Of a stretch of 64,000 bases of DNA, positions 1 through 64,000 are shown piece after piece. Made by a program: the position numbers and the translations under genes. The DNA comes from Roseibium sp. (GTDB taxonomy: Bacteria > Pseudomonadota > Alphaproteobacteria > Rhizobiales > Stappiaceae). Position 1 is the stretch's first letter; each line of letters opens with the position of its first letter. The DNA is taken from positions 434,001-498,000 of the forward strand of contig JAEPML010000001.1 in the NCBI GenBank assembly GCA_017643925.1, written 5' to 3'. The notes under the pieces are model-generated. The model did no database searches. It was not told where the DNA came from and saw nothing but the letters and a program-made list of their open reading frames with translations.

Positions 1-25
1 CGAGGCGCAGACCAAGGGCGACTGA
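1..25 (+). CDS. 3' end of an unidentified gene cut by the window edge
   Basis: The frame starting at base 2 reads seven codons (E-A-Q-T-K-G-D) and ends at TGA 23-25. Two inverted repeats follow at once, as expected after a gene end. Too little is left to identify the product, and another frame stays open further, so this assignment is tentative. Confidence 0.35.
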
Positions 26-37
26 TTTTTGCCGGCA

Positions 38-63
38 GCGCAAATTGCTGCTTCAATTTGCGC
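38..63 (+). repeat. Inverted repeat downstream of the left-edge gene
   Basis: Perfect 10-bp arms at 38-47 (GCGCAAATTG) and 54-63 (CAATTTGCGC) around a 6-nt loop. A pyrimidine-rich but not pure T stretch follows. It may act with the next hairpin as a double terminator. Confidence 0.5.
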
Positions 64-77
64 CTTCATTTCAAAAG

Positions 78-108
78 CGCGGACCGCTATGAACGGTCCG
101 CGTCTTTC
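78..108 (+). terminator. Intrinsic terminator before the chorismate mutase gene
   Basis: Perfect 9-bp GC-rich stem, 78-86 with 94-102, loop CTATGAA, followed by TCTTTCC. It separates the left-edge gene from the chorismate mutase gene, so the latter needs its own promoter or readthrough. Confidence 0.65.
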
Positions 109-128
109 CTTTCAAGCGACATTTTCGG

Positions 129-464
129 ATGACCCAGGTGAAGCAACCAGCGGACTGCATGAACAAGTCCGATATCCGGTCGGCCATTGACAGCCTCGAC
201 GAGGACTTGCTGCGGATATTTGCCCGCAGACAGGGCTATGTGCGCCGTATGGCGCAATTGAAGCAAAGCCCGGATGAAGCATTCGATCACGACCGCATTG
301 AAACCATGGTTGCGCGGCTCAAGGCCCGGGCGGAAGAACTGGGCCTCGAAGGAGAGCAGGCCGAAATTGTCTGGCGTTCCCTCATAGACTGGAACGTAGA
401 CTACGAGCGCAGGACAATCGCAAAGATGCTCGAAGACACAGAACAGGCACCCGCAGAAGCCTGA
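129..464 (+). CDS. Chorismate mutase, AroQ class
   Basis: Predicted to convert chorismate to prephenate, the branch point to phenylalanine and tyrosine, in the cytoplasm. The 111-residue product is a stand-alone AroQ fold: an all-helical chain beginning (from residue 11) with the pattern S-x-I-D-x-L-D-x-x-L-L and followed by the basic segment A-R-R-Q-G-Y-V that supplies active-site residues in this family. No signal peptide is visible, so it is not the exported *AroQ type. The start is uncertain: ATG at 129 gives 111 residues, but ATG at 159, directly before the conserved helix, is equally plausible, and neither has a clear ribosome binding site. It is expressed alone, between a terminator and a gene about 100 bases downstream. 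Family assignment is firm; the start is not. Confidence 0.85.
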   Translation: MTQVKQPADCMNKSDIRSAIDSLDEDLLRIFARRQGYVRRMAQLKQSPDEAFDHDRIETMVARLKARAEELGLEGEQAEIVWRSLIDWNVDYERRTIAKMLEDTEQAPAEA

Positions 465-563
465 GACTGACAAAATTTGATGCCGGGCCGCCTGTAAAGC
501 GATCGCGACAGTCCTACCTAAAGGGGCAACTGGAACTTTCGCGATTTTGAGAGGAAGCCCCGA

Positions 564-1688
564 ATGACGGCCTCAACACGTATTGCATCCCTTGCCACCG
601 CTGGTGCCTTGTCGACATTCATCTGGACAGCCGTTCCAGTGCATTCCCAGTCATCGATTGCGCTTGAAACGGTAACCGATGGCCTGTCCTATCCGTGGAG
701 CGTCGCCTTTCTGCCTCAGGGAGGCTACCTGGTGACTGAACGCGACGGTGTCCTGAAATTCGTTTCCGATGAGGGAGCACAAAGTGTCGTGGCCGGCGCT
801 CCGGAGGTTTTTGCTCAGGGGCAGGGCGGTTTGCTTGATGTTGTGTTGAGTCCTGATTTCGACACCGACAACACGATTTTCCTCAGCTTCTCGCAAGGCT
901 CGCCCGAAGGTGCTGGCACGTCTGTCTACCGCGCCAGATTGAATCCGGCTGGCGGTGGCTATGAACTGATCGATGGTGACACGATCTTCGCAGCGAACAA
1001 CAAGGCCTACGGAGGTCGGCACTTTGGCTCGCGCCTTGCCTTTTCGCCTGACGGAAACCTGTTCATGACCTTGGGGGACCGTGGTGACGGCCCGCGATCG
1101 CAGGACGCGTCCGACCACACCGGGTCTGTCCTTCGCCTGACGCGAGACGGTGACCCGGCACCGGGAAATCCCTTTGCAGGCGATCAATCCGCCAAGCCGG
1201 AAATCTGGTCCATTGGACACAGAAACCCGCAGAGTGCGGCCATTCATCCCGAAACGGGTATCTTGTGGACTGTAGAACATGGCGCGCGCGGTGGCGATGA
1301 AATCAACGTGCCGGAGGCCGGCAAGAACTATGGCTGGCCCGTTATCTCCTATGGCCGCCACTATTCCGGCGGAAAAATAGGTGAGGGGACCCAGAAGGAT
1401 GGCATGGAACAGCCGATCCACTACTGGGACCCGTCCATCGCTCCTTCCGGCATGGCCTTTGTGACCAGCGATCTTTATCCGGATTGGCAGGGCGACCTGT
1501 TGGTCGGTGCTCTTCGCGGACAACATCTCGCCAAGCTGGAACTGGATGGCAAGGCCATCGTTTCGGAAAGCCGTTTGTTGGAAGATCTCGGTGAGAGGAT
1601 CAGGGACGTCCGACAGGCTCCGGACGGGTACCTCTACGTGCTCACCGACAGCGATGACGGTCAGCTGATCCGGCTCAAACCGCAATAA
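564..1688 (+). CDS. PQQ-dependent soluble aldose sugar dehydrogenase (YliI/Asd family), exported
   Basis: A 374-residue protein with an N-terminal signal peptide of about 29 residues ending V-H-S-Q, so it acts in the periplasm. The body is a six-bladed beta-propeller of the glucose/sorbosone dehydrogenase family. Family signatures visible are L-x-Y-P-W-S-V-A-F-L-P near the start, G-R-H-F-G-S-R-L-A-F-S-P-D-G, T-L-G-D-R-G-D, the cofactor-side G-H-R-N-P-Q and E-H-G-A-R-G-G-D-E-I-N. Known members oxidise aldose sugars with PQQ and calcium and pass electrons to a soluble acceptor; the substrate of this one is unknown. PQQ synthesis genes are not in this window. An AGGAAG motif about 8 bases before the ATG supports the start. 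Confidence 0.88.
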   Translation: MTASTRIASLATAGALSTFIWTAVPVHSQSSIALETVTDGLSYPWSVAFLPQGGYLVTERDGVLKFVSDEGAQSVVAGAPEVFAQGQGGLLDVVLSPDFDTDNTIFLSFSQGSPEGAGTSVYRARLNPAGGGYELIDGDTIFAANNKAYGGRHFGSRLAFSPDGNLFMTLGDRGDGPRSQDASDHTGSVLRLTRDGDPAPGNPFAGDQSAKPEIWSIGHRNPQSAAIHPETGILWTVEHGARGGDEINVPEAGKNYGWPVISYGRHYSGGKIGEGTQKDGMEQPIHYWDPSIAPSGMAFVTSDLYPDWQGDLLVGALRGQHLAKLELDGKAIVSESRLLEDLGERIRDVRQAPDGYLYVLTDSDDGQLIRLKPQ

Positions 1689-2017
1689 GAGGGCTGAGCT
1701 TTCGTCAGGCGCAAACAGGTTTCCGGGCATTTCGCTTGACATTTCGACCCGTCCCAACGATATAGCGCCCAGCAATCGCTGCCGCGTGAGCAGCACTCAA
1801 GATTCGTCCCGATGAAATGATCATCGATGTGTAACGGGTCATATTGCTTTCGCTTCGAGTCCGGACGGACTCGCCCAGTTCCCATTTCACGCGAGGGTCT
1901 GGCGGCAAAGAGTTTGTGCTCCGAACGGGGGACAGCTGCCGCAAACCACGAATTTGACTGCGACATGTCTCGCGGTCCACAGGCGTGTTTTCGTGCGCCT
2001 GAACCAAGGAATTTATT
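1689..2017 (+). other. Gene-free 329-base leader region of the helicase gene
   Basis: No convincing gene. A 64-codon open frame at 1827-2021 overlaps the helicase start and looks like chance. No strong terminator follows the sugar dehydrogenase. Helicases of this class often carry long 5' untranslated leaders used in cold response, so the space may be a regulatory leader; the sequence alone does not show it. Confidence 0.4.
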
Positions 2018-3313
2018 TTGACCGACTTTCAAAGCCTCGGACTCTCCAAGGGCCTTTTGTCTGCAATTGCGGAAATCGGCTATGACACTCCGACGCCGAT
2101 ACAAGAAAAAGCCATCCCGCTCGTACTTCAGGGCAAGGACCTGATGGGTCTGGCGCAGACCGGAACCGGCAAGACGGCAGCCTTCGGAGTGCCTCTCATC
2201 GACCGACTGATGGAAGAAAACACCAGGCCGCAAGCCAGGGGTACCCGGGCACTCATCCTCGCGCCCACCCGCGAACTGGTCAATCAGATCGCCAAGAACC
2301 TAATCTCGTTTCTGAAGAAAACACCGCTGCGGGTTACCTCCGTCGTGGGCGGTGTTTCGATCAATGCCCAGATCAAGCGCCTTTCCAAGGGCACAGACAT
2401 TCTTGTTGCCACTCCGGGCCGTCTGCTGGACCTGGTTGACCGCGAAGCGGTCGACTTGGGCACTGCCTCCTATCTCGTTCTGGATGAAGCGGATCAGATG
2501 CTCGATCTGGGTTTCATTCATGCTCTGCGGCGGATCGCAGGTTTGGTTGCAGACGAGCGACAGACGCTGCTCTTTTCGGCAACGATGCCGAGGCAGATCA
2601 GTGAACTGGCCCAGTCCTACCTGACTGACCCGGAGCGTGTTGAAGTATCGCCGGCCGGCCGGACTGCCGACAAGATCTCCCAGTCCGTCCATTTCATGGA
2701 TAGAAAAACCAAGACCGGTTTTCTCGTGGAGCAGTTGCAGGCGAACCCGCAAGATCTGTCGCTCGTGTTCTGCCGGACCAAACACGGTGCAGAGCGCCTG
2801 ATGCGTAAACTCGCACAAAGCGGTGTCGCTGCGGGCTCCATTCACGGCAACAAGAGCCAGAACCAGCGTGACCGGGCAATCCGGGACCTCCGTAATGGTG
2901 ACATCAATGTCCTTGTGGCGACGGATGTTGCGGCACGTGGGATTGATATTCCGGGCGTGAGCCACGTCTATAATTTCGAACTGCCGGAGGTCGCCGAGGC
3001 CTACGTTCACAGGATCGGAAGGACTGCGCGCGCAGGTGCAGAAGGGGAAGCCGTTGCGTTGTGCGCTCCCGAAGAGATTGGTCTCTTCCGCCAGATCGAA
3101 AAACTGATTGGCATCGAGATTTCCGTTGCGAGCGGTGATGTTCCACCTCTTTCCGCAGCCGCCTCGAGGTCGCAAAGAGGCGCACGCAACAAGGGCGGTA
3201 AACCGGGCGGCAAGAAGCCTTTCCAGAAAAGGGCGTCTTCCGGAGACAACGACAACAGGTCGCGTTCCCGGAACCAGAGGCGCAGGCAGGGCTCCCGCAG
3301 GGACGCAGCGTAA
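2018..3313 (+). CDS. rhlE: DEAD-box RNA helicase, RhlE-like
   Basis: A 431-residue ATP-dependent RNA helicase for ribosome assembly or RNA turnover. All core motifs are intact in order: Q motif (residues 21-29, G-Y-D-T-P-T-P-I-Q), Walker A A-Q-T-G-T-G-K-T at 46-53, P-T-R-E-L, T-P-G-R, D-E-A-D at 156-159, S-A-T at 187-189, and H-R-I-G-R-T-A-R near 330. The tail after about residue 380 is rich in R, K, G, S and Q, as in RhlE proteins, and probably binds RNA non-specifically. Translation probably starts at TTG 2018, giving M-T-D-F; AAGGA lies about 7 bases upstream and no in-frame ATG fits the family start. DbpA or CsdA assignments are less likely because their specific C-terminal domains are absent. 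Confidence 0.9.
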   Translation: MTDFQSLGLSKGLLSAIAEIGYDTPTPIQEKAIPLVLQGKDLMGLAQTGTGKTAAFGVPLIDRLMEENTRPQARGTRALILAPTRELVNQIAKNLISFLKKTPLRVTSVVGGVSINAQIKRLSKGTDILVATPGRLLDLVDREAVDLGTASYLVLDEADQMLDLGFIHALRRIAGLVADERQTLLFSATMPRQISELAQSYLTDPERVEVSPAGRTADKISQSVHFMDRKTKTGFLVEQLQANPQDLSLVFCRTKHGAERLMRKLAQSGVAAGSIHGNKSQNQRDRAIRDLRNGDINVLVATDVAARGIDIPGVSHVYNFELPEVAEAYVHRIGRTARAGAEGEAVALCAPEEIGLFRQIEKLIGIEISVASGDVPPLSAAASRSQRGARNKGGKPGGKKPFQKRASSGDNDNRSRSRNQRRRQGSRRDAA

Positions 3314-3347
3314 TTCGGCAATTAGCCGAAGAACGTGAAGACGGGCT

Positions 3348-3378
3348 AAAAAAACACCGGGACGTGGCCGTCCCGGTG
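3348..3378 (-). terminator. Strong intrinsic terminator for a minus-strand transcript
   Basis: Perfect 10-bp stem, 3355-3364 with 3369-3378, loop TGGC. Seven A residues at 3348-3354 become a U7 tract on the minus strand; the plus side has no T run. It may also help end the helicase transcript, but its polarity points to an unseen minus-strand transcript from the 3.4-4 kb region. Confidence 0.7.
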
Positions 3379-4075
3379 GGAATCAGTGGTTGATGGGTGT
3401 CCAGGGGGCACTGGCCGCCTGGGGATAATTCCGGAAGCCGTTTTGTCGTGTATCCCGGTGCCGCCGCTGCCCGGATACCGCGTTCAGACTTCCAATCCAT
3501 GTGCACAAGGGCGACGCGGTCGCCCATGAGTTTTATTGTCAGGGTAAAGCCGAAAGTCTTGACCAAAGCCCCTAAGGACTTTGAGATTTTCAACGAAGTG
3601 CCCCGTTAAAAGTAAAGCTAAATTAATTAACTTCGATCTGCAACCAATGCCGTGTTTGAAGTGCGTGTGTTGTGAATAAACGAAAATGCCAAATAAAACA
3701 GTGTGTTGTGTCTATCGTTGGCGTAATTCCAGTTTTGCGGGAACATCTTTTGGTTGTGTCGAGGTTGTAGATTCCAGAAAATATGATTAAAAATCAAAGA
3801 ATTGCCGGAAGTATTTCCCTAATTTATCCGGGTATAAAAAATTTCTATGAGGCTTCATTGAGGTCGCAGACTTGATCCAATTCGTTGAAAATATGGCCAA
3901 ATTTTACTCATGCCCAAAATCTGGGAATGTCAAATGAAGCTCTCGTATTACTTTGGTGGTCGCTGACGACGTGAAGCCAATGTGGCAGCTTCAGTTTCCA
4001 AGGCGCAGGTTTCTGCGGTTCGCATAAGAGGTCGTTTTGGAGCTATAACAAATTTTTATTCAGCCCAATAATTCA

Positions 4076-4431
4076 TTGACCCAACGGTAGCGTCACGATA
4101 TCCCGGCTCCATCAGGTTTATGGTTAACAGGCCCTTGAGCCCTGAAAACCTGGCTAGAAAAGTCCAGATCAAATCTGGAAAAATGTGCACGTCGGCTCCA
4201 TCTGGACCACCGACCCCTTTAAACGGTTGCAGGCTCGTTGTGGGCAGGCAAACCCCTTGTGGCGCGGGCAAAAGCGCATGGTATGCGGATGTGCGGCGCG
4301 TCCGCACTCCCTACTGCGCGTTTTTGATAACCGCAACAGGCTGGCCCCCCACTTTAGCCAGCTTGATACCGACCCATCGGCCACAAGGCAACGGCACCGG
4401 GAGGGCCCCCCTTCCCGGTGCCGTTTGTTTT
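4076..4431 (+). ncRNA. Candidate small RNA ending at a strong terminator
   Basis: Hypothesis built from three signs: a promoter-like TTGACC at 4076-4081 with TATCCC 17 bases later, several internal hairpins (for example TCCAGAT/ATCTGGA near 4165-4181 and GTGCGG/CCGCAC near 4290), and a strong plus-strand terminator at 4390-4431 with no plus-strand protein gene upstream. It does not match any RNA family I recognise. The 5' end is a guess. Confidence 0.3.
4390..4431 (+). terminator. Very strong intrinsic terminator, plus strand
   Basis: Perfect 13-bp stem, 4390-4402 with 4413-4425, loop GGGCCCCCCT, then TTTGTTTT. On the minus side no U run follows, though the hairpin could also protect the 3' end of the gene ending at 4454. 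Confidence 0.85.
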
Positions 4432-4453
4432 CTCATCTCAACTTTGCCCGGAT

Positions 4454-4765
4454 TCATGGCGTCACGATTACGAAGACGCTGGCCCCCTGATGCACGACCG
4501 GTTGATAGTAGACGGCTCCGCATTGAAAGTAGGTTGCTCCGCGCAAGATCACCTTGACGCAGCCAGCGGGCAAGGCGTTGTGATAGTGCGCCTGGCGGCG
4601 GCTGACACGCCGCGCAGTGCGTCTTGCGGTTCGCCTTGCTGCACCGTTGTCGGCCTTTGCAGCACTGACAGCAATCCTTTCAGCGAGCCCCGAGGCCGGC
4701 ACGAGAGGCGTGGCAAGGGTCATTGTTGTTGCAATTGCGCAGGACAGAAAAAGGGATTTCGGCAT
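4454..4765 (-). CDS. Small secreted protein with a C-terminal beta-rich Cys/Tyr motif
   Basis: A 103-residue product with a signal peptide (M-P-K-S-L-F-L-S-C-A-I-A, cleavage probably near residue 24), a basic middle (R-R-T-A-R-R-T-A-R-R), and a compact end with G-C-V-K-V, Y-F-Q-C-G, V-Y-Y-Q-P-V and V-F-V-I-V. The paired cysteines and the Y-Y-Q-P pattern resemble small periplasmic proteins common in alphaproteobacteria whose function is unknown. An AAAGGAGG ribosome binding site sits 6-7 bases before ATG 4765, which decides this start over a longer open frame. A 14-base palindrome lies upstream at 4822-4835. No function is claimed. Confidence 0.72.
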   Translation of the reverse strand: MPKSLFLSCAIATTMTLATPLVPASGLAERIAVSAAKADNGAARRTARRTARRVSRRQAHYHNALPAGCVKVILRGATYFQCGAVYYQPVVHQGASVFVIVTP

Positions 4766-4821
4766 GATTGCCTCCTTTCGGTTGGCAGCGGCAGTGCTGC
4801 GAACGGGGAGGCTGTATCTGA

Positions 4822-4835
4822 TCCACTGCAGTGGA
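4822..4835. promoter_or_regulatory. 14-base perfect palindrome upstream of the small secreted protein
   Basis: TCCACTGCAGTGGA reads the same on both strands and lies about 57 bases before the start of the 4454-4765 gene, in promoter position. It may be an operator; the cognate regulator is unknown. Confidence 0.35.
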
Positions 4836-4876
4836 ATATGTTGGGCCGCATTTCGGCAGTAAATGGAATTTCTCAT

Positions 4877-4915
4877 GAAAAAAGCGGCCACAGAAGTTAA
4901 TGTCCGTGACCGCTT
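4877..4915 (-). terminator. Intrinsic terminator of the ETF-QO gene
   Basis: On the minus strand a 10-bp stem with one mismatch (4906-4915 with 4882-4891) is followed by a T6-7 run (4877-4883). It lies just after the ETF-QO stop codon at 4943. Confidence 0.75.
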
Positions 4916-4942
4916 GAAGTCTATTGCAAGGGAATTGCCGAC

Positions 4943-6619
4943 CTACATATTCGGATAATTCGGTCCACCGGCGCCTTCGGGAACCGTCCAGGTGATATTG
5001 CCGTTCGGGTCCTTGATGTCACAGGTCTTGCAGTGGACACAGTTCTGCGAGTTGATCTGGAACTTCGGCGCGTCGTCGCCTTCCTCGATCCACTCATATA
5101 CACCTGCCGGACAGTAGCGATTGGACGGGCCGGCAAAGACATCGTGTTCAGATGATTTTTGCAGGGCGTCATCTCGCACCTTGAGATGGATCGGCTGATC
5201 TTCCTCGTGATTGGTGTTGGACAGGAAGACAGAGGACAACTTGTCAAACGAAACTTCGCCGTCAGGTTTCGGGTAGTCGATCTTCTTGCAGTCCTTTGCA
5301 GGCTTCAGCGTTTCGGAGTCGCGCTTGCCGTGTTTCATGGTGCCGAAGAAGGAGAACCCGAACAGTTCGTTGGTCCACATGTCCAGCCCGCCAAGCGAAA
5401 CGCCGAGCACGGTGCCGAATTTCGACCAGAGCGGTTTTGCATTGCGGACCTTCTTGAGGTCCTCACCGATCGGGCTGTTGCGCCAGGTGGTGTCATAGTT
5501 GGTCAGCTCGTTATTGGCTTCTCCGCGTCCGATCGCAGCCATGACCTCTTCCGCTGCGAGCATGCCGGACATCATGGCGTTGTGAGACCCCTTGATCCGG
5601 GGGACGTTGACGAGCCCTGCAGAACAGCCCATGAGCAACCCTCCGGGGAAGGAGAGTTTGGGAACGGACTGGTAGCCACCCTCGGTGATCGCACGGGCAC
5701 CATAGGAGATGCGCTTGCCGCCTTCGAAGGTCTCGCGAATGGCCGGGTGGGTCTTGAAGCGCTGGAACTCGTCAAAAGGCGAGAGCCACGGGTTTTCATA
5801 GTTCAGGTGCACCACGAAACCGACAGCGACCTGATTGTCTTCAAGGTGGTAGAGGAAAGAGCCGCCGCCGGTCTTGCCATCCAGCGGCCAGCCGAAGGAG
5901 TGCTGGACAAGGCCCGGTTTGTGCTTTTCCGGGTCCACCTGCCACAATTCCTTGATGCCGATGCCGAATTTCGGAACGTCGGAATCCTTGTCGAGGTCAA
6001 ACTGTTCGATCAGTTGCTTGGCGAGCGAGCCGCGGGCACCTTCGCCGATCAGGGTGTACTTGCCGCGCAGCTCCATCCCGCGCGTGAACATGGCGTTGGG
6101 CTTGCCGTCGCGGCCAATCCCCATATCGCCGGTGGCGACACCGACGACATTGCCATTGTCGTCGTAAAGCAGCTCGGCAGCGGCAAATCCCGGATAGATT
6201 TCGACACCAAGCGCTTCTGCCTTTTCGGCAAGCCACCGGCAGACATTGCCCAGGGAAACAATGTAATTTCCGTGGTTGTTCATGAGCTTGGGCATGAAAA
6301 GATTTGGCAGGCGCATGGACCCCGCAGGTCCCAGAACCAGGAAGTGGTCGGCGGAAACGGGCGTCTTGATCGGTGTGTCTTCTTCACGCCAATCCGGCAG
6401 CAGCTGATCCAGTGCGATGGGATCAATGACGGCGCCAGACAGAATATGGGCGCCGACCTCGGAGCCTTTCTCCAGGACAACGACGCTCAGTTCCTCGCCC
6501 TTGTCATTTGCAATCTGTTTCAATCGAATGGCAGCTGCGAGCCCCGCTGGACCTGCGCCGACAATAACGACATCAACATCCATGCTTTCGCGTTCGCCAA
6601 GCGCTTCCTGTTCGCTCAT
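4943..6619 (-). CDS. Electron transfer flavoprotein-ubiquinone oxidoreductase (ETF-QO)
   Basis: A 558-residue inner-membrane-associated enzyme that takes electrons from reduced ETF, loaded by acyl-CoA and branched-chain dehydrogenases, and passes them to ubiquinone. The N-terminus has the FAD-binding motif V-G-A-G-P-A-G-L-A-A-A (about residues 20-30). The C-terminus carries the [4Fe-4S] motif: Y-C-P-A-G-V-Y followed by N-C-V-H-C-K-T-C-D-I-K-D-P. Length and motifs match full-length bacterial and mitochondrial ETF-QO. The start at ATG 6619 is chosen because GGAGGG lies 7 bases upstream; an upstream ATG at 6640 lacks one. The ETF subunits themselves are not in the window. A palindrome at 6783-6796 in the divergent intergenic space is a possible operator. 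Confidence 0.95.
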   Translation of the reverse strand: MSEQEALGERESMDVDVVIVGAGPAGLAAAIRLKQIANDKGEELSVVVLEKGSEVGAHILSGAVIDPIALDQLLPDWREEDTPIKTPVSADHFLVLGPAGSMRLPNLFMPKLMNNHGNYIVSLGNVCRWLAEKAEALGVEIYPGFAAAELLYDDNGNVVGVATGDMGIGRDGKPNAMFTRGMELRGKYTLIGEGARGSLAKQLIEQFDLDKDSDVPKFGIGIKELWQVDPEKHKPGLVQHSFGWPLDGKTGGGSFLYHLEDNQVAVGFVVHLNYENPWLSPFDEFQRFKTHPAIRETFEGGKRISYGARAITEGGYQSVPKLSFPGGLLMGCSAGLVNVPRIKGSHNAMMSGMLAAEEVMAAIGRGEANNELTNYDTTWRNSPIGEDLKKVRNAKPLWSKFGTVLGVSLGGLDMWTNELFGFSFFGTMKHGKRDSETLKPAKDCKKIDYPKPDGEVSFDKLSSVFLSNTNHEEDQPIHLKVRDDALQKSSEHDVFAGPSNRYCPAGVYEWIEEGDDAPKFQINSQNCVHCKTCDIKDPNGNITWTVPEGAGGPNYPNM

Positions 6620-6934
6620 ATTTTCTCCCTCCGCCCTCAAGGGCTATGCCCTTTTCGCATTCTTTGCCTTATTTTGCAGCGCAATACACGACATTTTTCA
6701 TAGTCAAATGCGAATTTGTGCAGAATTTAGCCGACTTGAGCCCAGATAGACCAAAGCCCGGTCGCCTCGTCAAGGGAAGAAATTACGTTTACGTAAACTA
6801 GAGGTATGTGATCTTTGGAAACATCGTTGATGTGTACAAGCTCTGGAAAACAGGCCAGCCGGACCTGTGCAGCCCGCCGGGTATCTTGTACTGACCGAAC
6901 CGTGCGTTAAACTTGCGCCCCGGAGGCCGACATT
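6620..6934. other. 315-base divergent promoter region of ETF-QO and uracil-DNA glycosylase
   Basis: No gene visible. AT-rich sequence at 6650-6730 probably holds the ETF-QO promoter. The palindrome at 6783-6796 is the main feature. Confidence 0.5.
6783..6796. promoter_or_regulatory. Palindrome TTACGT-TT-ACGTAA, possible LiuR-type operator
   Basis: Perfect 6-base arms around a 2-base centre, between the divergent ETF-QO and glycosylase genes, about 165 bases from the ETF-QO start. MerR-family LiuR regulators of branched-chain amino acid and acyl-CoA breakdown are known to control ETF genes in proteobacteria and, as I recall, bind ACGT-containing palindromes of this style. The link is inference from resemblance and context. 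Confidence 0.4.
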
Positions 6935-7837
6935 TTGCAGCAAAACTCAATAGAAACGCGTCAGCTTGAAGCGTTGCTGGACTTCTACCTTGAAGCGGGT
7001 GTCGACTCTTTTCCCGGAGACGACCGGGTGGACTGGTTCGAACTGACGAGACAACAGGCCGCACTTCGCCAGCAAGGCCAGGAACCGCGACCTGCGGCAC
7101 AGGCACCCTCCGGACCAGACACTGGCAGCGCAGACGCAAGGGACACAAGGCACAGCCAATTCGCGCCGCCTGTGAAAACCATCCCCGCTCAACCGATCGC
7201 GCCTTCGAGCGGACAGCCGGCTGTCATTCCTGACAGGGAGATTGTCGGTGCAGCCCGGGGCCTGGCTGCAACAGCAGCGACGCTGGACGATCTAAGGTCC
7301 TGTCTCGAGGCCTTCGACGGGTGCAATTTGAAGCTGACAGCCAAGAAGCTGGTTTTCGCGGACGGTAACCCTGATGCGAGGCTGATGTTCGTCGGCGAAG
7401 CTCCCGGAAGGGACGAGGACTTTCAAGGCAAGCCGTTTGTCGGCCGGTCCGGACAATTGCTCGACAGCATGTTGACGGCTATCGGGCTCGACAGGTCGTC
7501 CGCCTATATCGCCAATGTCGTCCCCTGGCGTCCACCGGGCAACCGGACACCGACGCCCCAGGAAACCGAAATCTGCAAGCCTTTCATTCAACGGCAAATC
7601 GAGCTTGTGAACCCGGATGTGCTTGTGTTTCTCGGCGCTGCTTCGGCCAAAACCCTGCTCGGCGTTCAGGATGGGATCCGCAAGATGCGGGGGCGCTGGA
7701 TGCAGTACCCGGGTAACGGCAAGCAGATTGCTGCCATTGCCACCTATCATCCCGCCTACCTGCTCCGCAGCCCCTTGGAAAAGCGGTTGTCGTGGAGGGA
7801 TTTTCTGAGCATTCGCGAGAAACTGACGTCGCAATAA
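6935..7837 (+). CDS. Uracil-DNA glycosylase, family 4-like
   Basis: Removes uracil from DNA at the start of base excision repair. The 300-residue protein has a long, poorly conserved N-terminal part (about 1-100, Pro/Ala/Gln-rich around 50-85) and a C-terminal UDG domain. Visible motifs are G-E-A-P-G-R-D-E-D, G-K-P-F-V-G-R-S-G, N-V-V-P-W-R-P-P-G-N-R-T-P-T and H-P-A-Y-L-L-R-S-P. Classic family 4 enzymes hold a [4Fe-4S] cluster with four Cys; here I see a C-x7-C pair and one C-K-P-F cysteine in the expected places, while the fourth position reads V-F-L-G, so the cluster may be altered. The start is TTG 6935, supported by CGGAGG 8 bases upstream. Confidence 0.85.
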   Translation: MQQNSIETRQLEALLDFYLEAGVDSFPGDDRVDWFELTRQQAALRQQGQEPRPAAQAPSGPDTGSADARDTRHSQFAPPVKTIPAQPIAPSSGQPAVIPDREIVGAARGLAATAATLDDLRSCLEAFDGCNLKLTAKKLVFADGNPDARLMFVGEAPGRDEDFQGKPFVGRSGQLLDSMLTAIGLDRSSAYIANVVPWRPPGNRTPTPQETEICKPFIQRQIELVNPDVLVFLGAASAKTLLGVQDGIRKMRGRWMQYPGNGKQIAAIATYHPAYLLRSPLEKRLSWRDFLSIREKLTSQ

Positions 7838-7905
7838 ATCCTCTCGGCAAAGCGGGGTGTTAACCCGGGTTTCAGACTCGTGGTTGCAAACTGGGTTGTA
7901 TTGTC

Positions 7906-8535
7906 TTGGGGGATGATTTGAACAATCTGGCCGTGGTGGGGGACACCGAAAATCTTGTATCGGCACTGGTCGTCGATCTTGCTGACATGTCGTGCCTGGA
8001 AGTGGCTGTGCATGACCTGAATGATAATGGCTGTTGGATCGTCTCGGACAAGATTGATCTCTTGAAAGAGCAGATCGGTTTGCGCATCGAAGGGTCAGAC
8101 AAGCTGCTTCGTGCCAACATCGTTGCCTATGGCGATCGCGAAGCGGAGATCTCCTTCAAGGTCGAGTTTGATGAGCCGACCGAAAAACGGCGCGAAATCA
8201 GAAGACCGGTCTGGCTCACGGCGGTTGTTTGCGGGCGTACACATCCTGTCACCATGAAATGCCGTATCGTTGACGCCAGCAAATCCGGGTGTCGTTTGGA
8301 AGGCTCCGGCCTCGATCGTCTGCCTCCCGAGATTGAAGTCTCCATTCCGGGTCTCAACTTGCCCATTCCGGGCAAGATTGTCTGGAGAAAGGATAACCAG
8401 GCGGGTGTTCAACTGGCTTGGCCGTTTGAACCGGACCCCAAACCTTCCACGGATATCCTGTTGCAAAAACTTGTCGAGGAACGGCAGAAAAAGGTCGCGA
8501 AACCCAAGAAGAAAGTCAGCGCCTTCGGTCGTTAG
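7906..8535 (+). CDS. PilZ-domain protein, likely c-di-GMP binding
   Basis: A 209-residue cytoplasmic protein with no signal or membrane segment. The second half is a PilZ domain: the R-R-E-I-R-R stretch (about 94-99) supplies the arginine-rich loop and D-A-S-K-S-G-C (about 123-129) fits the D/N-x-S-x-x-G motif that together bind c-di-GMP. The first half carries a similar D-L-N-D-N-G-C segment, suggesting a degenerate second PilZ-like repeat. The tail is Lys-rich. PilZ proteins read c-di-GMP levels to control motility, polysaccharide or cell cycle; the partner is unknown. The nearest c-di-GMP enzyme in this window is the GGDEF-EAL protein at 15.7-17.3 kb. The start is ambiguous between TTG 7906 and TTG 7918. 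Confidence 0.8.
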   Translation: MGDDLNNLAVVGDTENLVSALVVDLADMSCLEVAVHDLNDNGCWIVSDKIDLLKEQIGLRIEGSDKLLRANIVAYGDREAEISFKVEFDEPTEKRREIRRPVWLTAVVCGRTHPVTMKCRIVDASKSGCRLEGSGLDRLPPEIEVSIPGLNLPIPGKIVWRKDNQAGVQLAWPFEPDPKPSTDILLQKLVEERQKKVAKPKKKVSAFGR

Positions 8536-8656
8536 ATCCTGTCAATCTACGTAGGTGACACAGAATGCGGCAGATTTGCCGACCTGCGCTCTTTGCAAGT
8601 GGACGTCGCGTACATATATCGATGGAGATTGTAAACTCTGTCAGGGCTATTAGCGC

Positions 8657-9514
8657 GTGCTTTCAAAACTTCGCCGTTTCCTTCCCAAGCGTTTCCGCGA
8701 CGAGAAGTCTGTTATTCCGGTTGTCCGCCTTCAGGGTGCGATCGGCATGTCCAGTCCGATGCGGTCCGGACTTTCGCTCGCCACTGCTGCGCTTCCACTG
8801 GAAAAAGCCTTCTCCATCAAGAAAGCTCCGGCCGTCGCCCTGATTGTCAATTCGCCCGGCGGATCGCCGGTGCAGTCGCGTCTGATCTTCAAACGTATCA
8901 GGGATCTGGCAAAGGAGAACGACAAGGACGTTCTGGTCTTTGTCGAGGACGTCGCCGCAAGTGGTGGCTACATGATCTCGCTCGCGGGGGACGAGATTTT
9001 CGTCGATCCGTCATCGATCGTCGGCTCGATCGGTGTTGTGGCCGCCGGGTTCGGATTCACCGAAATGATCAAAAAAATCGGCGTCGACCGCAGGGTCTAC
9101 ACCGCCGGTGAGAAGAAGGTCACGCTCGACCCGTTTCAGCCCGAGGTGCCCGAGGATATCGAGTATCTCAAATCCCTCCAACTGGAAATTCACGAGACTT
9201 TCATTGAGATTGTCAAGTCCCGGCGTGGCGACGTCCTTACCGATGATCCGGATCTCTTCACCGGCAAGTTCTGGACAGGTCGAAGCGCCGTGCAGCTTGG
9301 CCTCGTTGACGCCATCGGCGATTTGCGCTCGGTGATCAAGGAACGCTATGGCGACAAAGCCGAACCGAAGCTGATTTCGGCTCCGCGCGGTCTCATGGGA
9401 CGCAAGGCGGGACTGGGTGTAGCCCTCTCCGGCGAACGGTTGACCGAGGGGCTTGGAGACGAGCTGATCTCGTCAATCGAAAATCGGGCGCTGTGGATGC
9501 GCTATGGCCTTTAA
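8657..9514 (+). CDS. S49 family serine peptidase (SppA/SohB-like)
   Basis: A 285-residue single-domain member of the signal peptide peptidase A family, which cuts leftover signal peptides or other membrane substrates. The nucleophile lies in V-A-A-S-G-G-Y at Ser102 and the general base is probably Lys153 or Lys154 in G-E-K-K-V-T-L-D-P-F. The preceding N-S-P-G-G-S-P stretch and S-S-I-V-G-S-I-G-V motif are typical. Unlike E. coli SppA it has one catalytic domain, and no clear N-terminal membrane anchor is visible. The start is GTG 8657; the ribosome binding site is weak. A 61-residue small gene follows after 48 bases and may be co-transcribed. Confidence 0.88.
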   Translation: MLSKLRRFLPKRFRDEKSVIPVVRLQGAIGMSSPMRSGLSLATAALPLEKAFSIKKAPAVALIVNSPGGSPVQSRLIFKRIRDLAKENDKDVLVFVEDVAASGGYMISLAGDEIFVDPSSIVGSIGVVAAGFGFTEMIKKIGVDRRVYTAGEKKVTLDPFQPEVPEDIEYLKSLQLEIHETFIEIVKSRRGDVLTDDPDLFTGKFWTGRSAVQLGLVDAIGDLRSVIKERYGDKAEPKLISAPRGLMGRKAGLGVALSGERLTEGLGDELISSIENRALWMRYGL

Positions 9515-9562
9515 AAAGGCACATTGCATGTGTGATCTGGCGGGCAGAAGAAGGGGACTACC

Positions 9563-9748
9563 ATGACGGAATTGATAGGAGTGGCGGCACTCGCGGTTGG
9601 CGGCTACTGGATCGTGCAACGCGTCAAACGCAAGATGGCCGAAGTGGAAAACCAGATCTCCAGGGCGGCTGCCAAAGCTGATCCCAATGGACGCGGAGCC
9701 AAGCTTGTGCTGGATCCCGTCAGCGGCAAGTATCGCCCGCAGTCCTGA
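9563..9748 (+). CDS. Conserved small protein with one membrane segment
   Basis: A 61-residue product that begins with a hydrophobic stretch (residues 3-18, L-I-G-V-A-A-L-A-V-G-G-Y-W-I-V) followed by a basic, helical tail and the end G-K-Y-R-P-Q-S. It looks like a single-pass inner-membrane protein. AAGGGG lies about 8 bases before the ATG. It sits 48 bases after the S49 peptidase gene and before a terminator, so the two probably form a short operon. The function is unknown; a partner role for the peptidase is only a guess from position. Confidence 0.7.
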   Translation: MTELIGVAALAVGGYWIVQRVKRKMAEVENQISRAAAKADPNGRGAKLVLDPVSGKYRPQS

Positions 9749-9792
9749 GACTTCCGGACCCTGTTTCAAACATGTCCTTGCCCATCACCGGA

Positions 9793-9824
9793 CGGGCAAG
9801 ACCTCTCTCGCCCGCCCAGTTTTT
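9793..9824 (+). terminator. Intrinsic terminator after the S49 peptidase operon
   Basis: An 8-bp stem with one mismatch (9793-9800 with 9807-9814), then CCCAGTTTTT. It stands between convergent genes. Confidence 0.6.
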
Positions 9825-9829
9825 AATTG

Positions 9830-11218
9830 CTACGTCGGAACTGCCCTGAACAGGCCCCAGCGCGCGGTGTTCCGCCGGGCCGATTGTGCGAGAACGGCAA
9901 TGGTCAGCACAACGACCAGGAAATCTGCCACCGGACCGGCCCACCAGATACCGACTTCTCCCATGTAGACCGGCAGGACCCACAAGGCCGGCAGGAAGAT
10001 CAGGTAGGGCCGCACGAGGCTGAGGATTGCCGCCCGCAAAGCATCGCCAATGGCCTGAAAATAGGTTGCGATGACGAAGACCGGCCCGGCGGAGAACAGA
10101 AGCGCGACCATGATGGGCAGGATCCGCGCAACTTCTTCCGCAACCGTTTCATCCTCGACAAACAGCAGTCCGATCGGCCTTGCGAAGATGGTCAGGATCA
10201 CCTGGGCGGCCGCACAATAGGCGAGCGATGTCGCCAACCCGAGACGCAAGGTATTGTCCGATCTCTGCCACAGCTGTGCACCGAAATTGTTGCCGATCAT
10301 CGCCTGAAGCGCATGCGTCAACCCAAGCAGGGGCAGATAGACGAAGGTCATGATCCGCGTGATGATACCGAACGCGGCGACCGTTGCCTCGTAGCCGGTG
10401 CCTCCAAAACGCTGCAGCACCGCAAATGTGGACGCCGAGCCAATGGCGATGCCGAGGAAACTCAGGCTTTGCGGGGCACCAAGCGCCAGGATGGACGTCC
10501 AGTCTGAGTTGAGCGGAAACCGGAGCAGATTGCCTGGCCCAAGAGCCGTCCGTGCCCGCAAGCGGTAGAAAATGATCACGGCCAGCGCAATCATCTGGGC
10601 AAGCGCGGTGCCATAGGCTGTCCCGGCAACGCCCAGTTCGAAGATGGCAATCAGGACATAGTTGAAGACAATATTCGCCAGCGAGACGAACACGCTGGTT
10701 CCGGCCATCAACGCAATGCGGCCTTCGCTGCGCAGGGCGTCCGAATTGACGGCAAGCACGAACAGCAGCGGCGAGCACCAGATGGTGATCGATATATACG
10801 TGTAGCTCATCCACGCGATCGAGTCGTCTCCGTCTGCGGCAATCAGGGTAAGTTCCCAGCCGAAAAGAAAGAGCGCCGATGTCAGGAGACCTCCGGCGAG
10901 AAGCGCAAGGCCATGCGCTCCGCTGAACACAGCGCGTGCTGCCTCGGTTCTGCCGCCGCCAAGATGCCGTGCCAGCAGGCTCGACATGCCGCTTGAAACG
11001 AGCGTTGCCGTGGCAACGAGCAACATATAGGCGGGAAACATGAGTGTAACCGCACTCAGGGCATCGGGTCCGATAAAGATGCCAATGAACATGGCGTCCA
11101 CGACGGTCAGCAGTCCGTTCATGCTCATCACGAATATGATGGGCAATGCCGTTTTGACGAGCGTCAGGCCGAGAGGCCCCGCAGTGAACATGTTGGGGCG
11201 AGCCGTGTCTTGCGACAT
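9830..11218 (-). CDS. MATE family efflux transporter
   Basis: A 462-residue inner-membrane protein with about 12 hydrophobic helices, the size and pattern of multidrug and toxin extrusion transporters (NorM/DinF type), which export cationic or small organic compounds in exchange for Na+ or H+. Two MatE halves are visible: residues about 18-180 (from L-V-K-T-A-L-P-I-I-F-V-M-S) and about 245-410. The substrate cannot be told from sequence. The gene stands alone, ending against the S49 operon terminator, with a GNAT gene 180 bases upstream on the same strand. Confidence 0.88.
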   Translation of the reverse strand: MSQDTARPNMFTAGPLGLTLVKTALPIIFVMSMNGLLTVVDAMFIGIFIGPDALSAVTLMFPAYMLLVATATLVSSGMSSLLARHLGGGRTEAARAVFSGAHGLALLAGGLLTSALFLFGWELTLIAADGDDSIAWMSYTYISITIWCSPLLFVLAVNSDALRSEGRIALMAGTSVFVSLANIVFNYVLIAIFELGVAGTAYGTALAQMIALAVIIFYRLRARTALGPGNLLRFPLNSDWTSILALGAPQSLSFLGIAIGSASTFAVLQRFGGTGYEATVAAFGIITRIMTFVYLPLLGLTHALQAMIGNNFGAQLWQRSDNTLRLGLATSLAYCAAAQVILTIFARPIGLLFVEDETVAEEVARILPIMVALLFSAGPVFVIATYFQAIGDALRAAILSLVRPYLIFLPALWVLPVYMGEVGIWWAGPVADFLVVVLTIAVLAQSARRNTARWGLFRAVPT

Positions 11219-11398
11219 GGTGTTCTCCGATCATGAATGTGAACTGGAGGAGCTCGCGTTGCCACCGGAGAAGAAATGCGCAAAAACCGGTATTCTCTGA
11301 GCCAGAATTTCACCTTGGCTGACACGCCTGCGAGCGGCCGGTATCTGGAACCGGCCCGGACCCTATCGAGAGGAGGGGGCCATCGTCAAGAGCAGGTG

Positions 11399-11884
11399 TT
11401 ATGTGTGATCCGATTTCGACGAGCTGCCAGGTCGGGTTGAGTCCGCGCACCATTCATAGAAGTTGTCGAGCTCGGTTTCGCCTGTCTTGCGGAAACCGTG
11501 AGCTTGGTAAAACCGGTTGGCCGGACTATCCCTGAGGGCCATGAGGCGGATTGGCAGCCCCAATGGCAAGGCGAGAGACTTGATGTGATCGAGGACAAGT
11601 GCACCAAGACCCGATCCCTTGAATGCGGGGGCAACATAAAGATGATCCAGGTAAAGGTGGTCGAGATGTTGCTGCAAGACAAAGAAACCGGCCAGGTCTT
11701 CGTCCCGGATCAGTTTCCATGTCTGGTCCGGTTGAAAGCGCTGCAGGAACCGGTTGCGTGCGCGCTGCGGGTCAAAGCGGCCAACGGATTCAAGACTCGG
11801 GCGCATGGCTTCTACGCGTAAGCTGGCAAGTGCGCTGGCGTCGGATTGAAGTGCCTGCGCGATGATGGGCAATGTCGTGTTCAT
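11399..11884 (-). CDS. GNAT family N-acetyltransferase
   Basis: A 161-residue cytoplasmic acetyltransferase. The acetyl-CoA binding motif A lies at L-Y-V-A-P-A-F-K-G-S-G-L-G-A-L-V (about residues 81-97), matching the family pattern V-x-P-x-x-R/Q-G-x-G. Motif B is N-R-F-Y-Q-A-H-G-F. The C-terminal tail is Ser/Lys-rich and short. The substrate is unknown; the family acetylates proteins, small amines and antibiotics. The start at ATG 11884 is plausible, without a strong ribosome binding site. Confidence 0.82.
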   Translation of the reverse strand: MNTTLPIIAQALQSDASALASLRVEAMRPSLESVGRFDPQRARNRFLQRFQPDQTWKLIRDEDLAGFFVLQQHLDHLYLDHLYVAPAFKGSGLGALVLDHIKSLALPLGLPIRLMALRDSPANRFYQAHGFRKTGETELDNFYEWCADSTRPGSSSKSDHT

Positions 11885-12082
11885 AACCCTTGTCTGGTTA
11901 TCACAATCACCTCTAAACGGAAGCTGTTCATGAATTCAGGACTGCAGGTTTGCGCGGTAGAGAAATGCCGGCCATATACCCGATCGCTCATCCACCCTTG
12001 ACCTGATGCCGTCACCGTGGCACCTGTCGCCGCGACCGGCAGGCACCACCTGCCGCAGAAAGCCAGATTTCGGAACCAATCC

Positions 12083-13051
12083 ATGTCGACTGAAACATTG
12101 CCTGCGCATATGCGTCCGGAAAACTCCTTTCAGGGCCTGATCCTGACCCTGCAACGCTTTTGGGCCGACCAGGGCTGCGTGGTTCTGCAGCCCTATGACA
12201 TGGAAGTCGGCGCCGGCACGTTTCACCCGGCAACAACCTTGCGTTCGCTCGGGCCACGCCCGTGGAAAGCGGCCTATGTTCAGCCGTCCCGCCGGCCCAC
12301 GGATGGTCGCTATGGTGAAAATCCGAACCGCCTGCAGCACTATTATCAGTTCCAGGTCATCCTGAAACCGTCACCTGAGAACCTGCAGCAGCTGTATCTC
12401 GACTCGCTCTATGCCATCGGCCTGGATCCGAAACTGCACGATATCCGTTTCGTCGAGGACGACTGGGAAAGCCCGACATTGGGCGCCTGGGGCCTTGGCT
12501 GGGAATGCTGGTGCGACGGCATGGAAGTCTCGCAGTTCACCTACTTCCAGCAAGTGGCCGGTTTTGAATGCTCGCCGGTATCCGGTGAGTTGACCTATGG
12601 CCTGGAACGTCTCGCCATGTATATCCAGGGTGTCGATAACGTCTATGACCTGAACTACAACGGCATGGAAGGCGCAGACAAGGTCACCTATGGCGACGTC
12701 TTTCTGCAGGCTGAGCAGGAATATTCCCGGCACAATTTCGAGCATGCGGACACCGACATGCTGTTCCGCCATTTCAAGGATGCCGAAACCGAGTGCCTGG
12801 CAATCCTGGACGCCGGTGCCAAGGCCCGCGAAGCGGCAGGGGCGGCGGTGCACCAGGTGGTGCTGCCTGCCTATGACCAGTGCATCAAGGCAAGCCACGC
12901 GTTCAACCTCCTCGATGCGCGCGGTGTGATTTCCGTGACAGAACGCCAGAGCTATATCCTGCGTGTGCGCGAGTTGGCCAAGGCCTGCGGTGCGGCGTTC
13001 CTGGAAACCGAGGCTGGCGGTGTCGGCTATCACAATCAGATCAACGGCTGA
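12083..13051 (+). CDS. glyQ: Glycyl-tRNA synthetase alpha subunit
   Basis: A 322-residue catalytic subunit of the alpha2beta2 glycyl-tRNA synthetase, which charges tRNA-Gly with glycine. The near-invariant opening from [12 protein letters not shown] to [21 protein letters not shown] is present, as are [14 protein letters not shown] and H-Y-Y-Q-F-Q-V. ATG 12083 is chosen over an upstream ATG at 12017 because the protein then begins at the usual family position. The beta subunit (17527-19614) is on the same strand 4.5 kb away; the two genes are usually neighbours, so the lemA, DUF2207 and GGDEF-EAL genes look inserted between them. Confidence 0.96.
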
Positions 13052-13203
13052 TTTAGCGCTTTCAAGGCACCTCTCGCTGCGCTTGCAGCAACCAGCCTGA
13101 CAATTGCGCCTGGATACAGGACTGAAACAAAACAGTGGTTTGAAGCGGACGACAATCGCCTGAAGTCCGGATAGCCTCGCTCGTGTTTTTTACGGAGGTT
13201 TTC

Positions 13204-13761
13204 ATGGCGACCTGGTTCATTCTTGCGCTTGTTCTCGCACTCGCTGTATTGGCAATCATTCTTTACAATGCGCTCGTCAAGAAACGGCAGATGGTTGAAG
13301 AAGGCTGGAGCGGGATTGACGTTCAGCTCAAACGCCGTGCGAACCTCATCCCCAACCTCGTCGAAACCGTGAAGGGCTACGCCTCCCACGAACAGGATAC
13401 CTTGAACGAAGTCACCGAACTGCGCGCGAAAGTGAGCGGCATGACAGGCGACGATGTTGCCGGACGGGCCAAGGTTGAGGGGGCTCTCTCGCAGGCGCTG
13501 GGTCGGTTGTTCGCAGTTGCCGAAGCCTATCCGGATTTGAAAGCCAGCCAGAATTTCTCGGATCTGCATCAGTCCCTTGATGAGATCGAAGACGCCATCC
13601 AGATGGCCCGGCGCTACTACAACGGCGCCGTAAGAGCCTTGAACGTTGCGGTCGAGAGCTTTCCTTCGAATTTGATCGCGAACCAGTTCAAGTTCGAGAA
13701 GGCGGAATATTTCGAAATCGATGACGAGGCCGACAGGGCCGTTCCGAAAGTCTCATTCTGA
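13204..13761 (+). CDS. lemA: LemA family protein
   Basis: A 185-residue protein with an N-terminal membrane anchor ([17 protein letters not shown], about residues 3-20) and an all-helical cytoplasmic or periplasmic body. The family signature is clear: Y-N-x-L-V-K, then [21 protein letters not shown], and R-R-Y-Y-N-G-A-V-R at the end. GGAGG lies 7 bases before ATG 13204. It is followed after 14 bases by the DUF2207 gene, the common LemA partner arrangement. The molecular role is not settled; envelope homeostasis has been suggested for family members. Confidence 0.92.
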
Positions 13762-13775
13762 CGGGCTGCATCCTC

Positions 13776-15716
13776 ATGGCTTTACAACGGATTTTTGCGG
13801 TTCTTCTGTTGCTCGTTTCCCTCGGGGCTGCGTCTTCCCAGGCGGTGGCCGACGAGCGGATCCTGCGGTTTGTCTCCAAAATCGACGTCGCTGCGGACGG
13901 CGTTTTGACAGTCACCGAGACAATTACGGTCCAGGCCGAATGGGCGCAGATCAAACGGGGGATCTATCGCGACATTCCCCTGACAGTGGAGGGTGCGAAT
14001 GGCCGGACCTATCGGGTCGGCTTCACGCTTCTGTCGGTGCTGCGCGACGGTGAGCCCGAACCGCATTTCCAGAGTGACAGCGGGGACGGGGTCCGGATCT
14101 ATGTGGGCCGTGAAGACCAGTTCGTGCCGAAAGGCACGCACACATATACGATCGAATATGAAACCGATCGCCAGATCAGGTTTTTCGACGATCATGATGA
14201 AGTCTACTGGAATGTAACCGGCAATGAATGGGTCTTCCCAATCGATGAAGTGGTTGCGCGGGTCGTCCTGCCACAAGGTGTTGCTGCATCTAAGTGGACT
14301 GCCTACACCGGCTACTATGGTGACACCGGAAAGAATTTCACGGCCAGCTCCGCTGAGGGTGGCTCCGAGATCACTTTCAGGACGACGCGGCCGTTGAGCT
14401 CCTATAAGGGATTGTCGGTCGTCGTGAGTATGCCCAAAGGCGCGATCCCGGCCCCGTCTCGGGAAAAGCAGCTGCAATACTTCCTGAGCGATTACAGTGC
14501 CGAGCTGATCGGGGGAGCAGGCCTGGCGGTCGTCTTGGTCTACTATCTGTTTGCCTGGTGGATCGTTGGGCGAGATCCGCCCCGTGGCGTTACATTCCCC
14601 AGGTTCAAGGCTCCGGAAGGTGTTTCTCCTGCACTTGCCAAATATATCCTGAACCGTGGGTTCGGTGACGGCGGCTGGGTCGCGCTTTCGGCAGCCTGTC
14701 TTAACCTCGCTGTCAAAAAACGGCTCCGGCTTGAAGATGACAGTGGCGAAGTGACCCTGCATCTTGAAGACCGGACTGATGCGAGGGACACGAGGCTCCC
14801 CAAGGGTGAGGCGGCTCTGGTCTCCTACCTGAGAGGGCGGTCGTCTCCCTTGCCGCTCAACAAGGACAATGGCGGTTCGATAAAATCGCTGGGAACCAAA
14901 TTCAGAAACGCGATCGAAAAGGAAAACCGGGACGTCTTCTTCAAGACCAATCGCGTCTATCTCATTCCGGGCATCGCCTTGAGCATTGTGACAATTTTTG
15001 CCTTGCTCGTGTTTGGACGGTTGGCCCCGGATCAGGAAGGCTTTGTCATGGTCTTTCTGATGTTGTCGATCTTTGCATCGGTGATTGCCGTGAATCTCGG
15101 CAAGGTCGCGTTTCGTTTTGCTTCCATACAGGTCCGGATTGCGCTGGTCTTCGGGTTCTTCGGCTTGGCAATGACGGGAGCTGCCTATGGCGCTTTCAAT
15201 ATCACTGGTGGCGTCGACACGGTGCCTGTCCTGCCGTTTCTTGCCGCCACGCTTGTTGCCTTGAACATCCTGTTCTTCTTCATCATCGGGGCACCGACCG
15301 CGCTCGGCCGACAAACGCTGGACGAGATCGAGGGTCTGAAACTCTATCTGTCAGTCGCCGAGAAGGAGCGAATGAACATGGCCGAAGCGCCGGACATGAG
15401 TTCAGGGCATTTCGAGGAGCTGTTGCCTTATGCCGTTGCCCTTGGCGTTGAAAAGCCCTGGGCCAAGGCATTCGAAGGATGGCTTGCAACTGCAGCCGGT
15501 GCCGCCGTGGCCAGCAGCTACCACCCTCATTGGTATTCCGGTGATACGTTCGATGCCCGTCACGTCTCTGACACGCTGGGGTCCACGGCAAGCTCGATGG
15601 CGGGTTCGTTTCAATCGTCGCTTCCGGTCCCGAAATCGTCCAGTTCGGGATCTTCAGGTTCCTCGGGCGGGTTTTCCGGTGGCGGTGGCGGCGGCGGTGG
15701 TGGTGGCGGTTGGTAA
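13776..15716 (+). CDS. DUF2207 membrane protein with Gly-rich tail, LemA partner
   Basis: A 646-residue envelope protein. Residues 1-26 form a signal peptide; the DUF2207 beta-domain spans about 28-230 ([15 protein letters not shown] to S-Y-K-G-L-S-V-V-V). A membrane helix lies near 247-268, followed by a cytoplasmic domain and a cluster of four helices at about 390-505. The C-terminus is a Ser/Gly tract ending in runs of glycine. This layout matches YciQ-type proteins encoded next to lemA. Co-transcription with lemA is very likely from the 14-base gap. The function of the pair is not established. Confidence 0.88.
15667..15713 (+). repeat. GGN triplet tract coding for a polyglycine tail
   Basis: Tandem GGN codons (GGT/GGC) encode the C-terminal Gly tail of the DUF2207 protein. 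Such tracts can change length by slippage, but in triplets this stays in frame. Confidence 0.6.
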
Positions 15717-15728
15717 GCTGAGCTGCCT

Positions 15729-17309
15729 TCAGGCTGCGTCGGTCTTGCCCGTGAAAGGCAACCTGCCGTCGACCTGACTGTCAAGCAGTTCGGCCGCTTC
15801 CGTGGCGCTCACTGCTGCGGCGTAAAGGAATCCCTGGCCGTAATGGCAACCATTCGAGTTGAGAGCGTCGTGGATCTCGCTCTCCTCGACGCCTTCAGCA
15901 ACGGCGTCAATTTCCAGTCCCTTGGACAGGACGAGGATAGCCTCAACGATTGCAGCACACTGTTTGTCGACCAGCATGCGCTCGGTGAAGGACTTGTCGA
16001 TCTTCACTTTCTTGATGGGCAAGTCACGCAGATAGCTCAGGCTGGAATGCCCGGCGCCGAAGTCATCGAGAGCAATTGACACCCCGGTCTCTGTCAGTTC
16101 GGCGAGGATGCGTTTGGCTGATTCCGGGTTCTTGAGCAGTGACGTCTCGGTGATCTCGAGCACGAGCCGCTGGGCGGGAAATGCGCATGTTTCCAGTATG
16201 GATGTTATCTGGCTGAAAAGTGCCGGGTCCTGAAGCTGGACGGGTGACAGGTTGAAAGACAGGTAAAGATCGTCCGGCCAGGTTTTCGCGACCTCGCAAG
16301 CCTCGGCAAGAAGGTGACGCGTGAGATCGGTTATGATGCCGCAATCTTCGGCAATCGGGATGAACTCGAGCGGGGGAACGTTGCCGAAATCTCCGTCGGT
16401 CCAGCGCGCAAGCGCTTCAAAGCCCGCAATGCGACCCGTGTCCATGTCCAGAATTGGCTGGAAATGGACATTGACTTCGTCTGCCTCGATTGCCCGGCGC
16501 AGTCGTTGCTCCAGCAATGTGCGGTGCAGGATCGAGGCATCCATGTCGACTTCAAAGAAGCGATAGGTAGACCGTCCTGAAGACTTGGCCCGGTAAAGCG
16601 CAATATCCGCGCGGCGCAAGAGTTCCGTGATTGCGTATCCGTCATGCGGATAAAGAGCGATACCGATACCTGATCCGATGGAAATCTGCCGGTCTCCGAA
16701 TTCAAACCGGTCGCTGATGCGCGTCAGCAGCCGTCGGGCATAACCGGCCGCTTCGGACTTGTCCTTGAATTCCGGTGAGACAATTGCAAACTCGTCACCG
16801 CCGAGACGGGCAACGACGCCATCCTGATCGACCATTTCTGTGAGCCGGTCGGCGAAGCTGCGCAGCAGATTGTCGCCAAAGGCGTGGCCGTAGACGTCGT
16901 TGATCGGCTTGAAGCCGTCAAGGTCCAGCATCATGACAGCCCGGAAACTGTCCGGACTGATTTCGCGGCTGAGATCGGCAAAGGCTTCCAGCAGACGGCG
17001 TCGGTTTGGCAGGCCGGTGAGGGGGTCGTGTTGCGCAAGTGCCAGGGCCTCGTTATGCGCGAAGGATCGCGCCTTGAGTTCCTTGCGCATCTTGCGCGTG
17101 GCCCAGGCTCCGAAAGCCAGGCCCATGATTGCCACGGCCAGCAAACCGCTCGTTACGAGGTCATAGGCAAGATGATTGTGATCGTGCTGATTTCCAAGCA
17201 ACAATCCAGGGAAGAACTTGATAACAGCAAAGGCAACAAGGACGAGCACAAGTAGTGCTGCCATGGATCGTACCAATAAACGGTAATCCTGCGCTCTGTT
17301 GCCGTTCAC
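15729..17309 (-). CDS. Membrane-bound GGDEF-EAL c-di-GMP enzyme
   Basis: A 526-residue protein with two N-terminal membrane helices (about 16-38 and 53-70), a GGDEF domain with an intact G-G-D-E-F at 170-174, and an EAL domain with E-A-L at 298-300. Phosphodiesterase motifs remain: N-L-S-P-V-Q-L, E-I-T-E-T, D-D-F-G-A-G and K-I-D-K. No R-x-x-D inhibitory site precedes GGDEF. Both domains look catalytically able, so it may be bifunctional or use GGDEF as a GTP-sensing regulator of a phosphodiesterase. There is no PAS or large periplasmic sensor; the loop between helices is short and His-rich (Q-H-D-H-N-H). GTG 17309 is the start used; a later ATG at residue 16 is possible. Confidence 0.9.
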   Translation of the reverse strand: MNGNRAQDYRLLVRSMAALLVLVLVAFAVIKFFPGLLLGNQHDHNHLAYDLVTSGLLAVAIMGLAFGAWATRKMRKELKARSFAHNEALALAQHDPLTGLPNRRRLLEAFADLSREISPDSFRAVMMLDLDGFKPINDVYGHAFGDNLLRSFADRLTEMVDQDGVVARLGGDEFAIVSPEFKDKSEAAGYARRLLTRISDRFEFGDRQISIGSGIGIALYPHDGYAITELLRRADIALYRAKSSGRSTYRFFEVDMDASILHRTLLEQRLRRAIEADEVNVHFQPILDMDTGRIAGFEALARWTDGDFGNVPPLEFIPIAEDCGIITDLTRHLLAEACEVAKTWPDDLYLSFNLSPVQLQDPALFSQITSILETCAFPAQRLVLEITETSLLKNPESAKRILAELTETGVSIALDDFGAGHSSLSYLRDLPIKKVKIDKSFTERMLVDKQCAAIVEAILVLSKGLEIDAVAEGVEESEIHDALNSNGCHYGQGFLYAAAVSATEAAELLDSQVDGRLPFTGKTDAA

Positions 17310-17490
17310 GTATAAGCCCCGATACGTCGTCTTGTTGTATTGAGCAGAGTTTCACATGCAATTCTTGAAGAAGAGTGAAGCAATTTCTGGTAGTAATCGT
17401 TGCGTGCCCCGATTTGCGGTATCAGTGCCCGGCGCGAAAGGGGGTGACAAGTGGCCAGCGACTTGGTAACGGACGGCGCAATCCCTTTCC

Positions 17491-17504
17491 GGTGGTGTAC
17501 CACC
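17491..17504 (+). repeat. Inverted repeat GGTGGT-GT-ACCACC just before glyS
   Basis: Perfect 6-base arms, 22 bases before the glyS start. It could form a small hairpin in the leader or be an operator. Significance is unproven. Confidence 0.3.
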
Positions 17505-17526
17505 CTGATCAAAGGCCACAGATTCC

Positions 17527-19614
17527 ATGCCCGATCTTCTGCTTGAGCTCTTCAGCGAAGAAATTCCGGCCCGTATGCAGCGCAAGGCGGCCGAAAACCT
17601 GAAGTCCCTCGTGACCAACGCATTGGTGGACGCCGGTTTGCCATACGAGGGTGCAAAGGCTTTCGCGACGCCGCGCCGTCTCGCCTTGCACGTGGCGGGC
17701 GTACCGGTAGGGTCCGCAGCGACCCGGGAAGAGCGCAAGGGCCCGCGGGTCGGAGCACCTGAAAAGGCTGTCGAGGGTTTCCTACGTGGGGCAGGCCTGT
17801 CCTCCATCGAGGACGCAACGATCCAGAACGATCCCAAGAAGGGCGACTTTTACGTCGCCGTAATTGAAAAACCGGGGAGGTCTGCAATCGATCTGATTGC
17901 AGAATTCATGCCCGGCATTTTGCGGAACTTCCCCTGGCCGAAATCCATGCGCTGGGGCGACAAGCCTACGCGCTGGGTACGCCCGCTGCACTCCATCGTG
18001 GCAACCTTCGGTCCCGAAACCGAAGAACCGGACGTGGTTTCGTTTGAATTTGATGGCATTCAGTCCGGCAAAACGACCCGTGGACACAGATTTCTGGCGG
18101 ATGAAGCGTTTGATGTACGTCGCTTCGACGACTACGCAACCGAACTGGAAAAGCACAAGGTTGTTCTGGACGCAGACCGCCGCAAGGACATCATCTTGAA
18201 CGACGCCAAGGACCGGGCGCTCGCGCTGGGCCTGGAGCTGGTCGAGGATCCCGGTCTTCTGGAAGAAGTGGCAGGCCTCGTGGAATGGCCGGTGGTTCTG
18301 ACGGGCAGTTTTGACGAGGACTTCCTCAGCATTCCGGATGAGTGCATTCAGCTGACGATCCGGGTGAACCAGAAGTGTTTTGTGCTCAAGGACCCGACCA
18401 CCGGTCGTCTCGCCAACAAGTTCGTGCTGATCTCAAACGTTGTCGCCGATGACGGCGGCAAGCTGATTGTAGCTGGCAACGAGAAAGTGATCCGCGCCCG
18501 TCTTTCCGACGCCCGTTTCTTCTGGGATGCGGACCTGAAGGCCAAACTGTCCGACAATCTTCCGAAGCTCGATGTGGTCAAGTTCCACGAGAAGCTTGGC
18601 AGCGTTGGGGAACGCGTGAAGCGCCTGGTTGCACTGTCTGGTGAATTGGCCCCGATCGTTGATGCCGACGTTCAAATGGCACAACGGGCTGCGGAACTGG
18701 CGAAAGCCGACCTTGTCTCAAACATGGTGTTCGAGTTCCCTGAACTGCAGGGACTGATGGGACGCTATTACGCTGCCGCCCAGGGCGAGGATGCATCGGT
18801 TGCCCAGGCAATCGAGGATCACTACAAGCCTCAGGGACCTAGTGACACGGTCCCGGCAGACCCGGTCTCCATTAGCGTGGCACTGGCGGAGAAGCTTGAC
18901 CTGCTCACTGGCTTCTGGGCCATCGATGAGAAGCCGACAGGCTCCAAGGACCCCTACGCCCTGCGGCGTGCGGCGCTCGGTGTCATCCGGATTATCCTTG
19001 AGAACAATCTCCGAATTCGTCTTGGGGACGTGATCGAGACGGCTGCCCGCTCGCAGGCCGTCGACATCAGTGATCTTGGATCCCTCAAGTCCGACCTGCT
19101 CGCATTCTTCGCGGACCGCCTCAAGGTGCACCTCAAGGACGAAGGTGCACGCCATGACCTCATCGATGCCGTCTTTGCGCTTGAGGGGCAGGACGACCTG
19201 CTGATGGTGGTCAAGCGCGTCGAGGCGCTGGGAGCGTTCATCTCCTCGGATGACGGCGCCAACCTGTTGGCAGGCTACAAACGCGCGGTCAACATCCTGA
19301 AGGCCGAAGAAAAGAAGGATGGCGCCCCGGTCAGCGGCAAGCCGCATGCGGATCATTTCCGCGAGCAGGCTGAAATTGATCTGGCAGCTGCGATCGACAC
19401 CGCCCGCGCCGATGCGGCGACAGCAGTTTCAAATGAAGACTTTGAAGCTGCTATGGAAGCGCTGTCGAAATTGCGCACTCCCGTCGACCGTTTCTTTGAA
19501 GATATCCTCGTGAATGCAGACGAGGCGGAGCTGCGCATGAACCGGCTTCGGCTGCTGGACGAGATCCGCGACGCAACCCATGTCGTCGCCGACTTTTCCA
19601 GGGTTGCAGGTTAA
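17527..19614 (+). CDS. glyS: Glycyl-tRNA synthetase beta subunit
   Basis: A 695-residue tRNA-binding subunit, of normal length for the bacterial beta chain. The family opening [17 protein letters not shown] is exact, as are T-P-R-R-L, G-P-R-V-G-A-P and P-K-S-M-R-W-G. It has the HD-like region and C-terminal anticodon-binding domain with [12 protein letters not shown] near residue 655. It pairs with GlyQ (12083-13051). It is monocistronic here, ending at a strong terminator at 19641. Confidence 0.96.
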
Positions 19615-19640
19615 GGGCAGCCGGACGGCTGTTATCGAAT

Positions 19641-19669
19641 AAAGGCGGGTCATTGAGGCCCGCCTTTTT
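19641..19669. terminator. Bidirectional terminator between glyS and the MFS gene
   Basis: Perfect 9-bp stem AAAGGCGGG/CCCGCCTTT (19641-19649 with 19659-19667), T5 on the plus side and TTTA on the minus side. It serves two convergent genes. Confidence 0.85.
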
Positions 19670-19674
19670 CGCTT

Positions 19675-20910
19675 TTACTCTGCTGCTTCCTGTGCCAGCC
19701 GGGGCACCGGTTTTTCCTCGATCGGCCAGTGGACGATTGCGGCCAGGATGCCGAGTGCAATGCCGCTCCACCAGATGAGGTCGTAAGACCCCGTTTCGTC
19801 GTAGAACTTGCCACCGAGCCAGACACCCAGGAAGGAGCCGATCTGGTGAGACAGGAAGACGAAGCCGAACAGGGTTGCCATGTAGCGCGGCCCGAACATG
19901 ACGGCGACCAGACCTGAGGTCGGCGGCACGGTGGACAGCCACAGGAGGCCCATGACACCGGAAAAAACCAGCACTGATGCAGGCGTCACCGGCAGCATGA
20001 TGAAGGCGAAGATTGCGATCGAGCGGCCAATGTAGATCAGGGACAGGAAAATCGGTTTGGAATAGCGGCCGCCGATATAGCCGGATGCCAGGGACCCGAC
20101 GATGTTGCACAGGCCGATCAGTGCAATTGCCCAGGCGCCCCAGCTCGGATCAAGTCCGAGGTCGGCGATATAGGGCGGCAGGTGAACGGTGATGAAGGCC
20201 ACGTGGAAGCCGCACACGAAAAAGCCGAGTGTCAGAAGGATGAATCCCCTGGTGCCGAATGCTTCGGCCATCGCGGACATCAGGCTCTGGTCAGTGTTTG
20301 CAGGCGCGCCGGGTGCCGCGGAGGCCTTGCCTCTCAGCGCAATGGCCAGGAGAGGGATGGTCGCACTGATACCCGCAAAGACGAGCAACGTGTCCTGCCA
20401 GCCGATATTGGCAATGAGAGCGCCGCCAAGGGGCGCAAACAGGAACTGGCCGAGCGAGCCGGAGGCCGTGCCGATCCCGAAGGCGAGTGAGCGCTGTTCT
20501 GGGGTCACCGTCCGGCCAAAGGCCGCGAGCACAAGCGAAAAGGAGGAGAACGCGATGCCGAGACCGACAAGCACGCCTGCCGATACATGCAAGGCGACCG
20601 CAGATTGGGCGTCAACCATCAGGATGAGGCCGGTCACATAAAGGACCGCGCCCAGTGCCATGGTTTTCCAGGTTCCGAAGCGGTCGGCCATCATTCCGGC
20701 GAATGGCTGCCCGACACCCCACATGAGGTTCTGAATGGCAATTGCGAGCGCGAAGATTTCCCGGCTCCAGTCGCGCGCCTCTGTCATGGGTTGAAAGAAA
20801 AGACCCATTGCGGATCGAGGGCCAAAGGAAATCAGGGCGATCAGGCAACCGCAGGCAATCACAAGCGGGACGTTCGGGCCCGTTCGGGCCGGATTGCTGG
20901 CAATCGTCAT
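19675..20910 (-). CDS. Major facilitator superfamily transporter
   Basis: A 411-residue inner-membrane permease with 12 predicted helices. The loop 2-3 signature is visible as G-M-M-A-D-R-F-G (about residues 72-79), and a large hydrophilic centre with Q-S-L-M-S-A-M-A-E-A-F lies between the two six-helix halves. The start R-S-A-M-G-L-F-F-Q-P-M resembles MFS proteins of the oxalate/formate-antiporter-like group that carry small organic anions, but the substrate is not predictable. ATG 20910 has a GAGAGG site upstream. An AT-rich perfect palindrome at 20978-20989 lies in promoter position. Confidence 0.85.
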   Translation of the reverse strand: MTIASNPARTGPNVPLVIACGCLIALISFGPRSAMGLFFQPMTEARDWSREIFALAIAIQNLMWGVGQPFAGMMADRFGTWKTMALGAVLYVTGLILMVDAQSAVALHVSAGVLVGLGIAFSSFSLVLAAFGRTVTPEQRSLAFGIGTASGSLGQFLFAPLGGALIANIGWQDTLLVFAGISATIPLLAIALRGKASAAPGAPANTDQSLMSAMAEAFGTRGFILLTLGFFVCGFHVAFITVHLPPYIADLGLDPSWGAWAIALIGLCNIVGSLASGYIGGRYSKPIFLSLIYIGRSIAIFAFIMLPVTPASVLVFSGVMGLLWLSTVPPTSGLVAVMFGPRYMATLFGFVFLSHQIGSFLGVWLGGKFYDETGSYDLIWWSGIALGILAAIVHWPIEEKPVPRLAQEAAE

Positions 20911-20974
20911 GAAAAACCTCTCATCGTGAATTGACGTTACGATAAATCATGCGTCAGGCGGGATAAAACGCGAA

Positions 20975-20996
20975 TTTTTGATCGATCAATCAAAAA
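20975..20996. promoter_or_regulatory. AT-rich inverted repeat upstream of the MFS gene
   Basis: TTTTTGAT at 20975-20982 and ATCAAAAA at 20989-20996, with a perfect 12-base palindrome TTGATCGATCAA at 20978-20989. It lies about 65 bases before the MFS start and looks like a repressor site. No cognate regulator is adjacent. Confidence 0.45.
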
Positions 20997-21159
20997 CAGG
21001 AATGAGTGTGGAACAAGTACCTTGCAACGCGAAATATTCGATTTGATGTGGTTCGCGTCGATCAGGCAATACCCTGCAAATTGGGGCAATACGATCTTAG
21101 CCGGCTAGTCTCCCCGTTATTTCTGTCGATGTAAGTTTCTGAAAAAGCGAAGGAAAAAC

Positions 21160-21225
21160 ATGGCGCGACATTATGCGCCCAAAATAATTGGATTTTTGTT
21201 TTCAGACAGCTTATATAAACTCTGA
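21160..21225 (+). CDS. Possible 21-residue leader peptide upstream of nadA
   Basis: ATG 21160 follows AAGGAAAAAC, a good ribosome binding site, and reads 21 codons (begins M-A-R-H-Y-A-P-K, ends S-L-Y-K-L) to TGA 21225. A terminator-like hairpin (21242-21254) and the NadQ-type operator follow before nadA. The order suggests a leader, but chance cannot be excluded for so short a frame. Confidence 0.3.
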   Translation: MARHYAPKIIGFLFSDSLYKL

Positions 21226-21241
21226 AAGAGCAAAAGTGCAT

Positions 21242-21264
21242 GGGCCTATGGCCCGTTTTCTTTT
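21242..21264 (+). terminator. Short terminator-like hairpin in the nadA leader
   Basis: GGGCC-TAT-GGCCC (21242-21254) followed by GTTTTCTTTT. The 5-bp stem is short but all GC. It could end a transcript from the small upstream frame or act as an attenuator. Confidence 0.4.
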
Positions 21265-21272
21265 GCGAGTAA

Positions 21273-21291
21273 TATGCTCAAAATGAGTATA
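21273..21291. promoter_or_regulatory. Probable NadQ operator upstream of nadABC
   Basis: TATGCTC-AAAAT-GAGTATA: inverted arms at 21273-21279 and 21285-21291 with one G/T asymmetry. It lies 57 bases before nadA. NadQ repressors of alphaproteobacteria are known to control nadABC, and from memory their site has this TATnCTC...GAGnATA form. A nadQ-like gene lies 7 kb away at 28269-29252. Confidence 0.6.
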
Positions 21292-21347
21292 AGAGCCAGG
21301 CGGTTCGGAAAAGTCCGTTTCCAGCCGCGATCAAGAGGGAGGTCGCC

Positions 21348-22430
21348 ATGACCATTGCCCAAACCAATGCACCGATCGGTACGCCAATTGCAGCCGGAAT
21401 CTCGGCCCTGGAACGCTATGGCAAGCTGGAGCGTCCTGAATTGGCCTATACGCCGGAGGTCGCTGAGGCGACCGCGCCGATCTACGAAAAGGTCAAGCAT
21501 ATCATTCCGGCCATCGAGTGGCCGGCCCTCGCGCCCACAATTCATGCGATCAACAAGCTGAAAAAAGAGCGCAACGCGGTGATCCTGGCGCACAACTACA
21601 TGACGCCGGACATCTTTCATGGCGTGGCAGATATCGTCGGCGACAGCCTGCAGCTGGCCATCGAGGCGACCCGAACCGATGCCGAGGTGATCGTGCAGTG
21701 TGGCGTGCACTTCATGGCGGAAACCTCAAAGATCCTCAGCCCGGAGAAGACCGTTCTGATCCCGGACATGCGGGCAGGGTGTTCATTGGCCGAGTCGATT
21801 ACGGGAGCGGATGTTCGTGCCCTGCGTGAACGCAACCCCGGTGTCCCGATCATCACTTACGTCAACACGTCAGCCGACGTGAAGGCCGAGTGCGACATCT
21901 GCTGCACGTCCTCGAACGCGCTTCAGGTGGTCGAGAGCTTTGGCGTCGACCGGGTGTTCCTGATCCCGGACAAATATCTTGCGGCCAATGTCGGCAACAA
22001 GACCGACGTGGAAGTCCTGGTCTGGGACGGCGCCTGCGAAGTGCATGAGCGCTTCACCGCTGACGAATTGCGGGACTACCGCAAGATCGAGCCCAACGTG
22101 AAGATCATCGCGCACCCTGAGTGCCCGCCCGAGGTTGTTGCCGAGGCCGACTTCGCCGGCTCCACTGCGCACATGATCAACTGGGTGAAGACCAAGCAGC
22201 CCGAGAAGGTGATGATGATCACCGAGTGCTCAATGGCCGATAATGTTGCCAGCGAGACACCGGGTGTCGACTTCATCCGTCCGTGCAACCTGTGCCCGCA
22301 CATGAAGCGTATCACGCTGGGCAAGATCCTCGACACGCTGGTCGAGATGAAGGACGAAGTGGTGGTTGATCCTGCTATTGCCGACAAGGCGCGAACCGCA
22401 GTCGAGCGGATGATCAACTTGAAAATCTGA
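21348..22430 (+). CDS. nadA: Quinolinate synthase A
   Basis: A 360-residue [4Fe-4S] enzyme that condenses iminoaspartate (from NadB) with dihydroxyacetone phosphate to quinolinate, the second step of de novo NAD synthesis. Family motifs: [25 protein letters not shown] (Cys118), [18 protein letters not shown] and [10 protein letters not shown]. It is the long NadA form with an N-terminal extension of about 60 residues. ATG 21348 follows AGGGAGG. It is the first gene of nadA-nadB-nadC on the plus strand, probably repressed by NadQ. Confidence 0.96.
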
Positions 22431-22530
22431 CCGGGTTCGGTCTACACCGCTTTAACGCGTTCTGCCGGGCCGGATCTCTTCGACCCGGCCCCTTTCGGGT
22501 CCAGGCCCAAACTGTTTCAGGAAGAACCCC

Positions 22531-24132
22531 ATGGAAGTGTCGGTAGAGGATTTTGCACCTGCCTATCTGGGCAAGGATGTGGATGACGTCGTCATTCTGG
22601 GGGGCGGTCTTGCAGGCCTGTTCTGTGCCCTGAAACTCAGCCCGCGCCCCGTGACGGTGATCACCAATGCACCGATCGGACAGGGCGCCTCGTCGGCCTG
22701 GGCGCAAGGCGGCATTGCTGCTGCAATTTCCGAAGAGGATTCCGTCGAAAAGCACCGGGACGACACGCTCGCGGCCGGTGGCGGGATCTGTGAGGAAAAG
22801 ATCGTTTCACAGATGACCCGGGAGGGCAGTGACCGCGTTCGGGACCTCCTGTCCTTCGGAGTGCCCTTTGACCAGGACCTGGAAGGCACGTTGCAGCTGT
22901 CCAGGGAAGCTGCGCATTCCAACAGCCGTGTTGTGCGGGTGCGCGGAGACATGGCGGGCAGGGCGATCATGGATGCCCTGATAGCAGCGGTTCGCAAGAC
23001 GCCGTCCATCCGGGTCCTTGAAGGCTATATCGGCGAAAGTTTTCTGGGCAGCGGACGCTATGTCACCGGCGTTCTCGTGCGCAAGCGCGGCGGCATCGAG
23101 CGCATTGCGTTTCCGGCCAAGGCCGTTGTCCTGGCCTCGGGCGGCATCGGCCATCTTTACGGACACACAACCAATCCGCATGAAGCCAATGGCCACGGTC
23201 TTGCCATGTCTGCCCGTGCCGGTGCGGTGATTGCAGACGCGGAATTCGTTCAGTTCCACCCAACGGCGCTGGATGTTGGCAGGGACCCTGCACCCTTGGC
23301 AACAGAAGCGTTGCGCGGTGAAGGAGCGGTGCTGGTCAACAAGGCCGGCGAGCGCATCATGGAAGGGGTTCATCCGGACCTGGACCTGGCGCCGCGAGAC
23401 ATTGTTGCCCGTGCGATCTTCACCGAAATTGCCGAGGGACGTGGTGCATTCCTGGATTGCCGCGAGGCGATAGGAAGCGCTTTCAAGGACGAATTTCCAA
23501 CCGTGTTTGCCGCCGCTTCGGCAGCTGGCATCGACCCGGCGAAAGACCTGCTTCCGATCTCGCCGGCCGAACACTATCATATGGGCGGTGTCCTGACGGA
23601 TGCCAATGGCAGGACGTCGCTGGACGGACTATGGGCGGCCGGTGAAGTGGCGTCTACAGGCGCTCATGGAGCAAACAGGCTCGCATCGAATTCCCTGCTT
23701 GAAGCGGTGGTGTTTGCAGCACGGATTGCAGAGGACATTCAGGGCCTGATGCCAACGCCGCGTAGCGCTTTCTGGAACGAGATGGACGACGCGCCAGGTC
23801 TTCCAAGCCAGCGCAATGTCGAGGAAAGAGATGCCATCAGCGTCCTTCGTGGCACCTTGTTCAAAAATGTCGGTGTCGTCAGGGATGCAGGAAGTCTGAA
23901 ACGGGCTCTTGGTGACATCGTCGAGGCAGAGAAGATCTGCATTCGCCAGTCGATCCGCAACATGATGGTCACCGGCAAAATCATTGCCGCGGCAGCTCTG
24001 AAAAGAGAGGAAAGCCGGGGCGGTCACTTCCGCAAGGATTTCCCGAGCGAAGACCCGTCGCAGGCCAAGCGGTCCTACACCACCCTCAAGGAAGTTGAAG
24101 CAATTGTGTCTGAAGCCCTGGAAACCGCGTAG
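22531..24132 (+). CDS. nadB: L-aspartate oxidase
   Basis: A 533-residue FAD enzyme that oxidises L-aspartate to iminoaspartate for NadA. The FAD-binding motif [10 protein letters not shown] lies at about residues 22-31. The catalytic region [13 protein letters not shown] and the family segments [16 protein letters not shown] and [12 protein letters not shown] are intact. It lies 100 bases after nadA and 13 before nadC. Confidence 0.96.
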
Positions 24133-24145
24133 GCCGAGGTTCTGA

Positions 24146-25009
24146 ATGACAACGAAACGCCTTTCCGAATTGCCGCTGTTGATGGTCGATGAAGCCGTCA
24201 AGTCGGCCTTGCTGGAAGACTGGGGCCGCGCAGGGGACATCACCAGCCAGGCAACACTTCCGGAAGATGCTACCGCGAAGGCCGTGATTGCAGCGCGCAA
24301 ACCAGGCGTGCTCTCTGGTGTGCAATTTGCCCAAAGCGCCTTTCGTCAAACCAGTCCGGAACTGAACATCCTGGTTGAGATGTCGGACGGAGACAGGTTG
24401 CAGCCGGGTGACGTGGTCGCCCGGATCGAAGGGCCCGCGCGAGCGCTTCTGGCCGCGGAGCGGGTTGCCCTGAATTTTCTTGGACATCTTTCCGGCATTG
24501 CAACGGCGACCTCCAGGTTTGCCGACCTGATTGCCCACACGAAAGCGGATATCGTCTGCACCAGAAAGACAACACCGGGGCTGCGTGCCTTTGAGAAATA
24601 TGCAGTCAAATGCGGTGGAGGGTCCAACCATCGCTTTGGTCTGGATGATGCGATCCTGATCAAGGACAATCACATCGCGGTTGCTGGTGGTGTGCGCGAA
24701 GCGGTTGCCGCCGCGAAGTCCTTTGCAGGGCACCTGGTCAAGATAGAGGTCGAAGTCGACACACTCGACCAATTGCGCGAAGCCCTGGCCGTCGGGCCCG
24801 ACGTGGTCATGCTGGACAACATGCCGCCAGAAACACTCAGGGCTGCAGTCGACATCGCTGACGGCAAGGTTCTGCTCGAAGCGTCAGGTGGAATTGAGCT
24901 TGATACGGTCAAGGCAGTTGCAGAAGCCGGCGTTGACCTGATTTCTTCCGGATGGATCACGCATTCCGCTCCGGTGCTTGACCTCGGTCTGGACATTGAG
25001 ATCGAATAG
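24146..25009 (+). CDS. nadC: Nicotinate-nucleotide pyrophosphorylase (quinolinate phosphoribosyltransferase)
   Basis: A 287-residue enzyme that converts quinolinate and PRPP to nicotinate mononucleotide, the step joining de novo and salvage NAD synthesis. Conserved segments: [55 protein letters not shown] and E-A-S-G-G-I. Starts 13 bases after nadB and closes the operon. Confidence 0.96.
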
Positions 25010-25082
25010 CGGTGCCAGTGGTGTCGCACGCGCGTCTGACACTTGGTGGGAGGTCGTTTCCGCTAAGGCATGAATTCGGATT

Positions 25083-26186
25083 GTGCGTAGGGGCGTATGG
25101 TCCATTATTGAATTGAGCGAACGCCAGGACAACGTCTTGTCAGAGCAGTCGAAGGATACAGTCAGGGACAGGTTGGCAGTGGCGAACGCCGCGCAGTTGT
25201 CTGCTCCCATCGAATCGGAAATCTGTTTCCTGTTGCTGCCGCATTTTTCGCTTCTTTCTTTCGCGTCGGCAATCGAGCCTTTGCGCATTGCCAACAAGGT
25301 TCTGAAACGAAAGGCATTCCACTACCGGTGTTGTACGGTGGACGGCGAAGACGCCATTGCCAGCAATGGCAGTGCCGTGCAGGCGGATTGTGCCTTGAAG
25401 GACATAGTCCGAGCGGATCTTCTGGCCGTGTGCAGCAGCGATGACGTCGAACTCGTCGCCCTGACGCCTGGACAAAAGGCGCTCATCCGGCAGTTTGCTC
25501 ACCGGTCAACACGTATTGCCGGCATCTGCACGGGCGCTTATGTGCTGGCCGATCTCGGCCTGCTCGACGACCGCAGCTGCACGATCCACTGGGAGTACGC
25601 AGATCTGTTCAGGGAGCTGTTTCCAAGAGCGGAACTTGTCGACAGCCTCATTCAATCTGATGGCCAGTTCCTGACCTGTGCCGGCGGCACGACGGCGCTG
25701 GACCTGATGATCGGCTATATCGCAGAAGTGTATGGGGGGGCTGTTGCCGGCGATGTTGCCGAGATCGCACTTCATCATGACATGCGCTCGGGCAGCGAGC
25801 GGCAACACACGTTGATGCGCGACGACCTGAACAGGGTGCCGCAGAAACTGCGCTGTTGCGTCGAGCTGATGACGGACAACGTCAGCGAACCCCTGTCGCT
25901 GCAGGAAATCGCTGCACGGCTTGGTGCCAGTCCGCGACAATTGCAGCGGGACTTCCAGAAATACCTGAACTGTTCTCCACTGGAGCACTACAACAAGATC
26001 CGTATCGACATTGCCCGCCAGCTTGTCTGCCGCACATCCATGCGGATCATCGATATTGGCGTTGCCTGTGGTTTTGCCAGTGCCTCTCATTTTTCCAAAC
26101 GGTATCGGGCTGCACACGGCATCAGCCCAGCTCAGGACCGGCACCAGATGGGCCCCAACTGGGAGAGGGTTCCGAACCTGTCCTGA
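25083..26186 (+). CDS. GlxA family transcriptional regulator (DJ-1/PfpI plus AraC helix-turn-helix)
   Basis: A protein of up to 367 residues. After a variable N-terminus, a DJ-1/PfpI-like domain spans about 45-215, with the nucleophile-elbow-like Cys in I-A-G-I-C-T-G-A-Y. An AraC-type double helix-turn-helix follows (L-Q-E-I-A-A-R-L-G-A-S-P-R-Q-L-Q and I-G-V-A-C-G-F-A-S-A-S-H-F-S-K-R-Y). Relatives control choline, carnitine or arginine breakdown, but the effector here is unknown. It lies just after nadC yet is probably transcribed on its own; no obvious catabolic target is adjacent. The GTG at 25083 gives the longest product; an internal GTG near 25179 is an alternative, so the start is uncertain. 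Confidence 0.85.
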   Translation: MRRGVWSIIELSERQDNVLSEQSKDTVRDRLAVANAAQLSAPIESEICFLLLPHFSLLSFASAIEPLRIANKVLKRKAFHYRCCTVDGEDAIASNGSAVQADCALKDIVRADLLAVCSSDDVELVALTPGQKALIRQFAHRSTRIAGICTGAYVLADLGLLDDRSCTIHWEYADLFRELFPRAELVDSLIQSDGQFLTCAGGTTALDLMIGYIAEVYGGAVAGDVAEIALHHDMRSGSERQHTLMRDDLNRVPQKLRCCVELMTDNVSEPLSLQEIAARLGASPRQLQRDFQKYLNCSPLEHYNKIRIDIARQLVCRTSMRIIDIGVACGFASASHFSKRYRAAHGISPAQDRHQMGPNWERVPNLS

Positions 26187-26265
26187 CGTGTGAAACCGTT
26201 GCACAGCGCTGACAACCGCTCTAGCGTGCGCAGTTGGAACAGAGAGGACGGATCAGGGCAACGCA

Positions 26266-26769
26266 ATGAATGATACGAAGTCGGAAGAGGCCAAGACACA
26301 CGAGAGGGATCTTGCCAACACGCTGACACGCATGGCTCAGATCCCCATGTTGATCGGATTGTCGATCGGCATGGTGCTCTTTCTGATCACCTTTTTCGTC
26401 GACATCTACGACGCAATCCAGACCTATGAATTTCTGGATCGCAAGAAGACAATCCTCCTGATCCTGAACATGCTGGACATGGTCTTCATCGCCAACCTCG
26501 TCGTCATGGTGGCGAACAACACCTACAATACCTACAAGCTGAAGTCCTCGACCCAGGGCGAGGACTATATTCAGGAAAGCGAACGCGCCTACAGGCGGAT
26601 GAAACACAGGATCGTATCAACGATCATCATCATTTCATCCATTCACGTATTGAGCGAACTTCTGGAATTCTCGCAGATCAGTGCGTTGCAAATTGCCGCG
26701 CTCTTCGGATTCCACCTGATATTGCTGGCAACCTACGTTGTTACCAACGTCTTCCGGTCAAGCGACTAG
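26266..26769 (+). CDS. Inner-membrane protein, probably UPF0114 (YqhA) family
   Basis: A 167-residue protein with four hydrophobic helices (about 27-47, 62-83, 115-133, 141-160). The stretch N-M-L-D-M-V-F-I-A-N-L-V-V-M-V followed by N-N-T-Y-N-T-Y resembles the L-x-D-x-x-L-x-x-x-L-x-V-M-V and Y-E-N-F pattern of YqhA/UPF0114 proteins, whose role is unknown. No ribosome binding site stands out. The assignment rests on that segment and the size. Confidence 0.6.
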   Translation: MNDTKSEEAKTHERDLANTLTRMAQIPMLIGLSIGMVLFLITFFVDIYDAIQTYEFLDRKKTILLILNMLDMVFIANLVVMVANNTYNTYKLKSSTQGEDYIQESERAYRRMKHRIVSTIIIISSIHVLSELLEFSQISALQIAALFGFHLILLATYVVTNVFRSSD

Positions 26770-26787
26770 CCGGAAGGGCAGGCGGGC

Positions 26788-28035
26788 TCAGTTCCAGCCG
26801 CCTGCGTAGGTCTTGTAGAAAATGTGCAGCCCGACCTGACCACGCTTGGCCATGGACTTGGCCCAACGCGGGTTCACATAGGTGGCGTGATAGTGGGTCG
26901 AGGCGTCTACCATCTTCAAATAGCGTTTGCCATCAAGGACTTCCTTGGTAAGGCGCTGGGCGGTTTTCCAGGCGGCCTTGCTTGAAATCCGGTCCTTGAT
27001 GCCATCACAGGCAAACGAGAACTGGCAGCGGTTCCGTTTGTGGCGGTTCTGATAGACGACACCGCAGATACTGTTCGGATAGGCAGGGTTTTTCACGCGG
27101 TTGAGCACGACCTGCGCGACGGCGACCTGTCCTTCTTCGACTTCGCCACGGGCCTCAAAGTAGATGGCTTCGGCCAGGCAGCGTTGCTCTTTCTTCGTAC
27201 CGACAGACAGCGGCAATGGTTTTTGCGCCCACCAGTGCGGGTTGTCCGGGTCCTCGGCAGGTGGCAGATCCTGCTCGTATTTTGCCGCACCAAACAGTGC
27301 ATCAAACGGTTCCTTGGTTTCCTTGACGCTGTCCGGAGCATAGGCCGACACAAGGGAGAAACTCGCCGCGGCGGCGTTGCGAGCCATCATGACCTTCTGC
27401 AAGTCGAGTGGACCACCTTCCAGCAATCCATCTTCCCCGGCCTTGGCCAGAAGGGACGTTTGCTTCGAACTGAGCGGTTCCGGTTTCACGAAGGCAACGC
27501 GCGGGAGATCACCGGTTTCATTGTCCGTCGAGATGAGGCTGGGCATGGCAAAGAGATTGCCGGCTGCCATGTCGACCAGGTGCCGGTCCGGTGCCCGGGT
27601 GATGAGACGATCGCCCTTGGCCGACGTGTTGCTGGCGATTTTTTCAGGCACTTCGGTAGGGCGGGTTCCCTTGACGATATCGCCCAGGCCCGTGATCGGT
27701 TTGGGCACAAAGTCCTTGTCTGCGGAAGTCAGCATCAAAACGGGTGCGCTGACATGATCCGGCACCGGCGTCGTGGCCAGGGACAGTTTCGGAGCGATCT
27801 TCGTTGCGAAATTGGCAGGCTCGAGCGCCATCATCCAGCGCGGCGTCTGTTCGTTGCGCGCGTTGATCAGGGCGAAAATATCCTGTTCGCCGACAGCTGC
27901 GCCAAGTCCGAGATAAATCAGAGGGCTGGCGACAAGCACGTTTCTAATCCGGCGCATGCGCGCTCGGACGGGTCCATATTTTTGTGTCACTGTAGAAGGT
28001 AACCGCTTTCCGTTGCGGGTTCTAAGGCCAGACAT
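26788..28035 (-). CDS. SleB-type cell wall hydrolase with N-terminal membrane anchor
   Basis: A 415-residue protein. A membrane helix (about residues 33-52, N-V-L-V-A-S-P-L-I-Y-L-G-L-G) anchors it; a long low-conservation linker follows. The C-terminal about 130 residues are a Hydrolase_2/SleB domain: C-L-A-E-A-I-Y-F-E-A-R-G-E, V-A-Q-V-V-L-N-R-V, P-x-S-I-C-G-V-V-Y-Q and C-Q-F-S-F-A-C-D-G. The Glu in Y-F-E-A-R is the expected catalytic acid. In sporeformers SleB cuts cortex peptidoglycan; in alphaproteobacteria such proteins probably remodel the wall. ATG 28035 is preferred because GGAG lies upstream, over a longer frame starting at 28110. Confidence 0.85.
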   Translation of the reverse strand: MSGLRTRNGKRLPSTVTQKYGPVRARMRRIRNVLVASPLIYLGLGAAVGEQDIFALINARNEQTPRWMMALEPANFATKIAPKLSLATTPVPDHVSAPVLMLTSADKDFVPKPITGLGDIVKGTRPTEVPEKIASNTSAKGDRLITRAPDRHLVDMAAGNLFAMPSLISTDNETGDLPRVAFVKPEPLSSKQTSLLAKAGEDGLLEGGPLDLQKVMMARNAAAASFSLVSAYAPDSVKETKEPFDALFGAAKYEQDLPPAEDPDNPHWWAQKPLPLSVGTKKEQRCLAEAIYFEARGEVEEGQVAVAQVVLNRVKNPAYPNSICGVVYQNRHKRNRCQFSFACDGIKDRISSKAAWKTAQRLTKEVLDGKRYLKMVDASTHYHATYVNPRWAKSMAKRGQVGLHIFYKTYAGGWN

Positions 28036-28208
28036 ACGCAGCCAACTCCAACTCGATACACATCGTCCAAATACGCCGGACGGCAAATGCTGACGGTTTG
28101 TAAACGCCAACAGTAAGATCGAAGATGTCCGCTTAACCTTGAAAGAACGTTAATACGGAAAGAAATCGCAGGATTTCGATGAAGATTCCTACGGAAGATG
28201 GAAAACAT

Positions 28209-28233
28209 GGTTAATATTACGAAGTAATTAACC
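28209..28233. promoter_or_regulatory. Inverted repeat GGTTAAT-N11-ATTAACC
   Basis: Perfect 7-base arms (28209-28215, 28227-28233) between the end of the NadQ gene and the start of the SleB gene, in an AT-rich patch. It may be an operator for the wall hydrolase gene or a weak hairpin. It does not resemble the NadQ site. Confidence 0.3.
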
Positions 28234-28268
28234 CGTGAGGCGCCTCAGGGTTTCCGGGAAAATGTCTC

Positions 28269-29252
28269 TCAGCGCCCGCCGACTCGCAGTCCCGGAGCGG
28301 GACGCTCGCTCAGGAGCTGTTGACGGAATCGGAACAGGGCGGCGGGGCGGCCACCTGTTGCCGTGGAGGTTGCTCCCGTCGCCTCCACGAGATCGGCATT
28401 TTCCACCAAGCGGCGAAAATTCTGCTTGTGGAGATGGCGCCCGGAAATGGCTTCGACGGACGTTTGCAGTTCAGTCAGGGTAAACTGCTCCGGCATGAGT
28501 TCGAAGATGACCGGACGATATTTCAGTTTTCCGCGCAGGCGGGAGATTGCCGTTGCCAGCACGCGGCGATGGTCGAAACGCATTGGCGTACCCAGAAACG
28601 GCAGCTCGGCGCGCCGCTGCGCAGCAGCACGGCCGTCTCGCTTCGCTTCCCCGACAAGTCCGGCTTCATAAAGCAACTCGAACCGTTCAAGCGCGCGTTC
28701 CTCGTCCCAGTTGGCCGTTTCACCGCCAAATGCCAGGTGCATGCGCTCCTTGCGGCTAAGCGCTCTGGGAGGTTCGCCTGCAGCCGGGGGTTCTTCGGCC
28801 CAGGCATCAAGGGCGGGAAGAATTGCGCTGTCGAGAAGAGGGGGGCGGCCGTTGCGCCAATCTTCCCAGGGGAAATAGTCGTACCAGGAACGCCAGGCCG
28901 AGTTGTGTTTCGCCAGCGTCTCTTCGGAGTCCGGTGTCTGCCTGGTAAGCGCCAGATACCCTACCGAAACAACATGCGGCCCTTCATCGCCTGTCACCCT
29001 GTGGCGTCCCCGGTCTCCAAATGTGTAGAGCTGCTCGATGTAGCCAAGCCGTAATGCCGTCTGATCTTCCACCCAGGTTCTGAGACCGATCTCGAAGGTC
29101 CTGTGCCGGATCGGATCGAAGGGGCCGAAGGGCAGTCCGTCCTGAGTGGCGTCGTTCGGGTCGTTGACGTGAACGATCTGCGGCACTCCATCTGCGACCG
29201 ACACGATGACGGCATTCAGTCCGATCTCAATGCTGGCGTGCCGATGGGGCAT
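28269..29252 (-). CDS. nadQ: NadQ-like repressor of NAD synthesis (Nudix-like plus winged helix)
   Basis: A 327-residue cytoplasmic regulator. The N-terminal about 170 residues form a Nudix-like domain without an intact Nudix box, suited to sensing rather than cleaving a nucleotide. The C-terminal about 100 residues form the winged helix shared with NrtR-type regulators: Y-R-P-V-I-F-E-L-M-P-E-Q-F-T-L-T-E-L-Q and N-F-R-R-L-V-E. This matches the COG4111/NadQ family known as repressors of nadABC in alphaproteobacteria. A matching palindrome lies before nadA. ATG 29252 with GGAG upstream is chosen over a TTG ten codons earlier. No NadQ-like palindrome is visible upstream of its own gene. Confidence 0.78.
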   Translation of the reverse strand: MPHRHASIEIGLNAVIVSVADGVPQIVHVNDPNDATQDGLPFGPFDPIRHRTFEIGLRTWVEDQTALRLGYIEQLYTFGDRGRHRVTGDEGPHVVSVGYLALTRQTPDSEETLAKHNSAWRSWYDYFPWEDWRNGRPPLLDSAILPALDAWAEEPPAAGEPPRALSRKERMHLAFGGETANWDEERALERFELLYEAGLVGEAKRDGRAAAQRRAELPFLGTPMRFDHRRVLATAISRLRGKLKYRPVIFELMPEQFTLTELQTSVEAISGRHLHKQNFRRLVENADLVEATGATSTATGGRPAALFRFRQQLLSERPAPGLRVGGR

Positions 29253-29376
29253 CTCATCTCCAACTGGAACCCGGGGTGTCAAAGACGCGGCAATGGATGC
29301 TGTCCTGGACCTTGTTCAAAAAAAATATATTCGTGGCTGCTTAGCAACCGGTGTTTTTGTAAAACCTTGAGCCTGG

Positions 29377-29883
29377 TCAATCGATCGGCATGGCAAATGG
29401 CGTGCCTTCAAAGGCGTTTGCGCCGCGCCCAATCTTGCGTATGGCGTCGATCATGCGCCCCTCGCGCCCGAGTTTCTTGTCGGCCATGGCAACAAGCCGG
29501 GCATTCGGGGTTGCGGAGGGCGAGCGTTCTCTGAGGGTCTGCGCAAGCTGATACTCGTCCGCATCCGGGTTGAGCGCGCAGGCAGCCACATAGGCGCCCG
29601 CAGTTGACCTGCTGATGCCAGCCCAACAGTGAATGACAAGAGGTTCCTGCCGGTCCCAGGTCTCGATGAAGGCAAGTAACCTGTCGACATGTTCCTCGCT
29701 TGCCGGCACGAGGCCTGCCACCGGATCAACAATGTCATTGAACGCAAGGAACAGGTGGCGGTCCGGCAATACGCCCGAGGGCGTTTCGACTTCCATCTCG
29801 GCATTGATGAGCGTGACGACGGATTTGGCACCGGTTGACGCGACAGTTTGGGGGAGTTTCGACAGGGAACAGACGTGCAGCAT
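29377..29883 (-). CDS. Tyrosine/dual-specificity phosphatase-like protein
   Basis: A 168-residue cytoplasmic protein with the C-x5-R phosphatase loop as H-C-W-A-G-I-S-R-S-T (about residues 85-94), and upstream acidic loop F-N-D-I-V-D-P that could provide the general acid. Prokaryotic relatives are annotated as protein tyrosine phosphatases; the substrate is unknown. It lies in a run of minus-strand genes with the HD hydrolase 54 bases upstream, so the two may be co-transcribed. Confidence 0.8.
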   Translation of the reverse strand: MLHVCSLSKLPQTVASTGAKSVVTLINAEMEVETPSGVLPDRHLFLAFNDIVDPVAGLVPASEEHVDRLLAFIETWDRQEPLVIHCWAGISRSTAGAYVAACALNPDADEYQLAQTLRERSPSATPNARLVAMADKKLGREGRMIDAIRKIGRGANAFEGTPFAMPID

Positions 29884-29937
29884 TTCCAGCCCGGACTTTG
29901 TTTGTTTCTACCAACCTAGGGCGCATTGCGTGCCAGG

Positions 29938-30600
29938 TCACCTGGCTGCGCGGGTTCTTTTGGGTTTTGCCTCGGCTTTACGCAGGGATTCGATTTCCTC
30001 GAAGCGTTCGAGAAACTTGTCCTGGGCCCGGGCGACAGGCATTGGCTTCAGTCCCATATGCAGCTCGCCGTTTTCATCGAGCGGAAATCCCCTTGGCCTG
30101 CCAAAGATGCGTGCCGCTTCTTCGGCCTCGAAGCCTGCCAGCTCAACAGCTTCGAAATAGGCGCAGATTATATCGGCCCGCTTGGCCAGCTTCTTGACGG
30201 TCTGAGGAACTTCCGCCGGCAATCCGAAACGCAGGTGAATGGCGCCCTGCAAACGGGCTTCGACGCCCTTGTAGGCTTCGCCGATCACCGCCTTGAAAGG
30301 CGAGATCATGTCACCGATCACATATTCAGGCGCGTCGTGAAGAAGCACGGCCAGCCGCCAATGTGGCGGCAGGTCCGGTTTCAGCATCAGTGCGATGTCT
30401 TCGACGATCAGCGAGTGCTCTGCGACGGAAAAGGCATGGTCGCCGTAAGTCTGGCCGTTCCAGCGCGCAACCCGGGCCAGACCGTGTGCGATGTCGGAAA
30501 TCTCGACATCGAGCGGGGAGGGATCCAGAAGGTTCAGGCGTCTTCCGGATAACATGCGCTGCCAGGCGCGTGGCGGTTGATCGGATCGGGATGATGGCAT
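29938..30600 (-). CDS. HD-domain hydrolase, YfbR-like
   Basis: A 220-residue protein with the HD metal site in order: H in G-D-H-A-F-S-V-A-E-H, then L-L-H-D-A-P-E-Y and a later Asp in K-R-A-D-I-I. YfbR-type enzymes are 5'-deoxynucleotidases that act on deoxynucleoside monophosphates; this one is longer than E. coli YfbR, and Rhizobiales homologues are only called HD hydrolases, so the substrate remains inferred. The C-terminus has a Lys/Glu-rich helix. It starts 22 bases after the stop of ygfZ on the same strand, suggesting an operon. Confidence 0.8.
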   Translation of the reverse strand: MPSSRSDQPPRAWQRMLSGRRLNLLDPSPLDVEISDIAHGLARVARWNGQTYGDHAFSVAEHSLIVEDIALMLKPDLPPHWRLAVLLHDAPEYVIGDMISPFKAVIGEAYKGVEARLQGAIHLRFGLPAEVPQTVKKLAKRADIICAYFEAVELAGFEAEEAARIFGRPRGFPLDENGELHMGLKPMPVARAQDKFLERFEEIESLRKAEAKPKRTRAAR

Positions 30601-30622
30601 TGGTCACGAACGTCTTGAAGTG

Positions 30623-31513
30623 TCAATCGGTGGCGTTCGTGTCAGGCCAGGAAAACCCTGCCCATGCGGGCAAGCTGACCTGGACTTTCGTGTCACCGCA
30701 CAAAATCGGAGTGTCGTTGTCGTGGGCTTGCCGAACCTTGTCAAGACGCAGCAGAGCAAGACCAACATGTCTGTCTTCGATCTGTGTCGAGGAACCGATC
30801 GTACCAATCGACTTGCCGCCGGCTGTGATGGAGGCGCCCTTTTCAGCCAAGGCGCTGTCGCCCTGAACGGGTAAAAAGCGCTTGCGCGCGGTGCCTCGGT
30901 GATGCACGCGGGACACGACTTCCTGGCCGACATAACAGCCCTTGGAAAAGGAGACCCCGTTCAGCTGGTCCAGATCGGCATCATGGGGAAAGATGTCGGA
31001 ATAATCGTAATCCTTGAGGCCTTCCGGCACTGCAAGTTCGATCCGATGAGCTTCATAAGCAGCCAGGTCCTCTTCGCCGTCCCCCAGGGCTTGTTTCAAC
31101 TCTTCGACCGGTCCGGTGATGCGGTGTCCCAGGTCGGCCAGTCTCGGATCGGCAACAGATGTGATGGCAGCAGGAATTTCCGCAGGTTTCCCCCAGACGG
31201 CAAAGACACCGATGTTCTCTGGAAGAATTTCGAGTTCGACTTTTGCACGCAATCGATAGAACCCGAGCCGTTTGAGGAGGTCTCCTGCCGTCGCCGCTGG
31301 CGCATCCACCAGATACCCCTGGTCGTTGGCGTAGATCAGGAAGTCGAAAAGAATCTTGCCCTGAGGGGTCAATAACGCGCTTGCGCCGGCGCCGGACTTG
31401 TCGACATCGTCAATGTCCACCGTGACGAGGTTCTGCAGAAAATGCGATGCATCCTCGCCTGCGACCCTGATCAGGGCCCGGTCGGTGAGATGAGCAAAGG
31501 AAGAAGACGGCAC
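30623..31513 (-). CDS. ygfZ: Folate-binding protein YgfZ (GcvT-like)
   Basis: A 296-residue tetrahydrofolate-dependent protein needed for maintenance or assembly of certain Fe-S enzymes. The diagnostic motif K-G-C-Y-V-G-Q-E (about residues 193-200) contains the Cys essential in YgfZ. The N-terminus, L-T-D-R-A-L-I-R-V-A-G-E-D-A and F-L-Q-N-L-V-T, fits the GcvT fold. The start is GTG 31513 with GGAG upstream. It is divergent from the dihydroorotase-like gene. Confidence 0.9.
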   Translation of the reverse strand: MPSSSFAHLTDRALIRVAGEDASHFLQNLVTVDIDDVDKSGAGASALLTPQGKILFDFLIYANDQGYLVDAPAATAGDLLKRLGFYRLRAKVELEILPENIGVFAVWGKPAEIPAAITSVADPRLADLGHRITGPVEELKQALGDGEEDLAAYEAHRIELAVPEGLKDYDYSDIFPHDADLDQLNGVSFSKGCYVGQEVVSRVHHRGTARKRFLPVQGDSALAEKGASITAGGKSIGTIGSSTQIEDRHVGLALLRLDKVRQAHDNDTPILCGDTKVQVSLPAWAGFSWPDTNATD

Positions 31514-31695
31514 GGAGTGCTCCTGGAAATCGATGGGTCACGGTTTGCGGTACGAACCATAGGCCAAATAGGCGCTTTGGGGCATCCGGGCAAGATGCGG
31601 AAATCGACACCAGGTCACTGGTGCTTTTGGTGCCCGGCGCGTATAAGCCCGGTAAATCCAGTCCTGTCATCTCAATTTCTTCGCGGAGGAGCCTC

Positions 31696-33027
31696 ATGAG
31701 CGCAACGTATGACCTGATCCTGAAGGGCGGAACGGTGGTCAATCAGGACGGCGAGGGATTGCGAGATGTTGGCGTCACGAATGGCCGCATTGCCGGCATC
31801 GGCTCGTTTGATGCCTCTCAGGCAGGCGAGGTCATCGACGCGACCGGGCTTCACATCCTGCCCGGTGTCATGGACACACAGGTACATTTCCGCGAACCGG
31901 GGCTCGATCACAAGGAAGACCTGGAATCGGGCTCCCACGCAGCCGTGATGGGCGGGGTCACGTCGGTGTTCGAAATGCCGAACACCAATCCGCTGACTGT
32001 TACCGAAGCGGCGCTGGCAGACAAGGTGCAGCGTGGCCACCATCGCATGCACTGCGACTTCGCTTTCTGGGTTGGCGGCACGCGTGAAAACGTGAAGGAC
32101 ATCCCGGAACTGGAACGTCTGCCGGCGGCAGCTGGCATCAAGGTGTTCATGGGATCCTCCACCGGCGATCTGCTGGTTGAGGATGACCAGGGTGTTCGGG
32201 ACATTCTGTCGGCGACCCGCCGCCGGGCTGCGTTTCACTCCGAAGACGAGTTCCGGCTGCGCGAACGCCAGGGAGAGCGTGTTGAAGGCGATCCGAGTTC
32301 CCACCCGATCTGGCGGGACGAGATCGCTGCGCTTCAATGCACGCAGCGGCTGGTCGGTATCGCACGGGAGACGGGGGCCAAGATCCATATCCTGCACCTG
32401 TCCACGGCCGAAGAAGTCGACTACCTGATCGACCACAAGGATGTCGCGTCCATTGAGGTGACCCCGCATCACCTGACCCTGACGGACGAGGCCTATCATC
32501 GTCTCGGCACGCTTGTGCAAATGAACCCTCCGGTTCGGGAACCGCGTCACTCCGAAAAGCTCTGGTGGGGCCTGCAGCAGGGGATCCTCGATATCTTCGG
32601 GTCGGACCACGCACCGCATCTTCTGGAAGAGAAGCAGAAACCCTATCCGGCGTCGCCGTCCGGAATGACCGGCGTTCAGACCCTGGTTCCGATCATGCTG
32701 GACCACGTTAATGCAGGCCGGTTGAGCCTGGCGCGGTTCGTCGACATGACAAGCGCCGGCCCGCTCCGCCTGTTCCAGACTGCCAGGAAGGGACGTATCG
32801 CGGTGGGCTATGATGCCGACTTCACCGTCGTCGACATGAAGCGCAAGGAGACCATCCGCAACGAGTGGATCGCATCCAAGTGCGGCTGGACGCCTTATGA
32901 CGGCAAGGAAGTCACAGGCTGGCCGATCGGGACAATCGTGCGCGGTCAACGTGTCATGTGGGACGGCGAACTGACGACCCCGTCACAAGGTGAAGCCGTC
33001 GTCTTTCAGGACGGCCTGACGCGCTGA
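31696..33027 (+). CDS. Dihydroorotase or related cyclic amidohydrolase
   Basis: A 443-residue metal-dependent hydrolase of the amidohydrolase superfamily. The fold signature includes M-D-T-Q-V-H-F-R-E-P-G (metal-binding H-x-R), later H-I-L-H-L-S-T, E-V-T-P-H-H-L and G-S-D-H-A-P-H. The Gln in place of the usual second metal-binding His (Q-V-H rather than H-x-H) is notable and also seen in some non-canonical dihydroorotases. Class I dihydroorotase, which ring-closes carbamoyl aspartate in pyrimidine synthesis, is the most likely role; allantoinase or hydantoinase is possible. No other pyr genes are adjacent. CGGAGG before ATG 31696 fixes the start over a longer frame. Confidence 0.8.
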   Translation: MSATYDLILKGGTVVNQDGEGLRDVGVTNGRIAGIGSFDASQAGEVIDATGLHILPGVMDTQVHFREPGLDHKEDLESGSHAAVMGGVTSVFEMPNTNPLTVTEAALADKVQRGHHRMHCDFAFWVGGTRENVKDIPELERLPAAAGIKVFMGSSTGDLLVEDDQGVRDILSATRRRAAFHSEDEFRLRERQGERVEGDPSSHPIWRDEIAALQCTQRLVGIARETGAKIHILHLSTAEEVDYLIDHKDVASIEVTPHHLTLTDEAYHRLGTLVQMNPPVREPRHSEKLWWGLQQGILDIFGSDHAPHLLEEKQKPYPASPSGMTGVQTLVPIMLDHVNAGRLSLARFVDMTSAGPLRLFQTARKGRIAVGYDADFTVVDMKRKETIRNEWIASKCGWTPYDGKEVTGWPIGTIVRGQRVMWDGELTTPSQGEAVVFQDGLTR

Positions 33028-33050
33028 TCCGCGACATCGGGTGCAATTCC

Positions 33051-33072
33051 GGCGACCGGAGCGACGGTCGCC
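33051..33072 (+). terminator. Hairpin after the dihydroorotase-like gene
   Basis: Perfect 8-bp stem GGCGACCG/CGGTCGCC with loop GAGCGA, 24 bases after the stop codon. No proper U tract follows, so termination may be weak or the hairpin may only protect the 3' end. Confidence 0.4.
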
Positions 33073-33292
33073 ATCATCTCCTGTTTTACTCCGCCTTCAC
33101 GGAAGGTCGTCTTTGTCTGACGATTCCGAACAATTTGTGATGTGAATAACAGTCTGAAGCCCGCTAGTGTGTGAGCTTGGGGGAAAGGATGAAGGAAACC
33201 AATGGGTAACCGTGTTTCCTAACCCGATCTACACGGGTCCTTGTTAGTGTTTTTAACGAGCTTATTGGGTTTTTGCGTTGGGGAGCTCAGGG

Positions 33293-34513
33293 ATGTTGTC
33301 GTTTAAGAAAGAATATCGCAAATCATTTGCCTGCGTTCTGGCCGGCGCCACTGCACTGTCCATGGCTGCCGTTACGGGAGCTTCGGCGCGCGATTCCGCG
33401 CCACAGGCGGAAGAAGAGGCGGAGAACAAGGCGCCTCTTCATATGCTGGTTTCGCTGAATGAACAGAAAATCAGTGTCTACCAAGGCCTGGATCTGATCG
33501 AGACCTCGCCGATTTCTTCCGGCAAACGCGGTCACAGCACGCCAACTGGTGTCTTTTCGATCCTGGAAAAGCGCCGGAAGCACTTCTCCAACCTGTATGA
33601 CAATGCACCGATGCCGTTCATGCAGCGCCTGACCTGGTCCGGTGTTGCCCTTCATGTGGGCAAGCTTCCGGGGTATCCGGCTTCCCACGGCTGCATTCGC
33701 ATGCCGCGTCCGTTTGCAAAGTCGCTCTACAGCATGACCAGCCGCGGCATGCATGTGGTTGTGACCCGCGACCCGGCGACACCGGAGTCGGTTGACCACG
33801 CTGTCCTGCCGCAGCCCTTTGTCCCGAAGACGGAAGTCGCCAGCTTGTCGGGCGAGACCATCGAGGCTGATCCGGCTCTGCGCGGAGCGATCCAGCCGGC
33901 TTCCATCGACAGCAATGTCACCTTGGTTCAGCCGGAGAACCCGCATTTTGATCGTCCGCTCCGGATGATCATCACACCTCAAAAACAGCCGAGCCGCGTG
34001 AAGGTCCTGCAGCGCCTCCTGAACCAGATGGGCTACAACGCCGGGCCGGTCGACGGCATCATGGGCCGCAAGACCCGTGCCGCGATCAGTCTTTACCAGG
34101 AAGGTGCGGAGCTGCCTGTTACAGGCAATGTCACCGATGCTCTGGTCGCCCGCATCCACAAGGAAGCCGGGTACGAAAAGCCGCACAACGCCGTCCTGCG
34201 CGTGCGTCGGAAGTTCCGTGACATCTACCAGGCACCGGTTTCCATCCGCAACATCGACCAGGAAATCGGCACGCATGTGTTCACGGCACTTCAGTTCGAG
34301 CAGGGCGACAGCTCCGTTGAATGGATGGCTGTCACGGCCGAAGGAGAGCGCGGCGGCGCGTCCCCCGACATTCTGGACCGCATCGAACTTCCGGAAAAAG
34401 TGTCTGCCGAATTGTCGAAGATGCTGACACCGGGAACGTCCCTGACCATCACCGACCGCAGTTTCAAGCGGAACACCGGTTTGGGTACCGACTTTGTCGT
34501 GATCACACGCTGA
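33293..34513 (+). CDS. Exported L,D-transpeptidase with peptidoglycan-binding domain
   Basis: A 406-residue periplasmic protein. A signal peptide covers about residues 1-33. The YkuD catalytic domain spans about 50-155, with the active-site motif S-H-G-C-I-R-M-P (Cys near 140) and H-V-G-K-L-P-G-Y before it. A PG_binding_1 domain follows at about 230-300 (L-Q-R-L-L-N-Q-M-G-Y to K-T-R-A-A-I-S-L-Y-Q). A C-terminal about 90 residues are of unknown fold. It probably makes 3-3 peptidoglycan cross-links or anchors envelope proteins. ATG 33293 has GGGGAG upstream. It ends at a textbook terminator. Confidence 0.92.
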   Translation: MLSFKKEYRKSFACVLAGATALSMAAVTGASARDSAPQAEEEAENKAPLHMLVSLNEQKISVYQGLDLIETSPISSGKRGHSTPTGVFSILEKRRKHFSNLYDNAPMPFMQRLTWSGVALHVGKLPGYPASHGCIRMPRPFAKSLYSMTSRGMHVVVTRDPATPESVDHAVLPQPFVPKTEVASLSGETIEADPALRGAIQPASIDSNVTLVQPENPHFDRPLRMIITPQKQPSRVKVLQRLLNQMGYNAGPVDGIMGRKTRAAISLYQEGAELPVTGNVTDALVARIHKEAGYEKPHNAVLRVRRKFRDIYQAPVSIRNIDQEIGTHVFTALQFEQGDSSVEWMAVTAEGERGGASPDILDRIELPEKVSAELSKMLTPGTSLTITDRSFKRNTGLGTDFVVITR

Positions 34514-34530
34514 CACCAAGACGTTTTGCG

Positions 34531-34559
34531 AAAGCCCCGCTTCGGCGGGGCTTTTTTTG
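34531..34559 (+). terminator. Intrinsic terminator with UUCG loop after the L,D-transpeptidase gene
   Basis: Perfect 10-bp stem AAAGCCCCGC/GCGGGGCTTT around TTCG, then T7. Confidence 0.95.
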
Positions 34560-34586
34560 TCCGGATAAGCTCAGAAACCTTCCACC

Positions 34587-34615
34587 ACGTCACCAAACTG
34601 TCGTCTCCCTGACGT
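34587..34615 (+). promoter_or_regulatory. Pho box upstream of btaA
   Basis: Direct repeats CTGTCGT (34598-34604) and CTGACGT (34609-34615) separated by 4 bases, an 11-base period, with a weaker third unit at 34587-34593 (4 of 7 matches). This fits the PhoB consensus CTGTCAT-N4-CTGTCAT. Phosphate-limited, PhoB-dependent expression of btaAB is established in rhizobia. Confidence 0.75.
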
Positions 34616-34654
34616 ATCGCAAGCGAAACTTCGCTGAACACCCGGGAGACCCTG

Positions 34655-35917
34655 ATGGCGCAGAGTACGCTTACAGCTTCTAAGAAACGGCTCAAGAACG
34701 CGGTGCATCGCTCCGAGGCCTCGACCCGGGAAGGCATGCTGGAGAGGCTGTTCACATTTGCCTTCAAGGGCTTTGTCTATCCGCAAATCTGGGAAGATCC
34801 CGACGTGGACATGAAAGCCCTGCGCCTGACACCAGACAGCAGGATGATCACGATCGCCTCGGGTGGCTGCAACGTGATGTCCTACCTGACGGCCAATCCG
34901 GCGGAGATCACGGCGGTCGACCTCAATCGTGCCCATGTTGCGCTGGGCCGTCTGAAACTTGCTGCTGCAAAGCATTTCCCGAATTACGAGACTTTCTATC
35001 GTTTCTTTGGAGAAGCCGACGAAAAGACAAATGTCGCGGCCTATAACCGGTTCCTGAAAGACAACCTCGATCCGGACACGGTTGCCTATTGGGAAGGCCG
35101 GGATCTGGCCAACTGGGGCCGCAAGCGGATCACGCTGTTCTCGCGCGACCTCTATCACCATGGCCTGCTTGGTTACTGCATCGGCCTTGGCCACCTGGTA
35201 GCCCGTCTTTACGGCATCGACCCCAAGCACATGGTCAAGACACGCTCGCTGGAAGAGCAGCGGAACTTCTTCGATACGGCACTGGCTCCGCTTTTTGACA
35301 AGCGCATGGTGCGCTGGGCTACTTCCAAGAAGATGTCGCTCTACGGATTGGGCATTCCGCCTGCGCAATATGATGCACTGGTTTCCGCCAACGCCGATGG
35401 CGACATGAGCGCCGTGCTGCGTCAGCGCCTTGAAAAGCTGGCCTGTGATTTTTCCATGCAGGACAATTATTTTGCCTGGCAGGCCTTCGGCCGCGGCTAT
35501 GCCCCGTCGGCTGATGAGACTTCGGGCGAATCCGGACCTCTGCCGCCCTATCTGAAACGGTCGCATTTTGACGATATCCGCGAACGGGCCGGTCGGGTTC
35601 GTGTGCTCAACCGCAATTTCACGGAACATCTGCAAAGCCTTCAGAACGACACTCTGGATGCCTACGTGCTGCTCGATGCTCAGGACTGGATGACGGATCA
35701 TCAACTGAATGCGCTGTGGTCCGAAATCACCCGCTCTGCGCGCCCGGGTGCCAGGGTGATCTTCCGCACCGCAGCCGAGCCGACCTTGCTGCCGGGGCGC
35801 GTGTCCGACGATATTTTGAACCGCTGGAGCTATGAGGAAGAGGAAAGTCTTGAACTTGGTCGGCAGGACCGCTCGTCAATTTATGGCGGCTTTCACCTTT
35901 ACGTCTTCAACGGCTGA
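34655..35917 (+). CDS. btaA: S-adenosylmethionine:diacylglycerol 3-amino-3-carboxypropyl transferase
   Basis: A 420-residue DUF3419 enzyme that moves the aminocarboxypropyl group of SAM onto diacylglycerol to make diacylglyceryl homoserine, the first step to the phosphate-free betaine lipid DGTS. Signatures: F-V-Y-P-Q-I-W-E-D-P near residue 38, the SAM site I-A-S-G-G-C-N-V-M-S-Y-L (about 65-76) and V-D-L-N; the C-terminal half is a partial second methyltransferase-like fold. It is 20 bases from btaB and preceded by a Pho box, so it is expected to be induced by phosphate shortage. ATG 34655 has GGGAGA upstream. Confidence 0.93.
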   Translation: MAQSTLTASKKRLKNAVHRSEASTREGMLERLFTFAFKGFVYPQIWEDPDVDMKALRLTPDSRMITIASGGCNVMSYLTANPAEITAVDLNRAHVALGRLKLAAAKHFPNYETFYRFFGEADEKTNVAAYNRFLKDNLDPDTVAYWEGRDLANWGRKRITLFSRDLYHHGLLGYCIGLGHLVARLYGIDPKHMVKTRSLEEQRNFFDTALAPLFDKRMVRWATSKKMSLYGLGIPPAQYDALVSANADGDMSAVLRQRLEKLACDFSMQDNYFAWQAFGRGYAPSADETSGESGPLPPYLKRSHFDDIRERAGRVRVLNRNFTEHLQSLQNDTLDAYVLLDAQDWMTDHQLNALWSEITRSARPGARVIFRTAAEPTLLPGRVSDDILNRWSYEEEESLELGRQDRSSIYGGFHLYVFNG

Positions 35918-35937
35918 GATCGGGTTCAGGACACGTC

Positions 35938-36594
35938 ATGAGCCAAGCCGCCGAAACTGCCCGGTTGATGGACGCGGTCTATCGTAACCAGCGTCACTTC
36001 TACGACCTGACCCGCAAGTATTACCTGCTGGGGCGTGACCGCCTGATTGAACGACTTACTCCGCCCCCGGGTGGTGTGGTTCTCGAGCTCGGCTGCGGCA
36101 CTGGCCGAAATCTGATTGCAGCGGCCAGACGCTACCCGGACGCCCGGTTCTTTGGTCTCGACATTTCCCGGCAGATGCTGGACACGGCAGAAAAGAACAT
36201 TGTTAGGGCAGGGCTGAGCGATCGTGTCACCCTGATCCTGGGGGATGCCGCAAATCCGATGGCGACACAAAGCCTTGGCGTGCATGGTTTCGATCGCGTC
36301 TTTTATTCCTATACCCTGTCGATGATCCCGATCTGGCGGGAGGCTCTAGCGGCCGGTGCGTCGCAACTTGCCGATAACGGCCGCATCCACATTGTTGACT
36401 TCGGACAACAGGGAAAACTGCCGGGCTGGTTCAAGGCCCTACTTTTCAGGTGGCTACAATCCTTCCATGTGTCACCACGTCATGACCTTCTGGCCGAACT
36501 TGAAAACCTGGCAGACAGGACGGGCACGACACTCTCGTTTCGGCATCTCTATCGCGGTTATGCCGATTACGCGGAGCTTGAAAAAGGGAAGTAG
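35938..36594 (+). CDS. btaB: Diacylglyceryl-homoserine N-methyltransferase
   Basis: A 218-residue class I SAM methyltransferase that trimethylates diacylglyceryl homoserine to the betaine lipid DGTS. The SAM-binding loop is V-L-E-L-G-C-G-T-G-R-N-L (about 49-60), followed by F-G-L-D-I-S. The opening with M-D-A-V-Y-R-N-Q-R-H-F-Y-D-L-T-R-K-Y-Y is typical of BtaB. It is co-transcribed with btaA (20-base gap). Confidence 0.93.
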   Translation: MSQAAETARLMDAVYRNQRHFYDLTRKYYLLGRDRLIERLTPPPGGVVLELGCGTGRNLIAAARRYPDARFFGLDISRQMLDTAEKNIVRAGLSDRVTLILGDAANPMATQSLGVHGFDRVFYSYTLSMIPIWREALAAGASQLADNGRIHIVDFGQQGKLPGWFKALLFRWLQSFHVSPRHDLLAELENLADRTGTTLSFRHLYRGYADYAELEKGK

Positions 36595-36716
36595 GACCAC
36601 ACTTGTTCAAGTTGCTGAAATGGGCCAGCCACACCTGAGGCTGCGTAGAGGCATTGAAAGTGGACGCCCTTGCCAGATCCTGGGCCGGACCCACAGGATG
36701 TTTTGACGCAGAGCGG

Positions 36717-37868
36717 TCAATTGACGATTGCTGACAGGTCCCGAATGAGATCGTCCACATTCAGGTCTTCGCGCACCGAGTAGTCAGGCTTGTTTTCGAA
36801 GGGGCCGACAAACGGTTGCGGATCGACAACATTTCCGGCAACGTCCACGGTCCAGCCGTTCTTGCCGTCGTCACACAGGCTGCCATCAGGAAATTCGACC
36901 GCCAGGGCATAGGCTCCCTTTTTCAGACCCGTGAAGGACTTGTTGGCATAAAGGCCGTAATAACCGTAACCAACCTCGCCAGTGCCGCCGAGCTTTCGTC
37001 CCGAAATGTCGTAGAGCGTCACCCGTCCGCTAGCTGAACAAGGCCGGATGGTGATTTTGACGTCTCCATCCTCTCCCAATCCGAACAGGGCCACGTCAAT
37101 GTCGCCGGGAGGCGCGCTGCCGGAAACGATGACCGCGCCGGATGGTCGATACTCGACAATTCCCTTTGTTGTGGCGAAGACATTGGTGAACTCGCCCGCC
37201 GTCTCTTCATCCGAGGTGAACGGGCCGCTGCGCTGATCGAAGTCGCCGACCGCAATGCCGTCGGCAGAAACGGGTGGCGGGGAGGCCGGTGGAGGGAGCG
37301 CCGCATTGGGCGCAGAGCCCGATGAAGGCGCCGTCGATTGCGGCAATGGCAATGCCGGGACAGGGAGTGCGACGGGCGAAGCCGGCAAAGGGGCCGGCGC
37401 GGACGGTTCCGTTGCAGGTGCAGGCGTTTCCGTCACTTTCGGTTTCACCGCCTCGTAGAGCGCGATAAATCCGTTGGACTGGCTGCCCCCGTTCTGGCAG
37501 ATCCGTCCCAGTTCGGTGACGATCTCGTAGCTTCCGGCCGACAGGCGCGCATTCCAGGTCGTAATTCCCTGACACCAGCTGTGCTGGTACGGATCGCAGT
37601 CGTTACGGGTCAACTCCCCTGACATCAGCGAGCGCCCTCCACTGCGCAATTCGTAGGGAATGCGTTCAACACCTTGTGGCCAGTTGATCCAGGTGCGGAT
37701 CAGGCCGATATCGCGTGCAGAGGAAAAAGAGAAACGGATCGTGTCGGTCAAACCGCAGCTGCCCTTGTTCCAATTGTCGATTATCACCGGTCCGATTTCA
37801 GCTTGTCCGTGAGAGGGCGTCGAAAGAAAGAGCAACGGGACGAAAACAGCGCATATTCGAGTATACAT
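36717..37868 (-). CDS. Exported protein of unknown function, Pro-rich linker, third gene of the operon
   Basis: A 383-residue secreted protein. A signal peptide (residues 1-21, ending S-H-G-Q-A) leads to an N-terminal domain (about 24-135) with paired cysteines (S-C-G-L, N-D-C-D, W-C-Q-G, R-I-C-Q-N). A Pro/Ala/Ser linker spans about 140-205. The C-terminal domain (about 205-345) resembles a bacterial pre-peptidase-like beta-sandwich: G-D-F-D-Q-R, then I-V-S-G-S-A-P-P-G-D-I-D-V-A-L-F-G and G-Y-G-Y-Y-G-L-Y-A-N. The tail is acidic (N-V-D-D-L-I-R-D-L). It starts 3 bases after the stop of the 864-residue gene, with GGGAGG before ATG 37868, so the two are translated from one message. No function is recognised. 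Confidence 0.75.
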   Translation of the reverse strand: MYTRICAVFVPLLFLSTPSHGQAEIGPVIIDNWNKGSCGLTDTIRFSFSSARDIGLIRTWINWPQGVERIPYELRSGGRSLMSGELTRNDCDPYQHSWCQGITTWNARLSAGSYEIVTELGRICQNGGSQSNGFIALYEAVKPKVTETPAPATEPSAPAPLPASPVALPVPALPLPQSTAPSSGSAPNAALPPPASPPPVSADGIAVGDFDQRSGPFTSDEETAGEFTNVFATTKGIVEYRPSGAVIVSGSAPPGDIDVALFGLGEDGDVKITIRPCSASGRVTLYDISGRKLGGTGEVGYGYYGLYANKSFTGLKKGAYALAVEFPDGSLCDDGKNGWTVDVAGNVVDPQPFVGPFENKPDYSVREDLNVDDLIRDLSAIVN

Positions 37869-37871
37869 CCG

Positions 37872-40466
37872 TCAACCTCCCTTCATGGGTCTGCACAGGG
37901 CTTCGGCGACCGTTTTTGCGGCTCCGCAATGTTCGAGCGCCTTGCGGTCTGGAATGAATCTGGAGCGACTGCAGCCCCAACCCTGTCCAACGCAGGGGCC
38001 GTTGGACACGTCCATGCAGCTGTCTGAACCGTCATGCGGCGTGGTCTGAAACCAGACCGACACACTCGAGGTCTTGCCGGAATGAACCCGGCAGATACAG
38101 TTCAACAACTTCGCCTTGGCGTCCTTCTTCAAAAGACGGTTCGCGAGACTGGCCATGCGCGAGGGATTATCGAGTTCCGAGGAAATCCGGGCCAGCAGCG
38201 CATTGGCGACATCTTCACCGATGGCGCAAGGTTCGCTGTTGCCGGCAGGTCCAGGAGATGGTTCGAATGTGGGCTCAGGATTGTTGGAGACGACCCACTC
38301 CGGCGGATCGCTGTCGTGGTCCTCGTCCTGGCGGGTCCCACCGGACGTTTGGGTCTTGGTTGGTTTTTTCGTTTTCGGTTCCGGCTTTTTCGTGACCTTC
38401 GGCTTCTGGGGCTTTTTCTGCTTGTCGTCCTTTTTCTCTTTCTCTTCGTCGTCCTTGGCGTCTGCAGGAAGAACGATGACGTCAATGGTCGCCTTTGCAT
38501 CCTTCTCGAAGCGGAAGGGGGAGCCGGAATCCCAGGTCGCGCTTTCCAGTCGGGCAGATACCTTGAATGTCAGTTCCACGGGATAAGTGCCAGGTTTGTC
38601 GGCCTCAAGATAAGCAACGGTTTCGTCACTCTTGTACACGGACCACAGATGATAGGTGGTTACGATAACGCCATCAGGTGAAACGGGTGCGAGAGCTTTT
38701 TCAATAAGCGGCTTCAGTTTGTTGCGCTGGTCACCACCCGTATTCGCCGTGAGAGTTACCGTAAGCTTTGGATTGTCACCTTTGGGCAGTTTGGCCGGTA
38801 CCGGGCTGTAGGTAAGCAGAAGCGGTGTCTTGAATGCCTTGCCGACCGCGATCTCAAGGCGTTTTCTGGCGAGTTGGCGATGATAGGTCCAGATACGCTT
38901 TATCTTCGGATAGACCTTGCCAATGAGCACCTTGGCCTCTTCCGGATTTCGGGTGCATTCTATGGCGCGTCCCTCGACAATGTTTTTCAGGCTGCGTTCG
39001 TCCTTGGCAAACTTCACGATTTTCCAAATCGGCAGATCGTAATGGGCACAAAAGCCCTCGGATTTGTCGCCGGAGACTCCGCCGAGAAACGCGTTGAGGT
39101 CGACATGCATCACCGCCAGTCCGTGACCGAGATCCTTTGAGCTCTTCATGATCTGAGCGGTAATCAACCCGAGTATGACTGGTGATACGCCCGGAAGCAC
39201 TCCGGCCATTTCGTCGAGGAATGCCTGTTCGACATCATCTCCTTCCAGGGCCTCTTTCGAGAGATAGATAGACAAGCCAAACAGAGCTGCCTTCGCAGCA
39301 ACAGTCTTCCAGGGAACATTGTGTATGAGGCCGTCCAGTTCGGTCGCTTCCTTGCCGAGATCTCGCATGATGTTGTCCATCAAATCCCGTTCCATGGGCA
39401 TCATGTCGTCCCATTTGGAGAGGATCGACGCTTTGTGGAAACCCTGTTTCTGGACTTTGCCGGCCTGTTCCATGAGCTTGGTGAATTCGGCTTCTCTCTT
39501 TGCCAGCAGTTCAGGAATGACCTCGTTTGTTGTCGGATCGCTCACCGCCTCGAACAGCTTGGACAACTTGCCCTCAAGGTTCTTCACTTTCGCAGTCCAG
39601 TTGGGATCGAGGCCTGCACCTGCCAGGTCGGTGCCCTTCAGGATGTCGTTGTTCATCCTTTCCAGGTATTTGGCGATCGTCTTTGGATTGGGGTTGGATG
39701 AACCCAGCTCATGCAGGAGTTTTTCGGACCACTGCCGCGCCGTGTTACCGCTGCCAACAGTGCTGTAAAGGCCAAGCTCTTCGGCGAAATGAGTGAGATC
39801 CACGCCGCCGCTGAAGACCTTTCCGGTTTTCTTGTCGAGATAATACAGCTTGCCGGCGCTGGCTTCGTATCTTTGCCGGAAGGCCTGCGCTCCCTTGCCG
39901 TAGAGCCCTTCGACAAGCTCGAGCGCGGCTTCGTCGCCCGCGGCGGCCTTCTTGGCAAGGTCGTCCATGGTTCCGACGTATCCGAGATTCGGAACTGCGC
40001 CGGACTTGCGGACGGCCTCTAGTGCATCCGCGCTGTTTTCCACGCCATCCATGAGTTGATTAGGTGGATAAAAGTTGGTGTTTTTCAGGATCGTGTTGGG
40101 ATCATGTTCGGTATTGGACAAGGTCATCTTGACCAGTTCCTGAAGGCGGCTCTGGGCCTGCCGCCAGGCCTTTGCCGCACCTTCCGGCCCGAGCTCCTTG
40201 AACTTTTCCTTGCTCAGCACCATTCGCAGGTCGTGATCGGATTTTCCGGGGATGTATTTCTTATTCTTGCTGATCCAGGACCCGACCCCCGCGATATCAA
40301 TCCCGGTTTCCTGGACAACCTGGGAAACAAGATCCTGCATGATGTCGTTGAGGGGCCGTGCCGCATTGGTCTCCTGGGCCAGGGGGGCGCCAGCCGAAAG
40401 GAAGACGATCACGATCGCCGAGCCAAGAGAGCGTGCCCGCACCCCCATGTTCTTGTTACAGGTCAT
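37872..40466 (-). CDS. Large exported protein of unknown function, second gene of the operon
   Basis: An 864-residue protein I do not recognise. Residues 1-34 are a signal peptide (A-I-V-I-V-F-L-S-A-G-A-P-L-A-Q). Residues 35-380 are mostly helical and charged. A weakly hydrophobic patch occurs at about 395-450 (L-F-G-L-S-I-Y-L and V-S-P-V-I-L-G-L-I-T). A beta-rich domain around 590-660 includes K-L-T-V-T-L-T-A-N-T-G-G and Y-P-V-E-L-T-F-K-V. A Lys/Glu/Asp/Thr/Pro-rich low-complexity linker covers about 665-720. The last about 110 residues hold eight or so cysteines (L-N-C-I-C-R, G-W-G-C-S-R), probably disulfide-bonded. Its ATG overlaps the stop of the broken first gene (ATGA at 40463-40466), showing translational coupling, and the next gene begins 3 bases after its stop. 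No catalytic motif seen. Confidence 0.75.
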   Translation of the reverse strand: MTCNKNMGVRARSLGSAIVIVFLSAGAPLAQETNAARPLNDIMQDLVSQVVQETGIDIAGVGSWISKNKKYIPGKSDHDLRMVLSKEKFKELGPEGAAKAWRQAQSRLQELVKMTLSNTEHDPNTILKNTNFYPPNQLMDGVENSADALEAVRKSGAVPNLGYVGTMDDLAKKAAAGDEAALELVEGLYGKGAQAFRQRYEASAGKLYYLDKKTGKVFSGGVDLTHFAEELGLYSTVGSGNTARQWSEKLLHELGSSNPNPKTIAKYLERMNNDILKGTDLAGAGLDPNWTAKVKNLEGKLSKLFEAVSDPTTNEVIPELLAKREAEFTKLMEQAGKVQKQGFHKASILSKWDDMMPMERDLMDNIMRDLGKEATELDGLIHNVPWKTVAAKAALFGLSIYLSKEALEGDDVEQAFLDEMAGVLPGVSPVILGLITAQIMKSSKDLGHGLAVMHVDLNAFLGGVSGDKSEGFCAHYDLPIWKIVKFAKDERSLKNIVEGRAIECTRNPEEAKVLIGKVYPKIKRIWTYHRQLARKRLEIAVGKAFKTPLLLTYSPVPAKLPKGDNPKLTVTLTANTGGDQRNKLKPLIEKALAPVSPDGVIVTTYHLWSVYKSDETVAYLEADKPGTYPVELTFKVSARLESATWDSGSPFRFEKDAKATIDVIVLPADAKDDEEKEKKDDKQKKPQKPKVTKKPEPKTKKPTKTQTSGGTRQDEDHDSDPPEWVVSNNPEPTFEPSPGPAGNSEPCAIGEDVANALLARISSELDNPSRMASLANRLLKKDAKAKLLNCICRVHSGKTSSVSVWFQTTPHDGSDSCMDVSNGPCVGQGWGCSRSRFIPDRKALEHCGAAKTVAEALCRPMKGG

Positions 40467-41104
40467 TGGGACGCCTCCTTGCGTGCGGCGATTTCAGCCA
40501 GGAGCGCATCACGCAGGTCCGTGGTGACGGACACGTCCTCGGTAAGCCCGGTGTCGCGTTGAAACGCCCTGATTGCTTCCTGGGTTTTCTGCGTCACCTG
40601 CCCATCCGGAATCCCGACATCGTAACCCATCACGGACAGCAGGGACTGAACCGTGATCACCAGATCAATGCCGGGTTCCGGAGCCGTAACGACAACACCA
40701 TCCGGGGATGTGTTGCTGCTCTCGGGAACGGCTACCAACGGAGCGGCAACCGAAAACGCGACGGCGGCGAGTTCCAGGTCGTTGCCTGTTTCATTCAGCC
40801 GGATCTCATAGTCGCCCGCTTCGTCGGGAGCCACGAAGTTCAACTGGCCGGTTTCGGTCCCCGATAGCGTTTCGCGGGAAACCGCGTGAAGCAGGTTCCT
40901 GTTGGCGCTGCCATGCGCTGTCCGCGCCGGAACAATCCCGATCCAGCTGTCCGGGCGGTAGTCAGCCGAGGCCGTGAAGGAGACTTCGATCGTGGCACCC
41001 GGTTCAAAAACCGTTTCCTGGAGTGTCAGTGACGCCGCGCTTCGGTCCAGTTCGACCTTGAAACTGATGCGCGCGAGTTCGGCATCAAGATCCGGATCGC
41101 TCAA
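40463..41104 (-). CDS. C-terminal fragment: beta-sandwich domain 3 and peptidoglycan-binding domain
   Basis: A 213-residue frame from TTG 41104; the same frame is open a little further upstream into the end of domain 2 (E-G-S-Y-E-I-R-L). Domain 3 runs from L-T-L-Q-E-T-V-F-E-P-G to A-G-D-Y-E-I-R-L-N. Residues about 150-205 are a PG_binding_1 domain (Q-S-L-L-S-V-M-G-Y-D-V-G and T-Q-E-A-I-R-A-F-Q-R). The fragment has no signal peptide, so alone it could not reach the wall. Its stop overlaps the start of the 864-residue gene. Confidence 0.55.
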   Translation of the reverse strand: MSDPDLDAELARISFKVELDRSAASLTLQETVFEPGATIEVSFTASADYRPDSWIGIVPARTAHGSANRNLLHAVSRETLSGTETGQLNFVAPDEAGDYEIRLNETGNDLELAAVAFSVAAPLVAVPESSNTSPDGVVVTAPEPGIDLVITVQSLLSVMGYDVGIPDGQVTQKTQEAIRAFQRDTGLTEDVSVTTDLRDALLAEIAARKEASQ

Positions 41105-42150
41105 CCGGATTTCATAGCTGCCCTCGCGGCTGGGAACCGGAAAGCGAATGGCCCCCCATTTCCACCGATGGCCTTGCGCACGAAAACGGTCTCGGCATTT
41201 GCCGTATCACTTCCGCCGGAGGCGCCTTCCGGAAACAGTCCGAGCCAGGCACCCGGGCCCATGTCGCCAGGATCGGCAATCGATACTTCAATCGTTCCGT
41301 CCGGAGCTGCTGTCGCAGGGGTAACCTGCAACTCGGCCATCGAGTGCGCTTCTTGAGGTGGCGTTTCCGGCGCAGGCGCAGCTTTTGGGGCGGACTGAGC
41401 CAGCGGGGCGCCGGAAAGCGCGTTGCTTCGGTAAACCTGAAAGTCCGGTTGCTCACGCATGTCACTGCAAGAGTTCTGCAGCCAGCACTCGTTCGGCCAT
41501 AGACCTTGCGGCAGACCATGCATGACGATCGAAGCCTTTTTTGTTTCCGCGATCGCCAGGCAGGCCTTCAGGTCATGTTCTCCGAAAAAACAGCCCTGCA
41601 GCCGGCACTTTGCCTCATCGCGCCAGGCATCCGGGTAAGTGGCCGTTCCGAAACAGGCAAGGGTGCCCATGAGTTCGTAGTCCGGTTCGGGCGGCGTTAA
41701 TCCGGCAGATGGAGCCGGGTCGGCGCTTTCTGTCGGTTGAGCACCCTCGACCGTCACCTTCACGGCGTCGGCAATGGCATAGCCTCCATCTGGCCAGTTC
41801 AGATAAAGACGCACCTCGTAGCGCCCTGCCGGGAGTTCCTTGAAGCGGTGACTGCCCGCCAGGGTGCCTTCTTCGAGCATTGCGAGGTCGAAATACTGTT
41901 CGGCAGTGTGGTCTTCTGCGGCCACGGCCAACCAATTGATCCCCGGCTCCGGCAGGCCGGAAAACCGTGCTTCGATCTGGCTTCCCTCAGATACTTGTGA
42001 CTGTGTGACTGAAATCTGCGGTTTGGCGGATGTCGGAGTCGATGCCGATTGGGAGACCGAGCTCGTTTGTTGTTCGAGCTGTTTGATTTCTCCACCAGCG
42101 CCCTGACTTGAGGACGGTTGGTCGGCGGGCTGCTGTGACTTCGCGAGTTC
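41101..42150 (-). CDS. Middle fragment: linker and beta-sandwich domains 1 and 2
   Basis: Open from the codon after the amber stop to a premature TGA at 41101-41103. The only listed start inside it is TTG 41931, in mid-domain and without a ribosome binding site. The continuous reading starts in a Gln/Ser/Thr linker, then beta-sandwich domain 1 (I-S-V-T-Q-S-Q-V-S-E-G-S-Q-I-E to Y-E-V-R-L-Y-L-N-W), a Cys-rich insert (C-F-G, C-R-L-Q-G-C-F-F-G, C-L-A-I, N-E-C-W-L-Q-N-S-C), and most of domain 2. The last 16 or so codons after the G6 tract are out of frame. Translation without readthrough is unlikely. Confidence 0.55.
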   Translation of the reverse strand, partial: ELAKSQQPADQPSSSQGAGGEIKQLEQQTSSVSQSASTPTSAKPQISVTQSQVSEGSQIEARFSGLPEPGINWLAVAAEDHTAEQYFDLAMLEEGTLAGSHRFKELPAGRYEVRLYLNWPDGGYAIADAVKVTVEGAQPTESADPAPSAGLTPPEPDYELMGTLACFGTATYPDAWRDEAKCRLQGCFFGEHDLKACLAIAETKKASIVMHGLPQGLWPNECWLQNSCSDMREQPDFQVYRSNALSGAPLAQSAPKAAPAPETPPQEAHSMAELQVTPATAAPDGTIEVSIADPGDMGPGAWLGLFPEGASGGSDTANAETVFVRKAIGGNGGPFAFRFPAARAAMKSG

Positions 42151-43026
42151 CTAGATTGCCTGTGACAAACCTCCGGCCGCAGCTTCTGCAATCAGTTCTT
42201 CCGCATGACCATCATAGGCTTCGGCAGTGAGGCCCATCTGGATCATACGGCCAAGAACATAGAGGGCCCTGACGTCGCCTGCATCTGCGGCCAGGGAAAT
42301 CAGGGACGACGCTTCGTCTTCGTAAAGCGTGTGTTCGGGCAGGTCGATCAACGCCAGACCGAGCACAATGACCGCCGTTGCGTCCAGAGATTCGGCCCGG
42401 CTTCGAAGGTCGGCAAGGTTTCCGGCGGGAACAGGAACTCCAACAGCGTCCGCCAATCTTTTCACCCGGCGAGACGCAATGACCTTTACATCGGTTGTGC
42501 CACCTGATTGGGCCAACTGGACGTTTTCCGCATAGCATTGTTCCAACCGGTCGATCGCCTTGCGACTTCCGCGCAAGGAAACGCTGAGTTTCCGGATACC
42601 GTCCACATCAACGCGCAGCCGGCCACCACTCGCAATCTCGTCAAGCGCTCTCTGTACCTGGTTTTCGGGAATAAGGATGCGCAGTAGTTCGTTCGTGGCG
42701 CCGATACCTTGGGCACGTAGCGTCCAGCTGTTGTCGACCCTAGTAAAGGTCTTGTAGGTCGCATTCTCTTGAAACGGGGCCGAGGTGTCATATACGGTCA
42801 AGGCATAACCCACTGAGGGAGCCCGCAGCATCATCAGGTATTTTCTGTTGTTTCCCAGCCTGCCGACCAGACAGTAGGCGAAACTTCCATTCTCGAAATA
42901 GGACGCTCCTTCCCAGAAGCCAACCTTGAACTCGGTTTGAACTTCGGCGCTGAGCACTTCCTTTTGCCAGGGCAGAAAAAAGCAGACGACCGCACAGAAA
43001 ATGACAAGGCAAAGGCGTCCGAACAT
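42151..43026 (-). CDS. N-terminal fragment: exported protein with Sel1-type repeat
   Basis: A 291-residue open frame with its own good start (AAGGGGGAA before ATG 43026) and a signal peptide (residues 1-27, ending V-L-S-A). Residues 28-165 form a beta-rich domain (F-K-V-G-F-W-E-G-A-S-Y, L-R-V-D-V-D-G-I-R-K-L-S-V-S-L) that loosely resembles the IalB-type invasion-associated fold. Residues about 205-290 fit Sel1/TPR-like helices (L-I-S-L-A-A-D-A-G-D-V-R-A-L-Y-V-L-G-R-M). It ends at amber 42151-42153. As the only fragment with a clean ribosome binding site it could still be made as a truncated, secreted protein. Confidence 0.7.
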   Translation of the reverse strand: MFGRLCLVIFCAVVCFFLPWQKEVLSAEVQTEFKVGFWEGASYFENGSFAYCLVGRLGNNRKYLMMLRAPSVGYALTVYDTSAPFQENATYKTFTRVDNSWTLRAQGIGATNELLRILIPENQVQRALDEIASGGRLRVDVDGIRKLSVSLRGSRKAIDRLEQCYAENVQLAQSGGTTDVKVIASRRVKRLADAVGVPVPAGNLADLRSRAESLDATAVIVLGLALIDLPEHTLYEDEASSLISLAADAGDVRALYVLGRMIQMGLTAEAYDGHAEELIAEAAAGGLSQAI

Positions 43027-43287
43027 CGCATTCCCCCTTGATGCGCTCTGCCTCCAGCCGTTGGAAGGGCGAGGTATCGACCCGGCTCGCTCGGCGGGGT
43101 CACGCGTTTTGTTGGGTTAGTCGGTTAATGAATAGAAACAATCACTTCGAACTCGGTCAATTGGTAGAAATACGCTAATTCAACCTATGGTGTTGTTGAT
43201 GGTAGTAGTTTCCCTTTATCGTCTACAAAGTCGATTGTTGTTATCTTTATGCCATCAGTTTCGGTGGGAATTCCGGAAGGGGAGACC

Positions 43288-43884
43288 ATGGCAAGTCTTT
43301 GCCGATTACACGGAGGAGCCGTCAGGTGTCTTTCGATTGCTGCTTTTGGTGCCGCGATTGCCTTTGCTCTTGGGTCTTATGCAACGGCGCAGCAAAACGA
43401 TCCCGACAGAAAATGTGCCGTTCTGGTTTTCGAGGGGCAGTTTGGGCACATTGAAGTCTGTGTTTCCTCCATTCTGCCGGCGCAGAAGGGCAACCGCTAC
43501 GGACCGGAGCAGGTTTTCGACGGCGACCCGGCCACGGCCTGGGTTGAAGGGGCCCCGGAAGATGGACGCGGTCAATGGATCGAATATCTGTTCGAATGGC
43601 CGATGCGGCTGCAGAGCTTCGAAATTCTTGCTGGCTACGCCAAAAGCAGGAAGGCTCATCAGAACAACGCACGGCCCAAGGATGTTCGTGTGTTCGCCGA
43701 TGGAGAGTTCATAGAAACAATTCGGCTTGAAGACACGATGTCGGTCCAGCGGGTCACCTTGAGCGAACCTGTCGAAGCAGAGTTCTTCAGGCTGGAGATT
43801 GCCTCAAGCTACCGTGGAAACAAGTGGCAGGATCTCGCTGTGTCCGAGTTCTATGTCGACCTGGAAGAGCTGAATTACCAGTAA
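43288..43884 (+). CDS. Exported protein with discoidin-like (F5/8 type C-like) domain
   Basis: A 198-residue secreted protein. The signal peptide covers about residues 1-35 (A-A-F-G-A-A-I-A-F-A-L-G-S-Y-A-T-A-Q). The body is a jelly-roll of the type seen in NADase-type glycan-binding or discoidin domains: Y-G-P-E-Q-V-F-D-G-D-P-A-T-A-W-V-E-G near 75-92, then G-Q-W-I-E-Y-L-F, F-E-I-L-A-G-Y-A and F-F-R-L-E-I. Such domains bind sugars. ATG 43288 has GGGGAG upstream and is preferred over ATG 43249. It is divergent from the broken operon (261-base gap), so the two may share control. Confidence 0.75.
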   Translation: MASLCRLHGGAVRCLSIAAFGAAIAFALGSYATAQQNDPDRKCAVLVFEGQFGHIEVCVSSILPAQKGNRYGPEQVFDGDPATAWVEGAPEDGRGQWIEYLFEWPMRLQSFEILAGYAKSRKAHQNNARPKDVRVFADGEFIETIRLEDTMSVQRVTLSEPVEAEFFRLEIASSYRGNKWQDLAVSEFYVDLEELNYQ

Positions 43885-43943
43885 GCGCCAAGCCTGGCGC
43901 GTGGGCAAAGCCTGCATTCGCCACATTGAGTGGGCACTGCCGT

Positions 43944-44255
43944 TCAGTCGCCACCGCCGCCATCACCGCCGCCATCGAAATCACCACTGTCGCCGGAGTG
44001 ATCCATCGCCATCCAGTGGGCCATGCCCTTTGCCGTTGCCTGTTCGGCATCGAACCGCTGCCGTCTGCGACGGCTCTTGAAAACGGCAAACAACATGAGG
44101 ATGCCAATGAACAAGAGCATGCCACCGATGAAAAGCGCGGCACCTGCATCCTCGCTCATGCCTTCGGACGCATAAACTTCAAAAAAGGCAACCATCACTG
44201 CTCCTCCGGAGAGAAGGAACCCGCAGGTCAAGATAAGTCCAAGAAGAAATCGCAT
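43944..44255 (-). CDS. Small membrane protein with Gly/Asp-rich tail
   Basis: A 103-residue protein with two membrane helices (about 5-25 and 38-61), a basic stretch R-R-R-R-Q-R-F and a C-terminal tail of G, D and S ending G-G-G-G-D. Good ribosome binding site GGGAGG before ATG 44255. I do not recognise a family. The tail recalls the Gly-rich end of the DUF2207 protein elsewhere in the window, but without sequence homology beyond composition. Confidence 0.65.
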   Translation of the reverse strand: MRFLLGLILTCGFLLSGGAVMVAFFEVYASEGMSEDAGAALFIGGMLLFIGILMLFAVFKSRRRRQRFDAEQATAKGMAHWMAMDHSGDSGDFDGGGDGGGGD

Positions 44256-44319
44256 TTACGCCTCCCTGATTTGAGGCTTGCAGAACGCGGGTGACAGACG
44301 TTTTTTCAAGTCTTACGCG

Positions 44320-44640
44320 TCAGCACCCGAAACGTCGCTCCCACGCCTTGATTCTGGCGACGTTCTGGTTCTCCAGCCGACTGAGCTGGGCTGCATTTGT
44401 CCAGCAGCCCTGATTGCTGAAAAAGGCCTGACCGCGCCTTGTCTTGAAACAATAGCCGCGCCGGTCATAGATCTCGTTGCGTGCCACCCAAAGGTCCTGA
44501 CAGGTCAGCACCGACAGTTCATTGTCGTACAAGGATCTGTTCGAACTGTTTGGAAAGACAGAATAGGATTGCGCTGACGCGGCACCGCAAAGGCTGCAAA
44601 ACGCCAGCAGAACAATGAAGAGTTTCGAGTGCTCCCTCAT
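44320..44640 (-). CDS. Secreted YARHG-domain protein
   Basis: A 106-residue exported protein: signal peptide 1-23 (ending A-S-A-Q), then a YARHG domain with L-T-C-Q-D-L-W-V-A-R-N-E-I-Y-D-R-R-G-Y and four cysteines, ending W-E-R-R-F-G-C. The YARHG domain is extracellular and common in envelope proteins; its ligand is unknown. GAGGAG lies before ATG 44640. It is divergent from the secreted 170-residue gene. Confidence 0.82.
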   Translation of the reverse strand: MREHSKLFIVLLAFCSLCGAASAQSYSVFPNSSNRSLYDNELSVLTCQDLWVARNEIYDRRGYCFKTRRGQAFFSNQGCWTNAAQLSRLENQNVARIKAWERRFGC

Positions 44641-44768
44641 GTCGATCTCCTCGTATGTTTACAAAATCAAGAAAATTTGGATTGTTTTTTGATTGTAGCG
44701 AGAGTTAACATGAAATACAGCTTGAGCAAACATACGTAAAAATACAAAATCAATTCACAGGTAGTGAA

Positions 44769-45281
44769 ATGTTTCAAGGTAAAGTGTCAGTATTCGTTCT
44801 TCTAATTACTCTTGTCTTTTCTCTTGGTGAAGCTTCTTCTGAGGAATGGCGCTCTTATCTTAACGGCCGTTTTGGCATCAGCGTCGATGTCCCCGCCGAA
44901 TTTCAGGCCCAGGAAGCACCCACGAATGACGATGGCCGGCTGTTCAGTTCAGTCACCTCTGGAGCGAGTCTCCTTGTCTTTGGAGCCTATAACGTCTTCG
45001 ACCAGTCGCCCGCAGCCTATCTGTCCGAACTGGTGAGCAGTCCCGATGTCTTTACCTCGGTTGAATACCAGCGCCAGGGACGGGACTGGATTGTCGCATC
45101 GGGTTTTCTGGGAGATGACATTGTCTACCAGAAAACGGTTTTCAGTTGCGGCGGCGAGGTACTGAGCACGCTGACCCTGACCTATCCGAAATCCGACAAG
45201 ACCCGCATGGACCCCGTCGTCACCAGGGTCTCCAAGAGTCTCAAGGCTGGACGGGGCTACGGAACGCCGGACGGATGTTGA
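44769..45281 (+). CDS. Exported protein of unknown function
   Basis: A 170-residue secreted protein: signal peptide 1-25 (V-F-V-L-L-I-T-L-V-F-S-L-G-E-A-S-S), then W-R-S-Y-L-N-G-R-F-G-I-S-V-D-V-P at about 28-43, a pattern shared by a family of small periplasmic proteins seen in Rhizobiales, and two cysteines (F-S-C-G-G near 137 and the last residue). Function unknown. The 5' region is AT-rich and shared with the YARHG gene. Confidence 0.7.
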   Translation: MFQGKVSVFVLLITLVFSLGEASSEEWRSYLNGRFGISVDVPAEFQAQEAPTNDDGRLFSSVTSGASLLVFGAYNVFDQSPAAYLSELVSSPDVFTSVEYQRQGRDWIVASGFLGDDIVYQKTVFSCGGEVLSTLTLTYPKSDKTRMDPVVTRVSKSLKAGRGYGTPDGC

Positions 45282-45485
45282 GGAAGTGAACGGGCAACAG
45301 GTCGTTGGCAACCACGTACCAGACAATGGCGATGCCGTTGTGGTGGTCTCCCGGTTCTTTTGTCCTGGTCAGGCAGGCAGATCAGCCTTCTCTCGAGGCA
45401 AAGAATAGTGCCACTTGTAGGCCGCCGTCGTCTCCTGGCGCCGAAACCGCAATCAGGGGAGCCCATTTGCGCTTCATCGAAAGTT

Positions 45486-45496
45486 TGTTGACAGTT
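45486..45496 (+). promoter_or_regulatory. TGTTGACAGTT box upstream of gntR
   Basis: The same 11 bases occur before the transporter gene tctC (46260-46270). It lies 27 bases before the regulator start, suited to autorepression. Confidence 0.55.
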
Positions 45497-45522
45497 GACG
45501 ATGCAGTGCAGAGAGTCCCGCC

Positions 45523-46206
45523 ATGGCTATCTCAGATTCTGCAAGTTCGGCACTCAAGAAAATCAGTCAGCGCCGCTCCCGGACAATGACGACGATCGCG
45601 GCGGAAGCGATCGAGGAGATGATCAAATCCGGCGACCTGGTTGCCGGGGACCGGATCAATGAAAGCGTGCTTGCCGATCAGCTCGGGATCAGCAGGGGGC
45701 CGATCCGCGAGGCTTGCCGCAGTCTCGAGCAGGCCGGGCTGCTGAGCAACCAGACCAACCGCGGCATGTATGTCCGCGAGATGTCGGTTGACGAAGCCAA
45801 GGAACTCTATGAACTGCGCGGTGCCCTGGCGGGCCTCGTTGGCGAGCTGATCGTCCGAAAGGCAAGCGACGGGCAGGTACAGGATTTGTCCGAGCTGGTC
45901 GACCGGATGCAAACGGTGGCCGACAAGTCAGATACGGCCGCCTATTACAAACTGAACCTCCGCTTTCATGACATGCTGGTTGAAGCCGCCGGCAATGCGG
46001 CTTTGGCGGAAACCTACCAGCGCATCGTGAACCAACTGCACCTTCTTCGCCGTCGCGGTCTGGTTCAGGAAGGCAATTTGCTTGTTTCCAACAAGGAACA
46101 CAGGGCAATTGCCGATGCCTTGAACGCACGCGATCTCGAAGCTGCCTCTCAAGCCATGAAACAACATGTTTCCAACGGCTTGGACAGACTCTTAGCCTCT
46201 CTCTAA
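45523..46206 (+). CDS. GntR family regulator, FCD type
   Basis: A 227-residue DNA-binding regulator. The winged helix-turn-helix is N-terminal (A-G-D-R-I-N-E-S-V-L-A-D-Q-L-G-I-S-R-G-P-I-R-E, about 40-62). The C-terminal FCD domain, about 90-220, is all-helical and carries metal-binding-like residues around L-R-F-H-D-M-L-V-E. FCD regulators sense carboxylates or sugar acids. It is followed by a tricarboxylate-type transporter and an MmgE/PrpD enzyme, so a carboxylic acid is the likely effector. The shared TGTTGACAGTT box before its own gene and before tctC is the likely binding site. Confidence 0.9.
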   Translation: MAISDSASSALKKISQRRSRTMTTIAAEAIEEMIKSGDLVAGDRINESVLADQLGISRGPIREACRSLEQAGLLSNQTNRGMYVREMSVDEAKELYELRGALAGLVGELIVRKASDGQVQDLSELVDRMQTVADKSDTAAYYKLNLRFHDMLVEAAGNAALAETYQRIVNQLHLLRRRGLVQEGNLLVSNKEHRAIADALNARDLEAASQAMKQHVSNGLDRLLASL

Positions 46207-46255
46207 CGCCTTGAGCCGGGATCGGAATTCGGTAGTATTTCGAGTGCCTTATTAT

Positions 46256-46271
46256 AAACTGTTGACAGTTT
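46256..46271. promoter_or_regulatory. Palindromic operator AAACTGT-TG-ACAGTTT before tctC
   Basis: Perfect 7-base arms (46256-46262, 46265-46271), containing the TGTTGACAGTT box also found before gntR. A further half-site CAGTTT follows at 46273-46278. It is 71 bases before the tctC start. Confidence 0.65.
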
Positions 46272-46341
46272 ACAGTTTGCAATGATATTTCCTCCCCAGT
46301 GCCGGATGGTCCGGTGACCCGAACAGTGGAGGGAGGAATCC

Positions 46342-47298
46342 ATGAAGTTCAGCACATATCTGATGGCGGCAGGCGCAGCCCTGGCGATGGCCTGTGGTCC
46401 GGTTCTGGCGGACGAGTTTCCGGTGCAGCCGATCGAAGTCGTGACCCATGCGTCGGCAGGCGGAGGGACTGACACGACTGCACGCACGATGCTGATCCGG
46501 GCGCGAAAGGAGCTGAAGTCCGACGCGTTCATTCAGATCAAGAAGGGCGGCGGCGGTGCGGTCGCCATGAGCTACGCTTCCGGCAAGCCCGCTGATGGGC
46601 ACACCCTGATGGCGATTACGCCGACACACCTGATCACCATGGCGCGGGGCCGGGCCCCGATCGGCATCGACGACATCAGGGGCGTTGTTCGCTCGACCGA
46701 TGACCCGATCATCATCGTCGTCAACAAGGACACCGGCATCACCAACCTCGACGAACTGGTTGCGGCATCGAAAAAATCACCGATCAAATGGGGTGGCACG
46801 CAGGCCGGCGGCATTGACCACATCGCCGCAATGACCTTTGCCAACCGCTCGGGCGCCAAGGTTGCCTATGTTCCGTTTGATGGTGGCGGCGCCATGATCA
46901 CCAACCTGATGGGCAGCAATATCCAGGCGGCCGGACTGAACTACGGTGAAGCCGTCGATGGCATTGACTCCGGCGATTTCGTGCCGCTCGCGATCATGGC
47001 CAAGAGCCGTCTGGAAGTCCTGCCGGACGTCCCGACGCTTGGGGAACTCGGGATCGAAGGTGTCAATTTTTCCACCGTACGCGGTGTCATCGTGATGAAT
47101 GACACGCCCGAAGAACGCGTTGCCTTTCTGGAAGAAAAGCTGCTCAAGGCGATGAACCACGGCACCTATCAGGCCTACCTGAGCGGCATCGGTCTCGATG
47201 GCGGAAGCATTGCCGGGGCCGAGGTCTGGGACGCTCAGATCCGTGAAATGTACGACAACATCTTCGACACGCTCGAAGAACTGGGTCTGCGGAAATAG
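46342..47298 (+). CDS. tctC: Tripartite tricarboxylate transporter substrate-binding protein (TctC/Bug)
   Basis: A 318-residue periplasmic receptor. Signal peptide about 1-23 (ends P-V-L-A-D). The mature protein opens with F-P-V-Q-P-I-E-V-V-T-H-A-S-A-G-G-G-T-D, the Bug-family ligand loop, and continues with a Venus-flytrap fold. Relatives bind citrate, tartrate, tricarballylate or aromatic acids; the ligand here cannot be read. First gene of tctC-tctB-tctA-mmgE. A stable hairpin after it (47308-47333) may raise its level over the membrane subunits. Confidence 0.92.
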   Translation: MKFSTYLMAAGAALAMACGPVLADEFPVQPIEVVTHASAGGGTDTTARTMLIRARKELKSDAFIQIKKGGGGAVAMSYASGKPADGHTLMAITPTHLITMARGRAPIGIDDIRGVVRSTDDPIIIVVNKDTGITNLDELVAASKKSPIKWGGTQAGGIDHIAAMTFANRSGAKVAYVPFDGGGAMITNLMGSNIQAAGLNYGEAVDGIDSGDFVPLAIMAKSRLEVLPDVPTLGELGIEGVNFSTVRGVIVMNDTPEERVAFLEEKLLKAMNHGTYQAYLSGIGLDGGSIAGAEVWDAQIREMYDNIFDTLEELGLRK

Positions 47299-47307
47299 CT
47301 CCGAACC

Positions 47308-47333
47308 GGACGGCGCGCATCCGTGCGCCGTCC
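47308..47333 (+). promoter_or_regulatory. Intercistronic hairpin between tctC and tctB
   Basis: Perfect 9-bp stem GGACGGCGC/GCGCCGTCC with an 8-base loop and no U tract. Such hairpins shield the 3' end of binding-protein mRNA and make it more abundant than the permease message. Confidence 0.6.
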
Positions 47334-47356
47334 AGATCTTTCCGGGAGGCGGACAC

Positions 47357-47818
47357 ATGAATCTCTCAAAAGACATCGTTGCGGGCAGCGTCATCCTGGC
47401 TCTGTCGGCTGTTTTGTGGTGGGTCACAACGACCTTTGACAGTGATCCGCTCGGGCTTGTCCAGGGCATGCCGGCAACTCATATGCCGCGCCTGATCCTG
47501 ATCGTCATGGCTGGCCTGACGCTGCTCATGATGGCGCAAAGTCTTCGAAAGGCCGAGAAGACCGAATGGCGGGCGCCACCCTGGCGCGTCGGGGCGACCG
47601 CCGTCCTGCTCGGGACCATCGCGCTCCTGTTTTCAACCCTTGGTCTTCCTCTGGCTTTCTTTGCCGTTTGTGCACTTCTGCCCGTTTTGTGGGGAAGTAG
47701 GAACTACCCCGTCATCGCGGTTTTCGCCGTCTGCGTCCCTGCGGCGATCTACGTGATCTTCAAAATTCTGCTCGGCCTACGCTTGCCCGTCGGTCCCCTG
47801 AGCGCACTCGGTCTTTGA
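47357..47818 (+). CDS. tctB: Tripartite tricarboxylate transporter small membrane subunit (TctB)
   Basis: A 153-residue protein with four membrane helices (about 8-26, 38-55, 75-95, 105-145 as a pair). The N-terminus I-V-A-G-S-V-I-L-A-L-S-A-V-L-W-W and R-L-I-L-I-V-M-A-G-L fit TctB. GGGAGG before ATG 47357 rules out a longer frame. 10 bases before tctA. Confidence 0.85.
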   Translation: MNLSKDIVAGSVILALSAVLWWVTTTFDSDPLGLVQGMPATHMPRLILIVMAGLTLLMMAQSLRKAEKTEWRAPPWRVGATAVLLGTIALLFSTLGLPLAFFAVCALLPVLWGSRNYPVIAVFAVCVPAAIYVIFKILLGLRLPVGPLSALGL

Positions 47819-47828
47819 GGAGGAAACC

Positions 47829-49337
47829 ATGGATATCATCGGTGGATTGCTTGAGATCCTGCAGCCGACGACGCTGTTGCTGATCTGTGCGGGCACAATA
47901 GTCGGCGTTCTGGTCGGCGCTCTGCCAGGTCTCTCAAGTTCGATGGCAGTTGCCCTTCTGCTTCCTTTCACGATCTATCTCGATCCGATCCCGGCCATCG
48001 CCATGTTGGCAGCGCTCTATTGCGCGGGCACGTTCGGCGGGTCGATCACCGCCATTCTCATCAACGCGCCAGGGGCGCCACCTGCCGCGGCAACCGCGTT
48101 CGACGGCTATCCGCTGGCCAAGAAGGGAGAGGCTGGCAAGGCTCTTGGCATGGCGGCTGTCGCCAGTGTTGCCGGCGGCATCTTCTCGCTGCTTGTCATG
48201 ATCCTGGCAGCGCCTGCGCTGTCGACAATCGCCTATCGCTTCGGCCCGCCCGAATATTTTGCACTCACGGTGTTCGGTCTTTCTATGCTTGCCTCCATCA
48301 GCGGCAAGTCCGCGGTCAAGAATCTCATCGGTGGTGCCTTTGGTGTCCTGATCGCAACGGTCGGCGTCGACCTGACGACCGGTGTCGAACGTTTCACATT
48401 CGGTTTCCCGGAACTCTACGAAGGCATCAGCTTTATCCCGGTTCTGATCGGACTCTTCGCGATGGCCGAGCTTCTGGATCAGGCCGGTCAGAAAGACATG
48501 CCCCTGGAACGCTTCTCCATGTCGGCCTTGAAACTGCCGAGCCGGGCCGACTTCAAGCGCGTCTGGCACACGATCCTCAGATCCTCGGGAATTGGTACCT
48601 TTGTCGGCATTCTGCCTGCAGAAGGATCAACCGTGGCCGCCATGATCGGCTACAACGAGGCCAAACGCTGGTCGAAGAACAAGGACAATTTCGGCCATGG
48701 CGAACTTGAAGGGGTTGCCGGACCGGAAGCCGCCAACAACGCAGCGACCGGCGGTGCAATGGTGCCGACACTCGCACTCGGCATTCCGGGCTCCGCTACG
48801 GCGGCGGTGATCCTCGGCGGGTTGCAGATCCATGGCCTGCGTTCCGGTCCTTATCTCTTTGAGAACCAGCCGAACCTTCTCTATGCGATCTTTTTCGCAA
48901 TGCTCATCGCCAACCTCGTGTTCCTGGGCTTCGGTCTTGTCGGCGCACGGTTCTTCAGCCGTATCTCCCTGATCCCACGCCAGTTCCTGTGGCCAACCGT
49001 GTTCTGCCTGTGTGTCGTCGGAGCCTATGGGGTCGGTCAGTCCATGAGCGACGTCTACATCATGCTCGTTGCGGGATTGCTCGGCTATTTCCTGAACAAG
49101 GCCGGTTTCTCGCCCGCCCCGATCATCATGGGGCTGGTGCTCGGGCACCTTGTCGAAAATTCCCTGGCCCAGTCGATGATCCTCTTCGACCAGGATGCAA
49201 GCCAGTTCCTGACCCGACCGATCGCCTTGTTCTTCTTTGCGCTCGCGGCCGTCAGCATTGCTTCCACGCCCCTGGGCCGGCTCATCAAGACCCGAAAGCG
49301 CAGTGAAGCCGACCGGCTCGCGCACGGCAATGAATAG
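47829..49337 (+). CDS. tctA: Tripartite tricarboxylate transporter large membrane subunit (TctA)
   Basis: A 502-residue permease with about 11-12 helices. The conserved TctA signatures are G-A-L-P-G-L-S-S-S-M-A-V-A-L-L-L-P-F-T, Y-C-A-G-T-F-G-G-S-I-T-A-I-L-I-N-A-P-G and later A-L-G-I-P-G-S-A-T-A-A. AGGAGG before ATG 47829. It forms the transport channel with TctB and uses TctC for capture, driven by the membrane ion gradient. Confidence 0.94.
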   Translation: MDIIGGLLEILQPTTLLLICAGTIVGVLVGALPGLSSSMAVALLLPFTIYLDPIPAIAMLAALYCAGTFGGSITAILINAPGAPPAAATAFDGYPLAKKGEAGKALGMAAVASVAGGIFSLLVMILAAPALSTIAYRFGPPEYFALTVFGLSMLASISGKSAVKNLIGGAFGVLIATVGVDLTTGVERFTFGFPELYEGISFIPVLIGLFAMAELLDQAGQKDMPLERFSMSALKLPSRADFKRVWHTILRSSGIGTFVGILPAEGSTVAAMIGYNEAKRWSKNKDNFGHGELEGVAGPEAANNAATGGAMVPTLALGIPGSATAAVILGGLQIHGLRSGPYLFENQPNLLYAIFFAMLIANLVFLGFGLVGARFFSRISLIPRQFLWPTVFCLCVVGAYGVGQSMSDVYIMLVAGLLGYFLNKAGFSPAPIIMGLVLGHLVENSLAQSMILFDQDASQFLTRPIALFFFALAAVSIASTPLGRLIKTRKRSEADRLAHGNE

Positions 49338-49390
49338 CGGCAACGCCGCATCGGCAACCTGATTGCATTCGTTTTGAAAGGAAGATTTCA

Positions 49391-50815
49391 ATGTCAGTCG
49401 CCCTCAACGCATTTGCCGAAATGCCCCTTGATACGACCATGACCGAAGACGCGGCGTCCTTCGTCGAAGCTGTCCGGTTCGAGGACATCCCGCAGGAAGC
49501 CTTGCGGATCGGGAAAAGGTGCCTTCTTGACGGCCTGGGGCTTTACGTCGCCGGCTCCGAGGAACACACCCTGGACATTCTCGTCGAGGAAGCTCTTGAG
49601 ATGGGTGGGCGTGGTGATGCATTGCTGCTTGGTAAGGGGACAAAAGTCCCGGCGCCGATGGCCGCCCGCGTGCTTGGAACAGCCGGACATGCCCACGACT
49701 GGGACGACAGTCAGGTCAGCGTCGATCCGGCCCATATCTACGGCCTGTTGACCCATCCGACCATTCCGCCTCTGACAGCGGCGATTGTCATGGCGCAAAG
49801 GCTTGGCAACGTTTCCGGAAAGGAACTGATGCTGGCGTTTCTGACCGGGTTCGAGGTCGAGTGCAAGATCTCCGAATGGATGCTGCCGCAGCACTACATG
49901 CAGGGCATGCATTCCACCGGAACGGTCGGACATTTTGGAGCCTATGTCGCGGCTGCCAAACTCATGGGGCTCACCGGTGAGCAACTGCGCAACGGTTTTG
50001 GAATTGCTGCCAGTTTTGCCGCCGGTATTCGGTGCAATTTCGGCACCATGACCAAACCGCTTCATGTCGGGCGTGCATCGGAAAACGGGATCACTGCTGC
50101 GCTTCTCGCGGCGCGCGGTTTCACGGCGGATCCGCGTGCGCTCGATGGACCCTGGGGCTTCATGGCCGTACAGGGCGGTGGCGTCAGTGGGGAGAAGGTC
50201 TCGCAGGGCTTCGGCAAGACCTGGACCATCGTTGAGCCGGGCGTGTCGATCAAGCCATATCCATGTGGTGTCCTGACACATCCGACAATCGACCTGATGC
50301 TGCGCCTGGTTGTCGATGCAGACATTCGGCCGGAGGACATTGACGCGGTGACCGTGTTCGCCGGCACCAATATCCTGAAACCGATCCGCTACCCGATCGC
50401 GAAGAACCACCTTCAGGCCAAGTTCTCCCTGCCGGCGGCTCTTGCGATGATTGCTTTGGCACGGGCTGCGGGCAAGGTCGAGTTTTCGGATGACTTCGTC
50501 GGCTCCGGCGCAATGCAGGACATGCAGCGCAGGATCAGGACCGAGCTTGATCCGGATATCGAGGCACAGGGCTTCGACAAGATGCGCTCACGTATCACCA
50601 TCAAGTTGAAGGATGGAACCGAAGTGGCCGGCTGGGCCGACGAACGTTATCGCGGCGGTCCGGAAAACCCGCTCTCCGACGCAGAGCTGGAGGCAAAGGT
50701 CCGGTCCTGTTGCGCAGGGGTTCTGGGCGATGCCGGCCAGGAAGCCCTTATCAAGGCAGCCTGGAACGTTCTGGAACTCGAAGATGCCGGCGCAATTGCA
50801 CGAGTGCTGCCGTGA
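49391..50815 (+). CDS. MmgE/PrpD family enzyme
   Basis: A 474-residue cytoplasmic protein. Known members are 2-methylcitrate dehydratase, cis-aconitate decarboxylase and iminodisuccinate epimerase. Family segments: H-A-H-D-W-D-D (about 97-103), H-P-T-I-P-P-L, F-G-A-Y-V-A-A-A-K, T-K-P-L-H-V-G-R-A-S-E-N-G and K-P-Y-P-C-G-V-L-T-H. Encoded 53 bases after tctA and so probably acts on the acid brought in by the transporter. It is not next to prpB/prpC, so propionate metabolism is less likely. Which carboxylate it uses is unknown. Confidence 0.88.
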   Translation: MSVALNAFAEMPLDTTMTEDAASFVEAVRFEDIPQEALRIGKRCLLDGLGLYVAGSEEHTLDILVEEALEMGGRGDALLLGKGTKVPAPMAARVLGTAGHAHDWDDSQVSVDPAHIYGLLTHPTIPPLTAAIVMAQRLGNVSGKELMLAFLTGFEVECKISEWMLPQHYMQGMHSTGTVGHFGAYVAAAKLMGLTGEQLRNGFGIAASFAAGIRCNFGTMTKPLHVGRASENGITAALLAARGFTADPRALDGPWGFMAVQGGGVSGEKVSQGFGKTWTIVEPGVSIKPYPCGVLTHPTIDLMLRLVVDADIRPEDIDAVTVFAGTNILKPIRYPIAKNHLQAKFSLPAALAMIALARAAGKVEFSDDFVGSGAMQDMQRRIRTELDPDIEAQGFDKMRSRITIKLKDGTEVAGWADERYRGGPENPLSDAELEAKVRSCCAGVLGDAGQEALIKAAWNVLELEDAGAIARVLP

Positions 50816-50820
50816 ACCCG

Positions 50821-51495
50821 TCAATAGGCGGCCAGATCCAGAAGTGCCTTGTAGATGACGATGGCACCAAGCACAGCGGTGACAACCGCCAGAATGACGG
50901 CGCTGTGCCGTGCCGTAAATTTCTTGAGCGTGGCGAGCGGAGCGTCGGCCCGCTCGCCCATCAAAACAGAAAGCATAAGTGGGGCCAGGACACTCAGGCT
51001 GGCAACGATCACAAAGCCTGAATAGGCCAGAACCTGCTTTGCAGGGACATATGTCTTTGCCGCTATGACAAGCGCGCCGGATGCAAACAACATGGCGTTC
51101 TTCGGATTGAGCGCAACAATGATCAGGCCCAGTCCGTAGAGCCGCGATGCCCCGGCGGTCTCGAACGCGCGCATCCAGCCGGGTGCTTCATCCGTGCCGG
51201 TTCCCGACGCCTTGATCCATTTGCGAGCCGCAAGTGCAATCAGGCCTATACCCAGGATCAACCGCAGCCAGACAACCCAGAGCCTGGGCGGCCCTTGCCC
51301 CGGTGCACTGACGTCGGACAGGAGGATTGCCAGAAGGCCGACGAGAAGTGCACCTGTCATCCAACCACCCAGAAAGGACAGATGTGCCTTCCTCCGTGTC
51401 CGCGAGGCAAGAAGCAGGGAACCCCCCGCCAAGGGCAAGGTTGCAAGGAAGGTGCCGAGCGCAATCGGCAGGGCTTCGAGAAAGGCAAGTATCAT
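50821..51495 (-). CDS. GAP/Sap family transporter-like membrane protein
   Basis: A 224-residue membrane protein with six helices. The motif A-L-N-P-K-N-A-M-L-F-A-S-G-A fits the GAP (SfLAP, LysE superfamily) family, which exports lipids or small molecules in actinobacteria. In proteobacteria the role is unknown. ATG 51495 is preferred over an upstream start at 51564 because it directly precedes the first helix. Ends 5 bases from the convergent MmgE/PrpD gene. Confidence 0.75.
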   Translation of the reverse strand: MILAFLEALPIALGTFLATLPLAGGSLLLASRTRRKAHLSFLGGWMTGALLVGLLAILLSDVSAPGQGPPRLWVVWLRLILGIGLIALAARKWIKASGTGTDEAPGWMRAFETAGASRLYGLGLIIVALNPKNAMLFASGALVIAAKTYVPAKQVLAYSGFVIVASLSVLAPLMLSVLMGERADAPLATLKKFTARHSAVILAVVTAVLGAIVIYKALLDLAAY

Positions 51496-51695
51496 GAGCG
51501 GTTTCTTGAAGTGCGGACCTGACGCAGTCTGCACGCGAAAAAACCGAAAAGACAAGTGACACACTCGGGCGGACTTCAGGCGAGGCTTCTCGTTGAATCA
51601 AGAGAGCATTCCCGAGTCACAGACCGGGCACTGAAACGGAAGAGCCCGAAGGCTCTCCCTGAAATGCATTGAAGGCATTCGAAGTCGAGTTGACC

Positions 51696-52976
51696 TCATT
51701 CCTTCGGTCTCAGCGGAAACTCGAACTGGGTTCCGAATTCCTCGTTGAACTCGCGATGGATATCATCCATCAGGTCCAGCGTGTCCCATTCATAGCCCTG
51801 CAAGATCCATTCAGGAGTTTCGTAACGTTCTCCCCCCGGGGCAGCCTGCTGGCGCGCGTTAACGAGGGGCGGTGGAAACGGTTGGGAATTGAGCATGGAA
51901 ACGCGGGACCGAATTTCGTCTTTGGTGATGTTCCAGACCATGCCATCAACAGCGAAATCCACCGGGCCGTCATATGTCTGTCGAACAGCGGTGACCATGT
52001 CAGGCAGGGTGTCCGGATCGTTCTGGAAGTGATAGGCAACCGCCCTGCGGGGCTGGGTGAGGGCCATGACCTTGCCGAAGACGGGCGCGGTGGTGTGTAC
52101 CAATGTGCTGACATAAATCGCTTCGGCCGGCTGAAAGCGATACTTGGTCACGAAATTCCGGTTGGGCAGAAAGGCCTCGTGGATCGACAGATCGACACCT
52201 TTCGTGTGTTCGGTCCACCAGCGGTTCGCGAGGGTGTCACCGGAATAGGCGATCTTCATACCGTTCCATTCCAGGATGAAACTCGCGGAGCCTTCGAGGT
52301 GGACGGCAGGAATGGACCTGATGACGACCCCGTTTTCGTCGTAGATGACGTTGTTGACCTTTGACCAGTCATATTCATGGACATTCATGACGAGCGAACG
52401 GGTGTCGAGCCCACCCTTCGAGGTCTCGTACATCCAGTTGTAGAATTTCAGGATGCCGTCCGTGGCCGATTTCATACCCCATTCTGCCGGCATGCCGCCG
52501 CCGCCCGGACCCCAGATTTCCAAAGGCAGGGTCCGGCCGTTCTGCATCCCGTAGATCCACATCGTGGGCAGATCGCCCATGTGGTCGGCGTGCTGGTGGG
52601 TGATGAAGACCTTGGTCAGGTAGTCGAGCGGAATGCCCATGGCGTAGAGCGTTGTGAACGCGCCGGTGCCCAGATCAAAAATGAACTTGTCGCCATTTCC
52701 GAGTTCGATCAGGAAGCAGGCTGCGGCCTGTTTCGTGCGCGGCATCGGCATTCCGGTCCCGCAGGCAATCACCCTGATTTCATCTTCACCAAGGGCTTCT
52801 GTCCCCGGATAGTAGACTTCCTGGGAGGGGTAGGGATCGGTCGGTGTGTATCCCTCGTCAACCGTGCCGCCTCCCGCCGCCTGGATTGGAGACGCGAACA
52901 GGGTGGCGGATAACAGAGCGGCGAACGCAAGCGCAAAGGAACGAAATGATTCGATAAATCGATGATGGCAGTTCAT
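51696..52976 (-). CDS. Exported metallo-beta-lactamase-fold hydrolase (GntH-like)
   Basis: A 426-residue protein with a signal peptide (about 1-33, ends I-Q-A-A-G). The fold has the metal motif T-H-Q-H-A-D-H-M-G-D (about 155-164) and F-D-L-G-T-G before it. The segments P-G-T-E-A-L-G and R-V-I-A-C-G-T-G-M-P-M-P-R match a group often annotated as guanitoxin-biosynthesis MBL hydrolase GntH; I recall this from family naming and no other guanitoxin gene is here, so the real role is probably different and unknown. It is divergent from a winged-helix/TPR membrane regulator 182 bases away. ATG 52976 has GGAG upstream; a frame from 53039 lacks one. Confidence 0.82.
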   Translation of the reverse strand: MNCHHRFIESFRSFALAFAALLSATLFASPIQAAGGGTVDEGYTPTDPYPSQEVYYPGTEALGEDEIRVIACGTGMPMPRTKQAAACFLIELGNGDKFIFDLGTGAFTTLYAMGIPLDYLTKVFITHQHADHMGDLPTMWIYGMQNGRTLPLEIWGPGGGGMPAEWGMKSATDGILKFYNWMYETSKGGLDTRSLVMNVHEYDWSKVNNVIYDENGVVIRSIPAVHLEGSASFILEWNGMKIAYSGDTLANRWWTEHTKGVDLSIHEAFLPNRNFVTKYRFQPAEAIYVSTLVHTTAPVFGKVMALTQPRRAVAYHFQNDPDTLPDMVTAVRQTYDGPVDFAVDGMVWNITKDEIRSRVSMLNSQPFPPPLVNARQQAAPGGERYETPEWILQGYEWDTLDLMDDIHREFNEEFGTQFEFPLRPKE

Positions 52977-53158
52977 TTTGTGCTCCGGGTTCTTGATCGA
53001 GGGGTCCTGCGGAAGACGCTCTTGCAGATTGGAAAACAATTGGAATGGTGTTCTCAGAACACCGGTTGTGTTTCAGCCTGCCGTTTCGCCGTCCTGATTT
53101 GCAGGTTGCGCAGCGCATGCTACCGTAGCGTCGAGCCCGGATTGATCGCTTTGGAGCT

Positions 53159-54517
53159 ATGGCAGACCACACCCAACCAGATGGGGCCTCGAAGACCAGC
53201 GAAGCCCAGGAAAGCGACGTAAGAGACGTGTTGCAGCGTGTCCTGGCCTCGAAGGAATTCGAGACTTCGGAGCGCCTGCAGGGCCTGTTGAGGTTTGTCG
53301 TTGATGAAACGCTGGCAGGCCGGGGCGAGACGATCAGGGGCAAGACCATTGCCCTGGATTTCTATGGCTACGACCCCGAAGAAATCGAAAAACGGGAAAA
53401 CGCCATACGCGTGGACGTTGGACGGGTTCGCAAGCGATTGGCGGAGTATTTTTCGAAAGAGGGGGTGGACGAAAAGGTCGTCATCACAATCCCGAAGGGA
53501 CGGTATGTGCCCTCTTTCGAAAGTGTCGAAGATCGCTCAGCCGACGAGGCGGGACATCAACACGGCTCCGTTCAGCCGGGTTTGAGGCTCCACTCTCCGG
53601 TCGTCTTGGCTGCGACTGCAGTCGTGATACTTGGCGTTGGCGTGTTGGTGGGCACCTATCTGCCCGGTCTCTGGAACGGTGAGACCGGCGAAAGGCACGA
53701 TGAAATCGAACGGAGTGCAACCTTTGAGGTTTCGCCCAAGCGATTGCAGGCAATAAATCTGGCCGAGGAAGGCCGGGACTTGATCTTTCCGGCGGTCGAC
53801 CCCAAGCGCTTGAATGCTGCGCAGCTGGTGTTTCAGTCGGCGATCGAGCTCGATCCGACCTATGCCGGCAGTTTCGCGGGCCTGGCACAGGTGCAGGGCA
53901 TCAGGTCTCTTCTGGTCCGCGATTCCGAATTCTCCGCGCGGGAACTGGAAAGCGCCCTGAGCGCGAGTGACGCTGCCCTTCGATTGGACCCGTCCGCATC
54001 CTGGACCCACTGTGCGATTGCCTGGGCTGCCTTTGCTGCGCGCGATTATTCAAAGGCACAGACCTTTTCTTCAAGGGCAGTCGAACTGGACCGCAATGAT
54101 CCGCATATTCTTGAGTTTGACGCCCTGATTTCGCTCTATTCGGGCAACTTCACACGGGTATTGAGTGAAACCTCGAGAATGATCGATCTCCTGGGAAATG
54201 ATGCCGATTTCGTCTTTCGCAATGCCCGGGGGTCAGCCCTTTTTCACACGGGAGACTTTGCAGGTGCGCTCAAGGCGTTTGGGGATACGGTTGCTCAAGG
54301 AGGTCCTGTCAGCCCTGTCGCTGTTGCCTACATGATGGCTTCGGCGCACCGGCTTGGCCGCTCCGAGAAATCATCGCAACTGGCGGCGCAGTATAGCCAG
54401 AACTGGCCTGGGCAGCGCGTTGACCTGCTCTTTGAGGAGCTGTTTGTGGACCCTGACTACGGCAGGGAGCTTGGGGCAGCCATGCGCGGTGCGGGCTGGG
54501 AACCGTCCGGCGAGTAA
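53159..54517 (+). CDS. Membrane-anchored winged-helix/TPR regulator
   Basis: A 452-residue protein. The N-terminal about 120 residues form a winged-helix-like domain (L-L-R-F-V-V-D-E-T-L-A-G-R-G and I-R-V-D-V-G-R-V-R-K-R-L and I-P-K-G-R-Y-V-P) known from CadC/ToxR-like or TolB-associated regulators. A single membrane helix follows (about 145-170, V-V-L-A-A-T-A-V-V-I-L-G-V-G-V-L-V-G). The rest, probably periplasmic, is TPR-like repeats. Such one-component sensors regulate from the membrane. The likely target is the divergent metallo-hydrolase gene. ATG 53159 is well placed. Confidence 0.8.
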   Translation: MADHTQPDGASKTSEAQESDVRDVLQRVLASKEFETSERLQGLLRFVVDETLAGRGETIRGKTIALDFYGYDPEEIEKRENAIRVDVGRVRKRLAEYFSKEGVDEKVVITIPKGRYVPSFESVEDRSADEAGHQHGSVQPGLRLHSPVVLAATAVVILGVGVLVGTYLPGLWNGETGERHDEIERSATFEVSPKRLQAINLAEEGRDLIFPAVDPKRLNAAQLVFQSAIELDPTYAGSFAGLAQVQGIRSLLVRDSEFSARELESALSASDAALRLDPSASWTHCAIAWAAFAARDYSKAQTFSSRAVELDRNDPHILEFDALISLYSGNFTRVLSETSRMIDLLGNDADFVFRNARGSALFHTGDFAGALKAFGDTVAQGGPVSPVAVAYMMASAHRLGRSEKSSQLAAQYSQNWPGQRVDLLFEELFVDPDYGRELGAAMRGAGWEPSGE

Positions 54518-54522
54518 GAGCT

Positions 54523-55203
54523 TCAGTCGCCGGCCACGAAATAGTGCAGCGTGCCATCGGGACCGATGCCGACGCGATAAAACGTCCAGGCACCGAAATC
54601 TTCCATATCGGCAAAGTCGCCGGCCGTGACGATCCGGAACATTTCAACCTTTTGGTCCGGGGTCAGATCGTAGAGCGGATAGCGGGCGAAATAGGGCCAG
54701 ATATACATTTCCTGTGGTGTGCCGACATCAACATGCAGGTAACCTGCATCCAGCGTGTCTGCAAGTATGGCCATGATTTCGAAGCCTTCACCATCGCCGG
54801 AACTTGCTTTCAGGAAGTCGATCGGATCATCGATGTCGCCGAAAGACAGGGTCGGAGGCAGCTCGTTGCTCTCCAGAACCATCCGGATCCGCTCCAGATT
54901 TCCCGAGAGCGCGGCCTCCCTGAGCTGATCGTGCATCCGCTTGACCGGTTTTGGCAGAAGGTCGGTGCTGTAGAGGACCTGGGGGAGTTCGGCAGATTCA
55001 GGGTCTGGTTCGCTTTCAACAGACCCTGTTCCTGATTCTACGGGCGCACTCTCGGGCAGTTCCAGATCTTCTGTCGGGATAGGCGCTGATTGAGGCTCGA
55101 TTTCGGGATTGATCGGGATCGTTTCAGTCTGGACCGGTTTGGCCATAACCGCACCGGACATGATCAGGGCAGCCAAAAACGCCGTCGAAGAAATCCGTCT
55201 CAT
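54523..55203 (-). CDS. Exported protein of unknown function, possibly with ankyrin-like helices
   Basis: A 226-residue secreted protein. Signal peptide 1-21 (A-L-I-M-S-G-A-V-M-A). A Pro/Glu/Ser-rich acidic stretch spans about 25-75. The remaining part includes L-R-E-A-A-L-S-G-N-L-E-R-I-R-M-V-L-E-S-N, which fits an ankyrin-type helix pair, and ends in a compact globular part (G-A-W-T-F-Y-R-V-G-I-G-P-D-G). ATG 55203 has GGAGA upstream, preferred over a longer frame from 55308. Convergent with the TPR regulator (6-base gap). Confidence 0.72.
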   Translation of the reverse strand: MRRISSTAFLAALIMSGAVMAKPVQTETIPINPEIEPQSAPIPTEDLELPESAPVESGTGSVESEPDPESAELPQVLYSTDLLPKPVKRMHDQLREAALSGNLERIRMVLESNELPPTLSFGDIDDPIDFLKASSGDGEGFEIMAILADTLDAGYLHVDVGTPQEMYIWPYFARYPLYDLTPDQKVEMFRIVTAGDFADMEDFGAWTFYRVGIGPDGTLHYFVAGD

Positions 55204-55386
55204 GGCAAAAGTCTCCTGGTATCCCGCCCCCGGTACCTCGTGGATCTTCCATAAACAATTCACGGCAGTGTGGAAACCGGGACACCCGACTTTTCTCTTT
55301 CTTGTCATCAGATGAACGGGTGTTTATCGAAGGACTGTCAGCCTTGAACCTGGATAAGAGTGACGGCGGAGCGAGAAGGACCGACT

Positions 55387-56025
55387 GTGGCAATTTTGGA
55401 ATACGTTCTGATCGGCTACCTCGTCGGTATCGTGATGACTGCACCCGTCGGGCCCGTCAATGTCATGGCGATCCAGCGGGCGGTTCGAAGCGGATTTCAT
55501 CACGGCGTCTATGTGGGACTGGGGGCCGTCGTTGCAGACACGATTTATGCCGCCGCCGCCATTTTCGGCGTTTCGGCCATAACCCAGTTCATTGACGGTC
55601 AGCTGAGGCTGATCGAGATCGTCGGCGGTGCGCTCCTAATTATCTTCGGTTTGAAGATCTGGCATACGCATCCGCATCTGAATGGCAATGGCGATGATGG
55701 AGAGCACGGATTTCTGGGAGAAGCAGCCGCTGCATTCTTCATGGCCATTACCAATCCGGGCACAATCTTCGCCTTCATTTCGATATTCGGGGTGCTGGGT
55801 GACTATCGGCCGGCCCATGGCAATCACTTCGGTGCTCTGATGATGGTGGCGGGTGTTTCCGCTGGCGCAACCTCCTGGTGGATCACCGTTTCCGCGCTGG
55901 TCTCGCATTTCAAGGCCCGGATTGACGACCAGTGGCTTGGTCGGGCCAACCATATCGCCGGCTTTGTCCTGATGGTCTTTGGCGCACTCATTTACGCCAA
56001 GCTGGTCATTGACCTGCTGTGGTGA
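55387..56025 (+). CDS. LysE family translocator
   Basis: A 212-residue inner-membrane exporter with about six helices. The family opening T-A-P-V-G-P-V-N-V-M-A-I-Q-R-A-V-R-S-G-F is present near residue 16. LysE/RhtB proteins export amino acids such as lysine, threonine or homoserine lactones; the substrate is open. Start chosen as GTG 55387 with AGAAGGA upstream; a GTG at 55360 would add nine residues. Confidence 0.86.
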   Translation: MAILEYVLIGYLVGIVMTAPVGPVNVMAIQRAVRSGFHHGVYVGLGAVVADTIYAAAAIFGVSAITQFIDGQLRLIEIVGGALLIIFGLKIWHTHPHLNGNGDDGEHGFLGEAAAAFFMAITNPGTIFAFISIFGVLGDYRPAHGNHFGALMMVAGVSAGATSWWITVSALVSHFKARIDDQWLGRANHIAGFVLMVFGALIYAKLVIDLLW

Positions 56026-56060
56026 TTGACCCCGGCAAACCGGTCCATGTCACGAGAATC

Positions 56061-56094
56061 AAAAAGGCCGGGAAACCCGGCCCTCGTTTCTTTC
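56061..56094. terminator. Bidirectional terminator after the LysE gene
   Basis: GGCCGGG/CCCGGCC stem (56066-56072 with 56076-56082), loop AAA; A5 on the left serves the minus strand and CTCGTTTCTTT the plus strand. Sits between convergent genes. Confidence 0.75.
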
Positions 56095-56107
56095 GTGTTA
56101 CGGAGCG

Positions 56108-56380
56108 TTACTGCAGGACGCGATTGACCGTGTAGTCACCCTGAAGGATACGGTCCGGCAGGCCTTCCGCAAGTTTTGCGACAGCGTCCTCACCATAGGC
56201 GGCGACAAGGTCTGCGAGTGCTGTGAACATGGCAGCGTGGGCGACCGCGTCGGCGTCCACTCCATTGGCTATGGCTTCTGCCCAGGCGTCGGAAATGAAG
56301 CCGAGAGCAGCACGTCTGATGTCTTCGTCTTCGGCAAATTCTGCTTCCATTGCCGCGTCAGCATAATCGTCGTTTATCAT
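56108..56380 (-). CDS. Small conserved protein, acidic and helical
   Basis: A 90-residue acidic protein, mostly Ala/Asp/Glu helices (A-M-E-A-E-F-A-E-D-E-D, A-A-Y-G-E-D-A-V-A-K-L-A-E), no signal peptide. I do not recognise the family. AAGGGA lies before ATG 56380, preferred over a longer frame from 56464. A CtrA-like site lies upstream at 56533-56548. Confidence 0.65.
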   Translation of the reverse strand: MINDDYADAAMEAEFAEDEDIRRAALGFISDAWAEAIANGVDADAVAHAAMFTALADLVAAYGEDAVAKLAEGLPDRILQGDYTVNRVLQ

Positions 56381-56532
56381 TCGTTCCCTTACCGGTCTGT
56401 CCCGATCGCCCGGAGAAAACACCGTAGTGCCTCTGCCTCGAATCTCATGGTCTGATCCTAGCACGGCTAACCGCGCTGATAAGTAACCGTGAACGCAAAC
56501 TTAACGGCCACCCACAAATTTGATTCAAAAGG

Positions 56533-56548
56533 TTAACCAACTCGTAAC
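56533..56548. promoter_or_regulatory. CtrA-like site TTAA-N7-GTAAC
   Basis: TTAA at 56533-56536 and GTAAC at 56544-56548 match the alphaproteobacterial CtrA consensus TTAA-N7-TTAAC with one mismatch. It lies in the intergenic space upstream of the 90-residue protein gene. Confidence 0.35.
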
Positions 56549-56570
56549 ATTTTGGGGATTTCCGCATGAA

Positions 56571-56981
56571 TTATCGGCCATATCGGCTGGTTACATCGGT
56601 GATGATCGTCTCGCCCTCACTGAGATACTGTCCCATTGCGATACGCGCAGCGTCTGTACACTCCTTGTAAGCGACTGAAAAACCTCGATAACCCTGATTG
56701 AATCGTTCGATGAAGCGACGGCGCCGGTTCTCGTCCAGCGTTTCGGCGTCGAGAAAGTCCTCCATCCGGTCCCGCCAGGGCGGGGTGTCCGGCTGGTCGC
56801 ATAGCGGGCGAAGGAAATGAAGTGCGCCGAAGATTTCCGACAGACGCATCAGCTGTTGCTCGTAAGGCGGCGCGTCGGCGCTGATACTCTGCGCAGCAGC
56901 CGGCGTCACGAGGCACGACAGGGCAAGAACCGCAGCACATGCGGTGCGCTTGAGGGCAAATCGCGGGCACTTTGTGATCAT
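56571..56981 (-). CDS. Secreted TIGR02301-type protein
   Basis: A 136-residue exported protein: signal peptide 1-30 (ends P-A-A-A-Q-S), then an all-helical body with L-M-R-L-S-E-I-F-G-A-L-H-F-L-R-P-L-C and F-N-Q-G-Y-R-G-F. This matches the TIGR02301 family, found widely in Rhizobiales, function unknown. It ends in the AT-rich space before the 90-residue gene. Confidence 0.82.
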   Translation of the reverse strand: MITKCPRFALKRTACAAVLALSCLVTPAAAQSISADAPPYEQQLMRLSEIFGALHFLRPLCDQPDTPPWRDRMEDFLDAETLDENRRRRFIERFNQGYRGFSVAYKECTDAARIAMGQYLSEGETIITDVTSRYGR

Positions 56982-57019
56982 GAGCGGATCATGCTCATTG
57001 GTCGGGGCTGCCGCAAGGG

Positions 57020-58039
57020 TTACGGGGCCTTGATCCCAAGAATTGGTAAATTCGGGTGAAAGGCGTGCACCACGAAGGCGAAGGTCACGTCGTGGACCAG
57101 CGGCTCGGTTCCGGATTTCAGGGCTTCGACCGAGCCGACCGAACGTCCCTGTCCCGTGGAGCTTTGATCGAGGATGGAAGCCTGCTCTCCAGCCCAGTTC
57201 AGTGAAACCGTTTCCGACAGGGCGACATTGCGCCTTTCCCTGACATGATCCAGCGTCACCGCGTAAGCTTTCTCGCCGTCCCTGACAACGACCACCCGCG
57301 CCATCGGATTGATGTTGTCGGGCAGGTCTCCCTGAAAAAGCGGGTAGGGGCCGGACCTGCTGTCGTATCCAACGTAAGGGTTCCGGCCATAGTCCCGGCG
57401 CGGAGGAACGGGACGCGACAGCACCGGTGCGTCGGGATGTTCGGCTTGGAAGGCGTCAAAGGCAACCACCCGTGACGGGATCATCGTCAGCTTTTGTCCC
57501 GCAAGCGCGCCGACGATGCCCTCGCCGGTGAACTGTTGCCACCAGCTTTCGGTTTGCCGGTCATACATGACGAGGTCGGAATTGCGCAGGAGACCGGTCG
57601 TGCCAAAGTCCAGGACCTTGCCTTTCAACCGACGATCAAAGGCAATGGAGGAATTGCACAGCGGGCAATAGGTCACGGAGACCGGCGTGTCCCCGATTTC
57701 GTCGTTGACGATCTCGTGCCAGATCAGGATCTGCAGCGGATAGGCCTTGACCCTGCCGTCGATGAAGACCTGGATCACCGGTTCCCGTTCGTTCAGCCAT
57801 GTGACATCACGGGCCTTTTCAAAACGCGGGTCATCGATCGAGGGGATCCCGTCTTTGGGAGGACCACCGGAGAAAATCGTATTCAGGTCTATTGTCGTTT
57901 TTGAAAAATCGGTCGAGAAGCCGCCACGGCGCCATCGATCGGGATTTGCCGAAGCCGCGAATGTCATGACCACGATCAGAAGGGCTGCCAGCAGCAGGAC
58001 TTCCGGTTTCGAGGAACCCGGGATCACTTTCTTCAGCAT
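57020..58039 (-). CDS. DUF3179 domain protein, exported
   Basis: A 339-residue protein with an N-terminal hydrophobic segment (about 14-31, V-L-L-L-A-A-L-L-I-V-V-M-T-F-A-A-S-A). The DUF3179 body has V-T-Y-C-P-L-C-N-S-S-I-A-F-D-R and W-W-Q-Q-F-T-G. The C-P-L-C motif resembles a metal or redox site, but no activity is established. GGAGG before ATG 58039, preferred over ATG 58093. Confidence 0.88.
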   Translation of the reverse strand: MLKKVIPGSSKPEVLLLAALLIVVMTFAASANPDRWRRGGFSTDFSKTTIDLNTIFSGGPPKDGIPSIDDPRFEKARDVTWLNEREPVIQVFIDGRVKAYPLQILIWHEIVNDEIGDTPVSVTYCPLCNSSIAFDRRLKGKVLDFGTTGLLRNSDLVMYDRQTESWWQQFTGEGIVGALAGQKLTMIPSRVVAFDAFQAEHPDAPVLSRPVPPRRDYGRNPYVGYDSRSGPYPLFQGDLPDNINPMARVVVVRDGEKAYAVTLDHVRERRNVALSETVSLNWAGEQASILDQSSTGQGRSVGSVEALKSGTEPLVHDVTFAFVVHAFHPNLPILGIKAP

Positions 58040-58128
58040 GCGGCACCTCCGGCTCTGCATTCCTGCCACATGATCCCAGAGTCGTGCGCTCAAGGGGAAT
58101 CACAGAACCGCACACCTGCGTGAGCCGG

Positions 58129-58551
58129 TCAGCGCCTGATATGCCTGCGAATGCGCTCGGGCGTGCCGGGTGTCGTCAGCAAATTGTCCAGTTCAGACAG
58201 TGCAATCCATTTGGCATCTGCAGCGTCGTCACCGGCCAACACGTCTCCCGAATGGTGCGTTCCGCTGAAAACGGTCAGAACGAAATGCGTGAGGACAGCG
58301 CCATTCTGGTCATGCTGAATGGAATCGAACGTTTCCACCGGTTCGTCGAGGATTGCCTTTACGCCCGTTTCTTCAAGAAGCTCGCGTTCGGCTGCCGCCA
58401 GCAGGGTCTCGCCAAGTTCGACAAGTCCGCCAGGCAGGCTCCAGTGGTCCTTGAACGGTGGTTTGCCGCGTTTGACCATGAGGGCGAAACCATCCTTCGC
58501 GCATAATACGCTGACGCCGATCCGTGGTGCTTCTGGATAAAACCGTGCCAT
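58129..58551 (-). CDS. Nudix hydrolase
   Basis: A 140-residue enzyme with a full Nudix box, G-x5-E-x7-R-E-x-x-E-E-x-G: G-L-V-E-L-G-E-T then R-E-L-L-E-E-T-G-V at about residues 42-64. Likely hydrolyses a nucleoside diphosphate derivative; the ADP-ribose or MutT-type substrate is open. Preceding G-A-V-L-T-H-F-V-L-T-V-F fits ADP-ribose pyrophosphatase-like members. In a run of minus-strand genes with the 170-residue protein upstream. Confidence 0.88.
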   Translation of the reverse strand: MARFYPEAPRIGVSVLCAKDGFALMVKRGKPPFKDHWSLPGGLVELGETLLAAAERELLEETGVKAILDEPVETFDSIQHDQNGAVLTHFVLTVFSGTHHSGDVLAGDDAADAKWIALSELDNLLTTPGTPERIRRHIRR

Positions 58552-58578
58552 GCGGTTGATCTAGGATGAATTGGCCTT

Positions 58579-59091
58579 TTAGGCAAACAGGGCGTCGATC
58601 TCTGCCTGCGCGCCGTCGCCTTCGTGCTGTGTCGCTTCAGGCTCCACATGTCCGTGAATGACGGCGCCTGCTGCTGCGATCAGCGGCTTGATCTCGTGTG
58701 TTGCCATATAGGCGACTTCATCGGCGACGCTGGCCGGTTCGGGCGTTCCCCTGAGCTGGTCCTGGATCTGGCCAACGAGCAGGTTGATCTCGGAAACCTG
58801 GTTCTCGAGATGCTCACGCAGATAGGACGGCGCCGCGTGATAGGCCTGAATGGCCAGTTGCTTGTCCTTGAAGGTCGAATTCTCGAAATGACCCTCGTAA
58901 TCCAGAGGAGCCCATTCAAGGACGTCTTCTGCGCAATCCGGCATGTCGGGAAGCATTTCGAGAAGCATCATCACTTCGTTGAAATGATTGAGATAATCAG
59001 TCGCAAGGCCAGTCGTTGCATTGATGTTTGCCTGCTCCAGCCGTTCGGCTGCCAGATCTCCGGCGCCCAAAACTGGATCCAAACATTCCAT
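58579..59091 (-). CDS. Conserved helical protein of unknown function
   Basis: A 170-residue acidic, cytoplasmic protein. The pattern D-Y-L-N-H-F-N-E-V-M-M-L-L-E-M-L-P-D-M-P and W-A-P-L-D-Y-E-G-H-F resembles alphaproteobacterial proteins of unknown function that I cannot name. GGGGCAGGT precedes ATG 59091. 27 bases upstream of the Nudix gene stop-to-start, so probably co-transcribed. Divergent from the SRAP gene. Confidence 0.68.
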   Translation of the reverse strand: MECLDPVLGAGDLAAERLEQANINATTGLATDYLNHFNEVMMLLEMLPDMPDCAEDVLEWAPLDYEGHFENSTFKDKQLAIQAYHAAPSYLREHLENQVSEINLLVGQIQDQLRGTPEPASVADEVAYMATHEIKPLIAAAGAVIHGHVEPEATQHEGDGAQAEIDALFA

Positions 59092-59212
59092 ACCTGCCCC
59101 CTGATTATTGACTTGTCAGCCATCCTACTTCTTTTTTGTTTCCAATTGCCTAACTTGAGGAACGGTTGTGACCGGGTGGTCAGAAAACCTGTTCCAAGGT
59201 GGAGAGAAGCAG

Positions 59213-59953
59213 ATGTGCGGCCGCTTAGCCCTGACAACACCCCCGGATGCGGTGAGGGATTTCTTTGCCTATGCGGACCAGCCGAATTTTCCGGCCCGCT
59301 ACAACATTGCGCCGACACAGCCGATCGCGACGGTACGCTACGAATATGGGAAACGCCGGTTTCACCTCGTTCGCTGGGGGCTCATTCCGTCCTGGGTCAA
59401 GGACCCCTCGGCCTTCACGCTCCTGATCAATGCCCGGGCGGAGACGGCAGCGGAAAAACCGTCTTTCCGAGCTGCCATGCGGCACCATCGTTGCCTGATC
59501 CCCGCAAGCGGATTTTACGAATGGCGCAGGACGCCCGAAGGCAAACAGGCATTCTGGATCCGGCCGGCAGACAACGACGTGATGGCCTTCGCCGGGCTTT
59601 GGGACACATGGTGCGATCCGGATGGAGGTGACATGGATTCCGGCGCCATCCTGACAATCGGGTCCAACCGGATGATGTCCCGGATCCATCATCGCATGCC
59701 GGTGATCCTGAAGCCGAATTCGTTCGATGCGTGGCTGGATACGGCGAACGTCGATGTCAAGGAAGCCAGGAAGATGCTGCAACCGGTCGAGGATGACTAC
59801 CTGGTGGCAACGCCCATATCCAATCGGGTCAACAAGGTCGTCAATGACGATCCCGACGTCCAGACGCCGGTTGAGATCGAAATGGAAACAGCTTCACCGG
59901 CGCGCCGCGAAACGGAAGAACCAAAGCAAAGCGATCAACTCGATCTGTTTTGA
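59213..59953 (+). CDS. SOS response-associated peptidase (SRAP/YedK)
   Basis: A 246-residue enzyme of the HMCES/YedK family that cross-links to abasic sites in single-stranded DNA through Cys2. M-C-G-R-L is intact, so ATG 59213 must be the start; a longer frame from 59168 would bury the Cys. Other motifs: R-Y-N-I-A-P-T-Q, V-R-W-G-L-I-P-S-W, N-A-R-A-E-T, C-L-I-P-A-S-G-F-Y-E-W and H-H-R-M-P-V-I-L. Works in repair of abasic lesions at forks. GGAGAG upstream. Confidence 0.94.
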   Translation: MCGRLALTTPPDAVRDFFAYADQPNFPARYNIAPTQPIATVRYEYGKRRFHLVRWGLIPSWVKDPSAFTLLINARAETAAEKPSFRAAMRHHRCLIPASGFYEWRRTPEGKQAFWIRPADNDVMAFAGLWDTWCDPDGGDMDSGAILTIGSNRMMSRIHHRMPVILKPNSFDAWLDTANVDVKEARKMLQPVEDDYLVATPISNRVNKVVNDDPDVQTPVEIEMETASPARRETEEPKQSDQLDLF

Positions 59954-60032
59954 GGGTGGGAATGCCAAGAAATCTCGTGCATTTGCCGTCTCGGGCCGTT
60001 AGGGGAAAGTCTTCTCGCCCAGGAAGAGATCC

Positions 60033-60887
60033 ATGACCGAAGACACCGACCCTGTTTCCAACGACGCTGACGAGAACGATGCTCTCGCCGAGGCCTATAA
60101 TCGCGGCCTGGAGCTTCAAAAGGCGGGGAAACTGAAGGCAGCGGAAGCGGCCTTTCGTGAAGTGCTGTCACTTGATCCGGAGGATTCAGGTGGAGCCAGT
60201 ATACGGCTCGCCGCGATCGGCGCGGACGAGTCTCCTGAAAAGATGCCGGACGCCTATGTCGCCACGCTTTTCGATCAGCACGCAGATGTCTTCGACGAGA
60301 TCCTGGTGGACGAACTGGGCTATTGTGTTCCCCTGCTGCTCCGGGATCTGATCACCCGGCTGCAGGTCGGGCCGTTTGACAGGCTGCTGGATCTTGGGTG
60401 CGGCACAGGCCTGACAGGTATGGCGCTGGCCGATTGCACGGGGCACAGGACCGGTGTGGACCTTTCCGAACGGATTGTCGAACTCGCCTATGACCGACAG
60501 GTCTATGACGATCTTTATGTCGGCGAAGCGGTCGAGTTTTTGAAGGAATTCGAGGAAGACGACGGTGAACGCCCGTCTTGGGATCTGATCGCTGCGACCG
60601 ATGTCTTTCCCTATCTCGGCGCGGTGGAGCCGTTCCTGACAGCAGCGGTCGCCCGACTGACGCCGAAAGGTTACCTGGCATTTTCAACCGAAACCCTGGG
60701 TGAAGCGCTTCTGAAGGGCAAGCCGTACATGGTGGGGCCGAAGAACCGCTTTGCTCAGGCCGAGAGCTATATCCGGTCCGCACTGGCGACATTCGGATTT
60801 GACATTCTGGCCATGGACCCGATCACCGTGCGCCTCGAAGAGGGTGAACCCGTGCCGGGTCATCTCGTGTTGGCCCGGTTGCTGTGA
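60033..60887 (+). CDS. SAM-dependent methyltransferase with N-terminal TPR-like helices
   Basis: A 284-residue protein. Residues 8-55 form TPR-like helices (A-Y-N-R-G-L-E-L-Q-K-A-G-K-L-K-A-A-E-A). The methyltransferase domain has L-L-D-L-G-C-G-T-G-L-T-G (about 118-129) and T-G-V-D-L-S. Similar TPR-methyltransferases in Rhizobiales have no known substrate; rRNA, protein or small molecule are all possible. GGAAGAG before ATG. 79 bases after the SRAP gene. Confidence 0.82.
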   Translation: MTEDTDPVSNDADENDALAEAYNRGLELQKAGKLKAAEAAFREVLSLDPEDSGGASIRLAAIGADESPEKMPDAYVATLFDQHADVFDEILVDELGYCVPLLLRDLITRLQVGPFDRLLDLGCGTGLTGMALADCTGHRTGVDLSERIVELAYDRQVYDDLYVGEAVEFLKEFEEDDGERPSWDLIAATDVFPYLGAVEPFLTAAVARLTPKGYLAFSTETLGEALLKGKPYMVGPKNRFAQAESYIRSALATFGFDILAMDPITVRLEEGEPVPGHLVLARLL

Positions 60888-60897
60888 CCTGTCACGG

Positions 60898-62655
60898 TCA
60901 CTTCTTGGGGACGAAATAGAACTCCCGGCGCAGCGCCGAATTGTGCCAGGGAGATTGCTCACCCCGCGTGGTTTCATAGACCTCGGCCTTGACCCGCTTC
61001 ATCATGATCTCGATTTCGAGATCCGGTGTCTCGATATGATTGAGGAGCGCCTTGGTGAAGGGGCTGTTGTCGGTATCCCCGTCGAGCGCAACGTCGCCAG
61101 GGGCCGTTGCAAACCCGATCAGGATGTTGCCGCCTCCGGCTTCGGGCGCCGCAAGACCTCGCGAAGCGAAGGATTGCCGGCTCTTGCCAAGTGTTCGGTG
61201 GAACCGGCGGGAAAGCGGATTGTCCCGGCAGGCATCAAGCAGCGCAATCGACAGCCGGCCCGGGGCGTTCATGTAGTTGAGGATGGTTCCGAGCTCGACC
61301 GTTTCAAAATCGATAGCGGTGGAATCCTCGAATTTGGCATCAATGGGAATCAGGTAGTTTTTGCCGCCAACCTGCATGGCATGACCTGCGTAGAAGAAAA
61401 GCGCGACATCCGCATCTGAGATGTTCTGGACAAAGGAGCGGACTGTCATGTCCATGGCCGCCTTGCTCTGATCAAGGCCGAGCAGAACCGTGAACCCAAG
61501 TCTTTTCAACGTATCTGTCAGGTCGGTGGCGTCGTTTTTCGGATTGTCCAGTGGTGTCGTGTGTTCGTAGGCGGAGTTGCCGATGATGAGTGCCACGCGC
61601 TTGCCGTTGGGCAAGTTACTGACCAGTTTGTCCAGAGCATCGTTCTCGACAGGGACGGTTTCGGGGCCGACGACGGGAATGTCCGTCACGACCTTGTTCG
61701 TTTCCGGAGCCTTGAGATAGCGGCCGTGTGCCCACCCGCGCATCCCGTTTGGCAGTTCGATCTCGACCCAGGCATCCTGTTGCGCAAGCATCTGCACCTG
61801 TGTGCCTTCCAGCATGCGGGCAATTTCCGGGTGGCTGGTTCCGGCACCTGTGCGGACGGAGAGAAAAGTGTCGCCGCTCTGCGCCAGGTTGCCGACAACA
61901 GCCTGCCTCGGCGGGGAGATGGTGCGCTTGGTGACAACGGGAGGAGATACCACTGGTGGTGCGGTAGCGGGCGGTCTCGACACGATCGGCGTGTTAGCTG
62001 GCAAGGATGCGATATAACGGCTGTGTGCCCAGCCCGTGCGGCCGGTGGTCAAGGTTACATTGAGCCAGGACCCGCTGCGACCGAGGATCGTCAGGCGCGT
62101 ATTGGGGCCCATGCGGGCGATTTCCTGATAGCGCGTTCCAGGTCCGGTGCGCAGGGACAGGTAATTGTCACCGCGCGGATCTAGACCGGTCACATAGCCT
62201 TGCGCAGCGGGACGCCCGGCGCCGCCATCGATCCGGGTCGCCGCAAAGAGGGAGGGCGAGGCGCCTCCGGTAATGCCGGTGGCCGACCAGACAACATATT
62301 GAAATCTCTGCCCGTTGTGGAAATAGCTGTCACCTGGAATCGCGCCTGAGGAAATCAGCTGGCTGCGATAGGAATTGCCTGCGGGCTGGTTCATCCAGCC
62401 GATCGTGACGGCGTAATATCCATTGTTCGACTGGAACACCGTCGTCTTGGGGTAGCGGCTTGCATACCCTTGCGCGATCGCAACCGCTTCATGAGCCTGC
62501 GAACGGCTGGCTATGACCAACCAGCCACCATTTCCGCCCGGCATGACGGCCGCGCGGGTTTCCATGAGGCTCAGGATGCTGAACAGGCAAAAGAGGCTTG
62601 TCAGCAGGGCGTATGAACGAAATGTCCGGCCGGCAATTGAAACGCCTGATGTCAT
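60898..62655 (-). CDS. Secreted caspase-like peptidase (C14) with SPOR-like and two SH3 domains
   Basis: A 585-residue exported protein. Signal peptide about 1-36 (ends M-E-T-R-A-A). An N-terminal SPOR-like module (about 42-125, W-L-V-I-A-S-R-S to Y-A-V-T-I-G-W) could bind denuded peptidoglycan. Two bacterial SH3 domains follow (D-N-Y-L-S-L-R-T-G-P-G-T and D-T-F-L-S-V-R-T-G-A-G-T). The C-terminal caspase-fold domain, about 345-560, has the His in F-F-Y-A-G-H-A-M-Q and the Cys in L-L-D-A-C-R-D-N-P, so the dyad is intact. The role is unknown; similar proteins are frequent in Rhizobiales. ATG 62655 has GGGAG upstream. A frame from 62766 lacks a good start. Confidence 0.88.
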   Translation of the reverse strand: MTSGVSIAGRTFRSYALLTSLFCLFSILSLMETRAAVMPGGNGGWLVIASRSQAHEAVAIAQGYASRYPKTTVFQSNNGYYAVTIGWMNQPAGNSYRSQLISSGAIPGDSYFHNGQRFQYVVWSATGITGGASPSLFAATRIDGGAGRPAAQGYVTGLDPRGDNYLSLRTGPGTRYQEIARMGPNTRLTILGRSGSWLNVTLTTGRTGWAHSRYIASLPANTPIVSRPPATAPPVVSPPVVTKRTISPPRQAVVGNLAQSGDTFLSVRTGAGTSHPEIARMLEGTQVQMLAQQDAWVEIELPNGMRGWAHGRYLKAPETNKVVTDIPVVGPETVPVENDALDKLVSNLPNGKRVALIIGNSAYEHTTPLDNPKNDATDLTDTLKRLGFTVLLGLDQSKAAMDMTVRSFVQNISDADVALFFYAGHAMQVGGKNYLIPIDAKFEDSTAIDFETVELGTILNYMNAPGRLSIALLDACRDNPLSRRFHRTLGKSRQSFASRGLAAPEAGGGNILIGFATAPGDVALDGDTDNSPFTKALLNHIETPDLEIEIMMKRVKAEVYETTRGEQSPWHNSALRREFYFVPKK

Positions 62656-62837
62656 GCAGTCAACTCCCAATTCGGGCGACGACCGGGCTGCGGTTGTTGT
62701 TGCGCGCGCAGCCCGGCCTGTCAGCGATACTCCGGAGAGTATGCCACGGCCAAATGCACATTTCATGGGTCTGCATCACACAATGGCGACTGACCGGCTG
62801 AATGGCATTTGGCGCGGAGAGCCGTGCTCCGGGTGCC

Positions 62838-63269
62838 CTAGTCCAGGCGTCTCATCTTGAGATGGGGCTCCCCGTTGGAGGTCTTCTTGAGCGCGACACC
62901 GTCCTCCCCAATCACGCAAGTCACGCGGTTGCGGTGGTTGGAGAAGCTCTCGAAGGTGACCACGTCCACGGGAGCATCGAATTGAAGCGTGACCCGCAAA
63001 TGGCGGGAATCGCCCAGTCTCGACAGTCCCCTGATTTCACCGTTGAAGACCTGTCCCATATAGACCCCGGTCACCCGGTCACCGAGCGCAAATTGCTGTT
63101 GTGAACGCAGGGACGCGGCGGCACAGGCCGTGTTCCAGTCTCGAAAGCCGTATTGGGCGGACAACAACTCAAGGGACTGGCTGTGAGAGACGGATTGCCC
63201 CTTTGCAGACAGTGCGGCGCGAAGCCGTTTGGCCTGGGCCTTGAGTTCCGAAACGCTTGGAAGCGTCAT
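62838..63269 (-). CDS. Glyoxalase-superfamily-associated (Glyoxalase_8-like) protein
   Basis: A 143-residue protein. Residues 8-50 match a helical segment (L-K-A-Q-A-K-R-L-R-A-A-L-S and S-H-S-Q-S-L-E-L-L-S-A-Q-Y-G and F-R-D-W-N-T) known as a toxin-antitoxin- or glyoxalase-linked module (Glyoxalase_8). The rest is beta-rich with G-D-R-V-T-G-V-Y-M-G-Q-V. Function unknown. ATG 63269 has GGAAAGG upstream, preferred over a frame from 63332. Confidence 0.75.
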   Translation of the reverse strand: MTLPSVSELKAQAKRLRAALSAKGQSVSHSQSLELLSAQYGFRDWNTACAAASLRSQQQFALGDRVTGVYMGQVFNGEIRGLSRLGDSRHLRVTLQFDAPVDVVTFESFSNHRNRVTCVIGEDGVALKKTSNGEPHLKMRRLD

Positions 63270-63464
63270 TTTGATACCTTTCCAAGAAAGGCAGGCGTTT
63301 GAAATGGGGTCCGCATTGCCATCTGCCTGCACATCCTTGTGAAGGTCGATAGTAGTCGCAATTCAAGCTGCGAGAGGGATTCACCAGGGCAAAGCGCCAG
63401 CGGACGGCAGGTTCCCTCAACCGGGCGCAAGGCATAGGCCGATCGCGGGCTTCTGTCAACGAAA

Positions 63465-63490
63465 CAAAAAGAAAGCCGCGTGCGCGGCTT
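63465..63490 (-). terminator. Intrinsic terminator of dnaA
   Basis: On the minus strand AAGCCGCG/CGCGGCTT stem (63473-63480 with 63483-63490) followed by TTTCTTTTTG. It is about 110 bases after the dnaA stop codon; other GC hairpins (for example TCGGGG/CCCCGA near 63579-63596) lie between. Confidence 0.65.
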
Positions 63491-63602
63491 CAAGGAGAGG
63501 GAGGTAAGATGAAACCCGGGCGGCGAAATTACCGCCGGGAGCCAGATGCGAGAGCGGGCGTGCCCGCTGCCGCAGGGTGTCGGGGTGGGGCCCCGAAACA
63601 GA

Positions 63603-64000
63603 TCAGGTGTGGATCAGGCGCTTCAGGAGTTCGATCTCCTGGGCAAGTACCTTGTCCTTCTTCACCATGCCTTCGATCTTGCGCACGGCATGAAGGACAG
63701 TGGTGTGGTCCCGGTTGCCGAAGCGGCGTCCGATTTCCGGCAGCGAACGTCCGGTCACGACCTTGGCGATATACATCGCGATCTGGCGCGGACGCACCAG
63801 CGTGCGGGCCCGGCAGGACGACAGAAGATCGGCCTTGGTGACGCTGTAATGCTTGCAAACAACCTGCTGGATTTCCTCCACCTTGATGGAGCGCGGTTCG
63901 CCAATGCGGACCAGATCATGCAGGGTCTTTTCCGCCAGTTCCATGGTCACCGGCTGCTTGGTGAGCTGGTTGTGGGCGAACAGACGATTGAGGGCACCTT
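63603..64000 (-). CDS. dnaA: Chromosomal replication initiator DnaA, C-terminal part (gene runs off the right edge)
   Basis: The window holds about the last 131 codons; the frame stays open through base 64000 ([13 protein letters not shown]) so the ATG at 63950 is internal. Domain IV, the DNA-binding part, is complete: [19 protein letters not shown] and [19 protein letters not shown], the DnaA signature. It binds DnaA boxes to start chromosome replication. In alphaproteobacteria dnaA is not necessarily at the origin, so no oriC is claimed. Confidence 0.96.

What the first reader, a model, noticed from the sequence alone, without database searches (positions are those of the whole stretch)
40463..43026. 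One large envelope-protein gene broken twice: an in-frame amber codon and a G6-tract frameshift
Seen directly: minus-strand frames 42151-43026 and 41101-42150 are the same frame, separated only by TAG 42151-42153 (S-Q-A-I-stop-E-L-A-K, which a CAG codon would repair). At the G6 tract 41152-41157 one extra G joins the second frame to the third as G-G-A-I-R-F-P-V, restoring the domain. Two independent lesions in the first gene of an otherwise intact, overlapping operon suggest recent loss of function, strain variation or phase variation at the G tract.
Basis: partly seen in the sequence, partly recalled or inferred. Interest (0 to 1): 0.8.

Follow-up and report, generated by a model that had tools for sequence, protein, structure and literature searches.

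The report
Twice-interrupted envelope gene, probably decaying
One gene for a large, probably secreted, cell-wall-binding protein is interrupted by a stop codon and a reading-frame slip, while two relatives of the same genus carry it whole, so this looks like ordinary gene decay (or, less likely, a sequencing error) rather than a new mechanism.

Summary
On the minus strand an amber codon (42151-42153) separates two pieces in one frame, and the coding frame changes at a G6 tract (41152-41157). A codon-statistics scan not told about the tract placed the switch at about 41156. An intact copy of the same domain inside piece 3 aligns with piece 2 before the tract and with piece 3 after it, but not with piece 2's tail. 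By the piece-2 profile, 3 of 45 genus genomes have the gene: this one and two with continuous frames of 995 and 1012 codons, which match all three pieces in order. So this is one gene, interrupted twice.

It encodes a probably periplasmic, modular protein ending in a peptidoglycan-binding domain. It belongs to a sporadic gene cluster shared with the same two genomes. The two downstream genes are open, with their own Shine-Dalgarno sequences.

Best explanation: recent pseudogenisation. Phase variation is not supported: six-base G/C runs are common here, and slippage would leave the stop. No CUA-anticodon tRNA is among 42 called. Assembly error at the tract cannot be excluded without reads. Interest is low.

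The parts
42154..43026 (-). Piece 1: 291 codons, ATG start; hydrophobic N-terminus that reads like a signal peptide (by eye, no predictor run), N-terminal domain and Sel1-like region
   Evidence: 33% identical to the continuous homologues in G034 and G003; GGGGG 7-11 nt before the ATG
42151..42153 (-). In-frame amber codon (first interruption)
   Evidence: the homologues run through this region without a stop
41104..42150 (-). Piece 2: linker, domain A, Cys-rich domain, first part of domain B, then an out-of-frame tail after the tract
41152..41157 (-). G6 tract where the coding frame changes (second interruption)
   Evidence: switch placed at about 41156 by coding statistics; internal-repeat and L011 alignments
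40463..41155 (-). Piece 3: rest of domain B, intact domain C, PG_binding_1 domain (PF01471), stop
   Evidence: PF01471 E 1.4e-9; PDB sequence hits to two lytic enzymes over the wall-binding part, E 0.0014 each; alignment to L011 and to the intact copy
37872..40466 (-). Downstream gene, 864 aa, no family found; own AGGAGG; overlaps piece 3 by 4 nt
36717..37868 (-). Downstream gene, 383 aa; C-terminal module (about residues 213-361) shared with a 533/535-codon frame at the homologous loci
43249..43884 (+). Divergent gene, NADase-type discoidin (glycan-binding) domain protein (PF25302 / NF047619)
   Evidence: its two nearest relatives lie beside the homologous gene in G003 and G034
43944..44255 (-). 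Small 103-aa protein, also present at the homologous loci (62-63% over 68-69 residues)

Best explanation
This is one gene for a large modular, probably periplasmic protein: N-terminal domain, Sel1-like region, domain A, a Cys-rich domain, two similar domains B and C, and a peptidoglycan-binding domain. It is the first gene of a minus-strand run in an accessory envelope cluster. In this genome it has been interrupted twice, by an amber codon and by a frame slip at a G6 tract, and most likely no longer makes the full protein. Ribosomes would release a 291-residue N-terminal fragment without the wall-binding end. The downstream genes have their own ribosome binding sites and may still be expressed. 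Shown: the interruptions, the continuity of the homologues, the frame change at the tract, the shared gene cluster. Inferred: secretion, wall attachment, loss of function, recency.
For: Continuous 995- and 1012-codon frames in two same-genus genomes match pieces 1, 2 and 3 in order, and these are the only other genomes of 45 in the genus that match the piece-2 profile. The part of piece 2 before the tract matches an intact copy of the domain inside piece 3 (score 79, 0 of 2000 shuffles as high). The head of piece 3 matches the next part of that copy (49, 0 of 2000). The out-of-frame tail of piece 2 does not (13, 1901 of 2000). The continuous 1153-codon homologue L011 aligns with residues 1-139 of piece 3 (score 160, 0 of 1000), starting where the alignment of the piece-2 part ends. 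Coding statistics. The first possible starts of pieces 2 and 3 fall inside domains.
Against: The piece-2 part against L011 alone is weak (score 35; 90 of 1000 shuffles as high), and the last 45 residues of piece 1 do not match L011 (115 of 300). The linker after the amber codon has no homologue support. The remaining frames are long and gene-like, so one or both interruptions could be absent in the living strain (sequence error or a laboratory mutation). The assembly is a 130-contig draft and no reads were seen. No transcript or protein data.
Confidence: 0.75

Rival explanations
1. Sequencing or assembly error: at least the G6 tract length, possibly both interruptions, are wrong in this draft and the gene is whole in the organism.
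For: Homopolymer runs are classic error sites (general knowledge); draft of 130 contigs; one N in the sampled 364 kb; the pieces are otherwise open and gene-like.
Against: The sampled 364 kb do not look riddled with such errors: of 18 raw frame-switch hits only this one has a run of six in its printed 50-nt junction (I judged the other 17 only by their printed starts, stops and lengths). An error would also have to produce an unrelated amber codon 1 kb away.
Confidence: 0.17
2. Programmed recoding: amber read-through and ribosomal (or transcriptional) slippage at the tract make a little full-length protein.
For: Both interruptions leave the downstream frame open and, apart from the linker, coding-like.
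Against: The two nearest homologues are continuous and need neither event. Two recoding events in series would give very little product (general knowledge). None of the 42 tRNAs called by ARAGORN has a CUA anticodon, though two further Rfam matches in L074 were not called and a draft may lack some tRNA genes. TAG looks like an ordinary stop: it ends 46 of 199 training segments, one of which runs off the end.
Confidence: 0.03
3. Phase variation at the G tract switches the protein on and off.
For: A G tract inside the coding sequence at the frame change.
Against: Six bases is an ordinary run length here (16 G6 and 18 C6 in 364 kb). The amber codon would still stop translation after any tract change.
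Confidence: 0.02
4. Piece 1 is by itself a finished, functional secreted protein and only the rest is dead (compatible with the best explanation, so the two odds overlap).
For: The sequence after the amber codon is an unconserved linker; a frame resembling only this piece occurs alone in G032 (383 codons, 21% identity, E 0.001).
Against: The two nearest homologues are continuous, and by eye a further repeat follows at this place in both.
Confidence: 0.1

Closest known systems
Continuous homologues in G034 and G003 (same genus, unnamed)
   Same: Order of parts from the N-terminus through domain A and the Cys-rich domain to PG_binding_1; neighbours include the NADase-type discoidin protein, the small protein and the shared C-terminal module of the 383-aa gene
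   Different: Uninterrupted; no counterpart of domains B and C between the Cys-rich domain and PG_binding_1; extra residues after the Sel1-like region and a longer C-terminus
L011, 1153-codon frame of an alphaproteobacterial MAG (JAADIC010000101.1; frame starts at the contig end)
   Same: Sel1 repeats (PF08238, whole-protein E 1.2e-24), domains matching piece 3 residues 1-139 and domain A of piece 2
   Different: Domain order differs (B-C before A); no PG_binding_1 hit
Lineage-specific decay of Campylobacter capC/capD autotransporter genes (PMC7168839; start of abstract, passages)
   Same: Surface-protein genes inactivated by stops and frameshifts, some with G tracts nearby, judged for capC to be pseudogene formation rather than phase variation
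   Different: Unrelated proteins and organism; the capC tract lies upstream of the gene, not inside it; decay shown there across many genomes

Membership tests
Bacterial pseudogene (recently interrupted gene) | Homologues elsewhere are uninterrupted | tested here: met
   2 of 2 other genus genomes that match the piece-2 profile are continuous; L011 and L016 are continuous over the parts they share
Bacterial pseudogene (recently interrupted gene) | Pieces lack starts that would make them separate genes | tested here: met
   First possible starts are TTG codons inside domains; weak GGGGA before the piece-2 TTG, no well-placed Shine-Dalgarno before the piece-3 TTG
Bacterial pseudogene (recently interrupted gene) | Interruptions are real in the organism and the product is lost | not testable with these tools
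   No reads, second strain, transcripts or proteome
Phase-variable gene (homopolymer contingency locus) | A long tract whose length change alone restores the protein | tested here: not met
   G6 only, a common run length; the amber codon remains in the same gene
Programmed stop read-through or frameshift | Site conserved in homologues | tested here: not met
   The two nearest homologues are continuous
Peptidoglycan-binding protein (PF01471) | PG_binding_1 domain above the curated cut-off | tested here: met
   38.4 bits against a cut-off of 23, but only in piece 3, beyond both interruptions
Sel1-like repeat protein (PF08238) | Sel1 repeats above cut-off | tested here: not met
   No hit in piece 1; hits in homologues L011 and L016, so only 'Sel1-like' by relatedness and by eye

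The most novel reading that the evidence does not exclude
The gene is still decoded through both sites at a low level, so that a mostly unanchored 291-residue secreted fragment and a rare wall-bound full-length form are made from one transcript.
Probability: 0.03. Interest if true: 0.6.

Novelty: new member of a known kind. Interest (0 to 1): 0.15.

Why it matters
It is a clear example of an accessory envelope gene that seems caught early in decay. It also exposes a small, sporadic gene cluster without named function (modular wall-binding protein, NADase-type glycan-binding protein, further large proteins), with counterparts in 2 of 44 other genomes of the genus. Annotators should not list the pieces as three separate genes.

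Tried and rejected
Rejected: three separate genes (first possible starts inside domains); phase variation; amber suppression; a defence system (PADLOC: 0 families at E 0.01 for 7 proteins).

Led nowhere: the first genome-contig scan with piece 1 found no relative among 25 candidate stretches. Plasmid searches with the 864-aa protein and with the G034 homologue found nothing. A same-frame-stop census by codon log-odds was too unspecific: 410 pairs, over 100 with both flanks positive, and the target pair not among those. Promoter and terminator scans were within one standard deviation of shuffles. Paper searches: none for 'NADase-type glycan-binding' or 'NAD glycohydrolase translocation'; two off-topic papers for pseudogene, homopolymer and sequencing-error terms; one for poly-G phase variation and two for Sel1 and wall binding, of which one each was looked into by passages. 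The structure job on piece 2 with its homologues was accepted but never finished, so no fold was seen or compared; 'domain' names A, B and C rest on sequence alone.

Weak hits not used as homologues: G016 (71 residues, E 8.1e-5) was not recovered by the later blastp; L012 and L015 share only the Cys-rich domain and L013 only a domain-A-type region. Domain A against C, and against the piece-2 part of B, was not above shuffles (174 and 839 of 2000).

Full report
Observation. On the minus strand, piece 1 (43026-42154, 291 codons) and piece 2 (42150-41104, 349 codons) share one frame and are separated only by TAG 42151-42153. Piece 3 (41155-40466) is in another frame, and the change coincides with the G6 run at 41152-41157.

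Is the frame change real coding signal? I trained a 4th-order three-periodic model on 198 long open segments from 364 kb of the same contig, with the target operon left out. Piece 1 scores +0.145 nats per codon, piece 2 up to the tract +0.088, and piece 3 +0.247. In the 48 nt after the tract, piece 2's own frame scores -0.198 while the frame of piece 3 scores +0.167. The first 180 nt after the amber codon score -0.14 in frame, a result that gives no support there, although the other two frames are lower still. A scan for same-strand frame switches chose about 41156 without being told about the tract (8.3 nats). It gave 18 raw hits over 364 kb. By their printed starts, stops and lengths several of the other 17 look like ordinary overlaps or short shadow frames, but I did not resolve each. 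None of those 17 printed 50-nt junctions holds a run of six; two hold a run of five (read by eye).

Protein evidence. The protein contains two similar neighbouring domains, B and C. Domain C lies wholly in piece 3. The part of piece 2 before the tract aligns ungapped with residues 2-60 of C (score 79, 0 of 2000 shuffles as high). The first 19 residues of piece 3, of which 17 lie upstream of its first possible start codon, align with residues 64-82 (score 49, 0 of 2000). The tail of piece 2 after the tract does not align (13, 1901 of 2000). In L011, a single 1153-codon frame from an alphaproteobacterial MAG, residues 1-139 of piece 3 align with score 160 (0 of 1000), beginning where the alignment of the piece-2 part ends; that latter alignment is weak on its own (35, 90 of 1000 shuffles as high).

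Homologues. Among the 45 genus genomes that searched (own included), 3 match the piece-2 profile: this genome, G034 and G003. The latter two have continuous frames of 995 and 1012 codons. By blastp, piece 1 (33%), piece 2 (35-37%) and the PG_binding_1 part of piece 3 (41-46%) align in order to both. With piece 1 as query, 5 of 61 relatives (own included) matched: the same three, and weakly G016 and G032. In 397 genomes drawn from the order, 3 matched: own, G048 with the Cys-rich domain only, and G130 with a continuous frame of about 830 codons sharing N-terminal and domain-A regions; G034 and G003 are not among the matches listed there, so they were presumably not in the draw. In G032 a 383-codon frame resembles only the N-terminal piece (21%, E 0.001); this is the one hint that this part can stand alone. 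A genome-contig scan gave three more relatives of parts of the protein, L011-L013.

Amber codon. The 45 residues of piece 1 before it match the G034 and G003 proteins well (108 and 106, 0 of 300 shuffles each) but not L011 (30, 115 of 300). The first 46 residues of piece 2 match none of the three (248, 238 and 80 of 300 shuffles as high). Continuity across the amber codon therefore rests on the unchanged frame, on domain A following in that frame, on the absence of an ATG, GTG or TTG in the frame before 41931, and on the continuous homologues. TAG looks like a normal stop here (46 of 199 training segments, one of which runs off the end). Of 44 Rfam tRNA matches in the genome, ARAGORN called 42, none with a CUA anticodon; two in L074 were not called, and a draft may lack some tRNA genes.

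Separate genes? The first possible starts of pieces 2 and 3 are TTG at 41931 and 41104, both inside domains. A GGGGA lies 9-13 nt before the first of these and a GAGG 18-21 nt before the second. By contrast the 864-aa and 383-aa genes downstream have AGGAGG and GGAGG ending 8 nt before their ATGs. So the downstream genes can probably be translated independently. A polar effect through untranslated RNA is possible but untested.

Setting. The cluster lies between btaA/btaB-like genes and a tripartite-tricarboxylate-type transport cluster (both names recalled, from no call). The btaB-like protein has a match in 45 of 45 genus genomes, the best one 61-79% identical in the other 44. The tctA-like protein also has a match in all 45, but one of about 90% in only 3 of the other 44. 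In G034 and G003 the homologous gene lies far from btaB, but is accompanied by relatives of the NADase-type discoidin protein (52-54%), the small 103-aa protein (62-63%) and the C-terminal module of the 383-aa protein (about 38%). The discoidin protein's domain is commoner (matches in 20 of 45 genus genomes); the 383-aa protein matched 3 of 87 family genomes, the same three. Six stretches of 14-15 kb around btaB or the transport genes in G035, G033, G034, G003, G032 and G012 showed none of the cluster genes at E 1e-8. The 864-aa protein matched only its own genome among 61 and nothing in 72,556 plasmid records.

What it probably does. Only the wall-binding domain has a named family (PF01471; also two lytic enzymes of the PDB at E 0.0014). 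The rest is inferred: a secreted, modular, wall-attached binding or scaffold protein that works with a glycan-binding partner. In this genome the wall-binding end lies beyond both interruptions, so a released fragment would be unanchored. Sel1-like repeat proteins in alphaproteobacterial envelope biology are known (RgsF and ExoR in Sinorhizobium, PMC7327166, passages seen), but no membership in those systems is claimed.

Verdict. One gene, two interruptions, most likely recent pseudogenisation. A sequencing error at the tract is the main rival, and only reads or other strains can decide. Phase variation and recoding are unlikely. The case for decay rather than switching resembles that made for Campylobacter capC genes (PMC7168839, start of abstract and passages).

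Noticed in passing
window 36717-44255: A sporadic gene cluster with NADase-type discoidin protein, small 103-aa protein, modular wall-binding protein and 383-aa protein; counterparts sit together in 2 of 44 other genus genomes at a different chromosomal place.
   Followed up: partly
window 37872-40466: 864-aa protein without a Pfam match at E 0.1 or NCBIfam match at E 0.01, and without a homologue in 60 relatives or in the plasmid collection.
   Followed up: partly
window 41416-41679; L012 7125-8546; L015 526-1767: A Cys-rich domain of about 85 residues shared by distant bacteria, in tandem in L012; Pfam gave only a sub-threshold DUF6371 hit in the window copy.
   Followed up: no
window 41749-42021 (A), 40748-41340 (B, C); L011, L013: Modular domains in different order among homologues: B-C before A in L011, two A-type copies in L013, where Pfam calls them partly PPC. 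B and C are clearly similar; A to B or C is not above shuffles.
   Followed up: partly
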